The translations under genes were made by a program, and so were the position numbers. Shown here in pieces: positions 1 through 64,000 of a stretch of 64,000 nt of DNA. The stretch spans positions 19,912 through 83,911 of the forward strand of contig JACPPF010000046.1 in NCBI GenBank assembly GCA_016191165.1. The letters run 5' to 3'. The stretch's first letter is position 1. Each line of letters starts with the position of its first letter. The notes beneath the pieces were generated by a model that did not search any database, was not told the DNA's origin, and was given only the letters and a program-made list of their open reading frames with translations. The DNA is from Planctomycetota bacterium (GTDB lineage Bacteria > Planctomycetota > Planctomycetia > Gemmatales > Gemmataceae).

Positions 1-139
1 CCGTGAGCGACGGAAAACTTATCCGTCAATCCCCCGCATGGGCCTCGGTTGGTCCAACCATTTTTCAGGCGCGCGGTGCTGCCGCTCGCAATTCCGGTAT
101 ATCAAACAGGGTCGCTCGAAATCGAAAGGGGAAAGTCCG

Positions 140-1336
140 ATGCGTTGGATGTCAATCGGCACATGCGCCGTTGCGTTCTGGTGCGGCATCGCAAACGGGA
201 TTGGCGCCCAGACCGGCCTGGTCGAGCGGAAAGTCGCAACGGCCACGCGGCTCGACTGGCAGTTCGCCGTCCGCGGCTTTGGCGCCGGCGCGGCCAAACT
301 ACCTTTGGACTACGACTCGTTGAAGCAACGCTACCAACTCTTCGTTCCCAAAGGCATCCAAAAAAACAAACCCGCGTCCCTGGTCCTGTTCATTTCGCCG
401 TCCAATCAACCCGCAGGTTGGAATAGCTGGAAGGCAATTTGCGAAAAACAGGGAATTCTCTTCGCGTCCCCCTTTGGCGCCGGCAACAGTACCCCGCCCG
501 GACAGCGCACGCGCATCGTGCTCGATGTGCTCAACGACGTCCGCCGCCAATACGCCATCGATCCGGATCGCACCTACCTCACCGGCTTCTCCGGCGGCGG
601 ACGCATGGCCTGTTCGATTGGTTTCGCGCTCCCCGAATGCTTCGGCGGCGTCATTCCGCTTTGTGGGACCAACCCGATCAGCGGACCCACCTATTTGCGC
701 CACCGCATCGAAGAACGCCTGTCGGTCGCATTCGTCACGGGTGCGACCGATTTCAATCGCAAGGAAAACGAAGACTACATGGCGCCGTGGTTTCAGGACC
801 TGGGTATCCGCAGCAAGCTCTGGGTCGTCCCAAAAATGGGGCACGCCATCCCGCCCACCGCGGTCGTCGCCGAGGTGCATGCCTGGTTGGCCGAGGATCT
901 CAAACGCCGCCGCGCCGATCGCCAGGCCAGGCCAAAACTGGCCCTGGCGCACGATGACACGCCCACGGGGCCGAACCAGGCCGAGCGATTTTTGGCGGCA
1001 GCAGCCGAAGAATTCAAAGAACCCGCTCGCACCTGGCGCGGCGTTGCGCTCCTGCAAGGCGTCACCCAGCGCTGGCCTCAGACCGACGCGGCCGTCCAGG
1101 CGCGAAGTCGGCTGAAGGAAATCCTCAAGAATGAAAAATTGCTCCAGCTCATCGATACCCAGGGAACCGAGGATGAAGTAAAATCGCTCTCCGCCCAAGC
1201 CAACGCCCTCGAACGCCTCGGCAATCTCCCCAAGGCAATCGAGGCGTGGACCCTCCTGGCCAAAAACTATGACGGAATGCCGGTCGCCGCCAGAGCGATT
1301 GAGAACATCAAGCGGCTGCGCGCGAAGGGCAAGTAA
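140..1336 (+). CDS. Alpha/beta hydrolase (PHB-depolymerase/esterase-like), secreted
   Basis: ORF with GFSGGG nucleophile elbow, signal-peptide-like N-terminus from ATG 140, purine-rich RBS upstream. Confidence 0.7.
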   Translation: MRWMSIGTCAVAFWCGIANGIGAQTGLVERKVATATRLDWQFAVRGFGAGAAKLPLDYDSLKQRYQLFVPKGIQKNKPASLVLFISPSNQPAGWNSWKAICEKQGILFASPFGAGNSTPPGQRTRIVLDVLNDVRRQYAIDPDRTYLTGFSGGGRMACSIGFALPECFGGVIPLCGTNPISGPTYLRHRIEERLSVAFVTGATDFNRKENEDYMAPWFQDLGIRSKLWVVPKMGHAIPPTAVVAEVHAWLAEDLKRRRADRQARPKLALAHDDTPTGPNQAERFLAAAAEEFKEPARTWRGVALLQGVTQRWPQTDAAVQARSRLKEILKNEKLLQLIDTQGTEDEVKSLSAQANALERLGNLPKAIEAWTLLAKNYDGMPVAARAIENIKRLRAKGK

Positions 1337-1376
1337 TCGGGTTATCCGGGCCCGGGCACTCCGGTTGGAAGAATGT

Positions 1377-1775
1377 ATGGTTACCTCGACTCAGGCCTCG
1401 GTGCTTTACGACGGCGACTGCGCCTTTTGCTGCAAGTCGGTCGAACTTCTCAAGAAGCTCGATTGGCTTGGCAAGCTGGCTTTTATCAACGTTCGTGACA
1501 CGGCCCAGCCGCTCTTGAACGCGCCACCCGTGACCGGCGCGCCGCTACTGGAACAAATGCATGTATTGACCCGCGACCGCCTGCGCCTTCACGGCGGGTA
1601 TCGCGCGATTCGCTGTCTGGCCTGGCGTTTGCCTTTGACCTGGGTGATCGCGCCTTTTCTCTATTTGCCCGGCATGACCTACTTCGGTCAGAAAATCTAT
1701 CTCTGGATCGCGCGCAATCGCTTCAAGATCATTCCATGCGAACATGGCGTCTGCTCCTTGCCGCACCGTCGTTGA
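1377..1775 (+). CDS. DCC-family thiol-disulfide oxidoreductase (DUF393)
   Basis: N-terminal VLYDGDCAFCCKSVELL motif typical of DUF393/DCC. Confidence 0.85.
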   Translation: MVTSTQASVLYDGDCAFCCKSVELLKKLDWLGKLAFINVRDTAQPLLNAPPVTGAPLLEQMHVLTRDRLRLHGGYRAIRCLAWRLPLTWVIAPFLYLPGMTYFGQKIYLWIARNRFKIIPCEHGVCSLPHRR

Positions 1776-1856
1776 ACCTCGCCTTGTGCACGCCAAGCCG
1801 GGAGCGACTATCGGTCATACAACAAGGGAACACTAATTCCTCCTTGTGGGGCCGAC

Positions 1857-2846
1857 ATGAGCCGACGCACCATTCAACTTTTGACCGACAACGAAGCGAT
1901 CGACGAAGTCTACATGGTAACGGACAAGCAACTCCGCACCAATCGCCAGGGGAATTTCTATCTCCAGGTGGAGCTGCGTGATCGCACCGGCGCCATTACC
2001 GCCCGGCTCTGGAACGCCAACGAGCCGCAATTCCGATCCTTCAACGAGGGGGATTTTCTGCGAATCAAGGGGAAGGTTCAGCTTTTCCAGGGTGCGCTCC
2101 AGGTCGTGTTCACCCAATTCGAGCGCGTCGATGCCGGCAAGGTCGCCCTGGAGGAATTTGTGCCCCGCGTCGAGCAGGACATTCACAAGCTCTACGACAA
2201 GCTCAAACAGCTGTTGCTCAAGCTCGGCGACCCGCATCTGCGGGCTTTGGCGGAATGCTTTTTCATGGACGACGCCTTCGTCACGGCGTTCTGCCAGTCG
2301 CCCGCAGGCATTCGCAACCATCACGCCTATATCGGCGGCCTGCTGGAACACGTCGTCACGATGCTTGACGCCGCCGACCGGCTGGCGCCGCTGTATCCGG
2401 AACTGAATCGCGATCTGTTACTGATGGGCGTCTTTCTTCACGACATCGGCAAGACGGTGGAGCTGAGCTGCGACCGCGTCTTTGGCTACACCGACGAAGG
2501 TCAGCTGATCGGCCACATCGACATCGGCGTTGAAATGTTGAACGCCAAGGCGGCGAAGGTGCCCGATTTGACGGGCGAGCCGTTTCCGCGCGAAACCTTC
2601 CTGCGGCTCAAGCACATGATTGTGAGCCATCATGGCAGTTACGAGTTCGGGAGCCCGCGCCTGCCCATGACGCCTGAAGCTATCGCCCTGCATTATCTTG
2701 ATAATCTCGACGCGAAGCTGCATTCGTTCCTGCGCGACATTCGCGAGGACAAGAACACGACCAGTTCCTGGACGCCGTACAACCAGGGCATCCAGCGCCG
2801 ACTTTTCAAAGGGCTGCGTGAAGGTTCCGAACCGGTCGCGGATTGA
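1857..2846 (+). CDS. OB-fold + HD-domain 3'-5' exoribonuclease, YhaM-like
   Basis: N-terminal OB-like region (LRDRTGAITARLWNA) and HD region (NHHAYIGGLLEHV, FLHDIGK). Confidence 0.85.
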   Translation: MSRRTIQLLTDNEAIDEVYMVTDKQLRTNRQGNFYLQVELRDRTGAITARLWNANEPQFRSFNEGDFLRIKGKVQLFQGALQVVFTQFERVDAGKVALEEFVPRVEQDIHKLYDKLKQLLLKLGDPHLRALAECFFMDDAFVTAFCQSPAGIRNHHAYIGGLLEHVVTMLDAADRLAPLYPELNRDLLLMGVFLHDIGKTVELSCDRVFGYTDEGQLIGHIDIGVEMLNAKAAKVPDLTGEPFPRETFLRLKHMIVSHHGSYEFGSPRLPMTPEAIALHYLDNLDAKLHSFLRDIREDKNTTSSWTPYNQGIQRRLFKGLREGSEPVAD

Positions 2847-3005
2847 CGTTCGGCCCAGGCGTCACGACGGCGACCGACCGGGAAGTTTCATTTTTCTTGA
2901 CTGATCGATTGGCATTCCGCTCCAAAATATCCCATAGTTGCGATGGCTGGGAAACCGGCAGGCGCACCGCGCCTGCGCGCGGCGTCATTTGCTTGGGAGG
3001 AGTCC

Positions 3006-4457
3006 ATGTCGGCTTTACGATCTTCTCGATGGTCGCGCGCGCTGGATGCTCTGTTGATCAGCGCCGGGCGCGGCCTGGTCCTGGTGGTGCCGGCGTGCAT
3101 TTTGCTGATTGCGGCGCTGCGGGCATGGGAACGGAACCTGGAGCCCTGGATATTGGTAGGCGGCCTGGCGTTTCAACTGGTCATTTGTTTCCTGACGTTC
3201 CTCTCGTCGCGGTCCAACAGTCAGCCGTTGGGACCGTCCATCGTCACGCTTTACCTTACCGGTGTCGGCTGGCTTTGGTTTGGCGACAATGTCAACGATT
3301 GGTTCACGCACTTGTGCAAGGGCCTGTTGATCGGCTTTCCGATTCTGATTTTCGGCTATCAAGCGTTGATCGAGTCTGGAGCGCCGGTAATGCGGCGAGC
3401 TCATGGCCTGGCCGACCGGCTGGCGCATCGGCTTGATTGGCCCGGCGACCTTTCCCAGTGCCGTGGCTTGCCCGAGGTGAAAGCGTTCCGCGCCACGCTC
3501 GCCTATGACGCAGCCCCCGCGTTGGCGCTGCTGCAGCATCCGCGCGTCGAAGTACGCGTCGCCGCGCTGGCGGCGCTGGAGTTTCGCAAGGATTGGCGAC
3601 CTGGACAGGCGGAGCTGGTCATGCAGATTGCCCAGAGGTCCGAGGAGCCCGCCGTGCGCGCCGCCGCGGTCCTGGCACTTGGGAACCTCGAGGACCGGAT
3701 GATGATCGAGACGCTGGCCCAGTTTCTCAACGATCCGAATCGTGAGGTTCGCCGGGCGGCGGTCGAGGCGCTGATGTGGGACAGTGAACATCACTGGAGC
3801 TGGATTCGCTTTGCGTTTCGCCGCACCATGTCGGATCCGCTCTTCAAGGACGATGGCCCGCTCCTGCCCGAAGGACAACTTCTCACGCCCGAGGTCGTCA
3901 ACGACCTGACCGGCTGGTGTGCCGAGAAGGGCCTGATCTCGGCTCGAGCCGCGGAGACGCTGGCGGCACATTACAATCGGCTCATGTGTGAACAGGCCGA
4001 TCCCGCGCTGGTCGCCATCCTCCGCCAACAGCTTGCCGATCAGCAAAGCCCGGCGGTTTTGCGCCTGGAACTCGGGCGCATCCTGCAAGTCCATCAGGAG
4101 CTTGACCCGGAACTCCTCGAACAGATGCTTGACGCGGGCACGCCGGCGACCCTGCGGCTCATTTCGTGCGAAACGATTCTCGCGCAGGAAAAGGAAACGC
4201 CCCTGCATTCCATCGCGCGGAGCGGGCTGAAAGATCTGGCTCGATTGCCCAATCGCGAAATTGCCCTTGGCACCGCGGACGTGGTGCAGCGGCGCCTGGG
4301 CATCGACCTGGGAATCGGCCTGGGCCAGCCTTTGCCCGTCATTAACAGCAGGCAAGCAACCGACGTGATCCGCCGCCTGGCCGCCTGGGCTAACCACAGC
4401 GATGACGAGGATTTGGAGCACTCCGGCCAACCGCGCGGGTCGCGCTGGTCGCTTTAG
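3006..4457 (+). CDS. Membrane protein with HEAT-like repeats
   Basis: Two to three N-terminal TM segments, then VRVAALAALEF / VRAAAVLALGNL / VRRAAVEALM repeats; GGGAGGA RBS before ATG 3006. Confidence 0.7.
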   Translation: MSALRSSRWSRALDALLISAGRGLVLVVPACILLIAALRAWERNLEPWILVGGLAFQLVICFLTFLSSRSNSQPLGPSIVTLYLTGVGWLWFGDNVNDWFTHLCKGLLIGFPILIFGYQALIESGAPVMRRAHGLADRLAHRLDWPGDLSQCRGLPEVKAFRATLAYDAAPALALLQHPRVEVRVAALAALEFRKDWRPGQAELVMQIAQRSEEPAVRAAAVLALGNLEDRMMIETLAQFLNDPNREVRRAAVEALMWDSEHHWSWIRFAFRRTMSDPLFKDDGPLLPEGQLLTPEVVNDLTGWCAEKGLISARAAETLAAHYNRLMCEQADPALVAILRQQLADQQSPAVLRLELGRILQVHQELDPELLEQMLDAGTPATLRLISCETILAQEKETPLHSIARSGLKDLARLPNREIALGTADVVQRRLGIDLGIGLGQPLPVINSRQATDVIRRLAAWANHSDDEDLEHSGQPRGSRWSL

Positions 4458-4516
4458 TGTTTGCGGATCACTCCAGCCGCCGGCGACCAAGATAGGGTGC
4501 CAGGCCCCGATGCGAA

Positions 4517-4539
4517 CTGTTTGCAACCCATGCAAACAG
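4517..4539. terminator. Perfect 9-bp hairpin CTGTTTGCA-ACCCA-TGCAAACAG, possible terminator or REP
   Basis: Exact inverted repeat downstream of the HEAT gene; no poly-T run. Confidence 0.35.
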
Positions 4540-4940
4540 GCACTAAGTGAATAGTCGTATGTTTATCGCAAGTGCTTGTCAAATAGCTGGTTGCGGAGAC
4601 GCTTTTGAGGACTTCTCACGGAACGGGGGTGGTATCCCCACCGAAAAGATTAGTAAACTAGAGCGGTTTGGTAGGAATTGATCGACGGGGGATTGTCAGC
4701 GCAAATTGAATCAGGCCGAGTTTTATGGGGCGCGGACGCATCACGAACACCTGGATTCTTTTGGAGTTTTTTTGCAATTGGACGGCGCTAAAGTCACGAA
4801 ACCGGGGGGCCACCTGCGCAACATTGAACCCGCGGGTTCATCTGCACCGACGTTCCGACATTTTTTCTCTTTCCCCCTGTTTGGAAACCACCGATGAAAA
4901 CGGTGACATTGCCATTCGGTCCTGACACCTTTCCTTTCCT

Positions 4941-6074
4941 CTAATCCCGATCGGGGCCAATCGTCAATTTGGGCAACGCCATTTGCAATCGACGGATGCC
5001 TTCCGCTGTCACCTTTGTACCCATGGATTCGAAGACCAGGACCCTCAACGTCTTGATGTGCTGCAAATGCGAAAGTCCCTTGTCGGTGATGTTGTCGCTC
5101 TTCATGCGCATCAAATTCAATCGTTCCAGCTTTGTGCTGCGCAGGTGCCTTAACCCCTCGTCAGAAATGCGCGTATTGCCCAGACTGAGGTGGGTAAGAT
5201 TCTGGAGTGCCTGGAGATGTTCGAGGCCGGCGTCATCGATTCTCGTGCCGCCCAAAGTCAGCAATGTCAAGGTTTTGATGCGCGACAGGTGCTTGAGACC
5301 CTCGCTGCCAATTGCGGTGCCAGCCAAACCAAGCTTTTTCAGGGCAGGAAGGTTTGCCAGGTGAGCCATTCCGGCATCGGTAACCGCGGTTTTGCTCAGG
5401 TCCAGATCCGAAAGGCGTTGCAGTCCTTCTAGGGATTTGAGACCTTCGTCGGTGACCTGGATTCCAGAAAGGCCCAATTGCTCAAGGTGCTTCAAGCCTT
5501 TCAAGCTCTCCATGCCCTTTTCGGAAATGGGGAACTTCGTGAATGTGAGGCTCTTGAATTTCTCCAACTTGCCGAATCGTTCAAGTCCTTGCCCTGTTAC
5601 CTTCATGCCGAGTGCACCGTTCAGCTTGAGCGTTTCGAGGCTCTTAATGTCCGCGAGCTTGTCAATGCCGCGGTCGGAGATCTTCGGGCTGCCTACGACC
5701 AAGTCCTCCAGCTGTTGGAGTTCGGCAAGTGTGGCGAGCCCTTCATCGCTTATCAAGGGGCTTCCGAGGCCAAGGCCCTTCAGATTCTTAATCTGTTTCA
5801 GGTGCTTCAAGTCCTCGTCGGACGTATTACCACCAGCATTGACATTCCAGTAGCGCTCGCCAGGCAGCTTGCAGATTTTCGGGTCAATTCGCTGGAAATG
5901 TGCCCCCGTGCTCTTCAGATACACAATGGCCTTTTCTTCGGCCGTCAGGTTCCCCGGCGGGTCGACGGGTTTGTCCTCAGGGCCCTGGTTCCAATTTCGG
6001 CCGATCCAGCAAGCAAAGGCGAACGCTGCCAAGAACGCCGAAAAAATGGCGACAACAACGGTCAGGCGTCCCAT
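4941..6074 (-). CDS. Leucine-rich-repeat protein, N-terminal membrane anchor
   Basis: Repeats of the type VTDEGLKSLEGLQRLSDLDLSKTAV; hydrophobic N-terminus; RBS GGAGG. Confidence 0.85.
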   Translation of the reverse strand: MGRLTVVVAIFSAFLAAFAFACWIGRNWNQGPEDKPVDPPGNLTAEEKAIVYLKSTGAHFQRIDPKICKLPGERYWNVNAGGNTSDEDLKHLKQIKNLKGLGLGSPLISDEGLATLAELQQLEDLVVGSPKISDRGIDKLADIKSLETLKLNGALGMKVTGQGLERFGKLEKFKSLTFTKFPISEKGMESLKGLKHLEQLGLSGIQVTDEGLKSLEGLQRLSDLDLSKTAVTDAGMAHLANLPALKKLGLAGTAIGSEGLKHLSRIKTLTLLTLGGTRIDDAGLEHLQALQNLTHLSLGNTRISDEGLRHLRSTKLERLNLMRMKSDNITDKGLSHLQHIKTLRVLVFESMGTKVTAEGIRRLQMALPKLTIGPDRD

Positions 6075-6269
6075 GGGTGGTCCTCCCTTGCGTCAAACGG
6101 ATCACGAACGGCCCAGAAAGGGTGCCTTGTATCGCGTTCCTTCAGCGGGCCAAAGTACGCGATGGCTTGGCTGAATCGTTCGTTCAGGGACGTGGGCTGT
6201 TCCTTTTCCGGCCTACCGTACCAATACCAATCATACGCCTTGCCATCGCCATGTACCAGGCAATGGGCG

Positions 6270-7145
6270 CTATGGCGCCGCTGGAGGATGTCCAGGCATG
6301 ATGGACGTTGGCGGAGCCGACGGTTCCGCGGCTGACGGCGGCAACGCTGACGGCTTCCTGCTTTTCAGTCGCTCAACAGCGAAGCCAACTGCAAGTGCCG
6401 CCAAGACCGCGATGATGAGATTCTCCATGGCTTTTTCTTGCTTCCAGCCAAGCTGGTGGTCACGGCGCAGATCATCCGCTCTCCTGCCGTCTCCGGACAC
6501 GGTGCGGAAACATTCAAAAGGGAATCCGAATCCTAGCAGCTGTTGGTCCAAAGGCCCATTAAACACCCACCTAAGCCACGGGCGATCAAGGTAGAACCCT
6601 CCCAACCTGGGCATGCCATTCATGATGAGAAAAAACAAAAGAACCACAGCCATGGCCGCCTTCGAGGTTCGGGAAAAACGCATGCCAACAAGCGTTCGAA
6701 GCCTGCCGCTGGCCCCCAGCCACGACATCCCGGAGAGCGCGATGATAAACCAATACGGAATTACCAATGCAGAATAGCTAGTGAATTCCATGTCGCCATC
6801 ACGACAATCCGCAGGCACGCCGGCAACCGTAAAACCCAATACATTCAACACCACGTGTTTGGCAGGGTATTGCCCCCCGGCTGCAACATCCGCAAACGCT
6901 GTGAAAAACATCACTGACCATGGTCTGCCTTTGCCGCCCAGGTCAAGCAAGTGAAAGCCGGTCGGACCCACGCACACCTGGAAGACCCCATTTGGGCAGC
7001 AAAGTGCAACCTTTGACGCCGGCAGCCTTTGGAGGCAATTTTCCGAGTGCCACAGCCATAGGCCCACCGAAAAAATGAGCGCGCATAGCGAGAGCCTTGA
7101 GATTCCCTTCCAAAAAAAGCCCAGAAAGATCCCTAGCGGTTCCAT
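6270..7145 (-). CDS. Hypothetical membrane protein
   Basis: Several hydrophobic segments; RBS GGAGG before ATG; start overlaps the stop of the upstream metzincin gene. Confidence 0.6.
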   Translation of the reverse strand: MEPLGIFLGFFWKGISRLSLCALIFSVGLWLWHSENCLQRLPASKVALCCPNGVFQVCVGPTGFHLLDLGGKGRPWSVMFFTAFADVAAGGQYPAKHVVLNVLGFTVAGVPADCRDGDMEFTSYSALVIPYWFIIALSGMSWLGASGRLRTLVGMRFSRTSKAAMAVVLLFFLIMNGMPRLGGFYLDRPWLRWVFNGPLDQQLLGFGFPFECFRTVSGDGRRADDLRRDHQLGWKQEKAMENLIIAVLAALAVGFAVERLKSRKPSALPPSAAEPSAPPTSIMPGHPPAAP

Positions 7146-9580
7146 TGGTTATCCTCCGGCAAGTCAAAGAGGCCCGGAATACCCCAGGGATCAGGCAAGC
7201 GGTCAAAAGGCTTCGTTGGGTCGTCCAAGATTTCGGTCACAAGGCCGGCCTTTGGAGTCGCTCGGCCAGCGAGCGGCGCCTGATGCCCGCGCGGCGTCAA
7301 AGGCGTGACCAATTCGGGGGCGACGGCCGCAGTCGCGGTGAACCACGCAGGGCCGGCGGTTTCAGCCACCTCCCACCTCAAACTGGGCGGGTGCCGAAGC
7401 TCGAGGATGGGAACTTGAATTTGGGCGCCCTCAAAACCGGTCCGGTTCACCGCGATTACACCGAACGGCGCGCCGAGATTCCTCCTTTGCCCCATTCCTT
7501 CGGTTACGTCCAAAGAAGGCGATTCCTGCGCATTAGCTCCGCCGCCGGGTTCCGGCGTCTTGATCGGCTTCCGTTCAACCCCCTGTTCGTATTGGATGGC
7601 ATCGGCTGCGGTGATCTCGACGTTTGTTACGTCCGCCACTTCGTTCATCAGTCGACCCGCAACGGCGGGGACAACGTGGACCAGTCCAACTCCATGGCCC
7701 ATCTCATGGGCGATGACCGACGCCATCAGCGGTTGATTTATCGCCCCCGCGCCATCAAGAAAACTCTGGTAATGGATGATGATTCGATGCCAATCGAAAT
7801 CGAGCGTAATGCCAGCCCAATTGCCGACACGTCCGTTGACAAAGACCATATCCGCGAGCATGTTGTTGTAATGCTTTTCTCGTTCGGACAGCTGATCGGG
7901 CACCGGATCGGGGTGGTCCGCATCCGGCTGAAACAGCGTGCTTGAGGCCACGTTGAATTGAACGGCTGCTCGCCTATCGGTTTCGCTGTCCTTTCGCAGC
8001 ACCACGTCGCTGGCATTCTTGAGAACCGTTTGCATATTCTGCAGCAGGGAGAAGTTCGCGGCCGCGGCCAGGCTGCCGCCAATTGCGCTCGAAGCAAATA
8101 CCCTGATCGAAAAAACCGTCGGCCGCTTGACCGTGAACACGGCCGAATCTTTGACGAGTTCGCCTGAATCGCGCGACAAATTGTTGTTTGCGTCGGCGTA
8201 GAACCTGAGGAACAAATTCGCCGAGTTAATGCCCTCGGCAAAGGCGGGAAGGGTAATCAGCGCGGCATTGCCTCGGTCACTCATGAGCTTGACGTCGAAG
8301 GGCCAGGTGGATTGCCAAAGTTCCCAACTCGTCATGCTGCCGTTGGGCCAACCGGGGACACCGGCGGGGCCGCCCGTGATGCCTCCCACGGTTTCGAACC
8401 AGAACGTTCCGCCGGTCTCGAAATGTTCCGACGTCTGGACGGTGGTGAGATTCGGTTCGACGAGGGAGCTGACACGCCGCGCACCGACGGTCACGCCCGT
8501 AAAATCGATCACGCGCACCGTGAACTGGTGGGTCATCTCCGCGTTTTGCAGGATGCCATCGGCGTTGATATCGATGCCGACGTCCACGAAGTAGTTGTTG
8601 TTTGCGCCGCCCGTGAAGGAGATGTTGGGCCAACTGGCGCCGCCGAAGTTTCCCGAAACATCCGGGACGCCGTTGCCCACGATCAAGTAGAGCGTGTCGG
8701 CAAACAGCGGCCCATTTCCGGCGGCGGGTGCAAAGGCCTCCAGCCGCATTGTGTTGCCTGGCGACAGATAGAGCACGGTGAATTCCATGCCGGTTGCCGT
8801 CACCGAATTAGGCATGGCGTTCGAGCCGTTCATCTCCGTACCCGTGATGCTGTGGATCGTCGCGTCTACCACGTTCCAGACAAAGGTCGTGCTGGTTGCC
8901 GCCCCATTGGTGTCGGTCACCGTTACGGTGACGTTGTGGGTGCCCGACGACGTGTAGCTGAGCTTGCCGGAGATCAGGCCCGAGGCGGGATTGATGTTCA
9001 CCCCGGCTGGCAAATTCTGGGCGGCGTAGGTAATCGCATCGCCGTCGGGATCGGCGGCGATCACCTGCACACTCACTGTCCGCCCTTCGATGTCGCTGCG
9101 CGCGGCGAGCGGGCCGACGACCGGCGCGCGGTTGCCCCCCGCCGGCGGCGGGATGTTCGCCACGACCAGAAAGACGGTCGCGACCGAGTTGGGGTCGTTG
9201 GGCGCGTCGATGGCCCAGGCCTGATAGGTGAATTGATCCTGCCCGGTGAAGCCCGCATTCGGTGTATAAATGAACGTGCCGCCTGGATCAACAAAAACCG
9301 CACCGTGCTGCGGCAGTGACCGTTGGCCGGCGAACATCTGCGAGTTGGTAGAGTTGATGTCGTTGGCGAGAACACTGGCGCCGTTGTAGGGAGCGTCGGC
9401 GGGCACGGCGTAAACATCGTGAACCGCCGTGATCGCGGGCATGATGCGATCCTCCAGGTGTTCAAGCTCGGGGCGGGTGCGTGTCAGCACCCCCCGCTTA
9501 CGCGGGAGGCTCGCATTTTGGGAGTGCGTTGCCCCCTTGATGTACATAAATTCACGTATCCGACGGATCCAGTGAAACAT
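7133..9580 (-). CDS. Large secreted protein with Ig-like (He_PIG-like) domains and a metzincin-type metalloprotease motif
   Basis: N-terminal LEHLEDRIMP motif; NRAPVVGPL...TVTVTDTNGA repeat region; HEMGHGVGLVH (HExxHxxGxxH) followed by LMNE. Confidence 0.75.
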   Translation of the reverse strand: MFHWIRRIREFMYIKGATHSQNASLPRKRGVLTRTRPELEHLEDRIMPAITAVHDVYAVPADAPYNGASVLANDINSTNSQMFAGQRSLPQHGAVFVDPGGTFIYTPNAGFTGQDQFTYQAWAIDAPNDPNSVATVFLVVANIPPPAGGNRAPVVGPLAARSDIEGRTVSVQVIAADPDGDAITYAAQNLPAGVNINPASGLISGKLSYTSSGTHNVTVTVTDTNGAATSTTFVWNVVDATIHSITGTEMNGSNAMPNSVTATGMEFTVLYLSPGNTMRLEAFAPAAGNGPLFADTLYLIVGNGVPDVSGNFGGASWPNISFTGGANNNYFVDVGIDINADGILQNAEMTHQFTVRVIDFTGVTVGARRVSSLVEPNLTTVQTSEHFETGGTFWFETVGGITGGPAGVPGWPNGSMTSWELWQSTWPFDVKLMSDRGNAALITLPAFAEGINSANLFLRFYADANNNLSRDSGELVKDSAVFTVKRPTVFSIRVFASSAIGGSLAAAANFSLLQNMQTVLKNASDVVLRKDSETDRRAAVQFNVASSTLFQPDADHPDPVPDQLSEREKHYNNMLADMVFVNGRVGNWAGITLDFDWHRIIIHYQSFLDGAGAINQPLMASVIAHEMGHGVGLVHVVPAVAGRLMNEVADVTNVEITAADAIQYEQGVERKPIKTPEPGGGANAQESPSLDVTEGMGQRRNLGAPFGVIAVNRTGFEGAQIQVPILELRHPPSLRWEVAETAGPAWFTATAAVAPELVTPLTPRGHQAPLAGRATPKAGLVTEILDDPTKPFDRLPDPWGIPGLFDLPEDNQWNR

Positions 9581-9738
9581 GACAGCCGATCCTTTCCAGC
9601 CAGCGAAATGAAATGCGCTGGAATATTATTTCACGTGGCACAGTGTTTTTCAATCAGGGAGTCCCGGATTTTGGCGTGGGGATTTCCTTGCGATGGGGTC
9701 GCCGACCATGTGTCAATGCTGACTGCGGGAAGGATCAG

Positions 9739-9766
9739 TCACTCACTCACTCACTCACTCACTCAC
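9739..9766. repeat. (TCAC)7 tetranucleotide microsatellite
   Basis: Seven exact tandem units; overlaps the stop codon of the dus gene. Confidence 0.95.
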
Positions 9767-10803
9767 CAGTGCGAAATCGGTCCCTGCGGCACCGCTAGCT
9801 CCGGCATCTCGCCAGCCTTCCATAGCGGTGGAGGCCCTTTCGCTCGCAGCATCGCGACGATTGCCTCAAAATCGGCAACGCGCTCCAGCATCATGATTTG
9901 GCGATGAATCTCCTTGCCGGGCTTGAGCACGCGCGAGTACCAGCCGCCGCACTTGCGGAAGGTCAAGCTGGCGTGCCGTTCGCCTCGTTGCTCCACGAGG
10001 AGTTGATAGTGCCGGGTCATGAAATCGAGTCGTTGGTCGTAGCTCGGCGTCGCGCCGATCTCGCCCGTGCGTTCCCAGGAGGAAAGTTGGGCGAAGATCC
10101 AGGGGTTGAGCAAGGCGCCGCGCCCAATGCCAATGCCCGCGCAGCCGGTCTCACGAAACATGCACTCGGCATCCGCCGGGCCACGCACGTCGCCATTGCC
10201 GATGATTGGCATTGCCTCCACCGCTTCCACAACGGCGCGGATACCAGCGAGATTGACCTTGCCGGAGAAGCCCTGCTCGCGTGTTCGGCCATGGATGATG
10301 ACCGCGGCGACGCCGACTTGCTCGAAGGAGCGGGCCAGGTTGGGAGCCGTGAGATTGAGGTCATCCCAGCCGAGCCGCATCTTGACGGTGACGGGAATAC
10401 GGACCGCCTCGACGATGCCGCGGACGAGCTGGGTGGTCCCGGTGACGTTGCACATCATCGCCGAGCCGCCGCCGTTCTTGACGACCTTGGCGACGGGGCA
10501 GCCCATGTTGATGTCAATGACATCCGCGCCGTACTCTTCCAGCCACTGGGCGGCGTCACGCATCTCGGCAGGATCGGATCCGAAAATCTGCACGGCGAAC
10601 GGCGCGTCGTCAGGGCACGTCTCAATATATTCATTCGTCTTGCGGCTCTTCATCGCCAGGGCGCGCGTACTGACGAGCTCCGTGGTCGCCAGCCCCAGCC
10701 CACCGAGTTCGCGCACGGCCACCCGGAAAGGCAGGTTGGTGTAACCAGCCAGTGGTGAAAGGAAGTAGCGGGAAGCAAGGGTGAGTGAGCCGAGGCGCAA
10801 CAT
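9763..10803 (-). CDS. dusB: tRNA-dihydrouridine synthase (DusB-like)
   Basis: PLAGYTNLPFR, VQIFGSDPAEM, DINMGCPVAKVVKNGGGSAMM, IIGNGDV. Confidence 0.9.
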   Translation of the reverse strand: MLRLGSLTLASRYFLSPLAGYTNLPFRVAVRELGGLGLATTELVSTRALAMKSRKTNEYIETCPDDAPFAVQIFGSDPAEMRDAAQWLEEYGADVIDINMGCPVAKVVKNGGGSAMMCNVTGTTQLVRGIVEAVRIPVTVKMRLGWDDLNLTAPNLARSFEQVGVAAVIIHGRTREQGFSGKVNLAGIRAVVEAVEAMPIIGNGDVRGPADAECMFRETGCAGIGIGRGALLNPWIFAQLSSWERTGEIGATPSYDQRLDFMTRHYQLLVEQRGERHASLTFRKCGGWYSRVLKPGKEIHRQIMMLERVADFEAIVAMLRAKGPPPLWKAGEMPELAVPQGPISHW

Positions 10804-10848
10804 TTTCTCGAATGCGTTTAGCCGCTCGCCTTGGGCGAGCGGTGAGAC

Positions 10849-11763
10849 CTAGGTCGAATACAACCACCGTCCCAGGATCATACCGGGTATCACGAGCACC
10901 ACCAAGAGCAAGCCGAGGCTGCCGGCGAAGGCGCTGGCCATCAGGGCGTCAAGCACAATCAAGCCGAAAATCGCCCGCTTGATGACGGGCTGAACTCGCA
11001 CCGGGTCAGGCCGACGAATGGCGCGCAGGACCGCGACTCCCAGGTATGCGCCGAAGCCTGCGAGAAGATACGGAAACAGCCACGAAGGTTCGGCATAGCG
11101 CGAGGTTTCCAGCAAGGCGAGGGCCGGGATCGTCAAGGCCAGCGAGAGCGCGGCGAGCATGACGATCGCCGCCGCGATCAGCATCGACTGGCTGCTGAGC
11201 CTCGCCTCGGTTCGTGCAAACCAGGTGACTCCCGCGGTATAGGTTCCCACGATGATCGCCAGCAGCCAGCCCCAGAACGGCGGCATCACGTTGGCGATCG
11301 ACAGACCCAGCAAGACATTGAGCAGCCGGCAACCGCCCATCAACACCGGCCCGGCCCAGGTCGCCTTGGCAACTCCATCATAAAGAAAGATCGCAACCAC
11401 CAAAAACGCCGCAATCGGCAGCGACCTCAAGCGCTGAGCCTCCACCAAGAAATCCGCCAGCCCGGCAAACGCCAGACCGCCGAGCATCAAGGCGAAACCC
11501 AGCGCAAAAGCCACTCGCAGCGTGATTCGCCCCGACGCAATGGGCCGGCCAGGCCGCTCCAGGCGATCCTGATCGAGGTCGAAATAATCATTCCACACCA
11601 TGCCCGACCAGTAAAGCAGCGTCGAGGCCGCCAGCAGGCACAACAGCACATGCCAGTGCGACAACAACAACCCCGTCGCCACCGCGCCGAGGAAAATATC
11701 CGCCAGCGACGTGAACGTGTTCGGCAATCTCACGAGCTGGGCGTAGACAAGGATCGTTCGCAT
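10849..11763 (-). CDS. UbiA-family prenyltransferase (EboC/SCO3242-like)
   Basis: NDYFDLDQDRLERPGRPIASG motif, polytopic membrane protein. Confidence 0.75.
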   Translation of the reverse strand: MRTILVYAQLVRLPNTFTSLADIFLGAVATGLLLSHWHVLLCLLAASTLLYWSGMVWNDYFDLDQDRLERPGRPIASGRITLRVAFALGFALMLGGLAFAGLADFLVEAQRLRSLPIAAFLVVAIFLYDGVAKATWAGPVLMGGCRLLNVLLGLSIANVMPPFWGWLLAIIVGTYTAGVTWFARTEARLSSQSMLIAAAIVMLAALSLALTIPALALLETSRYAEPSWLFPYLLAGFGAYLGVAVLRAIRRPDPVRVQPVIKRAIFGLIVLDALMASAFAGSLGLLLVVLVIPGMILGRWLYST

Positions 11764-11815
11764 GGAGGTTCCCGATTGCAGTCGATCAAATCCGGGGCCC
11801 GCCGTCCCTGGGCCT

Positions 11816-12658
11816 TCAGGCTTCAAGAATCGCTCGAACGCGCGAAAGCGCCGTGCGCGCGGCCGGGTCGGGATCGTCAATATACGGATAGAGTTCGATC
11901 GTGACCCAGCCGTCGTAGTTCATGGCACGGATGGCCTTCAGGCATGCCGCGAAGTCGATCGCGCCTTCGCCGGGGACCAGATGATGATGCACGCGGGTCG
12001 CGGCAATATCTTCCAGGTGGAAGTGCCGGATATATTTGGCGACACGTGGGATCGTTGTCGCCGGGTCGTCGTTCACGCAGTAGGAGTGACCGATGTCGAA
12101 ATTCATACCCACCGCCGGCGACTGCATGTGCTGCATGAATTCGAGGAACTGGTCAGCCGTCTCGATCAACAGTCCCGGTTCCGGCTCGACCAAAAGCAAC
12201 ACGCCTTCCTTTTCCGCATGGTCGGCGACCGGCTTGATCATCTCGACGAATAGCTTGAGAGCCGCGGACCACGACTGCCCTGGCTCGACGGGCCCGCCTG
12301 GCTCGGTGGTGATGCACGGCGCGCCAAGTTCCCTGGCCAGCGTCAGTGAACGTTTCGTGTGCTCGATGCGTATTTGCCGATAGTGGCGGTCCGGTTCGAT
12401 CCAGGACGGGTGCCAGTATTTTTGCCGCGGATCGTTGACGGCGTGCATCATGAACGCGTTGATGTTCGAAATCGCGAGTTGGTTGTCGGCCAGCGCCGCG
12501 CGGATCGCCTGTTTTTGCTCGGCCAATAGGTACGCGGGCCAGGCGTGCGGCACGTCGGCCATGATCTCCACGCCCTGGTATCCGATGGAGGCGAGTCGGC
12601 GCACCGCTTCTGGGAATGAGAAGTTGAGATAGGCATTGGTGCTGAAGGCTAGTTTCAT
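11816..12658 (-). CDS. Sugar phosphate isomerase/epimerase (AP_endonuc_2 TIM barrel)
   Basis: MKLAFSTNAYLNFSFPEAVRRLASIGYQGVEIM; LLVEPEPGLLIET; NFDIGHSYC; HFHLEDI. Confidence 0.85.
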   Translation of the reverse strand: MKLAFSTNAYLNFSFPEAVRRLASIGYQGVEIMADVPHAWPAYLLAEQKQAIRAALADNQLAISNINAFMMHAVNDPRQKYWHPSWIEPDRHYRQIRIEHTKRSLTLARELGAPCITTEPGGPVEPGQSWSAALKLFVEMIKPVADHAEKEGVLLLVEPEPGLLIETADQFLEFMQHMQSPAVGMNFDIGHSYCVNDDPATTIPRVAKYIRHFHLEDIAATRVHHHLVPGEGAIDFAACLKAIRAMNYDGWVTIELYPYIDDPDPAARTALSRVRAILEA

Positions 12659-12845
12659 AAGGTTGCTTTTTTCCTTTTGGTCCGACGCGCGTGGTGCCAG
12701 CGCCTCCCCGCTGATTGTACGCCCGCGAACGCCAAGGGCGATGAAATTGCGATGGGGCGTCCGGTTGCCGTAGGGCAGGTGTGCCAGCCGGACTTTTTTC
12801 GAACGCGGTCAGGCTGGAAGGCCTGACCCACGCCCGATACACTGA

Positions 12846-14486
12846 ATGTACTATTTCCCCCCCAAGGTGCTGGCCAACGTGGAGATTCCCTCCGACAACA
12901 CGACGGGAGCCGCACAGACCAACCGCCGTTATGCGCGGATGGCGATCTCCTTTTTTGCCGTCGATCCGGTGCAGGTGGAGCGTGCGTTGCGCGCCGTCCA
13001 GGAACGCCAGGGGCGGGGCGAGAACGTTGATTTTCTCACCGCCTTGACGGCGGCCAAGATCCTTTCCAAATCGCAGGCCGAACATTTGCGCCTGGAGAAA
13101 GCGCCCGCGGACCAGGCCGAGGAGGACGCCAGTCGGCGTCGGCCCACGAAGTTCGACCCGGCGGCCGGCGCGCCCGCCGGCGACCTCACGCGCATCGGGC
13201 CTTATCGCATCCTGCGCCGCCTCGGCGCGGGAGGCATGGGCGCGGTTTATCTCGGCTTCGATGGCGCGGGGAATCGGCAGGTCGCTCTGAAAATCCTCTC
13301 GGCCGAGCAGGCGCCGAAGCAAAACATTCTCCAGCGTTTTCAGCGCGAGGGCCGGCATGGCGCCTTGCTCGTCCATCCCAACATCGTGCGCACCTTCGGC
13401 GCCGCCCAGGACGCCGAGACGGGGCTTCACTTCATCGTTCTGGAATACGTCGAGGGAATCACCGCCCTCGATCTCCTGGACCGGGCCGGGAAACTGCAAA
13501 TCGGCGATGCCCTGCACATCATCCTCGACATCGCCCGCGCCCTGGAGCATGCCCACAAGAGCCAGATCATCCATCGCGACATCAAACCGGGCAACATTCT
13601 CGTCACGCCGTCGGGGCTGGCAAAACTTTCCGACCTTGGATTGGCGAAACGCCGCGACGACCCGGCTAGCCTCACCCACGCCACCCAGGGCATCGGCACC
13701 CCCTATTACATGCCCTACGAACAGGCGATGAACGCCAAGATGGCGGACGAACGCAGCGACATTTATGCCCTTGGCGCCACGCTCTACCATCTCCTCACCG
13801 GCGAAGTCCCTTTCCCCGGCGAGTCGTCGCTGGAAATTGTCGAGAAAAAGGCGGTTGGCGTCTTCCGCCGCGCGAGCGAAATCAACACGGAGATTCCCGT
13901 AACCCTCGATGAAATCCTGACCCGCATGCTCGCGCGCGATCCCGCCAGCCGCTACCAGACCGCCAGCGATGTCATCGTCGATCTGGAACGTTCGCATCTT
14001 GCCGCCAAGATTCCGAGCTTTGTGCAAATCGACTCCGCCCTGCAAGATCCCGTGGTGGTGGAGCGTTTGACTTCGCCGGTCGAGACCACGCAGCCCGATT
14101 TGCAGTTGCAATCTGCCGCCCAGGCCAAAAAGGCCCGCGAGCAGCAGATCTGGTTCTTGCGTTACCGTGATCCGCGTGGCAACCTGGTGAAAGCGAAAGG
14201 CAGTGCCGCGAATGTGCTCGAACGCATCAAAAACGGCACGATTCCGGCGAATGCGGAGGCCTCGCTGAGCGCCCAGGGAAAATTCAAGCCCCTGGGACAA
14301 TGGCCGGAGTTTCAGACAGGCCTCGCGGCGGCTACCTCGCGCGAGCCGGAAGAAAAGGCGAACCCAGCCGAGGCGTGGGCCGAGCGATCTGGCCGCGGCA
14401 GGTGGCTTTGGCTGGCCGTTGCCGCGGCGGGGATCGGCGCCGTTGGCCTGGTGCTGACCACGGTGTTCCTCTGGGTATGGAACTAA
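12846..14486 (+). CDS. Serine/threonine protein kinase with C-terminal GYF_2-like region and TM helix
   Basis: YRILRRLGAGGMGAVYLG, HRDIKPGNILVT, DLGLAK, GTPYYMPYEQ; C-terminal TM WLWLAVAAAGIGAVGLVLTTVF; start uncertain. Confidence 0.9.
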   Translation: MYYFPPKVLANVEIPSDNTTGAAQTNRRYARMAISFFAVDPVQVERALRAVQERQGRGENVDFLTALTAAKILSKSQAEHLRLEKAPADQAEEDASRRRPTKFDPAAGAPAGDLTRIGPYRILRRLGAGGMGAVYLGFDGAGNRQVALKILSAEQAPKQNILQRFQREGRHGALLVHPNIVRTFGAAQDAETGLHFIVLEYVEGITALDLLDRAGKLQIGDALHIILDIARALEHAHKSQIIHRDIKPGNILVTPSGLAKLSDLGLAKRRDDPASLTHATQGIGTPYYMPYEQAMNAKMADERSDIYALGATLYHLLTGEVPFPGESSLEIVEKKAVGVFRRASEINTEIPVTLDEILTRMLARDPASRYQTASDVIVDLERSHLAAKIPSFVQIDSALQDPVVVERLTSPVETTQPDLQLQSAAQAKKAREQQIWFLRYRDPRGNLVKAKGSAANVLERIKNGTIPANAEASLSAQGKFKPLGQWPEFQTGLAAATSREPEEKANPAEAWAERSGRGRWLWLAVAAAGIGAVGLVLTTVFLWVWN

Positions 14487-14637
14487 TCTCCCATCCTTCC
14501 CAGTCTTCTCGGCTGAGAGGCGCCTGGCTCTCTCACTCATGCCGCTATAGGGGAAGGGCCGAAAAGCCCCTTGCGGCTTGATCTTGCCAATCACCTATTC
14601 TTGTGTTATCCCTCCGCCGCTCACGGAGGATAATACG

Positions 14638-15531
14638 GTGGCAAAAAGACGGGTAACACCCGCGTACACCACCCAGCTGGGGCGCGCCTTTCACGGCGAT
14701 GCGGCTGAGGTGCTGCGCCATATCGCGGACGAATCGATCGCGCTCGTCTTCACGTCGCCGCCGTTTGCGTTGCGCCGACAGAAAGCGTATGGCAACGTCT
14801 CCGCTGACGAATATATCCAGTGGTTTTGGCCCATCGTCGAACAGGTCCGGCGCATTCTCAAGCCCGATGGCAGCTTCGTCATGGAACTCGGCGGCGCCTG
14901 GAATCGCGGCAGCGGCACCCGCTCGTTGTTCCCCTATGAGTTGCTGATTCAACTTGGAAAAATCTTTTACCTGGCCCAGGATTTCTACTGGCACAACCCC
15001 TCGCGCCTGCCGACACCCGCCGAATGGGTTACCATTCGCCGCACGCGCGTCAAGGAAGCCGTGACCCACATCTGGTGGCTGTCGAAATCAACCGAGCCCA
15101 AGGCCGACAACCGCCGCGTGCTCGTGCCGTATTCCAAATCGATGAAGCGTCTGCTGAAGGACGGCTACCAGCCAGCGCTGCGGCCATCGCAGCACGAGAT
15201 TGGACCGCACTTTCAGCGCGATAACGGCGGCGCGATTCCGCCGAATGTGTTGACGGTGCCGAACACGCGGTCGCATGACACGTACCTCTTCAAGTGCCGT
15301 GCCGCGGGCCTGCCAATTCACCCGGCGAGGTTTCCGCCGGAGTTGCCGGATTTCTTTATTCGCTTCTTGACGCACGAAGGGGACCACGTCCTCGACCCGT
15401 TCGCTGGCAGCAATGTGACCGGACAAGTGGCGCAGACGCTGGGACGGAAGTGGACCAGCATCGAAATCAACGCCGACTATGTGGCTGGCTCGCGTCTGCG
15501 ATTTGATGACGACGCGAAGGAGGCGGCGTAA
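14638..15531 (+). CDS. Site-specific DNA methyltransferase (N4-cytosine type, beta-like motif order)
   Basis: Motif IV TSPPF, later motif I DPFAGSNVTG; GTG start with GGAGGA RBS. Confidence 0.85.
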   Translation: MAKRRVTPAYTTQLGRAFHGDAAEVLRHIADESIALVFTSPPFALRRQKAYGNVSADEYIQWFWPIVEQVRRILKPDGSFVMELGGAWNRGSGTRSLFPYELLIQLGKIFYLAQDFYWHNPSRLPTPAEWVTIRRTRVKEAVTHIWWLSKSTEPKADNRRVLVPYSKSMKRLLKDGYQPALRPSQHEIGPHFQRDNGGAIPPNVLTVPNTRSHDTYLFKCRAAGLPIHPARFPPELPDFFIRFLTHEGDHVLDPFAGSNVTGQVAQTLGRKWTSIEINADYVAGSRLRFDDDAKEAA

Positions 15532-15540
15532 AAGAAACCC

Positions 15541-15580
15541 TCGTTTAGCGCTCGCCTGGCGGCAGACGGGCGCTAAACGA
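15541..15580. repeat. Palindrome TCGTTTAGCGC...GCGCTAAACGA between convergent genes
   Basis: Near-perfect inverted repeat, same family as 29803-29844 and 55252-55314. Confidence 0.7.
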
Positions 15581-15588
15581 AGCAAGGG

Positions 15589-16281
15589 CTATCGCTTCCG
15601 CAGTAGGTTCAGGTGCCGATCGAACTTGTCCTCCATGTAACGGTGGATGTTGGTCAAGACGCGAATATCGCCGGCGGTGACAGCCCGCCCGCCGGTCATC
15701 TCGCCATCGACGTCGGCCAGGACGCGGTCGAGTTCCGCGAGCGTGCGGCCAACCACTTCGAGGCGTTCGTCGAGCTGGTCGCCTTTCATGTTCTCGGTGA
15801 TGCTCCAGAATCGCGTCGCGTCGGCAAACGCCAGCTCGTGCTTGCGGTTGTCCTCAAACTTCTTCACGGCGCTGGAATCGAAGAGCACCTTCAGGAAGCG
15901 ATCATGGTCCCGACCCAGGCGATGCACGTCGCCGTCGTGAATCGGTTCCTCCTCCTGCATCATCACCCGGCGAACGACGTTGCGACCTTCGCGCGTCATC
16001 GCGTAGAGCTTCTGGCCCATCTTCACGAGCCAGCCGCGCCGCGCCAGGCCTTTTTCGCCCATGATGCTGCTGAGAATCTTGTTCGAGTCCGGATACTTTT
16101 CCGCATACCCTTTCAGGCCGAAAGTGCTCGGAAACCTCTCCCATGATGCGACAATCAGCGCTTCGGCCGTGAACGGCGATTGTCCTTTCTTCTCGAGGTT
16201 TTCCGCCGCCAGGAGAATCTTCTCCGGAACGGTGAAATCATCCACATTCGGTTTCGTAGAAGTAGACACTGGGTCCCCCAA
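15589..16281 (-). CDS. Hypothetical protein with probable winged-helix N-terminus
   Basis: Long ORF; basic N-terminal segment SIMGEKGLARRGWLVKMGQKLYAMTREG. Confidence 0.6.
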   Translation of the reverse strand: MGDPVSTSTKPNVDDFTVPEKILLAAENLEKKGQSPFTAEALIVASWERFPSTFGLKGYAEKYPDSNKILSSIMGEKGLARRGWLVKMGQKLYAMTREGRNVVRRVMMQEEEPIHDGDVHRLGRDHDRFLKVLFDSSAVKKFEDNRKHELAFADATRFWSITENMKGDQLDERLEVVGRTLAELDRVLADVDGEMTGGRAVTAGDIRVLTNIHRYMEDKFDRHLNLLRKR

Positions 16282-16551
16282 TCGTCAAGGTTTGCCTGAA
16301 CTGGATTCGAACCTCCTTTTGGTTACGATCCCCAGGGAGATTGAAACAAACTGGACCCTCTGCGTCAAATAGATTTATGAAATGTGCGGAAAGGAAATTG
16401 CGTCGCCTGCCAGCGCCTTCGCGAGGACTGCCGCACTTTGTTCCAGCTGCAAGAACTACCGCGACGCAGCGCGCCGATTCGGCAAAGTTCTAAACGGCGA
16501 TCCAAATGTAATTTGCGTTCATCAACAATTCACACTCGCGCGATTATTGAC

Positions 16552-17679
16552 TCAATCGCTTTCTTCAAGCAGCGTCTCGCTTTTCATGATTTCACGCAAC
16601 AGAACCGTCGCATAACTTCCCGCCGGCAGCGTGAACGAAACGCGAACGCCTTCGCTTTCCGGGACAGCTGCGAGATCGGCAACGTAGATCAGATTGTGCC
16701 GCCGAGTCCCTTGCAACATCTTGCCGAAACCGTGAAACGACGCGCTGGTCAACCCAAACGCTGACAGCGTCAACTCCTCGCGCCGAGCTGCTTCTTCGCT
16801 GCTGGCGAACATCTTGCGGCCGAAGATCGGCCCGGCGGTCACGATTTCGCGTGCCTCGAATCGGCCTTGCTCGGTGGGCACGTCGGCCGCGACGAACATG
16901 CCGCCGAACGGGATCTTGCACATCACGTCCCCGGGCAGGACCGTGCGCAACAGCCCATCGCGAAAGCGCTGGGCCAGGCTGTGATTGAAGAGAGCCGATT
17001 GCGCGGCGGACACGGCCAGCTTCTTGAGGAAAGGGCTACGCACGGGCTTGGCGGGCTTCTCGCCGCGCAGGAGTGCAAGCCCCAGGTGCAGCGTTTCCCC
17101 ATCGCGGCCGAATCGCTGCGGGCCATAGTAATTGGGCAGACCTTGCTGGCGAATGCGCTCGATCACAGCGATTTCTCCCCTCTCCCCTTGGGAGCGGGGC
17201 CGGGGGTGAGGCGAGCCGTCCACCGTCGCCCCCGCTCCCTCTTCCAGAGGCAGAGGGGAGGAAAAACGAATAAGAATGCGAAACCGATTGCCATGCAAAT
17301 GCCCGGCCCGAAGCTTATTCGTGTGTTTGCTGACGCTCAGGACCTTGATGCCCTCGCCATCGAGTTGGGCGAGGCGCGATTCGACCACGGCGGGAACGGA
17401 GACCATTTGGCGCGTGACGGCACGCCGGTCTTTGAGCCCCGCCGTGCCAACCTCGCCAACGGGAAGGTCGAGCCGCCGGGCGATCTGACGCTCGAAATAT
17501 TCCGCCCCCATGTCGCGTTTTTCGATCCAGAGATAGAGAAACTCGCCCTGCCCACTCGGCTGATAGGCGGGGATCTCCTCGACCTCGAAATCTTCGGGAA
17601 TTGTTTTGATCTTCCCGCCCAGGCCAGGTAAATCGGAGGTAAGAAGTGGCGGTTGCAACACGTCAGCAAGCGAGAACAT
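16552..17679 (-). CDS. truD: tRNA pseudouridine(13) synthase TruD
   Basis: PEDFEVEEIPAY, VGTAGLKDRRAVTRQMVSV, LRAGHLHGNRFRILIR, GLPNYYGPQRFG. Confidence 0.9.
   Translation of the reverse strand: MFSLADVLQPPLLTSDLPGLGGKIKTIPEDFEVEEIPAYQPSGQGEFLYLWIEKRDMGAEYFERQIARRLDLPVGEVGTAGLKDRRAVTRQMVSVPAVVESRLAQLDGEGIKVLSVSKHTNKLRAGHLHGNRFRILIRFSSPLPLEEGAGATVDGSPHPRPRSQGERGEIAVIERIRQQGLPNYYGPQRFGRDGETLHLGLALLRGEKPAKPVRSPFLKKLAVSAAQSALFNHSLAQRFRDGLLRTVLPGDVMCKIPFGGMFVAADVPTEQGRFEAREIVTAGPIFGRKMFASSEEAARREELTLSAFGLTSASFHGFGKMLQGTRRHNLIYVADLAAVPESEGVRVSFTLPAGSYATVLLREIMKSETLLEESD
17176..17259. repeat. REP-like GC-rich palindromic element inserted in-frame in truD
   Basis: TCCCCTCT/AGAGGGGA and GGGAGCGGGG/CCCCGCTCCC inverted arms; encodes SPLPLEEGAGATVDGSPHPRPRSQGERGE. 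Confidence 0.75.
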
Positions 17680-17756
17680 GCACGGACCCTTTCCGATTGC
17701 GACGAACCCTTGGTGTGCGCGGCGAAGTTGTCAGTCTATCAAACGGAGGATGACCA

Positions 17757-20156
17757 ATGAACGCGACCATGTTGTTGGTGTGCCTCGCTGGCAGCGCGGT
17801 GACTGGTCAGGCGAACAAGCTGGTGTTCCAGGCGCCGCTGATCGACGTCTGGAGTCGGACGGAGGAGGGCCTGGAGTATCGCTACCTGATGCACAATCGG
17901 ACCTATCTGGGAAATAACTTTCTGAAGCCCGCGGCCAAGAAGGACTGGGGCAACCCCCGTGTTGATTTGAGCCGAATGCCCACGACCTATTGGCATGACA
18001 AGAGTCCGGTTGGCATGGTGTTGCAGAAGTTCAACTGGTTCCCTGGGCCGGAAAACACCTATCACGCGGATGCGCGTATGCCAGCCGCCATGATCGGCAT
18101 CGGGGGCAATCCGTGGGGCCAACTTGTCAATCTATGGTCGGAGCCGCCCTTTGCCGTTCTAGGCCTGGAAGTCGGCGCCATGGCGAGTTATGCGCGACCA
18201 GGGCAAACCATCCATTTCACCGAACGGGTACCGACGTTTGTCAAGTTGTCCCTGCCGGGCCAAGGAAAAACGCCGGTCTTTACCTATGTGCGGGATGCCC
18301 TTGATCGTGGCGCCAATCTGACGGTTTACCCCGGCGAGCCGCGGGCCATGATCGAGAAACATGGCGGGGAGAAGTTTTATCATGCGATCATCATTGAAAC
18401 GTACAAGTTTCCTGACTCGGTCGTGCATGACGAGCTGATGACCAAGGAAGCAATCACGATGCTCCTGGGCAAGCTGACCGAGGACGGTGTCCTTTGTTTT
18501 CATACGTCCAATCGGTTCTACGACCTCGTTGCCATCCTCGCCAGCGCCGCGGCGGAACTCCACCTGGGCTGCGTCGTCGGCAAGGACGCCCCCCCACGCG
18601 GCCAGCGAAGTACCCGCTTCGCGTCTGAATGGGTGATGATCGCCCGCAAACCGGCGTACCTGGCGCATTTGAAAGCGCCGGCAGGCGCCAAGGAGTTTCG
18701 GCCCTATTGGCAGACCCCCGATTTCGTTGACGACCGGCTGGTCTGGAACGACAAGGGAGAGAGATCGCTTCGAGGCGTCTATCGTTCCGATCCGGAGATC
18801 GACAAACTGCACAACAATATCTACGAACTCGAAGACTTCCTGCGCGCCAGGACGGGAATCCAACTCAACCCCTCTGGCGACCTGACTCGCTTTCTCCACG
18901 GTGTGATCGGCATCTTGAGCGATCGGTCGGCGCGCAGGAAAAACCGCGGGTTCGAAAAGGTCATCAACCGCGGCGACCGCAAGGTCGCCTTCGAAGCTCC
19001 GGGAATCCAGGTTATCACCACGAAGGACGAGGGGGCGGTCTATTCCTATCTGCTCTACGACGGCATCTATATCGGCCGAAGTTATCACCGACCCAGGGAT
19101 CCGGCGGCCCGCGGCGATCCAATACGGGACCGCAGCCGATTTCCCACGACGTATTTCCACGACAAGAGCCCTCTCGGCGTGCTTTTGCAAAAGTACAACT
19201 GGTTCCCCGGCGCAGAGAACACCTTTCATGCCGATGCGCGTTTGCCGGCCAGTCTCACGGGCATGGGGCTCGATCCACTCGGGCAGCTTACCCACCTCTG
19301 GTCGGAGCCGCCCATCGCAGTCGTCGGCATGGACGTGGGAACCGTTGCCAGCTACGCGCGCCCGGCCCAGGCGATTCATTTCTTCGAGCGTGTGCCGTTG
19401 TTCGTCAAGCTTTCTTCACCTGCAAAGGGCAAGCGTCCGCTTTTTCACTACCTCGAAGACGCACGGGCACGCGGCGCAGCGGTCTCGATTTTTCAGGGAG
19501 AGCCACGGCCAACGCTCAAGAAGCATGGCGGGGAAGGATTCTATCAACTGATCGTCGTCAACACCTACAAGGATGGCATTCGCACCGTCCACAAGGATCT
19601 GATGACCACGGAGGGCTTGCGCCTGCTGATGAGCCGAACACGGGCCGGAGGCGTCCTTTGTTTTCACACGTCAAATCGGTATTACGACCTGACGCCCATT
19701 CTCGCCAGCACGGCGAAAGAAGCCGGCTATTCCGTCGTCGTCGGCACGGATACGGCGACGTGGCCAGACGATCGGGATCGAGATCGCTTCACCTCCTGGT
19801 GGGTCATGGTGGCGCGCAAGCCAGCGGACCTGGCAGGCCTCAAGGCGCCGCCGGGATATGAAAAAGCACAACCCTGGAGCGATGCTCCTTTCTGGGTACC
19901 GCCGACCGGGATGGACGAGAAATTCATCTGGCGCGACAACGCGGAGAATTCCTTCCGCGGCGTCTATCGCTCCGATCCAACGATCGATTTATTCGGCAAC
20001 TCCGTTTCCAAGTTGACGAACTGGATTTCGGACAGCACCGGCATCCCGCAATACTCGATGTATCGGATGATGCAGCCGGTGCAGGAGGGCATCCGGGCCT
20101 GGAGTTCGCGTTCCGCACGGGAACTCAATCGTGAGCCGACCGCGCCCAAGAATTAG
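17757..20156 (+). CDS. Tandem-duplicated spermidine-synthase-like (class I methyltransferase fold) protein
   Basis: Two ~390-aa halves align end to end (LWSEPPFAVLGLEVGAMASYARPGQTIHFTERVP / LWSEPPIAVVGMDVGTVASYARPAQAIHFFERVP); GGAGGA RBS. Confidence 0.75.
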   Translation: MNATMLLVCLAGSAVTGQANKLVFQAPLIDVWSRTEEGLEYRYLMHNRTYLGNNFLKPAAKKDWGNPRVDLSRMPTTYWHDKSPVGMVLQKFNWFPGPENTYHADARMPAAMIGIGGNPWGQLVNLWSEPPFAVLGLEVGAMASYARPGQTIHFTERVPTFVKLSLPGQGKTPVFTYVRDALDRGANLTVYPGEPRAMIEKHGGEKFYHAIIIETYKFPDSVVHDELMTKEAITMLLGKLTEDGVLCFHTSNRFYDLVAILASAAAELHLGCVVGKDAPPRGQRSTRFASEWVMIARKPAYLAHLKAPAGAKEFRPYWQTPDFVDDRLVWNDKGERSLRGVYRSDPEIDKLHNNIYELEDFLRARTGIQLNPSGDLTRFLHGVIGILSDRSARRKNRGFEKVINRGDRKVAFEAPGIQVITTKDEGAVYSYLLYDGIYIGRSYHRPRDPAARGDPIRDRSRFPTTYFHDKSPLGVLLQKYNWFPGAENTFHADARLPASLTGMGLDPLGQLTHLWSEPPIAVVGMDVGTVASYARPAQAIHFFERVPLFVKLSSPAKGKRPLFHYLEDARARGAAVSIFQGEPRPTLKKHGGEGFYQLIVVNTYKDGIRTVHKDLMTTEGLRLLMSRTRAGGVLCFHTSNRYYDLTPILASTAKEAGYSVVVGTDTATWPDDRDRDRFTSWWVMVARKPADLAGLKAPPGYEKAQPWSDAPFWVPPTGMDEKFIWRDNAENSFRGVYRSDPTIDLFGNSVSKLTNWISDSTGIPQYSMYRMMQPVQEGIRAWSSRSARELNREPTAPKN

Positions 20157-20170
20157 CGTAGCGATTTGAT

Positions 20171-20255
20171 CCGGCGAACGGCCAGCGCAAACAGGTTCGT
20201 GAAGGCGTCACTCTCATGGCGTTTCACCAGCCAGCTTACGCTGGCCGTTCGCCGG
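20171..20255. repeat. 17-bp perfect inverted repeat CCGGCGAACGGCCAGCG / CGCTGGCCGTTCGCCGG
   Basis: Arms 20171-20187 and 20239-20255. Confidence 0.85.
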
Positions 20256-20332
20256 TTGACCCTTCCCATTTAGCGCGGGATGTGATAAAAATCCGTAGAC
20301 CCTCCCGCCACAATCCAACCAGGAATGCTGCC

Positions 20333-21700
20333 GTGCCTGATCCAAACCTGCCTGCACTGAACCGCCGATCCTTCCTGCAAGTCGGCTACTCCGGTCTGCT
20401 CGGTCTTGGCCTGTCGTCGCTCCTTGCTGGTCGCGCGGCGGCGAATTCATCCGCACGACAGCGACGGCCGAAGTCGGTCATCATCGTCTTCCTGACCGGG
20501 GCGCCGAGCCATCTCGACATGTTTGACATGAAGCCCGACGCGCCGGCCGAGATTCGCGGCGAGTTTCGACGCACCGCGGCGCGGGCGCCGGGCCTGCACG
20601 TGTGTGAGCATTTGCCTCGGCTGGCGGCACGGTCGGACAAGTACGCCGTCGTACGTTCGCTTTCCCATCGGGAGTACAACCACCTGGTCGCGACGCATCA
20701 CACGTTGACCGGGCAGCCGCAGCCGGGCGCGTTCTTTGACAAGGTGGCCTCTCGCGACGATTGGCCCAGTTATGCGTCCGCCCTGGACTACCTGCGGCCG
20801 CGCTCGGATGGCGTGCCCTCCGGCGTCAACCTGCCGACCTTCTTGATGGAAGGCCCGCTCACCTGGCCTGGCCAACATGCGGGCTTTTTGGGCCCGCGCC
20901 ATGATCCCTGGCTGATCACGCGCGACCCCAATCGTCCCGAATTCGGCATGGACAGCTTGCGGCCCGCCGAAGGCATCGACGTTCGCCGCCTCGACAATCG
21001 CCGCGCCCTTTTGGCGGAGGTAGACCTCCAACAGCGTCAACTCGCCAGCACTCATGCCGCCACGCGGCTGAGCGATCAACAGCGTCTCGCGTTTTCGATT
21101 CTCGCATCGGGCCGAATCGCCCGCGCCTTCGCGATGGATCAGGAACCGCGTTCCGTGCGCGACCGTTACGGTCGGCACGCGTTCGGGCAGTCGCTATTGC
21201 TCGCCCGGCGCCTGGTGGAAGCCGGCGTCCCCGTGGTGCAGGCGAACATGGGCATCGTCCAGAACTGGGACACGCACGCCAACAACTTCGGCTCGCTGCG
21301 TGACCGGTTGCTGCCTCCCCTGGATCAAGGCGTCTCCGCACTGCTGGACGATCTGGATTCGTCAGGCATGTTGGAAGACACGCTGGTGATGATGCTCGGC
21401 GAGTTTGGCCGCACGCCAAGGATTTTCGCGGTGAACGCCAGCGCGGTGCCCGGGCGCGATCACTGGGCGCCGTGTTACTTCGGCGTGTTCGCGGGAGCTG
21501 GCGTTCAGGGGGGCAAGGTGATCGGGCAGTCGGACCGCATCGGCGCGTTCCCCGCGACCGCGCCTTTTTCGCCGGACGACGTCGGCGCGACCGTGTACCA
21601 CGTCCTGGGCGTCAATCCGGGGAGCGAGGTGCGCGATCGGCAGAATCGCCCGGTGACCCTGAATCGCGGCGAGGTGATGCGAGCGTTGTTTGTTGGATAG
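20333..21700 (+). CDS. DUF1501 domain protein with TAT-like signal
   Basis: NRRSFLQVGYSGLLGLGLSSLLAGRAAA; FLTGAPSHLDMFDMKPDAP; MLGEFGRTP; GRDHWAPCYFGVFAG; GTG start proposed. Confidence 0.85.
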   Translation: MPDPNLPALNRRSFLQVGYSGLLGLGLSSLLAGRAAANSSARQRRPKSVIIVFLTGAPSHLDMFDMKPDAPAEIRGEFRRTAARAPGLHVCEHLPRLAARSDKYAVVRSLSHREYNHLVATHHTLTGQPQPGAFFDKVASRDDWPSYASALDYLRPRSDGVPSGVNLPTFLMEGPLTWPGQHAGFLGPRHDPWLITRDPNRPEFGMDSLRPAEGIDVRRLDNRRALLAEVDLQQRQLASTHAATRLSDQQRLAFSILASGRIARAFAMDQEPRSVRDRYGRHAFGQSLLLARRLVEAGVPVVQANMGIVQNWDTHANNFGSLRDRLLPPLDQGVSALLDDLDSSGMLEDTLVMMLGEFGRTPRIFAVNASAVPGRDHWAPCYFGVFAGAGVQGGKVIGQSDRIGAFPATAPFSPDDVGATVYHVLGVNPGSEVRDRQNRPVTLNRGEVMRALFVG

Positions 21701-21719
21701 AATCGCCGCTTGCGGTTTA

Positions 21720-21968
21720 GAAGCTGTTTCAGAACCCTTCAAACTAGCCCGAAGCGTAAGCGAGGGGCGTCCCTCGCTTACGCTTCGGGCTAGTGTTCTT
21801 GAACCGCGAAACTCATGGCGATTGAGTCAAGTTTGCATACTAGCCCGAAGCGTTAGCGAGGTTTTCCGTTGCAAGCGATCCCTCGCTTACGCTTCGGGCT
21901 AGTATGCGTGTGTTGTTTTGGTCTGAGGTAGTCTGAGGTAGAAACCTCGCTAGTATTGAAACAGCTTC
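21720..21968. mobile_element. MITE-like nested inverted-repeat element
   Basis: 11-bp terminal inverted repeats GAAGCTGTTTC/GAAACAGCTTC, flanking TTA/TTA, two internal palindromes (21743-21794; 21835-21907). Confidence 0.5.
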
Positions 21969-22012
21969 TTAGCGCTCGCGGGGCGCCATGCGGGCGCAAA
22001 ACCGCCAACGGC

Positions 22013-24223
22013 TCAATCGACGTAGGGGTCGGCGCCGAGGTCCTTCATGATCTCTTGCCGTTGGCGTTCGTAGTGCATGAGATCGAGGCGCTGGCGGTAG
22101 TGGCGTTTTTCGATGTAGTGTTGAGCGTTCATGAATTCGGGCGCGTATCCATCCCAGTTGCGGTCGCCGCCGGCCTGGCCGAGGAGCCTGAGCTTGTCCT
22201 GGCGGCCCTGGCCGAGCCCTTCGAGGATTTCATCCTCCAGGGAAAGGAAAAACTGGCAGCTCCCGGGATCGCCTTGGCGGGCGGCGCGGCCCATGAGCTG
22301 GCGGTCAATGCGGGCAGCCTCGTGGCGTTCGGTGCCGATCACGTGCAGTCCGCCGGCTTCCACCACGGCCCCGTGGTTCGATCGGGTGTTTTCGTCGGCC
22401 TCGATCTGGTCGATCCTCTGCTTGAGCAATTCCGGCGGCACCTCGTGGCGGAACTTGTATTGCGTCTTGAGCTGAGCCCAGGCGATCGCCTCGGCATTAC
22501 CGCCCAGAAGGATGTCGGTGCCCCGGCCCGCCATGTTGGTGGCGATGGTGACGGCGCCGGCGCGGCCCGCTTGCGCCACGATCTCGGCCTCACGCTCCGC
22601 ATTGCCCGGCTTCGCGTTGAGTACGTAATGAACGATCCCCAGCTCGATCAGCTTTCGGCTCAGCTTCTCCGATTTGTCCACCGAGCGCGTGCCAATCAGC
22701 ACGGGTCGGCCCCGGGCCTTCAGCCGCCGCACTTCCTCGACGATGGCGTCGAATTTCTGATCCTCGGTCGGGAAGATGCGATCCGGCAACACCTCGCGGA
22801 TGCACGGCTTGTTCGTGGGAACCTGCACGACCCACAGGCCATAGACGCGGCGCATTTCCCAGTAGTTCTGGATGGCCGTGCCGGTCATGCCGGATAACTT
22901 CGTATAGAGCTTGAAATACGACTGGTAGGTGATTTGGGCCGCGTGGTCGGTCTTGTAGGTGATGGTCGCGCCTTCCTTGGCCTCGACGGCCTGGTGCAAG
23001 CCCTCATTCCACTGCCGGTCGGGCATGGGCCGGCCGGTGCTTTCGTCGATGATGACGACTTTGTCGTCCTGGATCATGTAGTGTTGATCGAGCCGGAAGC
23101 GATGGTTGGCGTGGATGGCGCGTTCCACGTGTTCATGCAGCTTGTCCATCGCGTGAGAGTGCTCGCCGGCGGGCGGGTTGGAGTAGCGGATGAGGTGGCG
23201 GCCCTCGTCCGACAACTCGACCTTCTGCTTCTTTTCATCGAGATAGAAATGGACGTCGCGCTGCATCTCCTTCGCCAGCTTGTCGGACCATTTGTAGACG
23301 AGCGATTCCTGCTCGGTTGCCGGTCGGCTGCCCGTGCTGATGACCAGCGGGGTGCGGGCGTCGTCGATGAAGATGTTGTCGGCCTCATCGACGAGGACGT
23401 ACGCGTGGCCGCGCTGGACCTTGGGATCGAGGGGTTGAAAGGCTTGATTGGTGCTGATCCAGGCGGACCAGAACGGCAGGTTTTGGTTTCCGCCGCTTTT
23501 GGTCTTGAGTCGATCGCGGAGGAAGTCGAACCCGAACTCGCTGGAGGTGCCATAGGTGATGTCGCAGCGATAGGCGGTCTTGCGATCGTCGTCGCTCATG
23601 CGTTGTTGCAGGCAACCAACGGTCAAGCCGAGTGCGGTATAGATGCGGGAGGTCCAGTCGGCGTCGCGCTGAGCCAGGTAATCGTTGACGGTCGTGACGT
23701 GGACACCCTTGCCGGGCAAGGCATTGAGAACCACCGGTAGCGTGGCCACCAGGGTTTTGCCTTCGCCTGTGGAGACCTCCGCCAGGGCGGCATTGTGCAC
23801 GACGATGCCGGCGGCCAGTTGCACGTCGAAGGGACGTAGACCAAGCGTGCGTTTGGATGCGACGCAGACCAGGCCGAAGGTTTCCGCAAGCAAGTGGTCC
23901 AGCGATTCGCCGCCGCGCGCGCGGCCGCGCAATTGCAGGCCCTTTTGCTTTACCTCGGCATCGGATAGACGGTCGAACTCGACTTCCCAGTGGCGAATGT
24001 GCGCGATCTGCAAGGCAGCGTAGGCGAGCCGGCGTTTAGACGGGGTGCCAAACAACGCTTTGACGTGGTTCCACCAGCGTGGGCCGAAGCGCGCAAAGTT
24101 CCGCGCCGCCCCTGGCGGTGCCGCGGTTTCCGGAGTGCTGGGAGCGGAATTCGACGTCAACATGGGATCATCCACATTCGCGCGTGAGCAAAACCCAAGG
24201 CCAGTGCGCCCGGGTTTTCCCAC
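22013..24223 (-). CDS. SecA-family translocase ATPase, C-terminally short (SecA2-like)
   Basis: GEGKTLVATLPV, VTTVNDYLAQRDADW, DEADNIFIDDARTPL, TNMAGRGTDILLGGN, GRAARQGDPG. Confidence 0.9.
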   Translation of the reverse strand: MGKPGRTGLGFCSRANVDDPMLTSNSAPSTPETAAPPGAARNFARFGPRWWNHVKALFGTPSKRRLAYAALQIAHIRHWEVEFDRLSDAEVKQKGLQLRGRARGGESLDHLLAETFGLVCVASKRTLGLRPFDVQLAAGIVVHNAALAEVSTGEGKTLVATLPVVLNALPGKGVHVTTVNDYLAQRDADWTSRIYTALGLTVGCLQQRMSDDDRKTAYRCDITYGTSSEFGFDFLRDRLKTKSGGNQNLPFWSAWISTNQAFQPLDPKVQRGHAYVLVDEADNIFIDDARTPLVISTGSRPATEQESLVYKWSDKLAKEMQRDVHFYLDEKKQKVELSDEGRHLIRYSNPPAGEHSHAMDKLHEHVERAIHANHRFRLDQHYMIQDDKVVIIDESTGRPMPDRQWNEGLHQAVEAKEGATITYKTDHAAQITYQSYFKLYTKLSGMTGTAIQNYWEMRRVYGLWVVQVPTNKPCIREVLPDRIFPTEDQKFDAIVEEVRRLKARGRPVLIGTRSVDKSEKLSRKLIELGIVHYVLNAKPGNAEREAEIVAQAGRAGAVTIATNMAGRGTDILLGGNAEAIAWAQLKTQYKFRHEVPPELLKQRIDQIEADENTRSNHGAVVEAGGLHVIGTERHEAARIDRQLMGRAARQGDPGSCQFFLSLEDEILEGLGQGRQDKLRLLGQAGGDRNWDGYAPEFMNAQHYIEKRHYRQRLDLMHYERQRQEIMKDLGADPYVD

Positions 24224-24678
24224 ATTACGCCTTTCAAAGTATCATATCCAACGGGAAATGCGAAGCGGCGTTTATGAAATGAGCGGAAAAAAGAAAAAAG
24301 CCGTCTCGACCCAGCAGCCACCTCTCCCATGACTACCAAGCCGGACGGCCGATTGATTGGGAGAGAGCAAAAGCCGGGCCAAAACCGCAAATGACGGGGC
24401 ATGACCGAATCGGTTTCCTCCCATGTCTTTTCGTGACAATGACTTCAGAACGATCGGCTTAGGGAACGCCATAAGCCGCGTAGTTTGCGACATTACATTT
24501 TGCCTGCTAACCCGGCACGTGCTGCCCATGCCTTTGGCACGCAGAAAACATCCGCGGCGTATCAGGCTGATGCCCGTTGGCGACGCCGTGCATAAGGGTC
24601 CGTCACTGATTCTTGAATTGAACCCCCGCGTTCATAGCCTATCTCTCTTGCGAGTCTTCCAGCCCCACCGGTGAAAAC

Positions 24679-25542
24679 ATGCGACGTGTTCTGGCGTTGG
24701 CCTTCCTGCTGCCGTTTTCAATTCTGGTCGCACCGGTCGGTTGCAAGAAGGATCCACCCAAGGATCCCACGACTGGCAACCTCGTCCTGCTGTTGCCCGA
24801 AAGCAAGCACGATCCGGAATATTCCAAGGATTGCGTTTCCAAGCTCACCGTCGATGGCAAAGACTACTCCGAACCGCGCGGTACGAAACGCACGTTGCAA
24901 ATCACAACCACCGCCGGCAACGACGAGGTCAAGATCGAGTTCAGTTTTTGGCCACAGGTCTACACCAACATCATTCGGACCAAACAGATAAAGATTGTCG
25001 GGGACAAGCCGATTGAAGTGGACCTGCGGAAAGAGGATCCTGCCAATCCCGATTTGATCAAGCCGATCTACGTTCCAACTCCGGCGGCGGTGGTGGCCGA
25101 GATGTGCAAACTGGCGAGGATCGGCAAGGACGATGTTGTCTTCGATATCGGCTGCGGCGATGGCCGACTGGTAATTCAGGCGGTCAAGGACTTCGGCGCG
25201 AAGAAAGGCGTCGGCATCGACATTCGCGAGGACCTGATCAAACTGTGCCAGGAGAATGCGAAGAAAGACAAGGTGCAGGACCGAGCCGAGTTTCGCGCCG
25301 CCAACGCGCTGGAGATCAAGGATTTCTCGGAAGCATCCGTCGTGTTACTGTATGTTGGCGATGACCTGAACCTCAAACTCAAGCCCGTTCTTCAAAAAAC
25401 GCTCAAAAAAGGTTCGCGCGTCGTATCCCACCGATTCTTGATGGGCGACGATTGGCCGCCGGAAAAATCGACGACGATCATGGCCAAAAACAACTCCGGA
25501 ACCGAAACGGAATATAACCTGCACATCTGGACCATCAAATAG
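24679..25542 (+). CDS. SAM-dependent methyltransferase with lipoprotein-like N-terminus
   Basis: Hydrophobic N-terminus ending VGC; SAM motif VVFDIGCGDGRLVIQA. Confidence 0.8.
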   Translation: MRRVLALAFLLPFSILVAPVGCKKDPPKDPTTGNLVLLLPESKHDPEYSKDCVSKLTVDGKDYSEPRGTKRTLQITTTAGNDEVKIEFSFWPQVYTNIIRTKQIKIVGDKPIEVDLRKEDPANPDLIKPIYVPTPAAVVAEMCKLARIGKDDVVFDIGCGDGRLVIQAVKDFGAKKGVGIDIREDLIKLCQENAKKDKVQDRAEFRAANALEIKDFSEASVVLLYVGDDLNLKLKPVLQKTLKKGSRVVSHRFLMGDDWPPEKSTTIMAKNNSGTETEYNLHIWTIK

Positions 25543-25768
25543 TGGGCGGATTAATGAATCCTGCTGACTGTACATATTTCCAAAATATTTTCAAAATTCT
25601 TGCACTTTCTGAAAACGATAATTGACACGAACCAGAGAATCGCTTACGCTCTCATCTAGTGCCCACGGGAAAGCTTCGCTGCCGAGGAGTTGCGCTGGTC
25701 GCAAACCTACCTCTTTCGCGTCAACTCGCGGCGGCTCCATCCTACCTTTTTTGTTTGGGGGGTTTCAC

Positions 25769-27079
25769 ATGTTGAATCTCTGGTCCAATCGCAAAGCAGT
25801 CGATTGCGACGGCAGCACGCGCCGCGACTTTCTGAAAGCCGGCGTTCTCGGCGCCAGCGGGTTGGCTCTTGCCGATCTGCTTCGTGCCCGCGCCCAGGCG
25901 ACCGCCAACGGTCAGCCGACGCGCAACACCTCGGTCGTGTGGCTCTGGCTCGGCGGCGGCCCGACCCACGTTGAAACATTCGATCCCAAGATGACCGCGC
26001 CCATGGAATTCCGTTCCACCGTCGGCGCCATTCAGACCAACGTCACCGGCCTGGAAATCGGCGGCGTCTTCCCGAAGATGGCCCGCGTGGCCGACAAGAT
26101 GGCCTTCGTCCGCTCCTTCGCCCACACCAACTCCGGACACGGCGGCGGTACGCACTGGGTCATGACCGGCTACAACTACCCGCCAGCCGATAACGGTCAA
26201 GGTCAGGTCAAGCCCGGCTTCGGCTCCATCCTGGCTCGTCATCGCGGCGCCAACAACCCGCACTCCGGCTTGCCGACCTACGTTCGCATGAACGGGATCC
26301 TCGGCGACGGCCCCAGCTGGCTCGGCTCGGCTTACGCTCCGTTCGACACCGCTGGCAACGCGCGCAACAACATGAATCTCCAGGTTCCGCTCGAACGCCT
26401 TGGGGATCGCCGCACGCTGCTCCGCAGCTTCGACTCGCTCAGCCGCGAAGTCGATCGCTCCGGCCTGATGCAGGGACTCGACGCCTTCGAAACCCAGGCG
26501 TTTGAACTCCTGCAAAGCCGGGCCCGTGAGACGTTCGACGTGACGCGCGAAGATCCGCGCACGCTCGACATGTACGGCCGGGGCAACCTCGCTCGCCAGC
26601 TATTGATGGCACGCCGATTGTGCGAATCGGGCGTCGGCTTCGTCACGCTCAACTACGGCGGCTGGGACATGCACGGCCAGATCGCCAACTCGATGCGCAG
26701 CCGGGCGCCGGAACTCGACCGGGCCGTCAGCGCCTTCGTGCAGGACATCAACCAGCGCGGTCTCGACGACGACATTCTGCTCGTCATCACGGGCGAGTTC
26801 GGCCGCACACCGCGCGTCAACGGCAGCGCTGGTCGCGATCACTGGGCGCCGCTCTCGACGCTGGCTCTTGCCGGCGGCGGCCTGCGCATGGGCCAGGCAG
26901 TCGGCGAATCCAACGCCCGCGCTGAGGTGCCACGTACCACGCCGATCCGGCCGCTCGACCTCATGGCGACCGTGTTCCACGTCCTTGGCATCCCGCAGGG
27001 CCTGCACTACAACGACCCGTCGGGACGCCCGATCCCGATGAACGATGGCGGCCGGCCGATCCGCGAACTGGTGGGCTAA
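25769..27079 (+). CDS. DUF1501 domain protein with TAT signal
   Basis: RRDFLKAGVLGASGLALADLL; WLWLGGGPTHVETFDPK; GEFGRTPRVNGSAGRDHW. Confidence 0.9.
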   Translation: MLNLWSNRKAVDCDGSTRRDFLKAGVLGASGLALADLLRARAQATANGQPTRNTSVVWLWLGGGPTHVETFDPKMTAPMEFRSTVGAIQTNVTGLEIGGVFPKMARVADKMAFVRSFAHTNSGHGGGTHWVMTGYNYPPADNGQGQVKPGFGSILARHRGANNPHSGLPTYVRMNGILGDGPSWLGSAYAPFDTAGNARNNMNLQVPLERLGDRRTLLRSFDSLSREVDRSGLMQGLDAFETQAFELLQSRARETFDVTREDPRTLDMYGRGNLARQLLMARRLCESGVGFVTLNYGGWDMHGQIANSMRSRAPELDRAVSAFVQDINQRGLDDDILLVITGEFGRTPRVNGSAGRDHWAPLSTLALAGGGLRMGQAVGESNARAEVPRTTPIRPLDLMATVFHVLGIPQGLHYNDPSGRPIPMNDGGRPIRELVG

Positions 27080-27194
27080 CGATTCGTTCCGAATAGACCC
27101 GGGGACGGCCGTCCCTGGGTTTTTATACAATGTCAACAAAAATGGGGCATTCGCCGGCAACGGTGGAGTGCCCTTTGCGTTTACCGAGTACTAT

Positions 27195-27250
27195 CCGAGC
27201 CTGAGGCGTTAGCGAAGGAAATCACGCCTTCGCTATCGCTTCAGGCTCGG
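27195..27250. repeat. REP palindrome, GAAGCGTAAGCGA family
   Basis: 24-nt arms CCGAGCCTGAGGCGTTAGCGAAGG / CCTTCGCTATCGCTTCAGGCTCGG. Confidence 0.8.
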
Positions 27251-27271
27251 ACAAGGCCGCGTGACCCCGCC

Positions 27272-28309
27272 ATGAAAACAAATCTCCTGATCGCCAGCGT
27301 TCTCGTGGTGCTGGCTGTCGCCACCATCGGCGTCATCCTGGCGCTGCCTTTCATTAACCGCGAGGAAGATCCGTCCAAGACCGTCAAGCCGCGGCCTGAA
27401 CCGATCGTGGCGTTGAAAAAGGAGAAGTCGAAGCGTCCCGTCAAAAAGGAACCGGTTCAAGTTGCAGTGCTCAAAAAAAAACCGGACGGAATCACGCCGC
27501 CGCCCAAGAAAACAGTCGAGCCGGAACCGAAGAAACAGATCGAAACCAAAGTGCCCGAAAAGAAGCCGGACGAAAAGAAAACCGGGCCAAAGAAAGACGA
27601 CAAACAACCGGCCCTGACCAAGGTGCTGATCCTCGGTGAGAACATCCGCCTGCGCGATCCCGATGGCGATTTCACGCTCAAACCACTCAACAAGGGCAAG
27701 GCGATCCTCCTGGGCAAAGTCAAACGGCTCACAATCGAAGGAATCAACAACCAGGCGCACGTCGACACCACCGAGCTCGAGGTCGAGGAGATCGTTTTCA
27801 CCGGCGCCGTCAACGGCGGATCAGTGAAGTTGGGTTCAGTCAAGACGCTGCACGTCGCCGCGGTGAATGCGAAAGCCGTGCTCGACGCCTCGGCAAGCGC
27901 GGCGTCCGAGGTGGTGATCTCGGGCAATGTCAATTCCGCATCGCGGGTCATGCTGTCGGCGCCCGCGGGCAAGGTCCTCCTCCACGGCGAGATCAACGGC
28001 GGTGCGCAAGTCGAAATCAATGCTCCGGGCGGCAAGGTCCGTGTGCGCAGCGACCACGCCACCATCGTCAATGGCGATTCCAAACTCACGATTCATGCCA
28101 AGGACGTTGAACTTTTGGGAGCGATCAACGGCACCCGCACCGAAGTCATTGTCACGATTTCGAGCGGCGGTTCGCTCAAGTTCCTCGCGGTCAACGGCGG
28201 TTCGCGCCTGCATTATCGCAAGGCTCTCAGGTCCGACCCCTCGTTACGCATTGACGCGGGCACGGTAGCGCCGACGGCACAGGCCAAGGAAATGCCGGCA
28301 ACGAAGTGA
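27272..28309 (+). CDS. Membrane-anchored beta-helix/polymer-forming-like repeat protein
   Basis: N-terminal TM, Lys/Pro-rich linker, short repeats (GAVNGGSVKLGSV, GEINGGAQVEINAPGGKV). Confidence 0.6.
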   Translation: MKTNLLIASVLVVLAVATIGVILALPFINREEDPSKTVKPRPEPIVALKKEKSKRPVKKEPVQVAVLKKKPDGITPPPKKTVEPEPKKQIETKVPEKKPDEKKTGPKKDDKQPALTKVLILGENIRLRDPDGDFTLKPLNKGKAILLGKVKRLTIEGINNQAHVDTTELEVEEIVFTGAVNGGSVKLGSVKTLHVAAVNAKAVLDASASAASEVVISGNVNSASRVMLSAPAGKVLLHGEINGGAQVEINAPGGKVRVRSDHATIVNGDSKLTIHAKDVELLGAINGTRTEVIVTISSGGSLKFLAVNGGSRLHYRKALRSDPSLRIDAGTVAPTAQAKEMPATK

Positions 28310-28399
28310 GTTTAGCCGCGACGCGCAGCGGAGCGCGAGCCTTTCACCGCGCGTTCGTACGACGTCCGGTCCGCGCTCCCCTGCGGGTTGCGGCTAAAC
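28310..28399. repeat. Imperfect long palindrome GTTTAGCCGC...GCGGCTAAAC immediately after stop codon
   Basis: 28-nt imperfect arms starting at the base after the stop; plausible terminator or REP. Confidence 0.6.
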
Positions 28400-28479
28400 A
28401 GACACTTTGCGACCGTTGGCGCGCTTGCTAATCTAACCCAGGCCCGAATCCCACCGCATCTATATCAAAGGTGACCCGC

Positions 28480-29793
28480 ATGGCGTTCTTCCCCGACGTC
28501 CCCAAGATCAAGTTCGAAGGCCCCGACTCCAGGAACCCGCTGGCCTTTCGCCATTACAACGAGAGCGAACTTGTCGATGGCAAGTCGATGAAGGATCATC
28601 TGCGCTTCGCCGTCTGCTACTGGCATACCTTCCGCGGCATGGGGGGCGATCCCTTCGGGCCGGGCTGTGCGAAACGTCCGTGGGAGGACGGCACCGATTC
28701 GGTCGAGATGGCCGTGAAGCGGGTCGGCGTCGCCTTCGAGTTTTTCGAGAAGCTCGGCGTGCCCTACTACTGCTTCCATGACCGCGACGTCGCGCCGGAA
28801 GGCAAGAACCTGAGTGAAACCAATGCGAACTTTGACAAGGTTGTCAGGGCACTGAAGGAACAACAACAACGCACCGGCATCAAGCTGCTCTGGGGCACCG
28901 CGAACCTTTTCTCCAACCCGCGTTTCGTCCATGGCGCGTCCACCAGTTGCAACGCTGACGTGTTCGCCTATGCCGCCGCGCAGGTGAAAAAGTGCCTCGA
29001 AGTGACCAAGGACCTCGGCGGCGAGAATTACGTTTTCTGGGGCGGTCGCGAGGGATATTCCAATCTCTACAACACCGACCTGAAACGCGAACTCGATCAC
29101 CTCGCCAAATTCCTCCACCTTGCGGTCGAGTACAAGAAGAAGATCGGCTTCGGCGGGCAGTTCCTGATTGAACCGAAGCCGAAGGAACCGACGGTTCATC
29201 AGTATGATTTCGATGCCGCCAACTGTGTCGCCTTCTTGCGCGGCTACGGTCTGGACAAGGATTTCAAGCTGAACATCGAGACGAACCACGCGACGCTGGC
29301 CGGGCATACCATGATGCACGAATTGGCGTATGCGTCCAGCTTTGGGATGCTCGGTTCGATCGACGCCAACCGCGGCGACCTCTTGCTGGGCTGGGACACC
29401 GATCAATTCCCGACCGATTATTACCTGACGACCCAGTGTATGCTGGTCATCCTCGCCCAGGGCGGCCTGACACCAGGCGGCGTCAACTTTGATGCCAAGG
29501 TTCGGCGTGAGAGCTTCGAGCCGGTCGATCTATTTCATGCCCACATCGGCGGCATGGACGCATTCGCGGTGGGCTTGAAGTTGGCGGCCCAGATTCGCAA
29601 GGAGGGCGTGCTCCAGGATTTCGTCAAGCAGCGCTACGCCAGCTGGGATTTGGGCATCGGCGCAAAAATCGAAGCTGGGCAGGCGAAGTTCGAGGAACTG
29701 GAAAAGTACATGCTGGAAAAAGGCGACGTGGCGCCGAACGTGTCCGGCCGGCAGGAGATGTTGGAGAATATCTTCAATCGGTACGTGCGCTGA
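28480..29793 (+). CDS. xylA: Xylose isomerase
   Basis: [75 protein letters not shown]. Confidence 0.95.
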
Positions 29794-29802
29794 GTTAGCG
29801 TC

Positions 29803-29844
29803 TTCGTTTAGCGCCCGCTTGGCGCCGCGCGGGCGCTAAACGAA
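29803..29844. repeat. 16-bp perfect palindrome TTCGTTTAGCGCCCGC / GCGGGCGCTAAACGAA
   Basis: Lies between convergent xylA and the 29850 gene; possible bidirectional terminator. Confidence 0.85.
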
Positions 29845-29849
29845 TTCAC

Positions 29850-30515
29850 CTATACGCAGGAACGCCGGCGTACGCTCAGGGCGTCGCTCGAGCGTTGCCC
29901 CAGATCGGCCAGGCGCGCCTGCAGTTCCTGCGCCTTCGTCTTGTCCACCGCCAACTCGACTCGTTCTTCATCCGTCAATTCGACGCCGAATTGTTTCCAG
30001 AAACGCTCGTCGAATGCGTCTGGCCCTTCTTTTTCCAGGAATTCGTCTTCTTTCGCAGTGATGAAGTAGGCTTGAAAAACGCGGCCAATCGCGTCGCCCT
30101 TCTCGACCTCGGCAAAGTCCGCGCTCCCCTCGGCGGGCCGGGTGAAGTAGAGAGCGGTCTTGCCGTGGCGTCTGGCGATGCCCTCGCCCATGGCGCCGAA
30201 GCCGATGGCGAACCGCGTGCCGAGCGGGATTTTGTTTTGCAAGATGAAGAATAGGGCGTTCACGAAGAGTAGCGGAATCTCGCGGTCGGCGACATCCGAA
30301 AAGAGGATGACCTCACCGAACTCGTCCTGTTCGTCGAGTACAAGCCGGTCGGCCAGCCCCATCGAGGCATAGATGCGAAAACCGGCGCGGGCCCAGTCGT
30401 GGGTTGCAAGTTTCAAGGATGCGCCGCTCGGATCGTGATAAACCTGAATATCAAACGGTTTTTCCAGGTAGTGCTGGAAATGCTGTCGATAGGCGTCAAC
30501 CCAGAATGCGGACAT
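29850..30515 (-). CDS. Possible suppressor-of-fused (SUFU-like) domain protein
   Basis: Long ORF; overall pattern resembles bacterial SUFU-domain proteins (YASMGLADRL...PLLFVNALFFIL); tentative. Confidence 0.4.
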   Translation of the reverse strand: MSAFWVDAYRQHFQHYLEKPFDIQVYHDPSGASLKLATHDWARAGFRIYASMGLADRLVLDEQDEFGEVILFSDVADREIPLLFVNALFFILQNKIPLGTRFAIGFGAMGEGIARRHGKTALYFTRPAEGSADFAEVEKGDAIGRVFQAYFITAKEDEFLEKEGPDAFDERFWKQFGVELTDEERVELAVDKTKAQELQARLADLGQRSSDALSVRRRSCV

Positions 30516-30566
30516 GACACGTCTCTCCCGGCTTGCGCTTAGCGCCCGCGCGGCGCCGCGCGAACG

Positions 30567-31688
30567 CTACACCGCAAGCGGCAATCGCATACGAAACTCC
30601 GCGCCTGGCGCCCAATCGAACACGATCAACTCAGACGGCTCGCCAACCGCGATTTGCCGCGCTGGCAAGCCCAAGAGTTCGCGTGGGCGATTGGATGCCA
30701 TGTCAATCGTGTCGGCCAGCGAGGTTTCGCCGAGCCGAAGCACGTTGGCGACGCAGGTGTCAGTGAACGCCCAGGCGCCGGCGAGATAAGGGGTGCCGGA
30801 CACTACAATCTTTCCCGTGGGAAGAACCTCGAAGTCGTGTTCCCACTGACGATAGGCACCAGGTGCAAGGCCTGCGAGAGGGCTGGCATCGCAGGTGAGA
30901 ATGAGCCGGGCGGGCGTCTTCACACGCAGAATGCAGCGCATCACGCTGTCGGGGAGATGATGCCCGTCCCCGATCATGCTTGCCCAGAGCTGATCCGAAG
31001 CAAGTTGTTCCCAAAGATAGTTGTCATGCCGTGGCAGCACGGCGTGCGAGCCGTTGCCCAGGTGCGTGCTGATCTTGGCCCCGACGTTGATGGCGTCGCG
31101 GATGCAGGCGGGTGACGCGCCGGTATGCCCCAACGCCACGATTACGCCGGTCCGTGCGGCCTGCTCAACGAAGGGCAAAGCGCCTGGCATCTCCGGCGCG
31201 ACCGTTAACATGCGAATCATGCCATGCGCGGCCTCTTCCTGAAAGCGGCGAAACTCATCCCAGCAGGGCGGACGAACGTGCTGCTTTGGATGCGCGCCGC
31301 GCGGGCCGTCGTCGGCGGAAATGTAGGGACCTTCGAGGTGGATTCCGACAATCGCCTGCGCCAGTTCCGGATCCTCCGCACAGGCTTCGCGAATCGTGCG
31401 GAACCCGTGCATCAGAGCATCAAAGGAACCGGTGACAAGCGTCGGCAGAAGTTGCGCAATGCCGTGCTGCTGGCAAACGCGGACGACATGGCGAATCTGT
31501 GCGCCGGTGAGCGTGTCGGAGTTAAAGCTGATCTTGTCGCAGCCGTTGATCTGCACATCGCAAAACGCAGGTGCGACCCAGGGCAGGTCGGCCTCGTCGG
31601 GGATCGGCTCGATGCCCGATATCTTGCCCTGCTCGCAAGTTATGTCGAGCGGTTGGGCGGTGCGGTAGTGGCGTGCGCGCACGTGCAT
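30567..31688 (-). CDS. nagA: N-acetylglucosamine-6-phosphate deacetylase
   Basis: APAFCDVQINGCD, GIHLEGPYIS, LGHTGASP, STHLGNGSHAVLPRH, GDGHHLP. Confidence 0.85.
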   Translation of the reverse strand: MHVRARHYRTAQPLDITCEQGKISGIEPIPDEADLPWVAPAFCDVQINGCDKISFNSDTLTGAQIRHVVRVCQQHGIAQLLPTLVTGSFDALMHGFRTIREACAEDPELAQAIVGIHLEGPYISADDGPRGAHPKQHVRPPCWDEFRRFQEEAAHGMIRMLTVAPEMPGALPFVEQAARTGVIVALGHTGASPACIRDAINVGAKISTHLGNGSHAVLPRHDNYLWEQLASDQLWASMIGDGHHLPDSVMRCILRVKTPARLILTCDASPLAGLAPGAYRQWEHDFEVLPTGKIVVSGTPYLAGAWAFTDTCVANVLRLGETSLADTIDMASNRPRELLGLPARQIAVGEPSELIVFDWAPGAEFRMRLPLAV

Positions 31689-31784
31689 GATGAAAGGTGA
31701 TGGTCAGGGACGTTTCTGTCGCGTTCTCAAGAATCCAGTCTTTCAAATAACACCCCTACAATTATCCTCGCCGATGAGTCGGTG

Positions 31785-32042
31785 TTATTCGGCATGGGAC
31801 GCGTCCTCTTTTCCAGGCGCAGTGCTGGCCGGGGAATCGATAATCTGCACCACGCTATCGTGGTCGAAGTAGATCGGCACAGGGCCAGGCGCCATGAAAA
31901 TGGCGACGCCTTGACGCATCACCGTTGCCTCGGGGTGGTCGATCTCGAATCGCTTGTCGCCGTGGAGCTCGACCGTGAATGGCTTGAATGGCCTGCGACG
32001 TATCATGGCCAAAAGGACTTTCTCGAAATGTTCGGTGGTCAT
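31785..32042 (-). CDS. Small hypothetical protein
   Basis: Compact ORF with MIRRRPFKPFTVELHGDKRFEIDHPEAT, a pattern I associate with planctomycete small proteins. Confidence 0.55.
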   Translation of the reverse strand: MTTEHFEKVLLAMIRRRPFKPFTVELHGDKRFEIDHPEATVMRQGVAIFMAPGPVPIYFDHDSVVQIIDSPASTAPGKEDASHAE

Positions 32043-32137
32043 TTCTTGCTCCTCTCGACTTTCTTCCCTCATCGTAACATGGAGGCGCAAGAACCCCTGG
32101 GGTTCGGAGTACCTCACCCCAGGGCCTCCAGTCGCCG

Positions 32138-33595
<1,458 letters not shown>

Positions 33596-33788
33596 TTCCT
33601 GGATCTCCTGAAGGAAAGGTTGATCGCCTCGGTAGGCGTCCTGAGTATGGACATTTGTATAATATCCAAGTGCCATATTCGGGTCACTACCAAGGTATGA
33701 TAGGGGCGGACCTGCGCTCGGGACAACCAAAAATAATCGCTCATCATGGGTTGGCCAGGTTTCAAAGAAGCGTAGGTGACCGACAAAT

Positions 33789-34601
33789 TCATTCGCCAAA
33801 AAGAAGTGCCATCAAGCGGTCCGCCTGTCGGTAGTCACCGATGACCAGGTCCGCGCCGGCGCGCACGAGCCGATCACGCTTCCAGGCGTGAATGCCTTGC
33901 CGATTGACCTCATCGGATGCGACCGCCACGGCGACGCCGCCGGCGCGGCGCACCTCCTCGATCTCGACGTAGCCGTCGCCGAACCCCAGCAACTCTTCGC
34001 CTTGCAAGCCATGCTCCCGCACGATGCGATCGACGATCATTTTCTTGGAAAAATTCTGGTGATTATCGAGGGCGCCGTAGATATGCGTCCCAAAGAACTC
34101 AGTCAAGCCAAGCAAGGCCGCCTCGTGTTTGACAAACGTCTCGTCGGTGCCGCTGGCAAGAATGAGCGTCAAGCCGCGCTCGTGCAGCCGACGTAGCAAC
34201 GTGTGGCTTCCTGGCACGGTCCAGTCGTCAGGCGTGTTCTGTCCCCCTGCGAGCGCGTCCAGCCGGCCTTGAATGCGCCGCATGAGCCGGGCGTGATATT
34301 CATGTTTGTAGGCGAGTGGTTCCAGCGGTTTGCCGCCGCGTTTCTCGATCTCCTCGACAAGCTGAATCATCTGGTAGATCGTCTGCTTCCCGTTGAGCCG
34401 CATGACGAATTCTTCGACGGTGGCGGCCAATTCGGAGTCCGACTCCGGCGTGCCGGTGGCGCGCAGGAACTCGACCATCATCGGCATCATGACCTGCGGC
34501 CAACCCTCGCGAATCAAGGACAGGGTACCGTCGAAATCGAAGAGGACGAAGCGAAATCGGCCGCGCGGGAAATCGGGACGCAGCAGTTCGATCTCGTTCA
34601 T
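33789..34601 (-). CDS. HAD-family hydrolase
   Basis: [45 protein letters not shown]. Confidence 0.85.
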
Positions 34602-34736
34602 GTGGACTTCTCGGGTGGGGCCGCAAGCAGCATATCCGTTATTCTCCGCACGTTCGGACCATCGGCAAGCGTGAATTTGGGCGAACCAGTCAAACTGCTC
34701 GCGAAATGCCGGTCGAAAGGTGTTTGAATAGGCGAG

Positions 34737-35258
34737 ATGGAAAAGCCAACGCACCCGAAACCACGGGCGATCACGATGCGCGTATCTCAATACCTTCTGG
34801 ATCAACACATTCGCTTCGAGGAGATGGTCCATGCGCCGGCGTTCACCTCGCAGAAACTGGCGCGGTCGTTGCGCGTTTCGGGGTGGCACGTCATGAAGAG
34901 CGTCCTACTCAAGGGACCGGGCGGTTTTTTCGTCGCGGTCTTGCCGGCGGCCGACCGGATCGACCTGAAGCGATTAAGCTTTCCGCTGGGCGGGGAAGTC
35001 CGTCTCGCGTCCGCGGCGGAACTTTGCGACCGGTTCCCCGATTGCGAATGGGGCGCCTTGACCCCGTTCGGCCGGCTCTATGGACTTGCCACCGTTCTGG
35101 AATCCTCCATTCCCCTGGAGGCGACCATCGTCTTCGAGGCCCAGCGTCACGCGCTGGCGATTCGGATGTCGTGCAGCGATTTCGTGAAACTGGAACGCCC
35201 CGAACGCCTGAGATTTGCCCTGGAAACCAAAACGACGCCGCGACCGCACGCGGGTTGA
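34737..35258 (+). CDS. YbaK/prolyl-tRNA deacylase domain protein
   Basis: LLDQHIRFEEMVHAPAFTSQKLARSLRVSGWHVMKSVLLK; start uncertain. Confidence 0.8.
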   Translation: MEKPTHPKPRAITMRVSQYLLDQHIRFEEMVHAPAFTSQKLARSLRVSGWHVMKSVLLKGPGGFFVAVLPAADRIDLKRLSFPLGGEVRLASAAELCDRFPDCEWGALTPFGRLYGLATVLESSIPLEATIVFEAQRHALAIRMSCSDFVKLERPERLRFALETKTTPRPHAG

Positions 35259-35317
35259 CCTGAAAAAATCGCCGCGCGAACGCTTTGCCGCAAGCGGCGA
35301 AAAAACCCGAACCCGCG

Positions 35318-35761
35318 TCAGCCGAAGATTTCGTTCAGTTTCTTTTGTCGATGGGCCAGCAACTTATCCAGATCCTTTTGAATGGCGGCGGCGGTCACGA
35401 TCATGCCGAGCATGCCGCCGGGCGGTTCAAAGTCGATCGCCTCGACGATTTTCGCACCCGAGCCTGTCGCCTCGAAATGGTGGGAGTGCAGCCAGCGGGC
35501 GAACGGGCCTTGCTTTTGCTCCAGGGCGATTAGTTTTTCCAGGTCGAAGGCCGCTACTTCCTGAATGATTTGCTGCGAGATGCCCCAGCGCCGTCCCTTC
35601 CACACAAGCCGGGCGCCCGTTGTAATCACTGCTGGCGCGGACACCAGTTCCAGGTTCAACTCCGGCGGGGCCAGTTGCACGAGGTTCTTGGGTTTGCTGA
35701 AAAACGAGAACAGGTCGGCAACCGACGCGGAAACTTCCAGCGTGGCAGTATAATGAGGCAT
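35318..35761 (-). CDS. SRPBCC/cyclase-like ligand-binding protein
   Basis: VSASVADLFSFFSKPKNLVQLAPPEL, typical START/SRPBCC layout. Confidence 0.75.
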   Translation of the reverse strand: MPHYTATLEVSASVADLFSFFSKPKNLVQLAPPELNLELVSAPAVITTGARLVWKGRRWGISQQIIQEVAAFDLEKLIALEQKQGPFARWLHSHHFEATGSGAKIVEAIDFEPPGGMLGMIVTAAAIQKDLDKLLAHRQKKLNEIFG

Positions 35762-35830
35762 GAAAAGTTCCTCAAGCCCCGGGGTGAGCGAAGCGAACCC
35801 CTCGGATCATGTTGATACCATACGCCACTC

Positions 35831-36823
35831 ATGTTGCCGACGCCATTCCAAAACGCGCTAGTTTTTACCGGGCCGACCGGTTCCGGCAAGACGAAACTCG
35901 CCATCGAACTGGCGCAGCGCCTCGACGCCGAGATCGTGTCGATGGATTCGATGGCACTGTATCGCCGGATGGACATCGGCACCGCCAAGCCGACGCAGGC
36001 CGAGCGAGCTTTGGCTCCGCACCACTTGCTCGACGTCCTGGAGCCGTGGGAATCCGCCAGCGTCGCGTGGTGGCTGGACGAGGCGAAAAAATGTTGCGCC
36101 GCGATTGAGAGTCGAGGTAAGCAAGTGCTGATCGTCGGCGGAACGCCACTCTACTTGAAGGCGCTTTTGTGCGGCCTGTTCGACGGTCCTCCCGCGGATG
36201 ACGCGATACGGCAACGCCTTCGGCACGAAGCCGAACTCCTCGGTCCGGCTGCCCTACATCGGCGCTTGACAGCCCTCGATCCGCTGTCGGCCCAGCGCAT
36301 TCATCCCAACGACGTTCGCCGCATGATCCGCGCCCTGGAGGTGCAGGAACTCACGGGCAGGCCGCTGAGCGCCTGGCAAACACAGTGGGGGGCCGACAGC
36401 GGACGGCAGGCATCCGGCAGCGGGCAGAGGTCGGGACATGGTGACAAGCCGGATTCCGCTTCTTTGCTGCCAGCTATCCTGTGGCTTGACATTCCCCGCG
36501 ATGAGCTTTACGCTCGCATCGATCGCCGTGTTGAAATGATGTTCGCATCCGGCCTGGTGGAGGAAGCGCGGCGTTTGCGCGGGCTGGAAATGCCTCTGAG
36601 CAAGGAAGCGGAAAAGGCGGTCGGGTATCAGGAAATCTTTGACATGCTGGATGGAAAGGCTACACTGGATAAAACGATCACGTTAGTGCAAATGCGCAGT
36701 CGCAACCTGGCGAAACGGCAGATCACGTGGTTTCGTCATCTTCCCGATTGCCAGCCCGCCACGAAGGAATTGACATGGTCGCTCTTACAGTCCAAAATGA
36801 AGCAAAAGCGCGGCCTTTCGTAA
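35831..36823 (+). CDS. miaA: tRNA dimethylallyltransferase
   Basis: VFTGPTGSGKTKLAIELAQRL, DSMALYRRMDIGTAKPT, GGTPLYLKALL, HPNDVRRMIRALEV. Confidence 0.95.
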   Translation: MLPTPFQNALVFTGPTGSGKTKLAIELAQRLDAEIVSMDSMALYRRMDIGTAKPTQAERALAPHHLLDVLEPWESASVAWWLDEAKKCCAAIESRGKQVLIVGGTPLYLKALLCGLFDGPPADDAIRQRLRHEAELLGPAALHRRLTALDPLSAQRIHPNDVRRMIRALEVQELTGRPLSAWQTQWGADSGRQASGSGQRSGHGDKPDSASLLPAILWLDIPRDELYARIDRRVEMMFASGLVEEARRLRGLEMPLSKEAEKAVGYQEIFDMLDGKATLDKTITLVQMRSRNLAKRQITWFRHLPDCQPATKELTWSLLQSKMKQKRGLS

Positions 36824-36852
36824 TCAAAGCAGCCAAGCCGAGGACAAATACG

Positions 36853-36971
36853 AATCACGAAAACTCGAAAAAAAACACGAAACGAAATGCTTCAGGGAGT
36901 AATAGGGAAGGACGATAACAAGCCTCTTCCGCCTCCATTTCGTGTTTTCGTACTTTCGCGTTTTCGTGATT
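36853..36971. repeat. A/T-rich inverted repeat built from CACGAAAAC units
   Basis: AATCACGAAAACTCGAAA... pairs with ...TTTCGCGTTTTCGTGATT. Confidence 0.65.
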
Positions 36972-37020
36972 GAATCTTGTATCCGACCGGCGCAGGCCAT
37001 CCCTAAGGAGCCCACCACCC

Positions 37021-37761
37021 ATGGCGAGAGCCTCGGTGACGTTTCAGGTGTTGGAAGGAATTGATCGCGGGCGTGTTTACCGCGAGTTGCCAATCCCCGT
37101 GTCCATCGGCCGGGAGGAGGGCAACACGCTGCGCCTCAACGACGAACGCGTGAGCCGCTTCCACGCCAAGGTCCAGGTTGACGACGACGATTACATCTTG
37201 ACTGACCTGGAAAGCACGAACGGCACCCGGGTCAATGGTACCGCGATTCAGATACGCCGGCTGCGCGTGGGCGACCGGGTCGGCGTGGGCCGGTCGCTTT
37301 TGCTCTTTGGATCCAACGAGGAGATCGCCGCCCGGATGGCCAGTCTCGCTGGCGTCGGCGCAACACCTTCCCCGCTGGCCCTCGGCGGCGATGCCGAGCT
37401 TCTGGGCGAACCGAACAGCGATCGGCAGACGCTCGCCGGGCAACTTGATCTCAACCTCGATTTCGACGTCAACCTCGCCGAGCCAGCACGCCTGACATCC
37501 GACGCGCTTTTCATCGGCACCAAGGCATTGCCGCCGCTTCCGCTCAAGATGACCCCGTCGCAAGCCGCCCGTTTGGCGGAGATTCTCGATTACCTGCACC
37601 AGGGCCTGACCCAAGCGACGGAGAACATTCAGGCCAAGGACGACGGCACTCAGGTGACCCTCGATTACACCGACTGGCAGCGCGTGGTCGCGATTCAGAT
37701 GTTGCTCGCTCGCTATTTACGTCTGGTCGCCGACCCGCCGGAAATGGATGAGAAGGCTTGA
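37021..37761 (+). CDS. FHA-domain protein
   Basis: SIGREEGNTLRLNDERVSRFHAKV, DLESTNGTRVNG. Confidence 0.9.
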   Translation: MARASVTFQVLEGIDRGRVYRELPIPVSIGREEGNTLRLNDERVSRFHAKVQVDDDDYILTDLESTNGTRVNGTAIQIRRLRVGDRVGVGRSLLLFGSNEEIAARMASLAGVGATPSPLALGGDAELLGEPNSDRQTLAGQLDLNLDFDVNLAEPARLTSDALFIGTKALPPLPLKMTPSQAARLAEILDYLHQGLTQATENIQAKDDGTQVTLDYTDWQRVVAIQMLLARYLRLVADPPEMDEKA

Positions 37762-37897
37762 CGCCGCCGGCGGCTTCGCGCTCTCACGGCGCCAGGCGAA
37801 CGCTACGCCGCAAGCAGCGAATTCCGGGCGCTGACAAAACACCTCACAGTAAGCACGTCAAGCTATACTCCGCGCGGTCAGAACTGACACATGTACT

Positions 37898-37952
37898 AGC
37901 CCGCAGCGTAAGCAAGGGTCTGCTCACATTACCCTTGCTTACGCTGCGGGCT
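37898..37952. repeat. REP palindrome, GAAGCGTAAGCGA family (22-bp perfect stem)
   Basis: AGCCCGCAGCGTAAGCAAGGGT / ACCCTTGCTTACGCTGCGGGCT. Confidence 0.85.
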
Positions 37953-38418
37953 GGCAGGTTCCAATGTGTCACACCTGCCCGCGCGAGGTATAACCCGAAC
38001 GGAGCAATCTCTCAGATTCGACCGAGGCAAGACACTTTTGAATCGCTTCGTTCTTAATGTGCGCTCGCTCTGGCCTGTTGGCGACGGCGACCGAAGGCCA
38101 AGGCGGCTGGGTTGATCTGGCTGAACCGATTATCGTGAGGGCCGGAGAAGCGTTCATTGCGGTGCCAGCGGAGCAAGACCGATGAAAATCGGAAATCCCT
38201 GGATAGCCCGGTCGAAAAAAATGCACGCGCAGGGACTGGCGAGAAGCGCCAAGAAAAAATATCAAAATCGTTTGATATCGCATTGGCCACCGATCAGGCT
38301 CATGGTTGGTATGGCCGAGTCCTCGACGTAACGGCGAACCCTCGCTCCTGACCAAGGGGAACGGAAGGGGCGGCTGTCTTGCCTTTCTCGAAAACAACAT
38401 GATCTGAGAGGATATTCT

Positions 38419-39090
38419 ATGTCGCAGGCTGAGATGAAAAAAAAAGGCGCCTGGAGGCAGGTTGCCGTGGTAACTGACAAAAAGAGTGTTCCGGTTGGTT
38501 CAAGCACATTGATGAGCGTTGACGGGGACCACTACATCGTGACCGTGAACGGTAAGCCGTTCCAGACAGGAAACGTGAAGGTTGAGGGCGAGCATTCCCC
38601 GCGGCAAGCGGACGTGATTGTTTCAGATGGGCCTCACGCGGGAAAAACCTTGTTGCTGATTTCCAAAGTCGAGGGAGACGTGTTGATATCGTGTATGGCC
38701 CCACCTGGAGCGCCGCGGCCAACGGAATTCAAAAGTGAACCAGGGAGCGGTCATACTCTCAGTGTCTGGCTGCGAACGGAATCCACCAGCGTCGCGCCGA
38801 TCGCGCCTTTGACTCGGAGAACGTGGTTAGCGTTGGGCGTCTTGGTCTTTCTGGCATTGATTGCCTGGTCGGCGCGAGGGGACCTGGAAAATAACGTCGC
38901 CCACTGGGCCGCCATGTTGGCGGGCGGGGTCGCCTGCATGCTTCTCATCACGGCCGTGGGCGTCTACTCGCGTTGGCCATTGCCGACGACCGTGGCTACG
39001 GGGCTCGGATTCACGATCGCGCTCGGCGTTTTGAGGAAGTGCGTGGAGCAGTCACACCGGCAATGGGTGAGTTTGGCGCTATTGTGGTAA
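38419..39090 (+). CDS. TIGR03067-like domain protein with C-terminal TM segments
   Basis: VSDGPHAGKTLLLISKVEGDVLISCMAPPGAPRPTEFKSEPGSGHTLSVWLR. Confidence 0.65.
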   Translation: MSQAEMKKKGAWRQVAVVTDKKSVPVGSSTLMSVDGDHYIVTVNGKPFQTGNVKVEGEHSPRQADVIVSDGPHAGKTLLLISKVEGDVLISCMAPPGAPRPTEFKSEPGSGHTLSVWLRTESTSVAPIAPLTRRTWLALGVLVFLALIAWSARGDLENNVAHWAAMLAGGVACMLLITAVGVYSRWPLPTTVATGLGFTIALGVLRKCVEQSHRQWVSLALLW

Positions 39091-39238
39091 GCGGTTCGAC
39101 GGCCTTGGTCGTGTCCCTGGTCGCCACGGCCTGTTTCATGCAAGTGGCTAAAAGAGTTGAGTAACGTAAGGCAGTCATGCCAATCGAAACCGCCGGCCCC
39201 TGGGTCGCCGTCACGAGAAAAGTGGCGCTTTCCGACTA

Positions 39239-39276
39239 GGTTTGGCGCACGCACGACGCCGGGCGAGCGCCAAACC
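39239..39276. repeat. 10-bp palindrome GGTTTGGCGC / GCGCCAAACC between convergent genes
   Basis: Exact inverted repeat; possible bidirectional terminator. Confidence 0.65.
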
Positions 39277-39292
39277 CAGGCGGCGATCCGGG

Positions 39293-41968
39293 TCAGTTGA
39301 TGGTGTAGATGAATTTCCCATCCGGCGAACCCGCGACGTGGACCGAGGTGATTGCCGTGCCTTCGACCGTACGGTTCAAGATTTCGCTCGCCATCTCCGG
39401 CAGCATCGTGCCGGTCAGGATGTGGTCCACGTTGCGAGCGCCGCTTTCCACTTCCTTGCATCGGCTCGTGATCGTCGTCACCAGGCTGTCGTCGTAGGTG
39501 AAATCGGCGCGGTGGTTCTCCTTCAAGCGGTCGCCGATCTTCTTCAGTTGCAGCTTCGTGATGTTCTGCAACATCTTGTCATCGAGCGGGAAATACGGCA
39601 CGATCGTGATACGGCCAAGCAGGGCGGGCTTGAACGACTTGAGCAGGTCAGGCCGCAGCGCCTGAGCAAGCGTTTCCGCATCGGGCTTGGTGTCGGGATC
39701 GGCACAGAGTTTCATGATGGTGTCGGTGCCGACGTTGGATGTCAGGATGATGATCGTGTTCTTGAAGTTGATGTCGTTGCCCGACGAATCCTGAAGCATG
39801 CCCTTGTCAAACACTTGATAGAAGAGCTCCTGAACGTCAGTGTGGGCCTTCTCGACCTCGTCGAGCAAGACGATGCAATAGGGTTTGCGGCGCACGGGAT
39901 CGGTGAGGGCGCCGGGCTCGCCGTAGCCGACGAGGCCCTTGGCGGAGCCGGTGAGGTTGGAGATTTTGTGCGATTCCTTGTATTCGGACATGTTGATGAT
40001 GACCATGTTGCGGTCGCCGCCGTAGAGGATATCGGCGAGTGACATGGCGGTTTCGGTTTTACCGACGCCGGACGGGCCGACGAGCATGAAGACGCCGATG
40101 GGCCGGCGCGGGTCGGTGAGGTTGGCGCGCGAGGTGCGGATGCGCTGAGCGATCGCCTCCAGGCCATGGTCCTGGCCGATGACGCGCTCCGCCATGCGGT
40201 CCTTGAGTGACAGAACGGCCTGAATCTCGTTGCGCACCATCTTGCCAAGCGGGATGCCGGTCCAGCCGGACACGACCGCGGCAATCGCCTGGCCGCCGAC
40301 GACGGGCAGCACCAGCGGGTCTTCGCCTTGCACCTCCATCAGCATCTTTTCGGCCTTGTTGAGTTCGGTGCGCGTTTCGAGTTCCTGGTCGCCGGTCAGG
40401 CGTTCCTTGGCGTCGGCCTTGGCGACCCGATGCGCGTCGAGCTTGGCGGCGAGCGCTTGCACTTGCTCGGCGAGTTTCTTTTCTTCCTCCCAGCGTTTTT
40501 CCAGCGCGGCGAGGTTCGCGGCGATGGCGGTCTTTTTCTCGTTCAGGTCGGCGGCGCGTTGCTTGTGATCGACGCCGTGGCTCGTCTCGCGGTCCAGGGC
40601 CGTGAGTTCGACATCGATGCGTTCGACATCGCGGCGGGCATCCTGGATGGCGGGCGGAATCGATGTCTGGCTCAGCGCGACGCGAGCGCAGGCCGTGTCG
40701 AGCAGGCTGACTGATTTGTCCGGAAGCTGACGATCCGTGATGTAGCGATGCGAGAGCTTGACGGCTTCCTCGACGGCCTCATCGAGAATGCGGACCTTGT
40801 GATGTTTTTCCATGGTGGCGGCGATGCCGCGCATCATGGCGATCGCCTTGGCGATGTCGGGCTCATCGACCTTGACGACCTGAAATCGGCGTTTGAGGGC
40901 GGGGTCGCCTTCGAAGTATTTCTTGTACTCCAGCCAGGTGGTCGCCGCGATGGTGCGCAATTCGCCACGGGCCAGGGCGGGCTTGAGCAGGTTGGCGGCA
41001 TCGCCCTGTCCCGCCTGGCCGCCGGCGCCGATCATGGTATGGGCTTCGTCGATGAAAAGGATGATCGGGGTGGGGGACGACTTCACTTCCTGAATGACGG
41101 TCTTCAGGCGATTCTCGAATTCGCCCTTCACGCCGGCGCCGGCTTGCAGCAAGCCGAGGTCGAGCGTGCGCAGGACGACATTTTTGAGAGGCGGCGGGAC
41201 ATCGCCGGCGACGATCTGTAGTGCGAACCCTTCGACGACCGCCGTCTTGCCGACGCCTGCTTCGCCCGTGAGGATCGGGTTGTTTTGCCTACGACGCGTC
41301 AGGATGTCGATGACCTGGCGAATCTCGAAGTCGCGGCCAATCACCGGATCGATCTTGCCCTGACGCGCCTGCTCGGTGAGGTTGGTCGTATATTGGTCGA
41401 GCGCTGGCGTTTTGCTGTTCGCCACCGCTCCCGGACTGCCACCGGTGGCACCGGGGCCGGCGGCAGGGCTGTCGCTGACGTCGTATTGATCCTCATTCAT
41501 TCCTTTAAGGAGGGTCGGCGCATCCTTGACGAATTGCTCGGCCGGGATTTTCGCGAAGCTCGGGCAGGCATCGAGCAATCGCCGCGAGAGTGTGGCATTT
41601 GCGAGCAAGGCGGCGACGAGGTAGCCGGTGCGGACCTTGAATGATTGGCAGTTGAGGGAGGTCACGACCCAGCCTTCACGCAGCCAGTCGAGGATGTCGA
41701 CGGACAGTTCGGGCGCCCGCGAGTTGCCGGTCTTGAGCTTGTCGAGCGCCTTGGTCAATTCGCGGACGGCGGCGCCGGTCTCGACGTCGTATTGTTTGAA
41801 GATGCGCGGGATATCGGAATCATTCGCTTCGATCATCTTCAACAAGAAGTGCTCAATCTCCACGCTGTAGTTGGTGCGCGACAGGCAGAGCCCGGCGGCG
41901 CTTTCGAGAGCCCGTTTGCACACGGGATTCAGTTTGCCGACCAAGGTTTTCAGGGGAAGCGAGGCCAT
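39293..41968 (-). CDS. tssH: Type VI secretion ATPase TssH (ClpV/ClpB family)
   Basis: Clp N-domain, two AAA+ modules (GEAGVGKTAVVEG; GPSGVGKTETAMSLADILYGG), DPVIGRDFEIRQ; GGAG RBS before ATG 41968. Confidence 0.9.
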   Translation of the reverse strand: MASLPLKTLVGKLNPVCKRALESAAGLCLSRTNYSVEIEHFLLKMIEANDSDIPRIFKQYDVETGAAVRELTKALDKLKTGNSRAPELSVDILDWLREGWVVTSLNCQSFKVRTGYLVAALLANATLSRRLLDACPSFAKIPAEQFVKDAPTLLKGMNEDQYDVSDSPAAGPGATGGSPGAVANSKTPALDQYTTNLTEQARQGKIDPVIGRDFEIRQVIDILTRRRQNNPILTGEAGVGKTAVVEGFALQIVAGDVPPPLKNVVLRTLDLGLLQAGAGVKGEFENRLKTVIQEVKSSPTPIILFIDEAHTMIGAGGQAGQGDAANLLKPALARGELRTIAATTWLEYKKYFEGDPALKRRFQVVKVDEPDIAKAIAMMRGIAATMEKHHKVRILDEAVEEAVKLSHRYITDRQLPDKSVSLLDTACARVALSQTSIPPAIQDARRDVERIDVELTALDRETSHGVDHKQRAADLNEKKTAIAANLAALEKRWEEEKKLAEQVQALAAKLDAHRVAKADAKERLTGDQELETRTELNKAEKMLMEVQGEDPLVLPVVGGQAIAAVVSGWTGIPLGKMVRNEIQAVLSLKDRMAERVIGQDHGLEAIAQRIRTSRANLTDPRRPIGVFMLVGPSGVGKTETAMSLADILYGGDRNMVIINMSEYKESHKISNLTGSAKGLVGYGEPGALTDPVRRKPYCIVLLDEVEKAHTDVQELFYQVFDKGMLQDSSGNDINFKNTIIILTSNVGTDTIMKLCADPDTKPDAETLAQALRPDLLKSFKPALLGRITIVPYFPLDDKMLQNITKLQLKKIGDRLKENHRADFTYDDSLVTTITSRCKEVESGARNVDHILTGTMLPEMASEILNRTVEGTAITSVHVAGSPDGKFIYTIN

Positions 41969-42005
41969 GTTATTCTCCACGTTTTTGGTGATGAGTCAAA
42001 TTACC

Positions 42006-42070
42006 TACTAGCCCGGAGCGCAAGCGACGGGTATCCGCGAGTATCCCGGCGCTTGCGCTCCGGGCTGGTA
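42006..42070. repeat. REP palindrome, GAAGCGTAAGCGA family
   Basis: 26-nt arms TACTAGCCCGGAGCGCAAGCGACGGG / CCCGGCGCTTGCGCTCCGGGCTGGTA. Confidence 0.85.
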
Positions 42071-42086
42071 AGCGTTCTGTGTTCTA

Positions 42087-43937
42087 TCAAAGCAGCGGAA
42101 TCTCGCCCGTTCGCGCGGGCCATTTTCGCAGCGGCGCCAGCGGCGTGTTGACAATTAACTCGGTGAACGAGTTTGAGGTAGCGTATAGACTCAGGAAGCG
42201 ATTGAGGACAGCGCTAAACAAAAAAGCACCGCGCAGCGGGAATTTGGTCGGGTCCAGTTCCACGGTCACCTCGACCCCGCGGCACAGGCCTCGCTTCGGA
42301 TCGCTTGGCACCCGGCCCAGGACGCGGCGGTAGTTGACATCGAGAAGGCCTTCGACGATTTGCAGGGCCTGATCCTTCAGATGCTTCTGTCCCGCCGCGG
42401 GGTCCGAAAAGTCGTAGAGCTTGAGAATATCCCGCAGAGCGGCCCGGCCGGGTATCCCTTCTTGCAACGACAACGGGTTGGGGGATAGATGCGAGATCAG
42501 CTCCCAGGCGCCGCCGGTGCGCGCCGCGGGGCGCAGCGGCGGCGTAGGGAAGCGCAGGCATTTCACTTCGCACGGGGCAGGCACGTCCAGCGTCCAGCCA
42601 ATCGCCGGGCGCGCGGCGGCGATGCGCGACGGCAGGTCGCGGTTCATGCACAAGATTTGCACGTCCAGCATCTCGTCGCTCGGCCAGCGCGTTTCAAAGT
42701 GGAGATTCACCAGGGCGAGATCGACTTCCGTGCCCGTGTCGTCTTCTTCCAGGGAACGTTGACGCGTCGTGTACCAAAAAATCCGTCCGCCGCGCGTGCC
42801 CTGGGCATGCTCCAGCGCGTAGAACGGCGGATAGTCGGTCGTGCGGTTGGCTGTCGGGTCCGTGCTGGTCACCTTCGTCACCGCATAGACCTCGAAGGAT
42901 TTCGGAGACATGCGGTCGGCCACGATGCGATACGCCGCCTGTCGCGGCCGAAGCGGGATCGGCTCAACCGTCTTGTCAAACAGATTGACCACCGGCGTGC
43001 AGCCAAGCCGAAACGTTTCGGTGTTCACGCCCTGTTCGAGAGCCTTGGAGGTATTCTTGCAAAAGATGTACACGTCGCACTTTCGACCCAGACCGGCGCG
43101 GTTGGAAAGTGTCTGCCAGCCTGTGAGGTCGATGAATTGAAATTTTGCGGGGAACGTGAAAAACTCGGTAAACAGGCGATAGCCCATGCGAGCATTTTCA
43201 GAATAGGGGAGTAATCCCTCCGCGGGCCCAAATCCAACGGAGTGTAGAGAGTTTTCAGGGTTCAGGGCGACGGGGGTGTTGCTCGTGGCGGCCTTGTCGG
43301 GCACGAAAACAACCTGGATCGCGTCGTTAAGAATGATCTCGTACAGATCGGGGACGAGTTGCGGATCGCCGTGCAGAAACAAGCGCAAGGCATCGATCTG
43401 AAGTTGCGCGAACGTCAACTCGCCCACGCATTCGAGTTCCAACCGAACCGCGGCCACGGCGCCGGCGGGCGGTTGCAACCCGGAAGGGAACGGCGGCGCG
43501 CGAAAGCTCGCTCGATTCAAGCGGATCGGCCACAACCTCACCGGGTAGGCGGTGCGAAACTTGCACGCGATCGGCTCGGTAGCCGCTTCGATCAGGCTGC
43601 CGCGGTCGATCAGGAAACCGCCTGGCATTTGAACGCGGGCCGGGTCGCTCTCGAATTGCAGCAAAGCCATGGACGGAATCGGCGCGAGGAAGTGCGGATA
43701 AAGGAACTGCAACAGGCCGTCGGTGAGTTCAGGATATTCGTCCTCGATCTTGGCGTGCGTGCGGCCGGCCAGGAGCGCGAACGTTTCGAGCAAGCGTTGG
43801 ACGTAGGGGTCGGAACTGCCGGTCGCCTCGATGCCGAGTCGCTGGGCCGCGTTGGGATGACGCCGCGCGAACTCCTGGGTTAGCAGGTTGATGTAGCGGA
43901 GTTCGCGCTCGTAGTAGGGGAAGAGGTGGTCGATCAT
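42087..43937 (-). CDS. tssF: Type VI secretion baseplate subunit TssF
   Basis: YYERELRYINLLTQEFARRHPNAAQRLG, PYVQRLLETFALLAGRTHAKIEDEYPELTDGLLQFLYPH. Confidence 0.92.
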   Translation of the reverse strand: MIDHLFPYYERELRYINLLTQEFARRHPNAAQRLGIEATGSSDPYVQRLLETFALLAGRTHAKIEDEYPELTDGLLQFLYPHFLAPIPSMALLQFESDPARVQMPGGFLIDRGSLIEAATEPIACKFRTAYPVRLWPIRLNRASFRAPPFPSGLQPPAGAVAAVRLELECVGELTFAQLQIDALRLFLHGDPQLVPDLYEIILNDAIQVVFVPDKAATSNTPVALNPENSLHSVGFGPAEGLLPYSENARMGYRLFTEFFTFPAKFQFIDLTGWQTLSNRAGLGRKCDVYIFCKNTSKALEQGVNTETFRLGCTPVVNLFDKTVEPIPLRPRQAAYRIVADRMSPKSFEVYAVTKVTSTDPTANRTTDYPPFYALEHAQGTRGGRIFWYTTRQRSLEEDDTGTEVDLALVNLHFETRWPSDEMLDVQILCMNRDLPSRIAAARPAIGWTLDVPAPCEVKCLRFPTPPLRPAARTGGAWELISHLSPNPLSLQEGIPGRAALRDILKLYDFSDPAAGQKHLKDQALQIVEGLLDVNYRRVLGRVPSDPKRGLCRGVEVTVELDPTKFPLRGAFLFSAVLNRFLSLYATSNSFTELIVNTPLAPLRKWPARTGEIPLL

Positions 43938-44008
43938 GGGAAAGGCGAATTAGCCGCTTGTGACTTGGGGTTCACACAACGCCGCGCGAACACCAGGCCA
44001 ACAGCGGA

Positions 44009-44791
44009 TCAGGCCGGGAACTCCAGTTTGCGCCAATCAAGGAGGCTCATTTCTTCGTCCCCGACGAAGAAGATTTTCACACCGACCCCGCGAACAGGGG
44101 AGTCGCCGCGCCAGTCGGTCAGCCGGCCGAGTTTCAGTTGCGTGTCCGTCTCCTTCTCCGTGCCTGGATAGAGAGCGGGCAGAAAAACCGAGCCGGCATC
44201 GCCCTGTCGCATTTCCAGGTGGGCCGGGATCCACAAGAGATCACGCGGAAAACGCGGCGCGTTCATCGTCAGCATCTGGATCTGCTCAAAAGGAACCCAG
44301 AAATAACGGCCCTGTGAAAAAACTTCCAGGACGGAACCCAGGCAATCGTCGCCGTCGCGCAGCGAGTCGAACGGCTTGCCGTCAAGCGTTCCCTTGAGTT
44401 CGGGTAATGCATCGTTCGCCTTGGCAAACGCCGCTTGCGCCTCGGCGGGCGCGTTATCGGCGAGTTTGAGCAAGCCCAGCAGACGGTCGCGCACATGCTC
44501 CGGCGGCTCCATCAAGAACTCCGGCTGGACCTTGTTGCCAAAGACCTCCCGCCGAGAACGTTCCGCAGCCAGGATTTTGCGATAATCGAGTAGCGCGGTC
44601 GCGATTTCGGGTTGATCGGCCTGCATGGCGTCGATCTGTTTCTGAGCGCGGTCCAGGTCGCCGGAAAACGCGAATAATTCAAAGAGAAAAAGCCGGGCGC
44701 CCTGATCGATGGGTTTCGCCTTCACGACGGCAATCTGGGCATCGATGGCCTCGGCGAGTTTTCCGGCCTTGTAGAGTTGATTGGCATCCAT
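44009..44791 (-). CDS. tagJ: Type VI secretion accessory protein TagJ/ImpE
   Basis: TPR-like N-terminus plus ImpE-type C-terminus (GSVLEVFSQGRYFWVPFEQIQMLTMNAPRFPRDLLWIPA). Confidence 0.85.
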   Translation of the reverse strand: MDANQLYKAGKLAEAIDAQIAVVKAKPIDQGARLFLFELFAFSGDLDRAQKQIDAMQADQPEIATALLDYRKILAAERSRREVFGNKVQPEFLMEPPEHVRDRLLGLLKLADNAPAEAQAAFAKANDALPELKGTLDGKPFDSLRDGDDCLGSVLEVFSQGRYFWVPFEQIQMLTMNAPRFPRDLLWIPAHLEMRQGDAGSVFLPALYPGTEKETDTQLKLGRLTDWRGDSPVRGVGVKIFFVGDEEMSLLDWRKLEFPA

Positions 44792-44895
44792 GGATCGGGC
44801 TCCCAGAAAAAATGCGCGACGGCGAATTGCAAAACCATTTGCAGGAGGCGCGAGCGACGGTTCGAGGCGTCTGTCGCTCGCGCTTTCCCGGATCG

Positions 44896-45405
44896 TTACT
44901 TCGCTTCTTCAGCAGGCTTTTCCTTGGCGAGCGCGTCCATCGCTTTTTGGGTATTGCTGAGCACGTCGGCGAGCAATTCCTCGACCTTGTCATTGCCTTC
45001 CATTTTCGACTGAAGGTAGGTTAGCCGCTGCCGCATTTCCAGCAGTTCCTTGAGCGCGGGAATCTGCGCTGCGACCTGGGCGGGTTCGAAATCGTCCAGG
45101 TGTTTGAAGTTCAATTCGACCGCCAGCTTCGAATCCTCGTCGGTGAGCTTGTTTTGCACTTTCATGGCGACGCGGGGCGTGGCGCCGGCGAGCACATCGT
45201 TGAAATTGTCTCTGTCGATCATGACCATCTTGCGGTCCTTGAGTGGTTTCAGCGGCGCCTTGGGCGCGCCGGACAGATCGGCGAGCACGCCCACCACAAA
45301 CGGCAGCTCCTTCTTTTCCATGGCGCCGCCGGTCTCCACATCATAGGTGATTTGGACGCGCGGACGCCGTACCCGATCCAGTTTCTTTTGTTGACTCTCC
45401 GCCAT
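44896..45405 (-). CDS. tssB: Type VI secretion contractile sheath small subunit TssB
   Basis: RVRRPRVQITYDVETGGAMEKKELPFVVGVLADLSG; KDRKMVMIDRDNFNDVLA. Confidence 0.92.
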   Translation of the reverse strand: MAESQQKKLDRVRRPRVQITYDVETGGAMEKKELPFVVGVLADLSGAPKAPLKPLKDRKMVMIDRDNFNDVLAGATPRVAMKVQNKLTDEDSKLAVELNFKHLDDFEPAQVAAQIPALKELLEMRQRLTYLQSKMEGNDKVEELLADVLSNTQKAMDALAKEKPAEEAK

Positions 45406-45587
45406 GATGAACCTCCCGGGCCGATGGGATCGGCCGAAACCTGTTGAATTCGCCAAAAAAACCATGACTTTCGTTGACGACTGTCCTAACATCGAAAATG
45501 CGTGACCGGTATTTTATCGGCGGTGAAATGGTATAACAGGGAAATCTGGCGTTTTTTCAAAAATTGTGTGCCGCACCCAATATCCGC

Positions 45588-45638
45588 GCCCGAAGCGTGA
45601 GCGAAGAAACGCCAATCTCCTTCGCTTACGCTTCGGGC
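45588..45638. repeat. REP palindrome, GAAGCGTAAGCGA family, in tssB/tssK divergent intergenic region
   Basis: GCCCGAAGCGTGAGCGAAG / CTTCGCTTACGCTTCGGGC. Confidence 0.85.
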
Positions 45639-45674
45639 TCAGACGATCACGAAAAACACACGACGGAGGGACTC

Positions 45675-47108
45675 ATGGCGTCACTTGGAGTGTATTGGCA
45701 CGAAGGCATGTTCCTGCGGCCCCACCACTTCCAGGCCGCGTATCGGCACACCGTGGACCACAATCGGCGCAATCACCAGTGGGACGTTCACTACAACTGG
45801 GGCCTGCGTTCCATGGACCTCGACGAGGACGCGCTGCGAAATCATCGGCTCGTCATCCACGCGCTGGAGGCGCGCCTCCGGGACGGCACGCCAGTGATCG
45901 TCCCGCGCGATGGATTACTGCCGGCCCTCGATTTGCGGCCGGTGTTTCAGGACAAGGAAGCGAGGCAATTCTACATTCGGCTGGCCGTGCCCGCGCTGGC
46001 GTCGGGCCGGCGGAACCTGTCAGTCGATCCGGATGCGCGCATACGCTACTACCAGGACCTGGCCGAGATGGAGGATGAAAACAACGGCGGGAACCCGCAG
46101 CCGGTTCCCGTGCGCATGTTGAACATGCAGCTAATGGCCGGCAATCAAGACGCGACGGGGTACGAGACGTTGCGGATCGCCCGCCTGGAAAAGTCCGCCC
46201 AGGCGGACGCCGGTCCTCAACTCGACCTCACCTACATCCCGCCGCTCCTGAGTTGTGACGCGTGGAAGCCGCTGTCCAACGGCATCCTCCGCACTCTCTT
46301 TGACCGCTTGACCATCAAGATCGACTGGCTGGTCCAGCAGATTGCCACGCAGGGCATCACTTTCGATCGGCAAGCCCCCGGGGATGCACTGGTGTTGAGG
46401 CAACTCCAACAACTTAACGAGGCGAGCGCCACACTTGGGATGATCGCCGCCGCGCCTGGCGTGCATCCCTTGTCCGCCTTCATGGAACTGAGCCGGATTG
46501 TCGGCCAGCTGGCAATCTTCGGCGCCACCCGGCGTCCGCCCGATCTGCCGCGCTACGATCACGACGATCTGGGAACCTGTTTCACGGACATCAAACAGTA
46601 TCTTGACAGGCAACTTGACATTGTCCAGGAGCCAGAATACAAGGAACGCCCCTTCATCGGCGCCGGGCTGCGAATGCAGGTCAGCCTGGAGCCAGCCTGG
46701 CTGGATGCGGCGGCCCAAATCTTCATCGGCGTGCAAACCAAAAACCTCGATGCGCCCCAGTGCGTGTCCCTCTTGACCAAGGCGGGCCAACTGGACATGA
46801 AAATGGGTAGTTCCGATCATGTTGACGAGTTATTCCGGCAAGGCGCGGCGGGCCTGCGTTTTTTGGCCGAGCAACTGCCTCCCGCCGCTCTCCCCAAGGT
46901 TCCGGGACAGGTATATTTTCAAGTCATGGCCGATCCCAAGAATCCGGAATGGGTAAACGTGAAAAACTCGCTGTCGCTGGCCTTGCGTTTCAACGAAAAC
47001 CTCATCGTGGGCGGCATTCAGAACCAGCGCAGCCTCACCGTAAAGACCCAGGGGCGCAATGTGCCGATTCAGTTTTCGCTCTACGTGTTGCCTGGAAAAA
47101 AAACATGA
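45675..47108 (+). CDS. tssK: Type VI secretion baseplate subunit TssK
   Basis: VYWHEGMFLRPHHFQ N-terminal signature; LRDGTPVIVP; DDLGTCFTDIKQYLD. Confidence 0.92.
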   Translation: MASLGVYWHEGMFLRPHHFQAAYRHTVDHNRRNHQWDVHYNWGLRSMDLDEDALRNHRLVIHALEARLRDGTPVIVPRDGLLPALDLRPVFQDKEARQFYIRLAVPALASGRRNLSVDPDARIRYYQDLAEMEDENNGGNPQPVPVRMLNMQLMAGNQDATGYETLRIARLEKSAQADAGPQLDLTYIPPLLSCDAWKPLSNGILRTLFDRLTIKIDWLVQQIATQGITFDRQAPGDALVLRQLQQLNEASATLGMIAAAPGVHPLSAFMELSRIVGQLAIFGATRRPPDLPRYDHDDLGTCFTDIKQYLDRQLDIVQEPEYKERPFIGAGLRMQVSLEPAWLDAAAQIFIGVQTKNLDAPQCVSLLTKAGQLDMKMGSSDHVDELFRQGAAGLRFLAEQLPPAALPKVPGQVYFQVMADPKNPEWVNVKNSLSLALRFNENLIVGGIQNQRSLTVKTQGRNVPIQFSLYVLPGKKT

Positions 47109-47296
47109 TGCCCTGGCCGGATGCGCCAGCGACGGTGTTAACCACGTGGGCGAACCGCGGGTGGAAATTGCCGTTGCCCGCGCGTGGTTGGAACCTCAAA
47201 CAATCGTTGCATAATGGTCGGCTCCCGGTATAATTGGCACTTGACCACAACCACGACATTTCCGTTTCTCGCACGCTATTTCGCAAGGGTAACGTC

Positions 47297-50200
47297 ATGC
47301 CTGAAGCTCCCACGCCCGACTGGCGCGACAGTGGCAACACTCCCGCCCAGACCCCCAGCGCCAAACCCTGGCAAGCCGGCGCGACCAGCGCCGAGGCGGG
47401 CCCCTCGGCCATGCCGTCGAAACGAAGCTTCAAACGGCTCTTTGCCGTGGTCGCGCTATTGGGCCTGGCCGTCGGCATCGGCGCGGTCGTCTATTGGTTC
47501 CGCCCCATCAAGCCGGCCTGCCTCGTCCTCGTTGGGTCCGGGTATGAAACCAACCTCCTTCTGCCTCACAACGTCCACGGCTGGAACAGCCTGCATGTCC
47601 TCGAAAAAGCAGTCTCACAGGGCGGCGAACTCCCGGATCTGTGGCGTTTCTTCACCCAACCCACCAAGATGCGCCGCGTCGGCGCCGAACCCGTCGAGCT
47701 AAAAGAAGCCAACTGGCGAGCCGTGTGGGACAAGCTCGGCATCGCCAACTACGAGGAAAAGACCGTCATGGTCTTCCTGTCCGTCCACGGGGCTGCCGAT
47801 GCGAAGGAAGCCTACCTCCTGCCCAACGTCCCCGGCAAGCAAATGTTGGAATCCTTCGATCAAAGCCGAATTCCGTTTCAAGAGGTTCTCGACAGCCTGA
47901 AGGCGGTCAAGGGCAAGAAGATTGTCCTCCTCCTTGACGTCTGTCATGCGCCGTTCGATCAGAACACGGGGATGTTGCACAACGATTTCGCGGAGCGTTT
48001 GAAGACCAAGTACGAAAAGGAGATTGAGGCCACGCCTCACCTGGCGGTGATCTGCTCGGCCGACACGGATCAACGCTCCTGGGCCTCGGATGAGCTGCAA
48101 GCCACTGCCTTTGCCTATTACGTCATGCAGGCGTTGAAAGGCGCCAACCATGGCAAGGACGGCAACGTCACGGCGGGGAGTTTGTTTGACTACGTGAAAG
48201 ACAAGGTGGCAACCTGGGCGCGGACCAACCGAGCCAGAAGCCAGACGCCGTTTTTGCTGGGCGGGAAGGATCGCGCCGATGGGATGGACCTCGTCCATAT
48301 TGCCGAGCCGTATGTCGAGCCGGCGCCCCCGTCGGCGCCGCTGAACCTCGACGCCCTGGCGCCGGAATGGGAAAAATGGAAGAAACTCAAACGGGAGAAG
48401 GCGCCGCACGTTCACAATCCGCACCTGTGGCGCTTGTACCAGGACACGCTGCTGCGCTATGAGCAACTCCTCCGCGCAGGCGATCCGACAGGCAAAGCCG
48501 CGGCCAGCCTCAAGCCAAGCCTCGAAAAATTGAACAGCGACATCGCCGCCAGCCGTTCTCTCGATGGCGCATTCCCCTGCATGGTGAACAGCTTCCCGTT
48601 GTACCGCGTCCTGGGGTTCCAGCCGGCGCCTGACCTGAATGACAAGGCTCTCAACATCTTCCTGACCGATTTTCGTAATCTCGCGGATCAAAAAGGCAAG
48701 GAGGAGGAAAAGAAGAAGCTGTTGACCTTTTTCCGGGACAAATCCATCCAGGTCAAGCAATACGTGCGAGTTCGCGTCAACCAGATGCTGTTGAAGGATT
48801 GGCAAGCCAACGCCAGCCCGGACCAGGCCAAACGTAACCGCGAACAAGGGCAGGATCGCCTGGCGGAAATCGAAGATTATTTGGTTGCGAAGCAACGGCC
48901 CGTCGAAATGCAACTCGTGAAAATGCTCAGGGACGTCGACCCGGAGATGCCCGAGGAGGTCATTCAGGCCGCCCTGGCGGTTCGCGTTCTTGCCGAGGAG
49001 GTGGCGTTGAGCGCGATGGCGGACGCGGATTCGGCCGAGCAGCCGAGCGAACTTTACGCCGAGGTCATTTTCCCGTGGGTTCGCGCCGGCGTCGAGGCGG
49101 CAGATAAAAGTCGTCGGGAAGGTGAAGATTATCTTTTTGGCGATCCCAAGCTCCACGGACCGAAGGCGAAGGCGAAGTTCGCTGAGGCGAAGAATCTTTA
49201 TGAAAAGGCGCGCGCCATGGCCCAGAAGCTTCAGGTTGCCCTGGCGGTGCGCGATGAGGTTTCGGCGGATTTGCCCTACTTTGCCACGTGGCTGGCGAGA
49301 AATCCACCCCTGCCGGATGCCGACCGGGCCGATTTGGGGGAAGCCCTTGAGAAGTTGAGCGTCGGGCTGGCCAAGTTGAACCGCGCTCTGGATGCCGCGG
49401 ACCGGGCAGAACTTCCGGCGCCGGACCTGGCGCGGCAGGCGGCCAGCGACCTCAAGTTTTTGCGCGAACGCTTTCAGGATGTAGGCGATAACTTGCGGAC
49501 CGTGGCGGCGCAGCAGAAAAACTGGCATGCTCTCGATGCGGCCCTTTCGGCGCCGCCGTCCGGCGCCCGCGACGACGTCGCCCTGCGCAAGGGTTTGCTT
49601 CGCAAACTGCGGGACATTTCCAGCGCTTTGCTCTTGAACCCGAACCCCGATGGCCGCATCGAGGAGGAAGGGTCCGTTGAACAACGAGTCAAGCAGCGGC
49701 GCGAACTGGCCCGCATTTCACTCAAGGCGTTTGACGACCTCGGGAACCCTGACAAGGAAAACACCGACGCCCAGCTCCGCGATTTCTTCCTGAAGGCCCC
49801 GGGATCCATCGTCGCCAAGACCGTTTTGGCCGGCGGCGAGGGCGCGGACCTCGTTCGGGCCGCGAATCTGTGCCGGGTAATTCCGGGCGGTTATGCCGAT
49901 TTCGTCAAGGACGATACGGGTCGGCGGATCAATCCGCTTGACCGACTGCGTCGCCTGCGCACCCACGCGCTCCTGCTTGGCCTTGCCGAGCGGACCCTCG
50001 GCGACCACTGGTTTGAACCTGGAATCAAAAAACTCGACCCCTACTATCAAGTCGCGGGGAAGGATTACCTCAAGGCGGCACGCGGGCTCTTTGACGACGA
50101 GCCGATCCCCGACGCACTCGTGAAAAAATCAAACAGCCTCAACGAGAAACTAATCCTGACCGAACTGAAACTGGGCAAACTCGGCACCCGGCACTGGACG

Positions 50201-52222
50201 ACCGAGTCGGATTTCGATCTCCCGTATCACGTGACCGCAGACGACGGGCTGCCCAGAGGAACGCCGATGATCTGGTTGAAAGTGGGCAGCGAGCCGGCCA
50301 AAAAATCCGGCGGCCCACGCAAAGAAATGAAGACCTGGCCCAAATTCAGCGACGCCTTCCCGCTCGGTCAAATCGACATTCCCGCGACCGGCGCCGCGCA
50401 AGTTGAGCTGAATGCCTACTACCGCGGGCAACATTTGCGGCAGGATTCCCCCTACGAACGGCTGGAGCCGAACGTCATCGTCCGGCACGCGCCCGCGCTG
50501 GAGGCCAACACGCGCCTCGCGGTGCGCATGGATTCCAAATTCGATTACGGCGCCATCAGCATCGTGCTTGACAACTCCGGCAGCATGAAATACCGCCATC
50601 CCCGGGAGGGGGGCAAGGACGATTACGCGAACCGCAAGGCGAATCAGCGCCGGCGATTCGATTTCGCACTCGACGCCCTGGAGCACGTGCTGCGAAAGGT
50701 CCCCGAAAACACCTACCTCAGCCTCTTCACCCTGGGCGACAAGAAAAACCGGGTGCCCGCGCTCTATCGCCCGGCCCGGCGCTGGCGCCAGGAGGAATTC
50801 GACGGGTTGCGCAAGGAACTGGCGGAAATCCCTGCCGACATCGGCTCACCGATCGCCGAGGCCGTGATCAAGAGCATGGCGGAAGGCTTCCCCGAAGGCA
50901 AGTTCCGGGGTCCCAAGGTGATTCTCGTGCTCACCGACGGCGACGACAACGGCTCGTTTTTCAAGGAAGAAGGCAACCGCACCAAGCGCATCGTTGCCGA
51001 ACTCAAGGCCGCCAACGCGAAACATCCCGACATCGCGGTCGTGGTCGTATGTTTCATCAAGAAGGACGCCGACGAAAAAGCCAAGAGCGAATTTGAATCC
51101 GCCAAGGCTCAATTTGGGTGCGTCGAACAATTCAAACGTCCGGGCCGCTTCACCGACCAGCCGGACGCGGAGAAGCTCGGCACGACGATCGAAGAGATGA
51201 TCCGGCCGCGCGTGCAGCTACTTCGCCTGGCGGAACAGGATCCCATCAAGGGTTTCGAGGTCGGGTATCCGATCAACTATCACTTCGACAAGACCCTGAA
51301 CTGGATACCGGCCCGGTCAGGTATTTTCAACGCCCACGTCCTGCGGACTTCCGCCAACCCGCTAGTCAACGTGCAGATTCTGCCCGGGCAAAAAATGTTC
51401 ATGGTTCTTAATCGAACCGACGAGGATCTCTCACTCAAACGCGGACTGCTCGCCTTCCAGCCCGAAACGATCAAACGGGGGGAATGGCGCCGGGAGAAGG
51501 AAGGCTGGGTGGTTTCGCTTTTGGAAAACGAGCATCCCGGTCTGGGCAAAGGCATGTTGAAGCAGCTGCTGGCTTTTGAGAAGTTGAAGGATGACAAGGA
51601 TCGCATTCGTCAGCCGGTTCCGGGGCTGACGTGGATCGAGCTCGACGCGGTCAAAAGCGCGTTGCCGAACCAGACCTTGCGCATGTGGCGGGACTGGGAC
51701 GTGCCGGCGCCCGCCATGCGTTTGGAGATTCGCGACTGGGTGGTCGGCGTACAGCCCAAGGTTGCCGCCTGGTTTTGGCCTGGCGATCGCGATAGCCTCC
51801 TGGCCAACACCAAACTGGTCACACGCAAGCAGGTGCCGGTGCCGCTTGCCCGCGAATCGGGTGGCGACGCAGTGGAGCTTCCCGTGATCGAAGAGGTCAA
51901 CTGGAAGGAACGCAACATCGAGGTCGCCTCCGGCGGCACGAAAAAGGAATTCTGCCTCATGGTGCGCGTTCGCCATGCCAGGGGCAAGCCGGTCTGGGTC
52001 GATCTCGAAACGCGCGAGCCAGGCAACGGTTCCGAACATCACTACTTCCACAAGGCCGACAGTTGCACCACCTATTTTTACGGCATGGAAAAACCCACGA
52101 CCGCCCGCCTGGTCCTGATCGATTTGGCCGAGTTCAAGGGCGTGGCCGAGGGCGTGGCGATGTCGCCGGATGTTGTCATTCAGGCGCCGCCCATTTTCCT
52201 CAACCAGGCACGGAAGGATTAG
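47297..52222 (+). CDS. Caspase-like (C14) / von Willebrand A membrane-anchored protein, ~1641 aa
   Basis: One N-terminal TM; caspase-like VMVFLSVHGAAD and KKIVLLLDVCHAPFD, p10-like ICSADTDQRSWASDEL; vWA MIDAS-like VLDNSGSMKYR and VILVLTDGDDNG. Confidence 0.8.
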   Translation: MPEAPTPDWRDSGNTPAQTPSAKPWQAGATSAEAGPSAMPSKRSFKRLFAVVALLGLAVGIGAVVYWFRPIKPACLVLVGSGYETNLLLPHNVHGWNSLHVLEKAVSQGGELPDLWRFFTQPTKMRRVGAEPVELKEANWRAVWDKLGIANYEEKTVMVFLSVHGAADAKEAYLLPNVPGKQMLESFDQSRIPFQEVLDSLKAVKGKKIVLLLDVCHAPFDQNTGMLHNDFAERLKTKYEKEIEATPHLAVICSADTDQRSWASDELQATAFAYYVMQALKGANHGKDGNVTAGSLFDYVKDKVATWARTNRARSQTPFLLGGKDRADGMDLVHIAEPYVEPAPPSAPLNLDALAPEWEKWKKLKREKAPHVHNPHLWRLYQDTLLRYEQLLRAGDPTGKAAASLKPSLEKLNSDIAASRSLDGAFPCMVNSFPLYRVLGFQPAPDLNDKALNIFLTDFRNLADQKGKEEEKKKLLTFFRDKSIQVKQYVRVRVNQMLLKDWQANASPDQAKRNREQGQDRLAEIEDYLVAKQRPVEMQLVKMLRDVDPEMPEEVIQAALAVRVLAEEVALSAMADADSAEQPSELYAEVIFPWVRAGVEAADKSRREGEDYLFGDPKLHGPKAKAKFAEAKNLYEKARAMAQKLQVALAVRDEVSADLPYFATWLARNPPLPDADRADLGEALEKLSVGLAKLNRALDAADRAELPAPDLARQAASDLKFLRERFQDVGDNLRTVAAQQKNWHALDAALSAPPSGARDDVALRKGLLRKLRDISSALLLNPNPDGRIEEEGSVEQRVKQRRELARISLKAFDDLGNPDKENTDAQLRDFFLKAPGSIVAKTVLAGGEGADLVRAANLCRVIPGGYADFVKDDTGRRINPLDRLRRLRTHALLLGLAERTLGDHWFEPGIKKLDPYYQVAGKDYLKAARGLFDDEPIPDALVKKSNSLNEKLILTELKLGKLGTRHWTTESDFDLPYHVTADDGLPRGTPMIWLKVGSEPAKKSGGPRKEMKTWPKFSDAFPLGQIDIPATGAAQVELNAYYRGQHLRQDSPYERLEPNVIVRHAPALEANTRLAVRMDSKFDYGAISIVLDNSGSMKYRHPREGGKDDYANRKANQRRRFDFALDALEHVLRKVPENTYLSLFTLGDKKNRVPALYRPARRWRQEEFDGLRKELAEIPADIGSPIAEAVIKSMAEGFPEGKFRGPKVILVLTDGDDNGSFFKEEGNRTKRIVAELKAANAKHPDIAVVVVCFIKKDADEKAKSEFESAKAQFGCVEQFKRPGRFTDQPDAEKLGTTIEEMIRPRVQLLRLAEQDPIKGFEVGYPINYHFDKTLNWIPARSGIFNAHVLRTSANPLVNVQILPGQKMFMVLNRTDEDLSLKRGLLAFQPETIKRGEWRREKEGWVVSLLENEHPGLGKGMLKQLLAFEKLKDDKDRIRQPVPGLTWIELDAVKSALPNQTLRMWRDWDVPAPAMRLEIRDWVVGVQPKVAAWFWPGDRDSLLANTKLVTRKQVPVPLARESGGDAVELPVIEEVNWKERNIEVASGGTKKEFCLMVRVRHARGKPVWVDLETREPGNGSEHHYFHKADSCTTYFYGMEKPTTARLVLIDLAEFKGVAEGVAMSPDVVIQAPPIFLNQARKD

Positions 52223-52303
52223 CGACGCTGCGAAAAAGCCTGGCCCGCGACGGCATTTCGAAGCGTCGCCAACCATGGGAAGCCAACTCGAGGAATTCGA
52301 CGC

Positions 52304-54955
52304 ATGGCCGATGACGCTCGTTCCGGGGCCGGGGATCGCCGCTGGCAGAACCAGGCCGGCCCGGCTGCCGGGCCGGCGCGCGGCATGAGCCGCCGCTTCT
52401 GGTTGACCCTCCTCGCCGGCCTGTTCCTCGTGTTCTTGACTGTCCTGGTCGTTTGGATTCTCGCCATCCGGCCCCCGCCGCCCCCTCCCTTCTACCTCAA
52501 CATCAGCATTGGCGAGACCAACTCTCGCAAGTATCCCGTCATTGGATTCACCCGGCAAGATTATGAGCGCATCCGACGTCACTTCCCCCAGGGAACGCTG
52601 GCCGAAACCAAGACCAAGGAACTGCTTCAAAAAGAACTGAAGGGGCTCTCTGACAAGGCCGACCCGATCATCATTCACATCACGGCCCTGGCCCTTGCGC
52701 GCCAGGAAAAGGTCTTTCTGTTGCCAGGCGACGCCAGTCCGGATGATCAGGCGACCTGGCTGGACGTTGGCGACGTCTTGAGCGCCGTCGCCGCCTGTCC
52801 GGCCAAGAACAAGCTGTTGATCCTTGACCTCGCGCACCCGATTGCCGATCCACGCCTTGGTGCGCTGGCGGACCGCGTGGCCGAGACCCTGGAAAAACAA
52901 ATCACCGATGCCAAGCCGAGTTTTTTCGTGCTCCTTCCCTGTTCCGCCGGCCAGATCTCGTGGAGGTCGGAAGCGCTTCAGAGTTCGGTATTGGCCTATT
53001 ATCTGGACCAGGGCTTGCTTGGAAATGCCAACACCGACAAGGATCCGCACGTCAAACTGCGCGAGCTGGTCGCCTTCCTTGAGGCACGCGTGGATCGGCG
53101 CGTTCAGACAACCCACGCCGCGAGGCAAAAGCCTCGCCTGTTCGGTGATGCCGAGGACTTTGTCATGGTAAGTCCTCCCAACGACCCGCTCGAGGAAATC
53201 AAGCCCGGTGATTTGGCGCCCTTTCCGGCGGTCCTTCAAAAAACGTGGCGCGAACGCGATGCGTGGTGGGCCAAGGGGGCCTATCGACGCGCACCGCGGT
53301 TCTTGCGGCAACTGGAGGCCAACCTGTTGCGGCAGGAGTCGCAATGGCGTGGCGGGATTCTCCACGAAAAAGACCTCGAGGCCCATGCGGATGATCTTCA
53401 GTTGCCCAGGAATGATTTGGCCCGCGCTCTGAATGTGCCGCGCGTGCCGCGCCGGTCCGTGGCCCTGGCGTTGAAACAGAGTCTGAAAGCAGCGGACGCC
53501 AGTCTGGGTGATGCCGCGCTCAATATCCTGGCCAACACCAAGTCGGTCGATCCAAAAAAGAAAGAACTCAACGCCAAGGTCGAGGAGGAGCTGATCAAGA
53601 AGTTGAAGGAACCCAAGGGCATCGAACTGCCGCAGCAAATGTCGGCCATTCTGGAAGCGCTGGAGCGCATGCCGCGACTGTCGGCGGATCATTTTCGAGT
53701 CGCGCGCGCCGTGGCGCGGAAGTTGTCGCCCGATGCGTCCTACGTGGAGTTGATCTATCTGGATCGACTGATCGCCTTCGCCGACCGCAAGGGCGATGAC
53801 GCCTGGCATGAGAAAAAGATTCTGACGTTGCTGCAAACGATGCGTATGCGTGAGGCCGCCGTGGCTGGGCTGGACAGCGAACCGGAACTGCTGCCGTGGT
53901 TGCACGGCGCGATCGAGGAAGCCGACTCCCTCCGTGTGGCGAGCGAAAAGAAACTGCTCTGGGAGGGCATGTCAACCTGGGACGACGCGTTCGCTCGGCT
54001 TCAGACTGCCAAGGGGAAATACAAGGACGTTCTGTTTGCCTTCGAGATCCTGCAGCGCTCCCGTGTGCAACTCGATTTGGCGTTTGCCGACCTGCCTGCT
54101 CACCGCGATCTGTTGTGCGACGCGTCGGGACTCGACGTCCTTGCTGAACAGGCCTGGACCCGGGCAAGCCAGGAAGCCGAGACGCTGCAAACCTACTTTG
54201 CGTCGCCGCCAATGCGGGACAAGAAACAGGCCGATCAGGGCAAGGCGACGCTGGATCTCGACACGCCGGCGCGAGAGCTGGAACGCCATCTGCGCTTTCT
54301 GGCCAAGAGCATTGAACGCCAGATCGACCTCGCCGCCAAGGACGACACGGCCGAATCGGTACAGCGCCGCTTGCTGCTGCTGGATTCAACCTTGTTGACG
54401 GCGGCGCAACACGCGACCCTGTTTGCCAGGCACCGCGCGGTTGCCGCCAAGCTGAACGAGGCGACCGACGAGTTGGATAACGACGATAACAAAAAAGGCG
54501 TCGTGACCCCTCTACCCCCGGCGGTGCGGCGCGACCAGCCCGCCACGCGCGGCTTGATGCGGGCGCGCATGTCGTGGGCGCTATTGCGCCTCGCGGGAAC
54601 GAAGGCCGGCAAGGAGAAACCGTCGCTTCCGCCCGCGACTGGCCGCATGGATACGCTCGCCTGGGCCGAACTCGAACGACGCATGCAAAAAGCCTGGTCC
54701 AGGGACCTCGTGGACCCCGGGAAAGAAAAGCTGACGCCGTTCCGCGCCGACGCCTTCAATCGCCTGGTCTCCCCGTGGGAACTGGAACGGTTCGAGAAGG
54801 ATCCCAGTGTCGTCGTGCAGACCCGCTATCGCGACGCCTTTCGGGCTTGGCTGCATGAACGCTATCGGGCCCAAGCCACATTTCTTGAAGGTGGGCGCGA
54901 CACCTCCTTGCACGCATTTTACGCTGACGCGGCACGCGAACTGAACGCGCGGTGA
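52304..54955 (+). CDS. Membrane-anchored caspase-like paralogue lacking the His/Cys dyad (pseudo-caspase), 883 aa
   Basis: Aligns to the 47297 protein: IIIHITALALARQEKVFLLPG, NKLLILDLAHPIAD, VLLPCSAGQISWRSEALQSSVLAYYL; N-terminal TM; no vWA region. Confidence 0.7.
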   Translation: MADDARSGAGDRRWQNQAGPAAGPARGMSRRFWLTLLAGLFLVFLTVLVVWILAIRPPPPPPFYLNISIGETNSRKYPVIGFTRQDYERIRRHFPQGTLAETKTKELLQKELKGLSDKADPIIIHITALALARQEKVFLLPGDASPDDQATWLDVGDVLSAVAACPAKNKLLILDLAHPIADPRLGALADRVAETLEKQITDAKPSFFVLLPCSAGQISWRSEALQSSVLAYYLDQGLLGNANTDKDPHVKLRELVAFLEARVDRRVQTTHAARQKPRLFGDAEDFVMVSPPNDPLEEIKPGDLAPFPAVLQKTWRERDAWWAKGAYRRAPRFLRQLEANLLRQESQWRGGILHEKDLEAHADDLQLPRNDLARALNVPRVPRRSVALALKQSLKAADASLGDAALNILANTKSVDPKKKELNAKVEEELIKKLKEPKGIELPQQMSAILEALERMPRLSADHFRVARAVARKLSPDASYVELIYLDRLIAFADRKGDDAWHEKKILTLLQTMRMREAAVAGLDSEPELLPWLHGAIEEADSLRVASEKKLLWEGMSTWDDAFARLQTAKGKYKDVLFAFEILQRSRVQLDLAFADLPAHRDLLCDASGLDVLAEQAWTRASQEAETLQTYFASPPMRDKKQADQGKATLDLDTPARELERHLRFLAKSIERQIDLAAKDDTAESVQRRLLLLDSTLLTAAQHATLFARHRAVAAKLNEATDELDNDDNKKGVVTPLPPAVRRDQPATRGLMRARMSWALLRLAGTKAGKEKPSLPPATGRMDTLAWAELERRMQKAWSRDLVDPGKEKLTPFRADAFNRLVSPWELERFEKDPSVVVQTRYRDAFRAWLHERYRAQATFLEGGRDTSLHAFYADAARELNAR

Positions 54956-54991
54956 CGTGGGTGAGTGAGTTCGCGATGGCTTTAGTTAATA

Positions 54992-55127
54992 AAAAACACC
55001 TATTAACTCACTCACTCACTCACTCACTCACTCACTCACTCACTCACTCACGAGGTTGTTGGGGGGGGGCTTGTTCGGCAATACGGTATGCGTGCGTGAG
55101 TGAGTGAGTTGTTTAGAGGGTGTTTTT
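54992..55127. repeat. (ACTC)11.5 microsatellite, G9 tract and flanking inverted repeats
   Basis: AAAAACACC/GGTGTTTTT and AACTCACTCACTCAC/GTGAGTGAGTGAGTT arms surround the tandem tract (55006-55051) and GGGGGGGGG (55061-55069). Confidence 0.9.
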
Positions 55128-55251
55128 GAATTCGATTTCTTGCCCAGTTTGCCGCATCGAAACGACTTTTCGAGCCGGGAAACGGCCATTTTAGTAGGTG
55201 AAAAATCGTATTGAAGTAGCGCCTGTTGTGAACAAGCGTTCAATTGCAAAA

Positions 55252-55314
55252 CTTCGTTTAGCGCCCGCGCCGCGCATTCGGTCCCAGGTCGCGCGGTGCG
55301 GGCGCTAAACGAAG
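55252..55314. repeat. 17-bp perfect palindrome CTTCGTTTAGCGCCCGC / GCGGGCGCTAAACGAAG
   Basis: Same family as 29803-29844. Confidence 0.9.
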
Positions 55315-55534
55315 ACAGGGCACGCAGCTGGCTCGGGTATACTTCGCCCATCGCCGAGCCTGAAACATGTGGTGGCCTTCTGCAAGAAACAGGACGATGC
55401 CTGGTATCGCTATGTCATCATTGATAACCAGGGACACATCCACGATGAGATTGTTTTGACGCCGCCGCCCAAGACGGGCAAATGACGTGCCTTTTCCCTT
55501 CTGATGCTCTTGCCTTGCCGCGTGGGCGAGTGCG

Positions 55535-56731
55535 TCAGTTGCGCGCCAGGCGACGAAAGAGGATCAAGCCCGCGAGCAGCATCAGGGCATTGGCGTCGTG
55601 CAGGCCCAGCCAGGCCGGGATTGTGCCCGAGCGAGACAGGTTGATCGTGCAAAGCAACAGCGGGTAGTAAAGGGTAACAATCGGCAAGAAGCAGGTGACG
55701 AAGGCGCTCAGGAAATCGCTTTTGCTGAACCAGATGCCGACCGGGCACCCAATGAGCGCGAAGAAAAAGCAACCCAGGGCGAACGCGGGACGCTGGTTTC
55801 TTTCGTTCTCGATGCTCAAAATCTGAAAGCGGAGGTTCTTGCTTTCGTTGGCAAGACTGCGGATGTGCTCGACGAAATGAGCAGCGCCGACGCCCCGGGC
55901 CAGGGCGTTCTGGTGGAAAGCGATCTGCTCATCAATGCGTTCCTTCTGCTGAACGTGTTTTTCCTTATACGACGTCAATTCCGACCAGGCCATGTCGGTG
56001 GCGCGCTGTTTATGCTGCGAGCCGTCCATTTCGCCCGGCAATTCCATGGGCCAGGTGTGCTTTTCCAAAACGCCGATGCTGTTTTGCTGAATGAGGTGGC
56101 AAAATCGCATATGCACAAAAATACAACGCTGATCGAGATCGACCTGAAGCTCTGCCTCACGGGCCTGGGCCACGATCTCGTATCCTTTGCCGGGCGCGGC
56201 GCGCTTTTTGAAAATTACGTCATGAAGGATTCGGCCGCGGACGTCCTTGACGTCAATTTCATAGCGCAGCCTGGGCAGGTGGATGCGACCATCGCGCCGC
56301 AAAAGGCTATAGAGAGTTTCCTCAACATCAACGCCGCTCTGATTGCGGAGAACATGTTGGGAGTAGGGAATCAGATCGAGACTGATCCACAACGTCGCTG
56401 CGCTGGCGGCCGCGCCCAGGAGCAACGCGGGCCAGACCACCTGAATGATGTGAACGCCGGAGGCCTTGAGCGCCAGGATCTCATTGTCCGCGGCCAGGCG
56501 GCCGTAGACGACGCACGTGGCGAACAGGGTCGCGGTTGGGACGGTATAAGGCAAGAGACTGGGAAGCAGGAGCGGAATCAACGCGGCGACCTGTGCCGGA
56601 CTCAGACCGGTCTTCATCGCCTCGGCGACGACGCCAGCGACCAAGATCAATCCCGTCAGCGCCACCAGCGCCAGCGCGAAGACCTTGAGCAACTCGGCCA
56701 GGATCATGCGGTGAAGTCTACCCCAGAACAC
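55535..56731 (-). CDS. LptF/LptG-family permease (YjgP/YjgQ)
   Basis: PYTVPTATLFATCVVYGRLAADNEILALKASGVHIIQVVWPALLLG. Confidence 0.85.
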   Translation of the reverse strand: MFWGRLHRMILAELLKVFALALVALTGLILVAGVVAEAMKTGLSPAQVAALIPLLLPSLLPYTVPTATLFATCVVYGRLAADNEILALKASGVHIIQVVWPALLLGAAASAATLWISLDLIPYSQHVLRNQSGVDVEETLYSLLRRDGRIHLPRLRYEIDVKDVRGRILHDVIFKKRAAPGKGYEIVAQAREAELQVDLDQRCIFVHMRFCHLIQQNSIGVLEKHTWPMELPGEMDGSQHKQRATDMAWSELTSYKEKHVQQKERIDEQIAFHQNALARGVGAAHFVEHIRSLANESKNLRFQILSIENERNQRPAFALGCFFFALIGCPVGIWFSKSDFLSAFVTCFLPIVTLYYPLLLCTINLSRSGTIPAWLGLHDANALMLLAGLILFRRLARN

Positions 56732-56789
56732 GAAGAAGTCCTCTCGTTTTGTCGCTCGCGGCCTGTTGAAACGCCAGGCCGTGCGCGAC

Positions 56790-59700
56790 TCATTTGGGCC
56801 GCCCGATGAGGCGATCGCGCAACAGCAAGATCGGATCGACGATCACCGGCATCGGCTTCATGCGGAACCGCAGATCCTTTGGATTGCCGCTTACCTTTCC
56901 TCGCACTTCCACCGTCAGCAAGTTCTTGCTAAGCGTGGTCGGAAGCGGGCGGACGATCGGCGGCAGGAGCTGCTCCACTCGGCCCCACATCGGGTAGACA
57001 TCCAATGCCAGCTTTCTTGACCCCAGGTCGAATTCTCCTTTGCCCGACAGGCTGATGGCGCTTCCAAGCAAGTCGAGCTTTTGCACGTTGACCTTGGAGC
57101 CCTGCACGGCGAACCCCGCGTGAAATTCCTCGAACGCGGTACGATCGGGCCAGTGCAGGCCGAGGAACTTGAGCAGATCGAGCAAGAACGGCAGGTTGTA
57201 CAGATGCCCGCGTGGGATGTCGATGGAGCCATTGCCTTCGAGGGAATCGTGTCCAGATGCCAGGCCCGACAGGTAAAGGCGTGCGCTGGCGGCGCCGGAG
57301 AGTTGCGATTTGGGCCCGAGGTTATGTCGGCCGAATTCGGCGAGGTTGATCTGCGACGCGGTGAGATTCATTTCATATCGCAGCGCCGAGTTGAACTCGA
57401 CGCGCAGTTGACCGGTAATGTCGCCGCTATAGATCGGCGCGCGCAGGCCGATGAGGAGCACATCGGGCGTGTTTTCGCGCATCTGGAACTTGGCATGAAC
57501 GTTCTTGAACGGCTGATTGAAGAGGGTGGCGCGGTCGAGGACGACGTTGCCGTCCACGCCGACGATTTGCCGGCCGTCATACCGGCCGATGCACGCGAGC
57601 GTGCCGGTAACGTTGCTGAACTCCAGCCCGGTCGTGAAGGCAGCCCCGTAAAGCCAGGCCTGCCCGTCCCAGTAGACATCCGGCGGTTTGCCCGTCTCGG
57701 GCGGCTGGGCGATGATGAGCTTCGTCTTGACGCGCAGCGCGTCATTCAGGCGGAGGGCCTGGGCGGCGGATTTGAGTTTGCCCGGCAGCGCCTGGATAAA
57801 CTCCTCGTCGAACCGCAGGCCTTGCATCTGTAGCTCGTCGAATTTCGCATAATATCCGCCGCGCGGATGAAGATCCACGGTCCCGCGTTCCAGGGCGATC
57901 AGGGCCTTGTCATGCCTGGCACGCAACTTGGCGATCTCCAGACGCATCTTGCGAAAGCGAAACTTGCCGCTGATGTCCTGCACGGAATAGGGGAAAAACC
58001 TGGGTTTGGCGGTGCAGCCGCGGGCATCGAGTTGCACGTCCAGATCGTTGAGATCGGGGCTCGGTCGTTCAATCGCCGCCGTGAAGAAAAGTTGCCCCGT
58101 GGGGTTGAAGGTGTCCCAGGCGTTGTACATTTGAGGCATCTTGTGCAAGGCATCGCGCAGCGCATTGTCGAGAGAAATATTTCGACCGGTGATTTCCAGC
58201 GAAATGCCGAAGGTCTTCTCGCCGTTTTCGACGCGCGGGATTGACTTGCCGTTCAGGAGCACGTGCCCGCCCTTGTGAATTCCCTGGAAGTCGTGAAATT
58301 CCCAGTGCTCGGGATAAATGTCGACGAATCCGCTGACCTTGTCCAGGGGGTACGGAAACTGATCCCACTTGACCGTGGCATCGTGGACGTGGATATGGAA
58401 CTCGTTGCGAAAGGGCTTGCCTGGATCCTTGTGGATGTGGGATCGGAGGTCGAATTTTCCCGTGGCATTAAACGAGCGAACGACATCCTTGAGCATGGGA
58501 GGCAGCGATTTGAGCAATTTGTCATCGATGGGGATATTGTCCGCCCGGATGTCAAACCGAACGTCGGCATCGGCTTTTTCGCCGTTCCAGTGTCCCTGCA
58601 AGATGACCGGCCGATCGCCTGCCTGGGCCGTCAGATCGACGCGCACGAATTTGGTTAGCAAGTTGTAGTCCACATCGCCCTTGGCCCGTTCGAGCGGATA
58701 GGGAAAACCCTTGAAGGCCAGCGAAATGAACTCGGGCCTGAGCGAGACCTGAGACGGCTCGCCCGAGGCGAGCGGCACCCATTGCCCCTCGTGCCGGGCG
58801 CAGTCAATGTGAATCGTGGTCGGGCCGTTGGGATCGAACAGCTTGTGGAGGTCGCTAAACTTTATTGGCAAACGTTTGGCTAACTTTTCGCCGAGCTGGA
58901 CGTGCTTGAGATCCAGATGGACCTCGAATTCCTGGTCGATGCGTGGCAGCTGTCCAACCCCATGCGCCACGATTTCGGTCTTCCCGGAGTGGGCGGTCAA
59001 GCTCTCAAGCCGAAGGGTTCCGGTGTTGCAGTGCGCCTTGACCTGGAGCCCGACAAGCGGCAAAGGCAGACGCGGGTGCTCGACGCTGCCGTCCTTGATT
59101 TCGCAATGAATGTCATAATACCACGGCTGCGCCTGGCTGGGATGAAAGGAGACCTTTCCTTCGACATCGGCCCTGGCGCTGAGTTGCAGGCCCACGAGAA
59201 ACTCAGCCGGACAGTTCACCGGCAGGCGTGCCAACAAATTGTGGGTCAACGGAATTTGTCTGGCGCGAAACGAGAGGTGCGACTCGTTGGTCCGACGATC
59301 GAACGAACCGTAAAGGTGTAACTTGCCCATGAGATCGGAGTTGGCGGCGCCGCGAACCGCGATGCGCGGCAACGGATCGTTGACGAGCGTGACGCCGATG
59401 TCGTTGATTTCGAGCATCGTTGCCTTGGCCGGGTCGGAGCGATCCTCGATGATCAGGATGCCGTGGTGAATGACCAGCGCGGGCAGGGGCGGCAGCACGT
59501 CCCCCGTCGGCGGTCGCGTCAAGCCTTGCACATTCCACTTGCCGTTGCGCCCGCGGCGCACGCGCAAGCGCGGGCGAATCAGCTCAATCTTGCGGAGCTT
59601 CAGTTCGCCCTCGAGGATCTTCTCCTTGTCGTGATAAAAGATGGCCGAGGGAACATGCAGGAACTCATGCCGGCCTGGATCGTCGCGCCGCGTGAACCGA

Positions 59701-59909
59701 AGGCCAGTGACCTTGATGAAGCCCAACACATGAAGTTGAGCCGAATCGACGCTGACGTGGGCACCGGGAAAGACGATGCTGAGTTGAGCGATCACCTGCT
59801 CGCGCACGGCCGCGGCGTTGGTCCAGCGTTGATACGCGACAGCGCCGACGGCGCAGGCGCCGACGATGCCCCAAACGATGCCGCGGACAATCCATTTCCG
59901 CAACGCCAT
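56790..59909 (-). CDS. Large AsmA/TamB-like membrane-anchored protein
   Basis: N-terminal TM then ~1000-aa AsmA-like beta region (RPRLRVRRGRNGKWNVQGL; SGKGEFDLGSRKLALDVYPMWG). Confidence 0.75.
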   Translation of the reverse strand: MALRKWIVRGIVWGIVGACAVGAVAYQRWTNAAAVREQVIAQLSIVFPGAHVSVDSAQLHVLGFIKVTGLRFTRRDDPGRHEFLHVPSAIFYHDKEKILEGELKLRKIELIRPRLRVRRGRNGKWNVQGLTRPPTGDVLPPLPALVIHHGILIIEDRSDPAKATMLEINDIGVTLVNDPLPRIAVRGAANSDLMGKLHLYGSFDRRTNESHLSFRARQIPLTHNLLARLPVNCPAEFLVGLQLSARADVEGKVSFHPSQAQPWYYDIHCEIKDGSVEHPRLPLPLVGLQVKAHCNTGTLRLESLTAHSGKTEIVAHGVGQLPRIDQEFEVHLDLKHVQLGEKLAKRLPIKFSDLHKLFDPNGPTTIHIDCARHEGQWVPLASGEPSQVSLRPEFISLAFKGFPYPLERAKGDVDYNLLTKFVRVDLTAQAGDRPVILQGHWNGEKADADVRFDIRADNIPIDDKLLKSLPPMLKDVVRSFNATGKFDLRSHIHKDPGKPFRNEFHIHVHDATVKWDQFPYPLDKVSGFVDIYPEHWEFHDFQGIHKGGHVLLNGKSIPRVENGEKTFGISLEITGRNISLDNALRDALHKMPQMYNAWDTFNPTGQLFFTAAIERPSPDLNDLDVQLDARGCTAKPRFFPYSVQDISGKFRFRKMRLEIAKLRARHDKALIALERGTVDLHPRGGYYAKFDELQMQGLRFDEEFIQALPGKLKSAAQALRLNDALRVKTKLIIAQPPETGKPPDVYWDGQAWLYGAAFTTGLEFSNVTGTLACIGRYDGRQIVGVDGNVVLDRATLFNQPFKNVHAKFQMRENTPDVLLIGLRAPIYSGDITGQLRVEFNSALRYEMNLTASQINLAEFGRHNLGPKSQLSGAASARLYLSGLASGHDSLEGNGSIDIPRGHLYNLPFLLDLLKFLGLHWPDRTAFEEFHAGFAVQGSKVNVQKLDLLGSAISLSGKGEFDLGSRKLALDVYPMWGRVEQLLPPIVRPLPTTLSKNLLTVEVRGKVSGNPKDLRFRMKPMPVIVDPILLLRDRLIGRPK

Positions 59910-60090
59910 GACAATCCCGCCTTGTGCCTGTGCGCACCCACCCCGCGCGCGGCGGGATGATAGACCAACACGGGCGTGCGGTCAACGGCGGTTTGAAGTC
60001 TGACTGGTTTGCGCCTCTTGCCTGGCTTGCCCGGGCGTGCTGTAAAACGCCCGTCAGCGAACTGGCGACCGCTACGCCGCAAGCGGCACA

Positions 60091-60600
60091 TCACGGGTTT
60101 TTGCGGCGCTCCCGCGCCAGACGTTCGATTAAAGCCTCGCGGATGTTCGCGGGCAGGAACGGTTCGAGATTGCCACCCATGGACGCGATCTGCTTGAGCA
60201 GGGTGCTGCTGACGTGGGAGTAGTGCTCGCGGGCCATCAGGAAGATGGTTTCGACTTCGGAGTCCATCATGGCGTTCATGATCGACATGGTGAATTCGTA
60301 CTCCATGTCGCTGGTGGTGCGGATGCCACGCAGCATCACGCGTGCGCCGATACTGCGAACGAATTGCACCGCCAGGCCCTGAAAGGGAACAACCGCGACG
60401 TTGTCGAATTCCGTGACGGCGCGTTTCAGCAGCTTGACGCGTTCTTCCTGACTGAAGAGCGATGCTTTCTCCGGATTGTCGCCCACGCCGACGACCAGTT
60501 TGTCGACCAGCCGGCAGCCTCGGGCAATCACATCGAGATGCCCGTAGTGGACCGGATCGAAGACGCCGGGGTAGACGGCAATCCGTTTTCGCTGTGGCAT
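60091..60600 (-). CDS. coaD: Phosphopantetheine adenylyltransferase
   Basis: AVYPGVFDPVHYGHLDVIARG, RGIRTTSDMEYEFTMSIMNAMM, YSHVSSTLLKQIASMGG. Confidence 0.95.
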   Translation of the reverse strand: MPQRKRIAVYPGVFDPVHYGHLDVIARGCRLVDKLVVGVGDNPEKASLFSQEERVKLLKRAVTEFDNVAVVPFQGLAVQFVRSIGARVMLRGIRTTSDMEYEFTMSIMNAMMDSEVETIFLMAREHYSHVSSTLLKQIASMGGNLEPFLPANIREALIERLARERRKNP

Positions 60601-60647
60601 GAAAGCTCCTTGTCGCAGCCCCCGGGTCCATGCTAAGCCGCAAGCCG

Positions 60648-62288
60648 CTAGAGCCGGCGTCGCAGGATGAGCAACGTCAGGTCGTCCTGCAAATCCTTCG
60701 AACTGGTGAAATCGTCGAGAAGGGCCTTGGCAGCCTCGGTACAGTCCGCCAGGGACTTGCCCGGCGTGCAACCACTAACAAACGCCCGAATGCGCTCGAG
60801 CCCAAACATCGCGCGTTCTTTGCTTTCGCGGGCTTCGAAGAAGCCGTCGGTAAAGAAGAACAGGGCGTCGCCGGGTGCTAGCTCAATCATGACCTCGGGA
60901 AAAACGAGGGGTTCCACGTCGAAGCCAAGCAATCGGCCCGGTCGCAAGGCAACCGACTCGACCGTCCCGTCCGCGCGGCGCAAGAACGGCGGTGGATGCC
61001 CGGCCGAGGATAGCTGGACCCGTCCTGTCGCTGGCTCATATCGTCCGTGTTCAAGGGTCACGAACATGCAGGTGGGATTTTCCGCCGCCAGTTCCGCGTT
61101 GAGCCGCGGGAAAAGCTGCGCGGGACTCGTCGTTTCCTTCACGAGATGGCGGCACAAGGTCCGCACCGCGATCATGTACAAAGCCGCCGGCATCCCCTTC
61201 CCGGAAACATCGCCGATGAAAAACGCCAGCTGGCCTGACGGCGCCTTCACAAAGTCGTAAAAATCCCCCGCCACCTGCCGGGCCGGAAAAACATGGCCGT
61301 GAATCTCGAAGTCGGCGCTGGGAAAACCTTCCAGTTCGTCGGGGAGGTAGCCTTGCTGAATCTCTTGGGCCAGGGCAAGTTCTTGTCGCAGCCGTTGCTC
61401 GCGCAATTGTTCCGCATGGAGGGCGACATTCTCAAGGACAACGGCAACCTGCATGCCGATCGCGGTCACCAGATGCAGGTCCTCCACGCGGAATCCGAAG
61501 CCCTGGCACAGGCGGTCCACCTGAATGACACCCAGACGATGCCCGTCTTGATTGATGAGCGGCACGCAAATGATCGAGTGCAAATCGAGCGACGTGATCG
61601 AATGGCTCGCCTGATAGCGATGGTCGCTCTGCAAGTCGTCGCTCAGAAGTCCCACACCTTCCTTCAAGGCGCGCTGGACAATGGTTCGACTAAAGGAAAG
61701 GGAGGAAAGGTCCTGTCCCTTGCGGGTTCGCTGGGCGCGCAGAACCAACTGGTCGCCTTCGCACAGGATCACGAGGAATCGATCGGCCTGGGGGAGCAGT
61801 TTCGTCAACTGTTCGAGCAGCTTGTCCAGGAGCGGCTCGACCTCCAGCGTCCGGGCCAGGTGTTGCGAAATCTCCAGCACGACTTGCAGCTTGGCCGCGG
61901 GATCCTGGGCAAAAAGCCGTTCGTTTACGCTCGTCGCGCTGACCATCTCGCGCACGACCACGGGGGAATCTGCCTCCGTGACGCCGGAGGGCGCCGTCGT
62001 GCGCAATCCAAAGAGGTAGGGCCCGAGTTGAAAAGTATCCCGATCGGTCAAAAGGTTCGACACGTGCGGCGTCAGGCGCTTACCGTTCAAATAGGTGCCG
62101 TTGCTGCTGCCAAGATCTTGAAGGTAGTAGCGTGCGTCCCGGCGATCGATGTGCGCGTGCTGCCGGCTTACCTGCTTGCCAGTCAGGGGAATGTCACAGT
62201 CGGTATTGCGGCCCAGGATGGTCCGATTCGGATTCAACGCGAAATGCTGTCCGGTATCGGGGCCGTGCAGGATGATCAAAACGCTCAT
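60648..62288 (-). CDS. FHA-GAF-PP2C/SpoIIE serine phosphatase
   Basis: FHA (RTILGRNTDCDIPLTGKQVSRQHAHI), GAF-like middle, SpoIIE (VAGDFYDFVKAPSGQLAFFIGDVSGKGMPAALYM). Confidence 0.92.
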   Translation of the reverse strand: MSVLIILHGPDTGQHFALNPNRTILGRNTDCDIPLTGKQVSRQHAHIDRRDARYYLQDLGSSNGTYLNGKRLTPHVSNLLTDRDTFQLGPYLFGLRTTAPSGVTEADSPVVVREMVSATSVNERLFAQDPAAKLQVVLEISQHLARTLEVEPLLDKLLEQLTKLLPQADRFLVILCEGDQLVLRAQRTRKGQDLSSLSFSRTIVQRALKEGVGLLSDDLQSDHRYQASHSITSLDLHSIICVPLINQDGHRLGVIQVDRLCQGFGFRVEDLHLVTAIGMQVAVVLENVALHAEQLREQRLRQELALAQEIQQGYLPDELEGFPSADFEIHGHVFPARQVAGDFYDFVKAPSGQLAFFIGDVSGKGMPAALYMIAVRTLCRHLVKETTSPAQLFPRLNAELAAENPTCMFVTLEHGRYEPATGRVQLSSAGHPPPFLRRADGTVESVALRPGRLLGFDVEPLVFPEVMIELAPGDALFFFTDGFFEARESKERAMFGLERIRAFVSGCTPGKSLADCTEAAKALLDDFTSSKDLQDDLTLLILRRRL

Positions 62289-62376
62289 GGAATAGTTTTA
62301 CCCGATGAGCCGGGGGTAACGCAAGAACCTTGTTTGACGCCACAGGCGATTCGGCTCGCGGCGCGGTCGTTATTTG

Positions 62377-62403
62377 GTGGCACAGGCAAGGCGCCTGTGC
62401 CAC
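62377..62403. repeat. 11-bp palindrome GTGGCACAGGC / GCCTGTGCCAC
   Basis: Exact inverted repeat, 5-nt loop, intergenic. Confidence 0.8.
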
Positions 62404-62473
62404 GCACCTTACTCCGAGGATGGGATTTTTTCGTTCCGCGGACCACGGATGTTCCCATCTGGTCGAACAGCCC

Positions 62474-63817
62474 CTATTCCGCGGTCCCGCCTTGCCAGTT
62501 TTGAGAGCGGAAAGGCGATGCCGGTAGGCCTTCTTTGTTCATGAGATTGGGATTGGGCGTGTTGCGCCAACCGAAGCGAACCTGGGTCGGCTGGGCCACG
62601 GCGGCGGAATGCACGACCACGGTGGCGCCGTCGATGGTCGCCTCGGCCGCGACGAACTTGCCATCCTTGCCGGCGATCTCGAATTCGCTCAGGGCCTTTC
62701 CGTCGCGGGCTTGCAAACCTCCGCCCACGTGGGCGAACTGAATGCGGGCCTTGCCTCCGTCGATCTTGATCCCCTTGTAGAGCGGGCCGCTGTAGACGAG
62801 GTCCTTCTTGCCGTAGTCTTTGGCGAGGGCCCAGAGGGCGAGTCGGTGGCCGACGGGTTGTTTGTTGCCTGGATGGATGTCGCGGATGTTGTCCACCAGA
62901 TCGGTCATGACCGTCATGCCGGTGCCAGGAATCTTGAGGCTGGCGACCTGGGCCTCCCAGAGCGGGGGCAGCTTGCCGGGGCCGTAGCCGGACCAGGGTG
63001 CGATTTGCACGAAGTAGAACGGCAGTTCCGCGCCCCAGGCGCCGCGCCAGCCCTTGATGAGTCGGTCCATGTTGTCGCGATATTTCATGCCGCTGCCGAC
63101 GTTGCTCTCGCCCTGATACCAGGTGAAGCCCTTGACGGTAAACGGTTGCAACGGGGCGATCATGCCGTTGTACATGCCGCCGGATTTTTTCCCCTCGACG
63201 ATCCACGGTTCGATCGGCGAGCCGCCCCACGAGGCGTTGATCAAACCAACCGGCACGTTGAGTTCCTTCTGGAGATGATCGCCGAAGTGGTAGAGAACGG
63301 CTGAGAATCGCCCAATCGTCTTGGGGGAACAAACCTCCCAGCTCGCCTTGACATCCGCCGCGGGGGCCCCGGACTGGACCCGGGGAATCTGCATCAGTCG
63401 AATGTTCGGCTTGCTGGCTTCGGCCCGGTGAACCTTGGCCGCCTGGGACGCGTTGATCGACCATTCCATGTTCGACTGCCCCGAGCCGAGCCAAACTTCG
63501 CCGATCAGGATGTCCTCAAGCACGATATTGTTCTTGCCGGCGATCGTCATGGTGTGGGCTTTGCCGTCGGCCTTGACGGGATTCAGAGTCACCTTCCACC
63601 GTCCCTTGTCGTCGGCCTTGGCGCTGACTTTTTGATCCTCGAAGGTGACCGATACCGCTTCGCCCGGTTCGGCCCAGCCCCAAATGGGCAAGGGCCGATC
63701 CCGCTGAAGCACCATATGGCTGCCAATCACGGCAGGCAGTTTTACATCAGCGCGAACCGTAGCCGGGGTGACCGTGCCCAGCACGACAAAAGCGCAGGCA
63801 AACAGGAATCTTTTCAT
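62474..63817 (-). CDS. Sialate O-acetylesterase-like (SASA) SGNH hydrolase, secreted
   Basis: Signal peptide; LPAVIGSHMVLQRDRPLPIWGWAEPGE; GEVWLGSGQSNMEW; WYQGESNV. Confidence 0.9.
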   Translation of the reverse strand: MKRFLFACAFVVLGTVTPATVRADVKLPAVIGSHMVLQRDRPLPIWGWAEPGEAVSVTFEDQKVSAKADDKGRWKVTLNPVKADGKAHTMTIAGKNNIVLEDILIGEVWLGSGQSNMEWSINASQAAKVHRAEASKPNIRLMQIPRVQSGAPAADVKASWEVCSPKTIGRFSAVLYHFGDHLQKELNVPVGLINASWGGSPIEPWIVEGKKSGGMYNGMIAPLQPFTVKGFTWYQGESNVGSGMKYRDNMDRLIKGWRGAWGAELPFYFVQIAPWSGYGPGKLPPLWEAQVASLKIPGTGMTVMTDLVDNIRDIHPGNKQPVGHRLALWALAKDYGKKDLVYSGPLYKGIKIDGGKARIQFAHVGGGLQARDGKALSEFEIAGKDGKFVAAEATIDGATVVVHSAAVAQPTQVRFGWRNTPNPNLMNKEGLPASPFRSQNWQGGTAE

Positions 63818-63863
63818 GGCGGACCTTTCTTGGTTAAACACGGGGTATACAGTAATAACCTAG

Positions 63864-64000
63864 ATGACCATTTCACAAATCGCTGCACAGCTGCAATTGG
63901 CCTGGACAAAACGGGGCGTTTACGTCAAGCTGGCAAACCGCCCCGATCTCCTGGGCAAGGATGTCCGTCATGCCAAACCCTTTTGCGCCGCCGCTTGTCT
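63864..64000 (+). CDS. Start of an unknown CDS, truncated by window end
   Basis: ATG then open frame MTISQIAAQLQLAWTKRGVYVKLANRPDLLGKDVRHAKPFCAAAC; no stop before the end. Confidence 0.3.
   Translation, partial: MTISQIAAQLQLAWTKRGVYVKLANRPDLLGKDVRHAKPFCAAAC

Follow-up and report, generated by a model that had tools for sequence, protein, structure and literature searches.

A caspase-fold protein pair with a vWA module as candidate T6SS membrane-complex components in Planctomycetia with a shortened TssM

The 64,000-nucleotide stretch of Gemmataceae DNA analysed here (the window) carries two large, adjacent genes on the forward strand, P1 (47297..52222, 1641 aa) and P2 (52304..54955, 883 aa), both of which lie where an earlier note on this DNA had placed them; open reading frames (ORFs) were called by the longest-ORF rule. 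The two are separated by 81 bases, and 188 bases separate P1 from the upstream, same-strand tssK, the gene for the T6SS baseplate-membrane adaptor (45564..47108; TIGR03353, 261 bits), for which the listed start is a TTG and the true start may be internal. Further upstream, on the reverse strand, profile matches identify tssB (sheath small subunit, 44896..45492), a tagJ/ImpE-type T6SS accessory gene (44009..44791), tssF (baseplate, 42087..43937) and tssH/ClpV, which encodes the sheath-recycling ATPase (39293..41980; TIGR03345, 1247 bits). Judged by these matches, the genes upstream of P1 and P2 are a T6SS cluster. On the 3' side of P2, an LptF/LptG-type permease and an AsmA-like protein are encoded on the opposite strand. 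Other T6SS genes are dispersed in the window's genome, with tssC on contig C14 and tssL and tssM together on C150.

P1 begins with a predicted transmembrane helix (residues 48-66, 47438..47494, N-terminus inside), followed by a caspase-like (C14) domain (47762..48250), a long helical arm, a vWA domain (50561..50941) and a beta-rich C-terminus, all on the forward strand. P2, on the same strand, likewise has a predicted N-terminal transmembrane helix (residues 37-55, 52412..52468, N-terminus inside), a pseudocaspase domain (52481..53173) and a long helical arm. P1 matches Pfam Peptidase_C14 over the cut-off (E=1.2e-6) and VWA_2 under it (E=1.8e-4), and P2 gives a trace match only to C14 (E=0.029); sequence-profile searches of the PDB returned weak, uninformative matches. 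The AlphaFold model of P2 (pLDDT 87.7, pTM 0.85) resembles caspase and MALT1 structures with a Foldseek probability of 1.00, while that of P1 residues 561-1641 (pLDDT 82, pTM 0.59) passes from the helical arm through a vWA fold to the beta-rich end, the vWA resembling known vWA structures, also with a probability of 1.00. The caspase fold of P1 is assigned from its Pfam C14 match together with the caspase-like model of the homologous P2. The two proteins align pairwise (E=2e-16) and, since all of P2 aligns with residues 1-933 of P1 when profiles are compared (HHalign 100%, 1.8e-98), the similarity past the caspase part, noticed earlier from the letters, is real; by this comparison, P2 is a paralogue of the N-terminal ~930 residues of P1. 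The earlier note's proposals of a caspase fold in both proteins, a vWA in the first and a membrane anchor on each are supported by domain matches, models and topology prediction.

At the positions of the caspase dyad, P1 has His164 (CAC, 47786-47788) and Cys216 (TGT, 47942-47944) and P2 has Thr127 and Ala177, the same substitutions that the note had described. From these it had proposed an active protease paired with a catalytically dead regulator, and our survey of orthologues upheld the loss of the dyad in P2 but not its conservation in P1. None of 39 P2 sequences has the dyad (two have the Cys but no His), and together with the AlphaFold and Foldseek results this makes P2 a caspase fold without its dyad. 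Among the 37 P1 orthologues that cover the caspase site, the His is found in 30, the Cys in five, and both in five, namely the P1 of the window and those at L046, L047, L120 and L121. The P1s nearest to that of the window (L045 and L048) have Ser for Cys, and Ser, Thr, Ala, Gly and other residues occupy this position elsewhere. The MIDAS of the vWA, by comparison, which in the window is the motif DNSGS at residues 1092-1096 (50570-50584), is intact in all 40 P1 orthologues that cover the domain (DxSx[S/T], T/S, second Asp). Because so few orthologues keep the dyad and all keep the MIDAS, proteolysis is not the conserved function of P1; this pattern of residues points to a caspase-like domain that acts as a scaffold over most of the family, and to selection that keeps the vWA metal site. 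An active/dead protease pair was therefore rejected as a family-wide design, and finding the His/Cys pair intact in a single sequence does not show that a protease is conserved.

P1-P2 operons are repeated across Gemmataceae and in other families of the class, consistent with the pairing that had been proposed for the two genes. P2 occurs in two forms, short (about 880 aa) and long (about 1470-1640 aa). The short form is usually followed by a third gene, P3, that encodes 620-760 aa with an Ig-like (CarboxypepD_reg/SdrD_B) end, and P3 corresponds to the C-terminal half of long P2 (HHalign 5e-118). That the two are split in some genomes and fused in others suggests a joint function for P2 and P3. 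No P3 adjoins P1 and P2 in the window; in the same genome P3 lies on contig C178, where it is followed by vgrG, and is 51% identical to the P3 of the nearest relative. The window's genome also holds a second P2, a long form with a P3-type C-terminus (L065:8587-14034, contig C159 of G000) whose listed ORF has 1815 aa and which lies away from other T6SS genes; the P1 search found no second P1 in this genome. Long vWA ORFs from other classes (L131-L134) were rejected as P1, the match being confined to the vWA.

The distribution of these genes follows that of TssK. With P2 called present at E<=1e-11, a threshold chosen, like the others, after the tables had been seen, P2 was found in 39 of the 47 TssK-positive genomes of Gemmataceae versus 4 of the 48 TssK-negative ones (Fisher p=3e-14, kinship ignored). 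Two of these four P2-bearing genomes (G034 and G093) have TssL, and the remaining two are incomplete assemblies; many of the genomes surveyed are drafts. In the other families of the class, long P1 was present in 12/15 TssK-positive versus 0/24 listed TssK-negative genomes (p=1e-7, kinship again ignored). The three class members that are TssK-positive without a long P1 match (G232, G289 and G458) may encode a P1 too divergent to match, or may use another kind of membrane complex. P1 and P2 also directly adjoin tssK or tssL-tssM at several loci (L045, L046, L047, L050, L062, L079 and L082, among others). P1 and P2 are, therefore, genetically associated with core T6SS genes, and the link to secretion drawn in the earlier note holds through both the T6SS neighbours and the co-occurrence with TssK. 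Several genomes have two TssK per TssL, one adjoining P1/P2 and the other adjoining TssL-TssM (G000 C38, C63; G066 C17, C24, C97; G042 C78, C138; G043 C81, C560; G065 C25, C52), which may mean that two separate systems coexist or that a single machine uses both TssK.

TssL was found in 50 of the 95 Gemmataceae genomes, and TssM in these bacteria is short. IcmF_C was detected in 0/95 genomes of the family and 0/15 T6SS-positive genomes from the other families of the class; in other classes it occurs in 23/65 T6SS-positive genomes, mostly within ORFs of 1100-1350 aa. When 13 family genomes were tested, all 13 had an IcmF-related_N match over the cut-off, in ORFs of 517-659 aa, and none had a match over the cut-off to PF06761. 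Nine short TssM proteins (494-611 aa) each have at least two transmembrane helices near the N-terminus and another at the extreme C-terminus, the ORFs stopping within about 25 residues of this third helix (TM3). Short TssM aligns with residues 17-454 of full-length TssM, in which TM3 lies at 435-453 (HHalign 98.6%), and the ~690 residues that follow TM3 in the full-length protein have no counterpart. Because the chain stops at the third transmembrane helix, TssM here is without its periplasmic domain, a shortening checked by ORF length in the 13 genomes and by topology in the nine proteins. It represents a natural separation of the cytoplasmic from the periplasmic roles of TssM. At one locus (L050:13820-17211), tandem genes that adjoin tssL and tssK encode two short TssM proteins, one of 566 aa and one of 555 aa, each with an IcmF-related_N match.

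Hydropathy and positive-inside bias predict a single transmembrane helix near the N-terminus of both P1 and P2, flanked by positive residues on its cytoplasmic side, and in nearly all P1 and P2 orthologues a single N-terminal helix is preceded by an excess of Lys/Arg. Since the helix is N-terminal and the Lys/Arg excess lies before it, the rest of each protein should be extracytoplasmic. Several separate P3 proteins have a hydrophobic N-terminal segment, which in the P3 of L081 resembles a signal peptide, and we predict that P1, P2 and P3 are periplasmic. The short tails left in the cytoplasm carry W[RKQ] motifs. That of P1 has two (47318..47374, forward strand), DWR at residues 8-10 and PWQ at residues 24-26, and one (Trp14) lies upstream of the transmembrane helix of P2. 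At least two such motifs are found in 19/26 P1 tails, compared with a mean of 1.9 and a maximum of 8 for shuffled tails, and at least one in 20/33 P2 tails, compared with a shuffled mean of 8.2 and maximum of 16; kinship was ignored in both comparisons. Our guess from these motifs is that the tails serve docking.

Taken together, these data lead us to consider it reasonably probable that P1, P2 and P3 belong to the T6SS membrane complex in Planctomycetia and that they replace the periplasmic half of TssM with proteins that are not its homologues. On the opposing side, profile-profile comparison revealed no similarity of P1, P2 or P3 to the periplasmic part of TssM (HHalign probability <1%), and there are no T6SS proteins among the Foldseek matches listed for the C-terminal half of P1 and for P2. 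P1 and P2 would each be anchored by one inner-membrane helix and might engage the cytoplasmic machine through the short Trp motifs in their tails. The periplasmic part of the channel would be formed by their caspase-fold and helical-arm domains, while the vWA of P1, through its MIDAS, and the Ig-like end of P3 would link subunits to one another or to the outer envelope. Whether the whole amounts to an undescribed membrane complex, in which TssM supplies the membrane and cytoplasmic half while a pseudocaspase-arm pair, a vWA and an Ig-like module make up the periplasmic channel, we regard as an evenly balanced question. Five TssK-positive genomes of the family, some of them incomplete, have no convincing P2, and this also counts against replacement. 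If the proposal is true, a protease (caspase) fold has been turned to structural use in a secretion channel. P1, P2 and P3 are concrete candidates, open to testing, for what TssM lacks.

The proposed complex would share with TssJLM, through its component TssM, a T6SS that has both TssL and TssM, an anchor in the inner membrane, a large (predicted) periplasmic part and genes that adjoin tssK. It would differ in that TssM here is without its periplasmic half, and in that P1, P2 and P3 are proteins of their own, not homologous to TssM, which bring caspase-like, helical, vWA and Ig-like domains. Our search of the open-access literature turned up no account of a T6SS membrane complex from planctomycetes, and the only replacement complex outside Proteobacteria that we found described in the papers covered is that of Bacteroidota. 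The membrane complex of the Bacteroidota T6SS(iii), TssNQOPR, includes TssR, which has a vWA, and TssP, which has PKD-like domains (PMC10781749). It provides a precedent for what we propose: both cases would be a lineage-specific, multi-protein substitution of canonical membrane-complex parts, and both, judging from published domain descriptions, would place vWA and Ig-like domains in the envelope. However, Planctomycetia have kept TssL and, of TssM, the N-terminal half, and P1, a single-pass protein of 1641 aa with a caspase-like domain, is unlike the lipoprotein TssR, which has about 790 aa.

The main rival to replacement of the TssM periplasmic half is a sensor role. Here P1 would sit in the envelope, perceive a signal from the periplasm or from contact through its vWA, much as has been put forward for the vWA of the T6SS kinase PpkA, and set off T6SS firing as a sensor or gatekeeper, with P2 as partner. 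The conserved MIDAS suggests that the vWA may bind a ligand or metal, the short tails with W motifs could relay a signal, and PpkA of the P. aeruginosa H1-T6SS is a transmembrane protein whose vWA sensor domain is extracellular (PMC3224232). Like PpkA, P1 is linked to T6SS and is predicted to cross the membrane once and to expose its vWA on the outside, but it is much larger, is paired with P2 and is without a kinase domain. Indeed, neither P1 nor P2 has a kinase or any other output domain, and the cytoplasmic tails are merely about 35-60 residues long. The two genes are, moreover, almost as widespread as TssK, which is core-like rather than regulatory, and sensing would not account for the periplasmic half that TssM has lost. 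For these reasons, we think a sensor unlikely.

We think it less likely again that P1 is an active C14-type protease controlled by a dead P2, the pair having an effector, immunity or cell-death function. The P1 of the window does retain its His/Cys pair and exceeds the Pfam C14 cut-off, and four orthologues also have the dyad, so putative activity is conceivable in some lineages. Yet the dyad is absent from 32/37 P1 sequences, including the two nearest relatives. P1 and P2 have the fold of bacterial C14 caspases (metacaspases/orthocaspases) but differ from them in that the dyad is gone from most P1 and all P2, and in that the domain is predicted to be extracytoplasmic and is fused to helical arms and, in P1, to a vWA; against the NCBIfam model caspase_w_EACC1, P1 scores 43.6 bits, far below the cut-off of 140. 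An effector, immunity or cell-death role also fits poorly with the predicted extracytoplasmic position of the domains, with co-occurrence with core T6SS genes rather than toxin modules, and with a TssM that is without its periplasmic half. The earlier interpretation of the pair is, then, supported in part and for the most part wrong. Least probable of all is that P1 and P2 are general envelope proteins found in or near T6SS loci by chance and with no role in secretion, since, even though many genomes have the pair on contigs without other tss genes (e.g. L055-L057) and T6SS genes are scattered in the window's genome, co-occurrence with TssK is strong both within the family and in the other families of the class, and adjacency to different tss genes is repeated.

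Three other genes of the window merit mention. An FHA-domain protein is encoded near tssH (36970-37761) and may have a role in T6SS regulation. Between this gene and tssH lies a 223-aa ORF (38419-39090) that matches no Pfam family and has hydrophobic stretches towards its C-terminus. Finally, a 799-aa protein (17757-20156), also without a Pfam match, has an apparent internal duplication of a ~400-aa unit, the two halves having motifs in common such as DKSP.G..LQK.NWFPG.ENT.HADAR.
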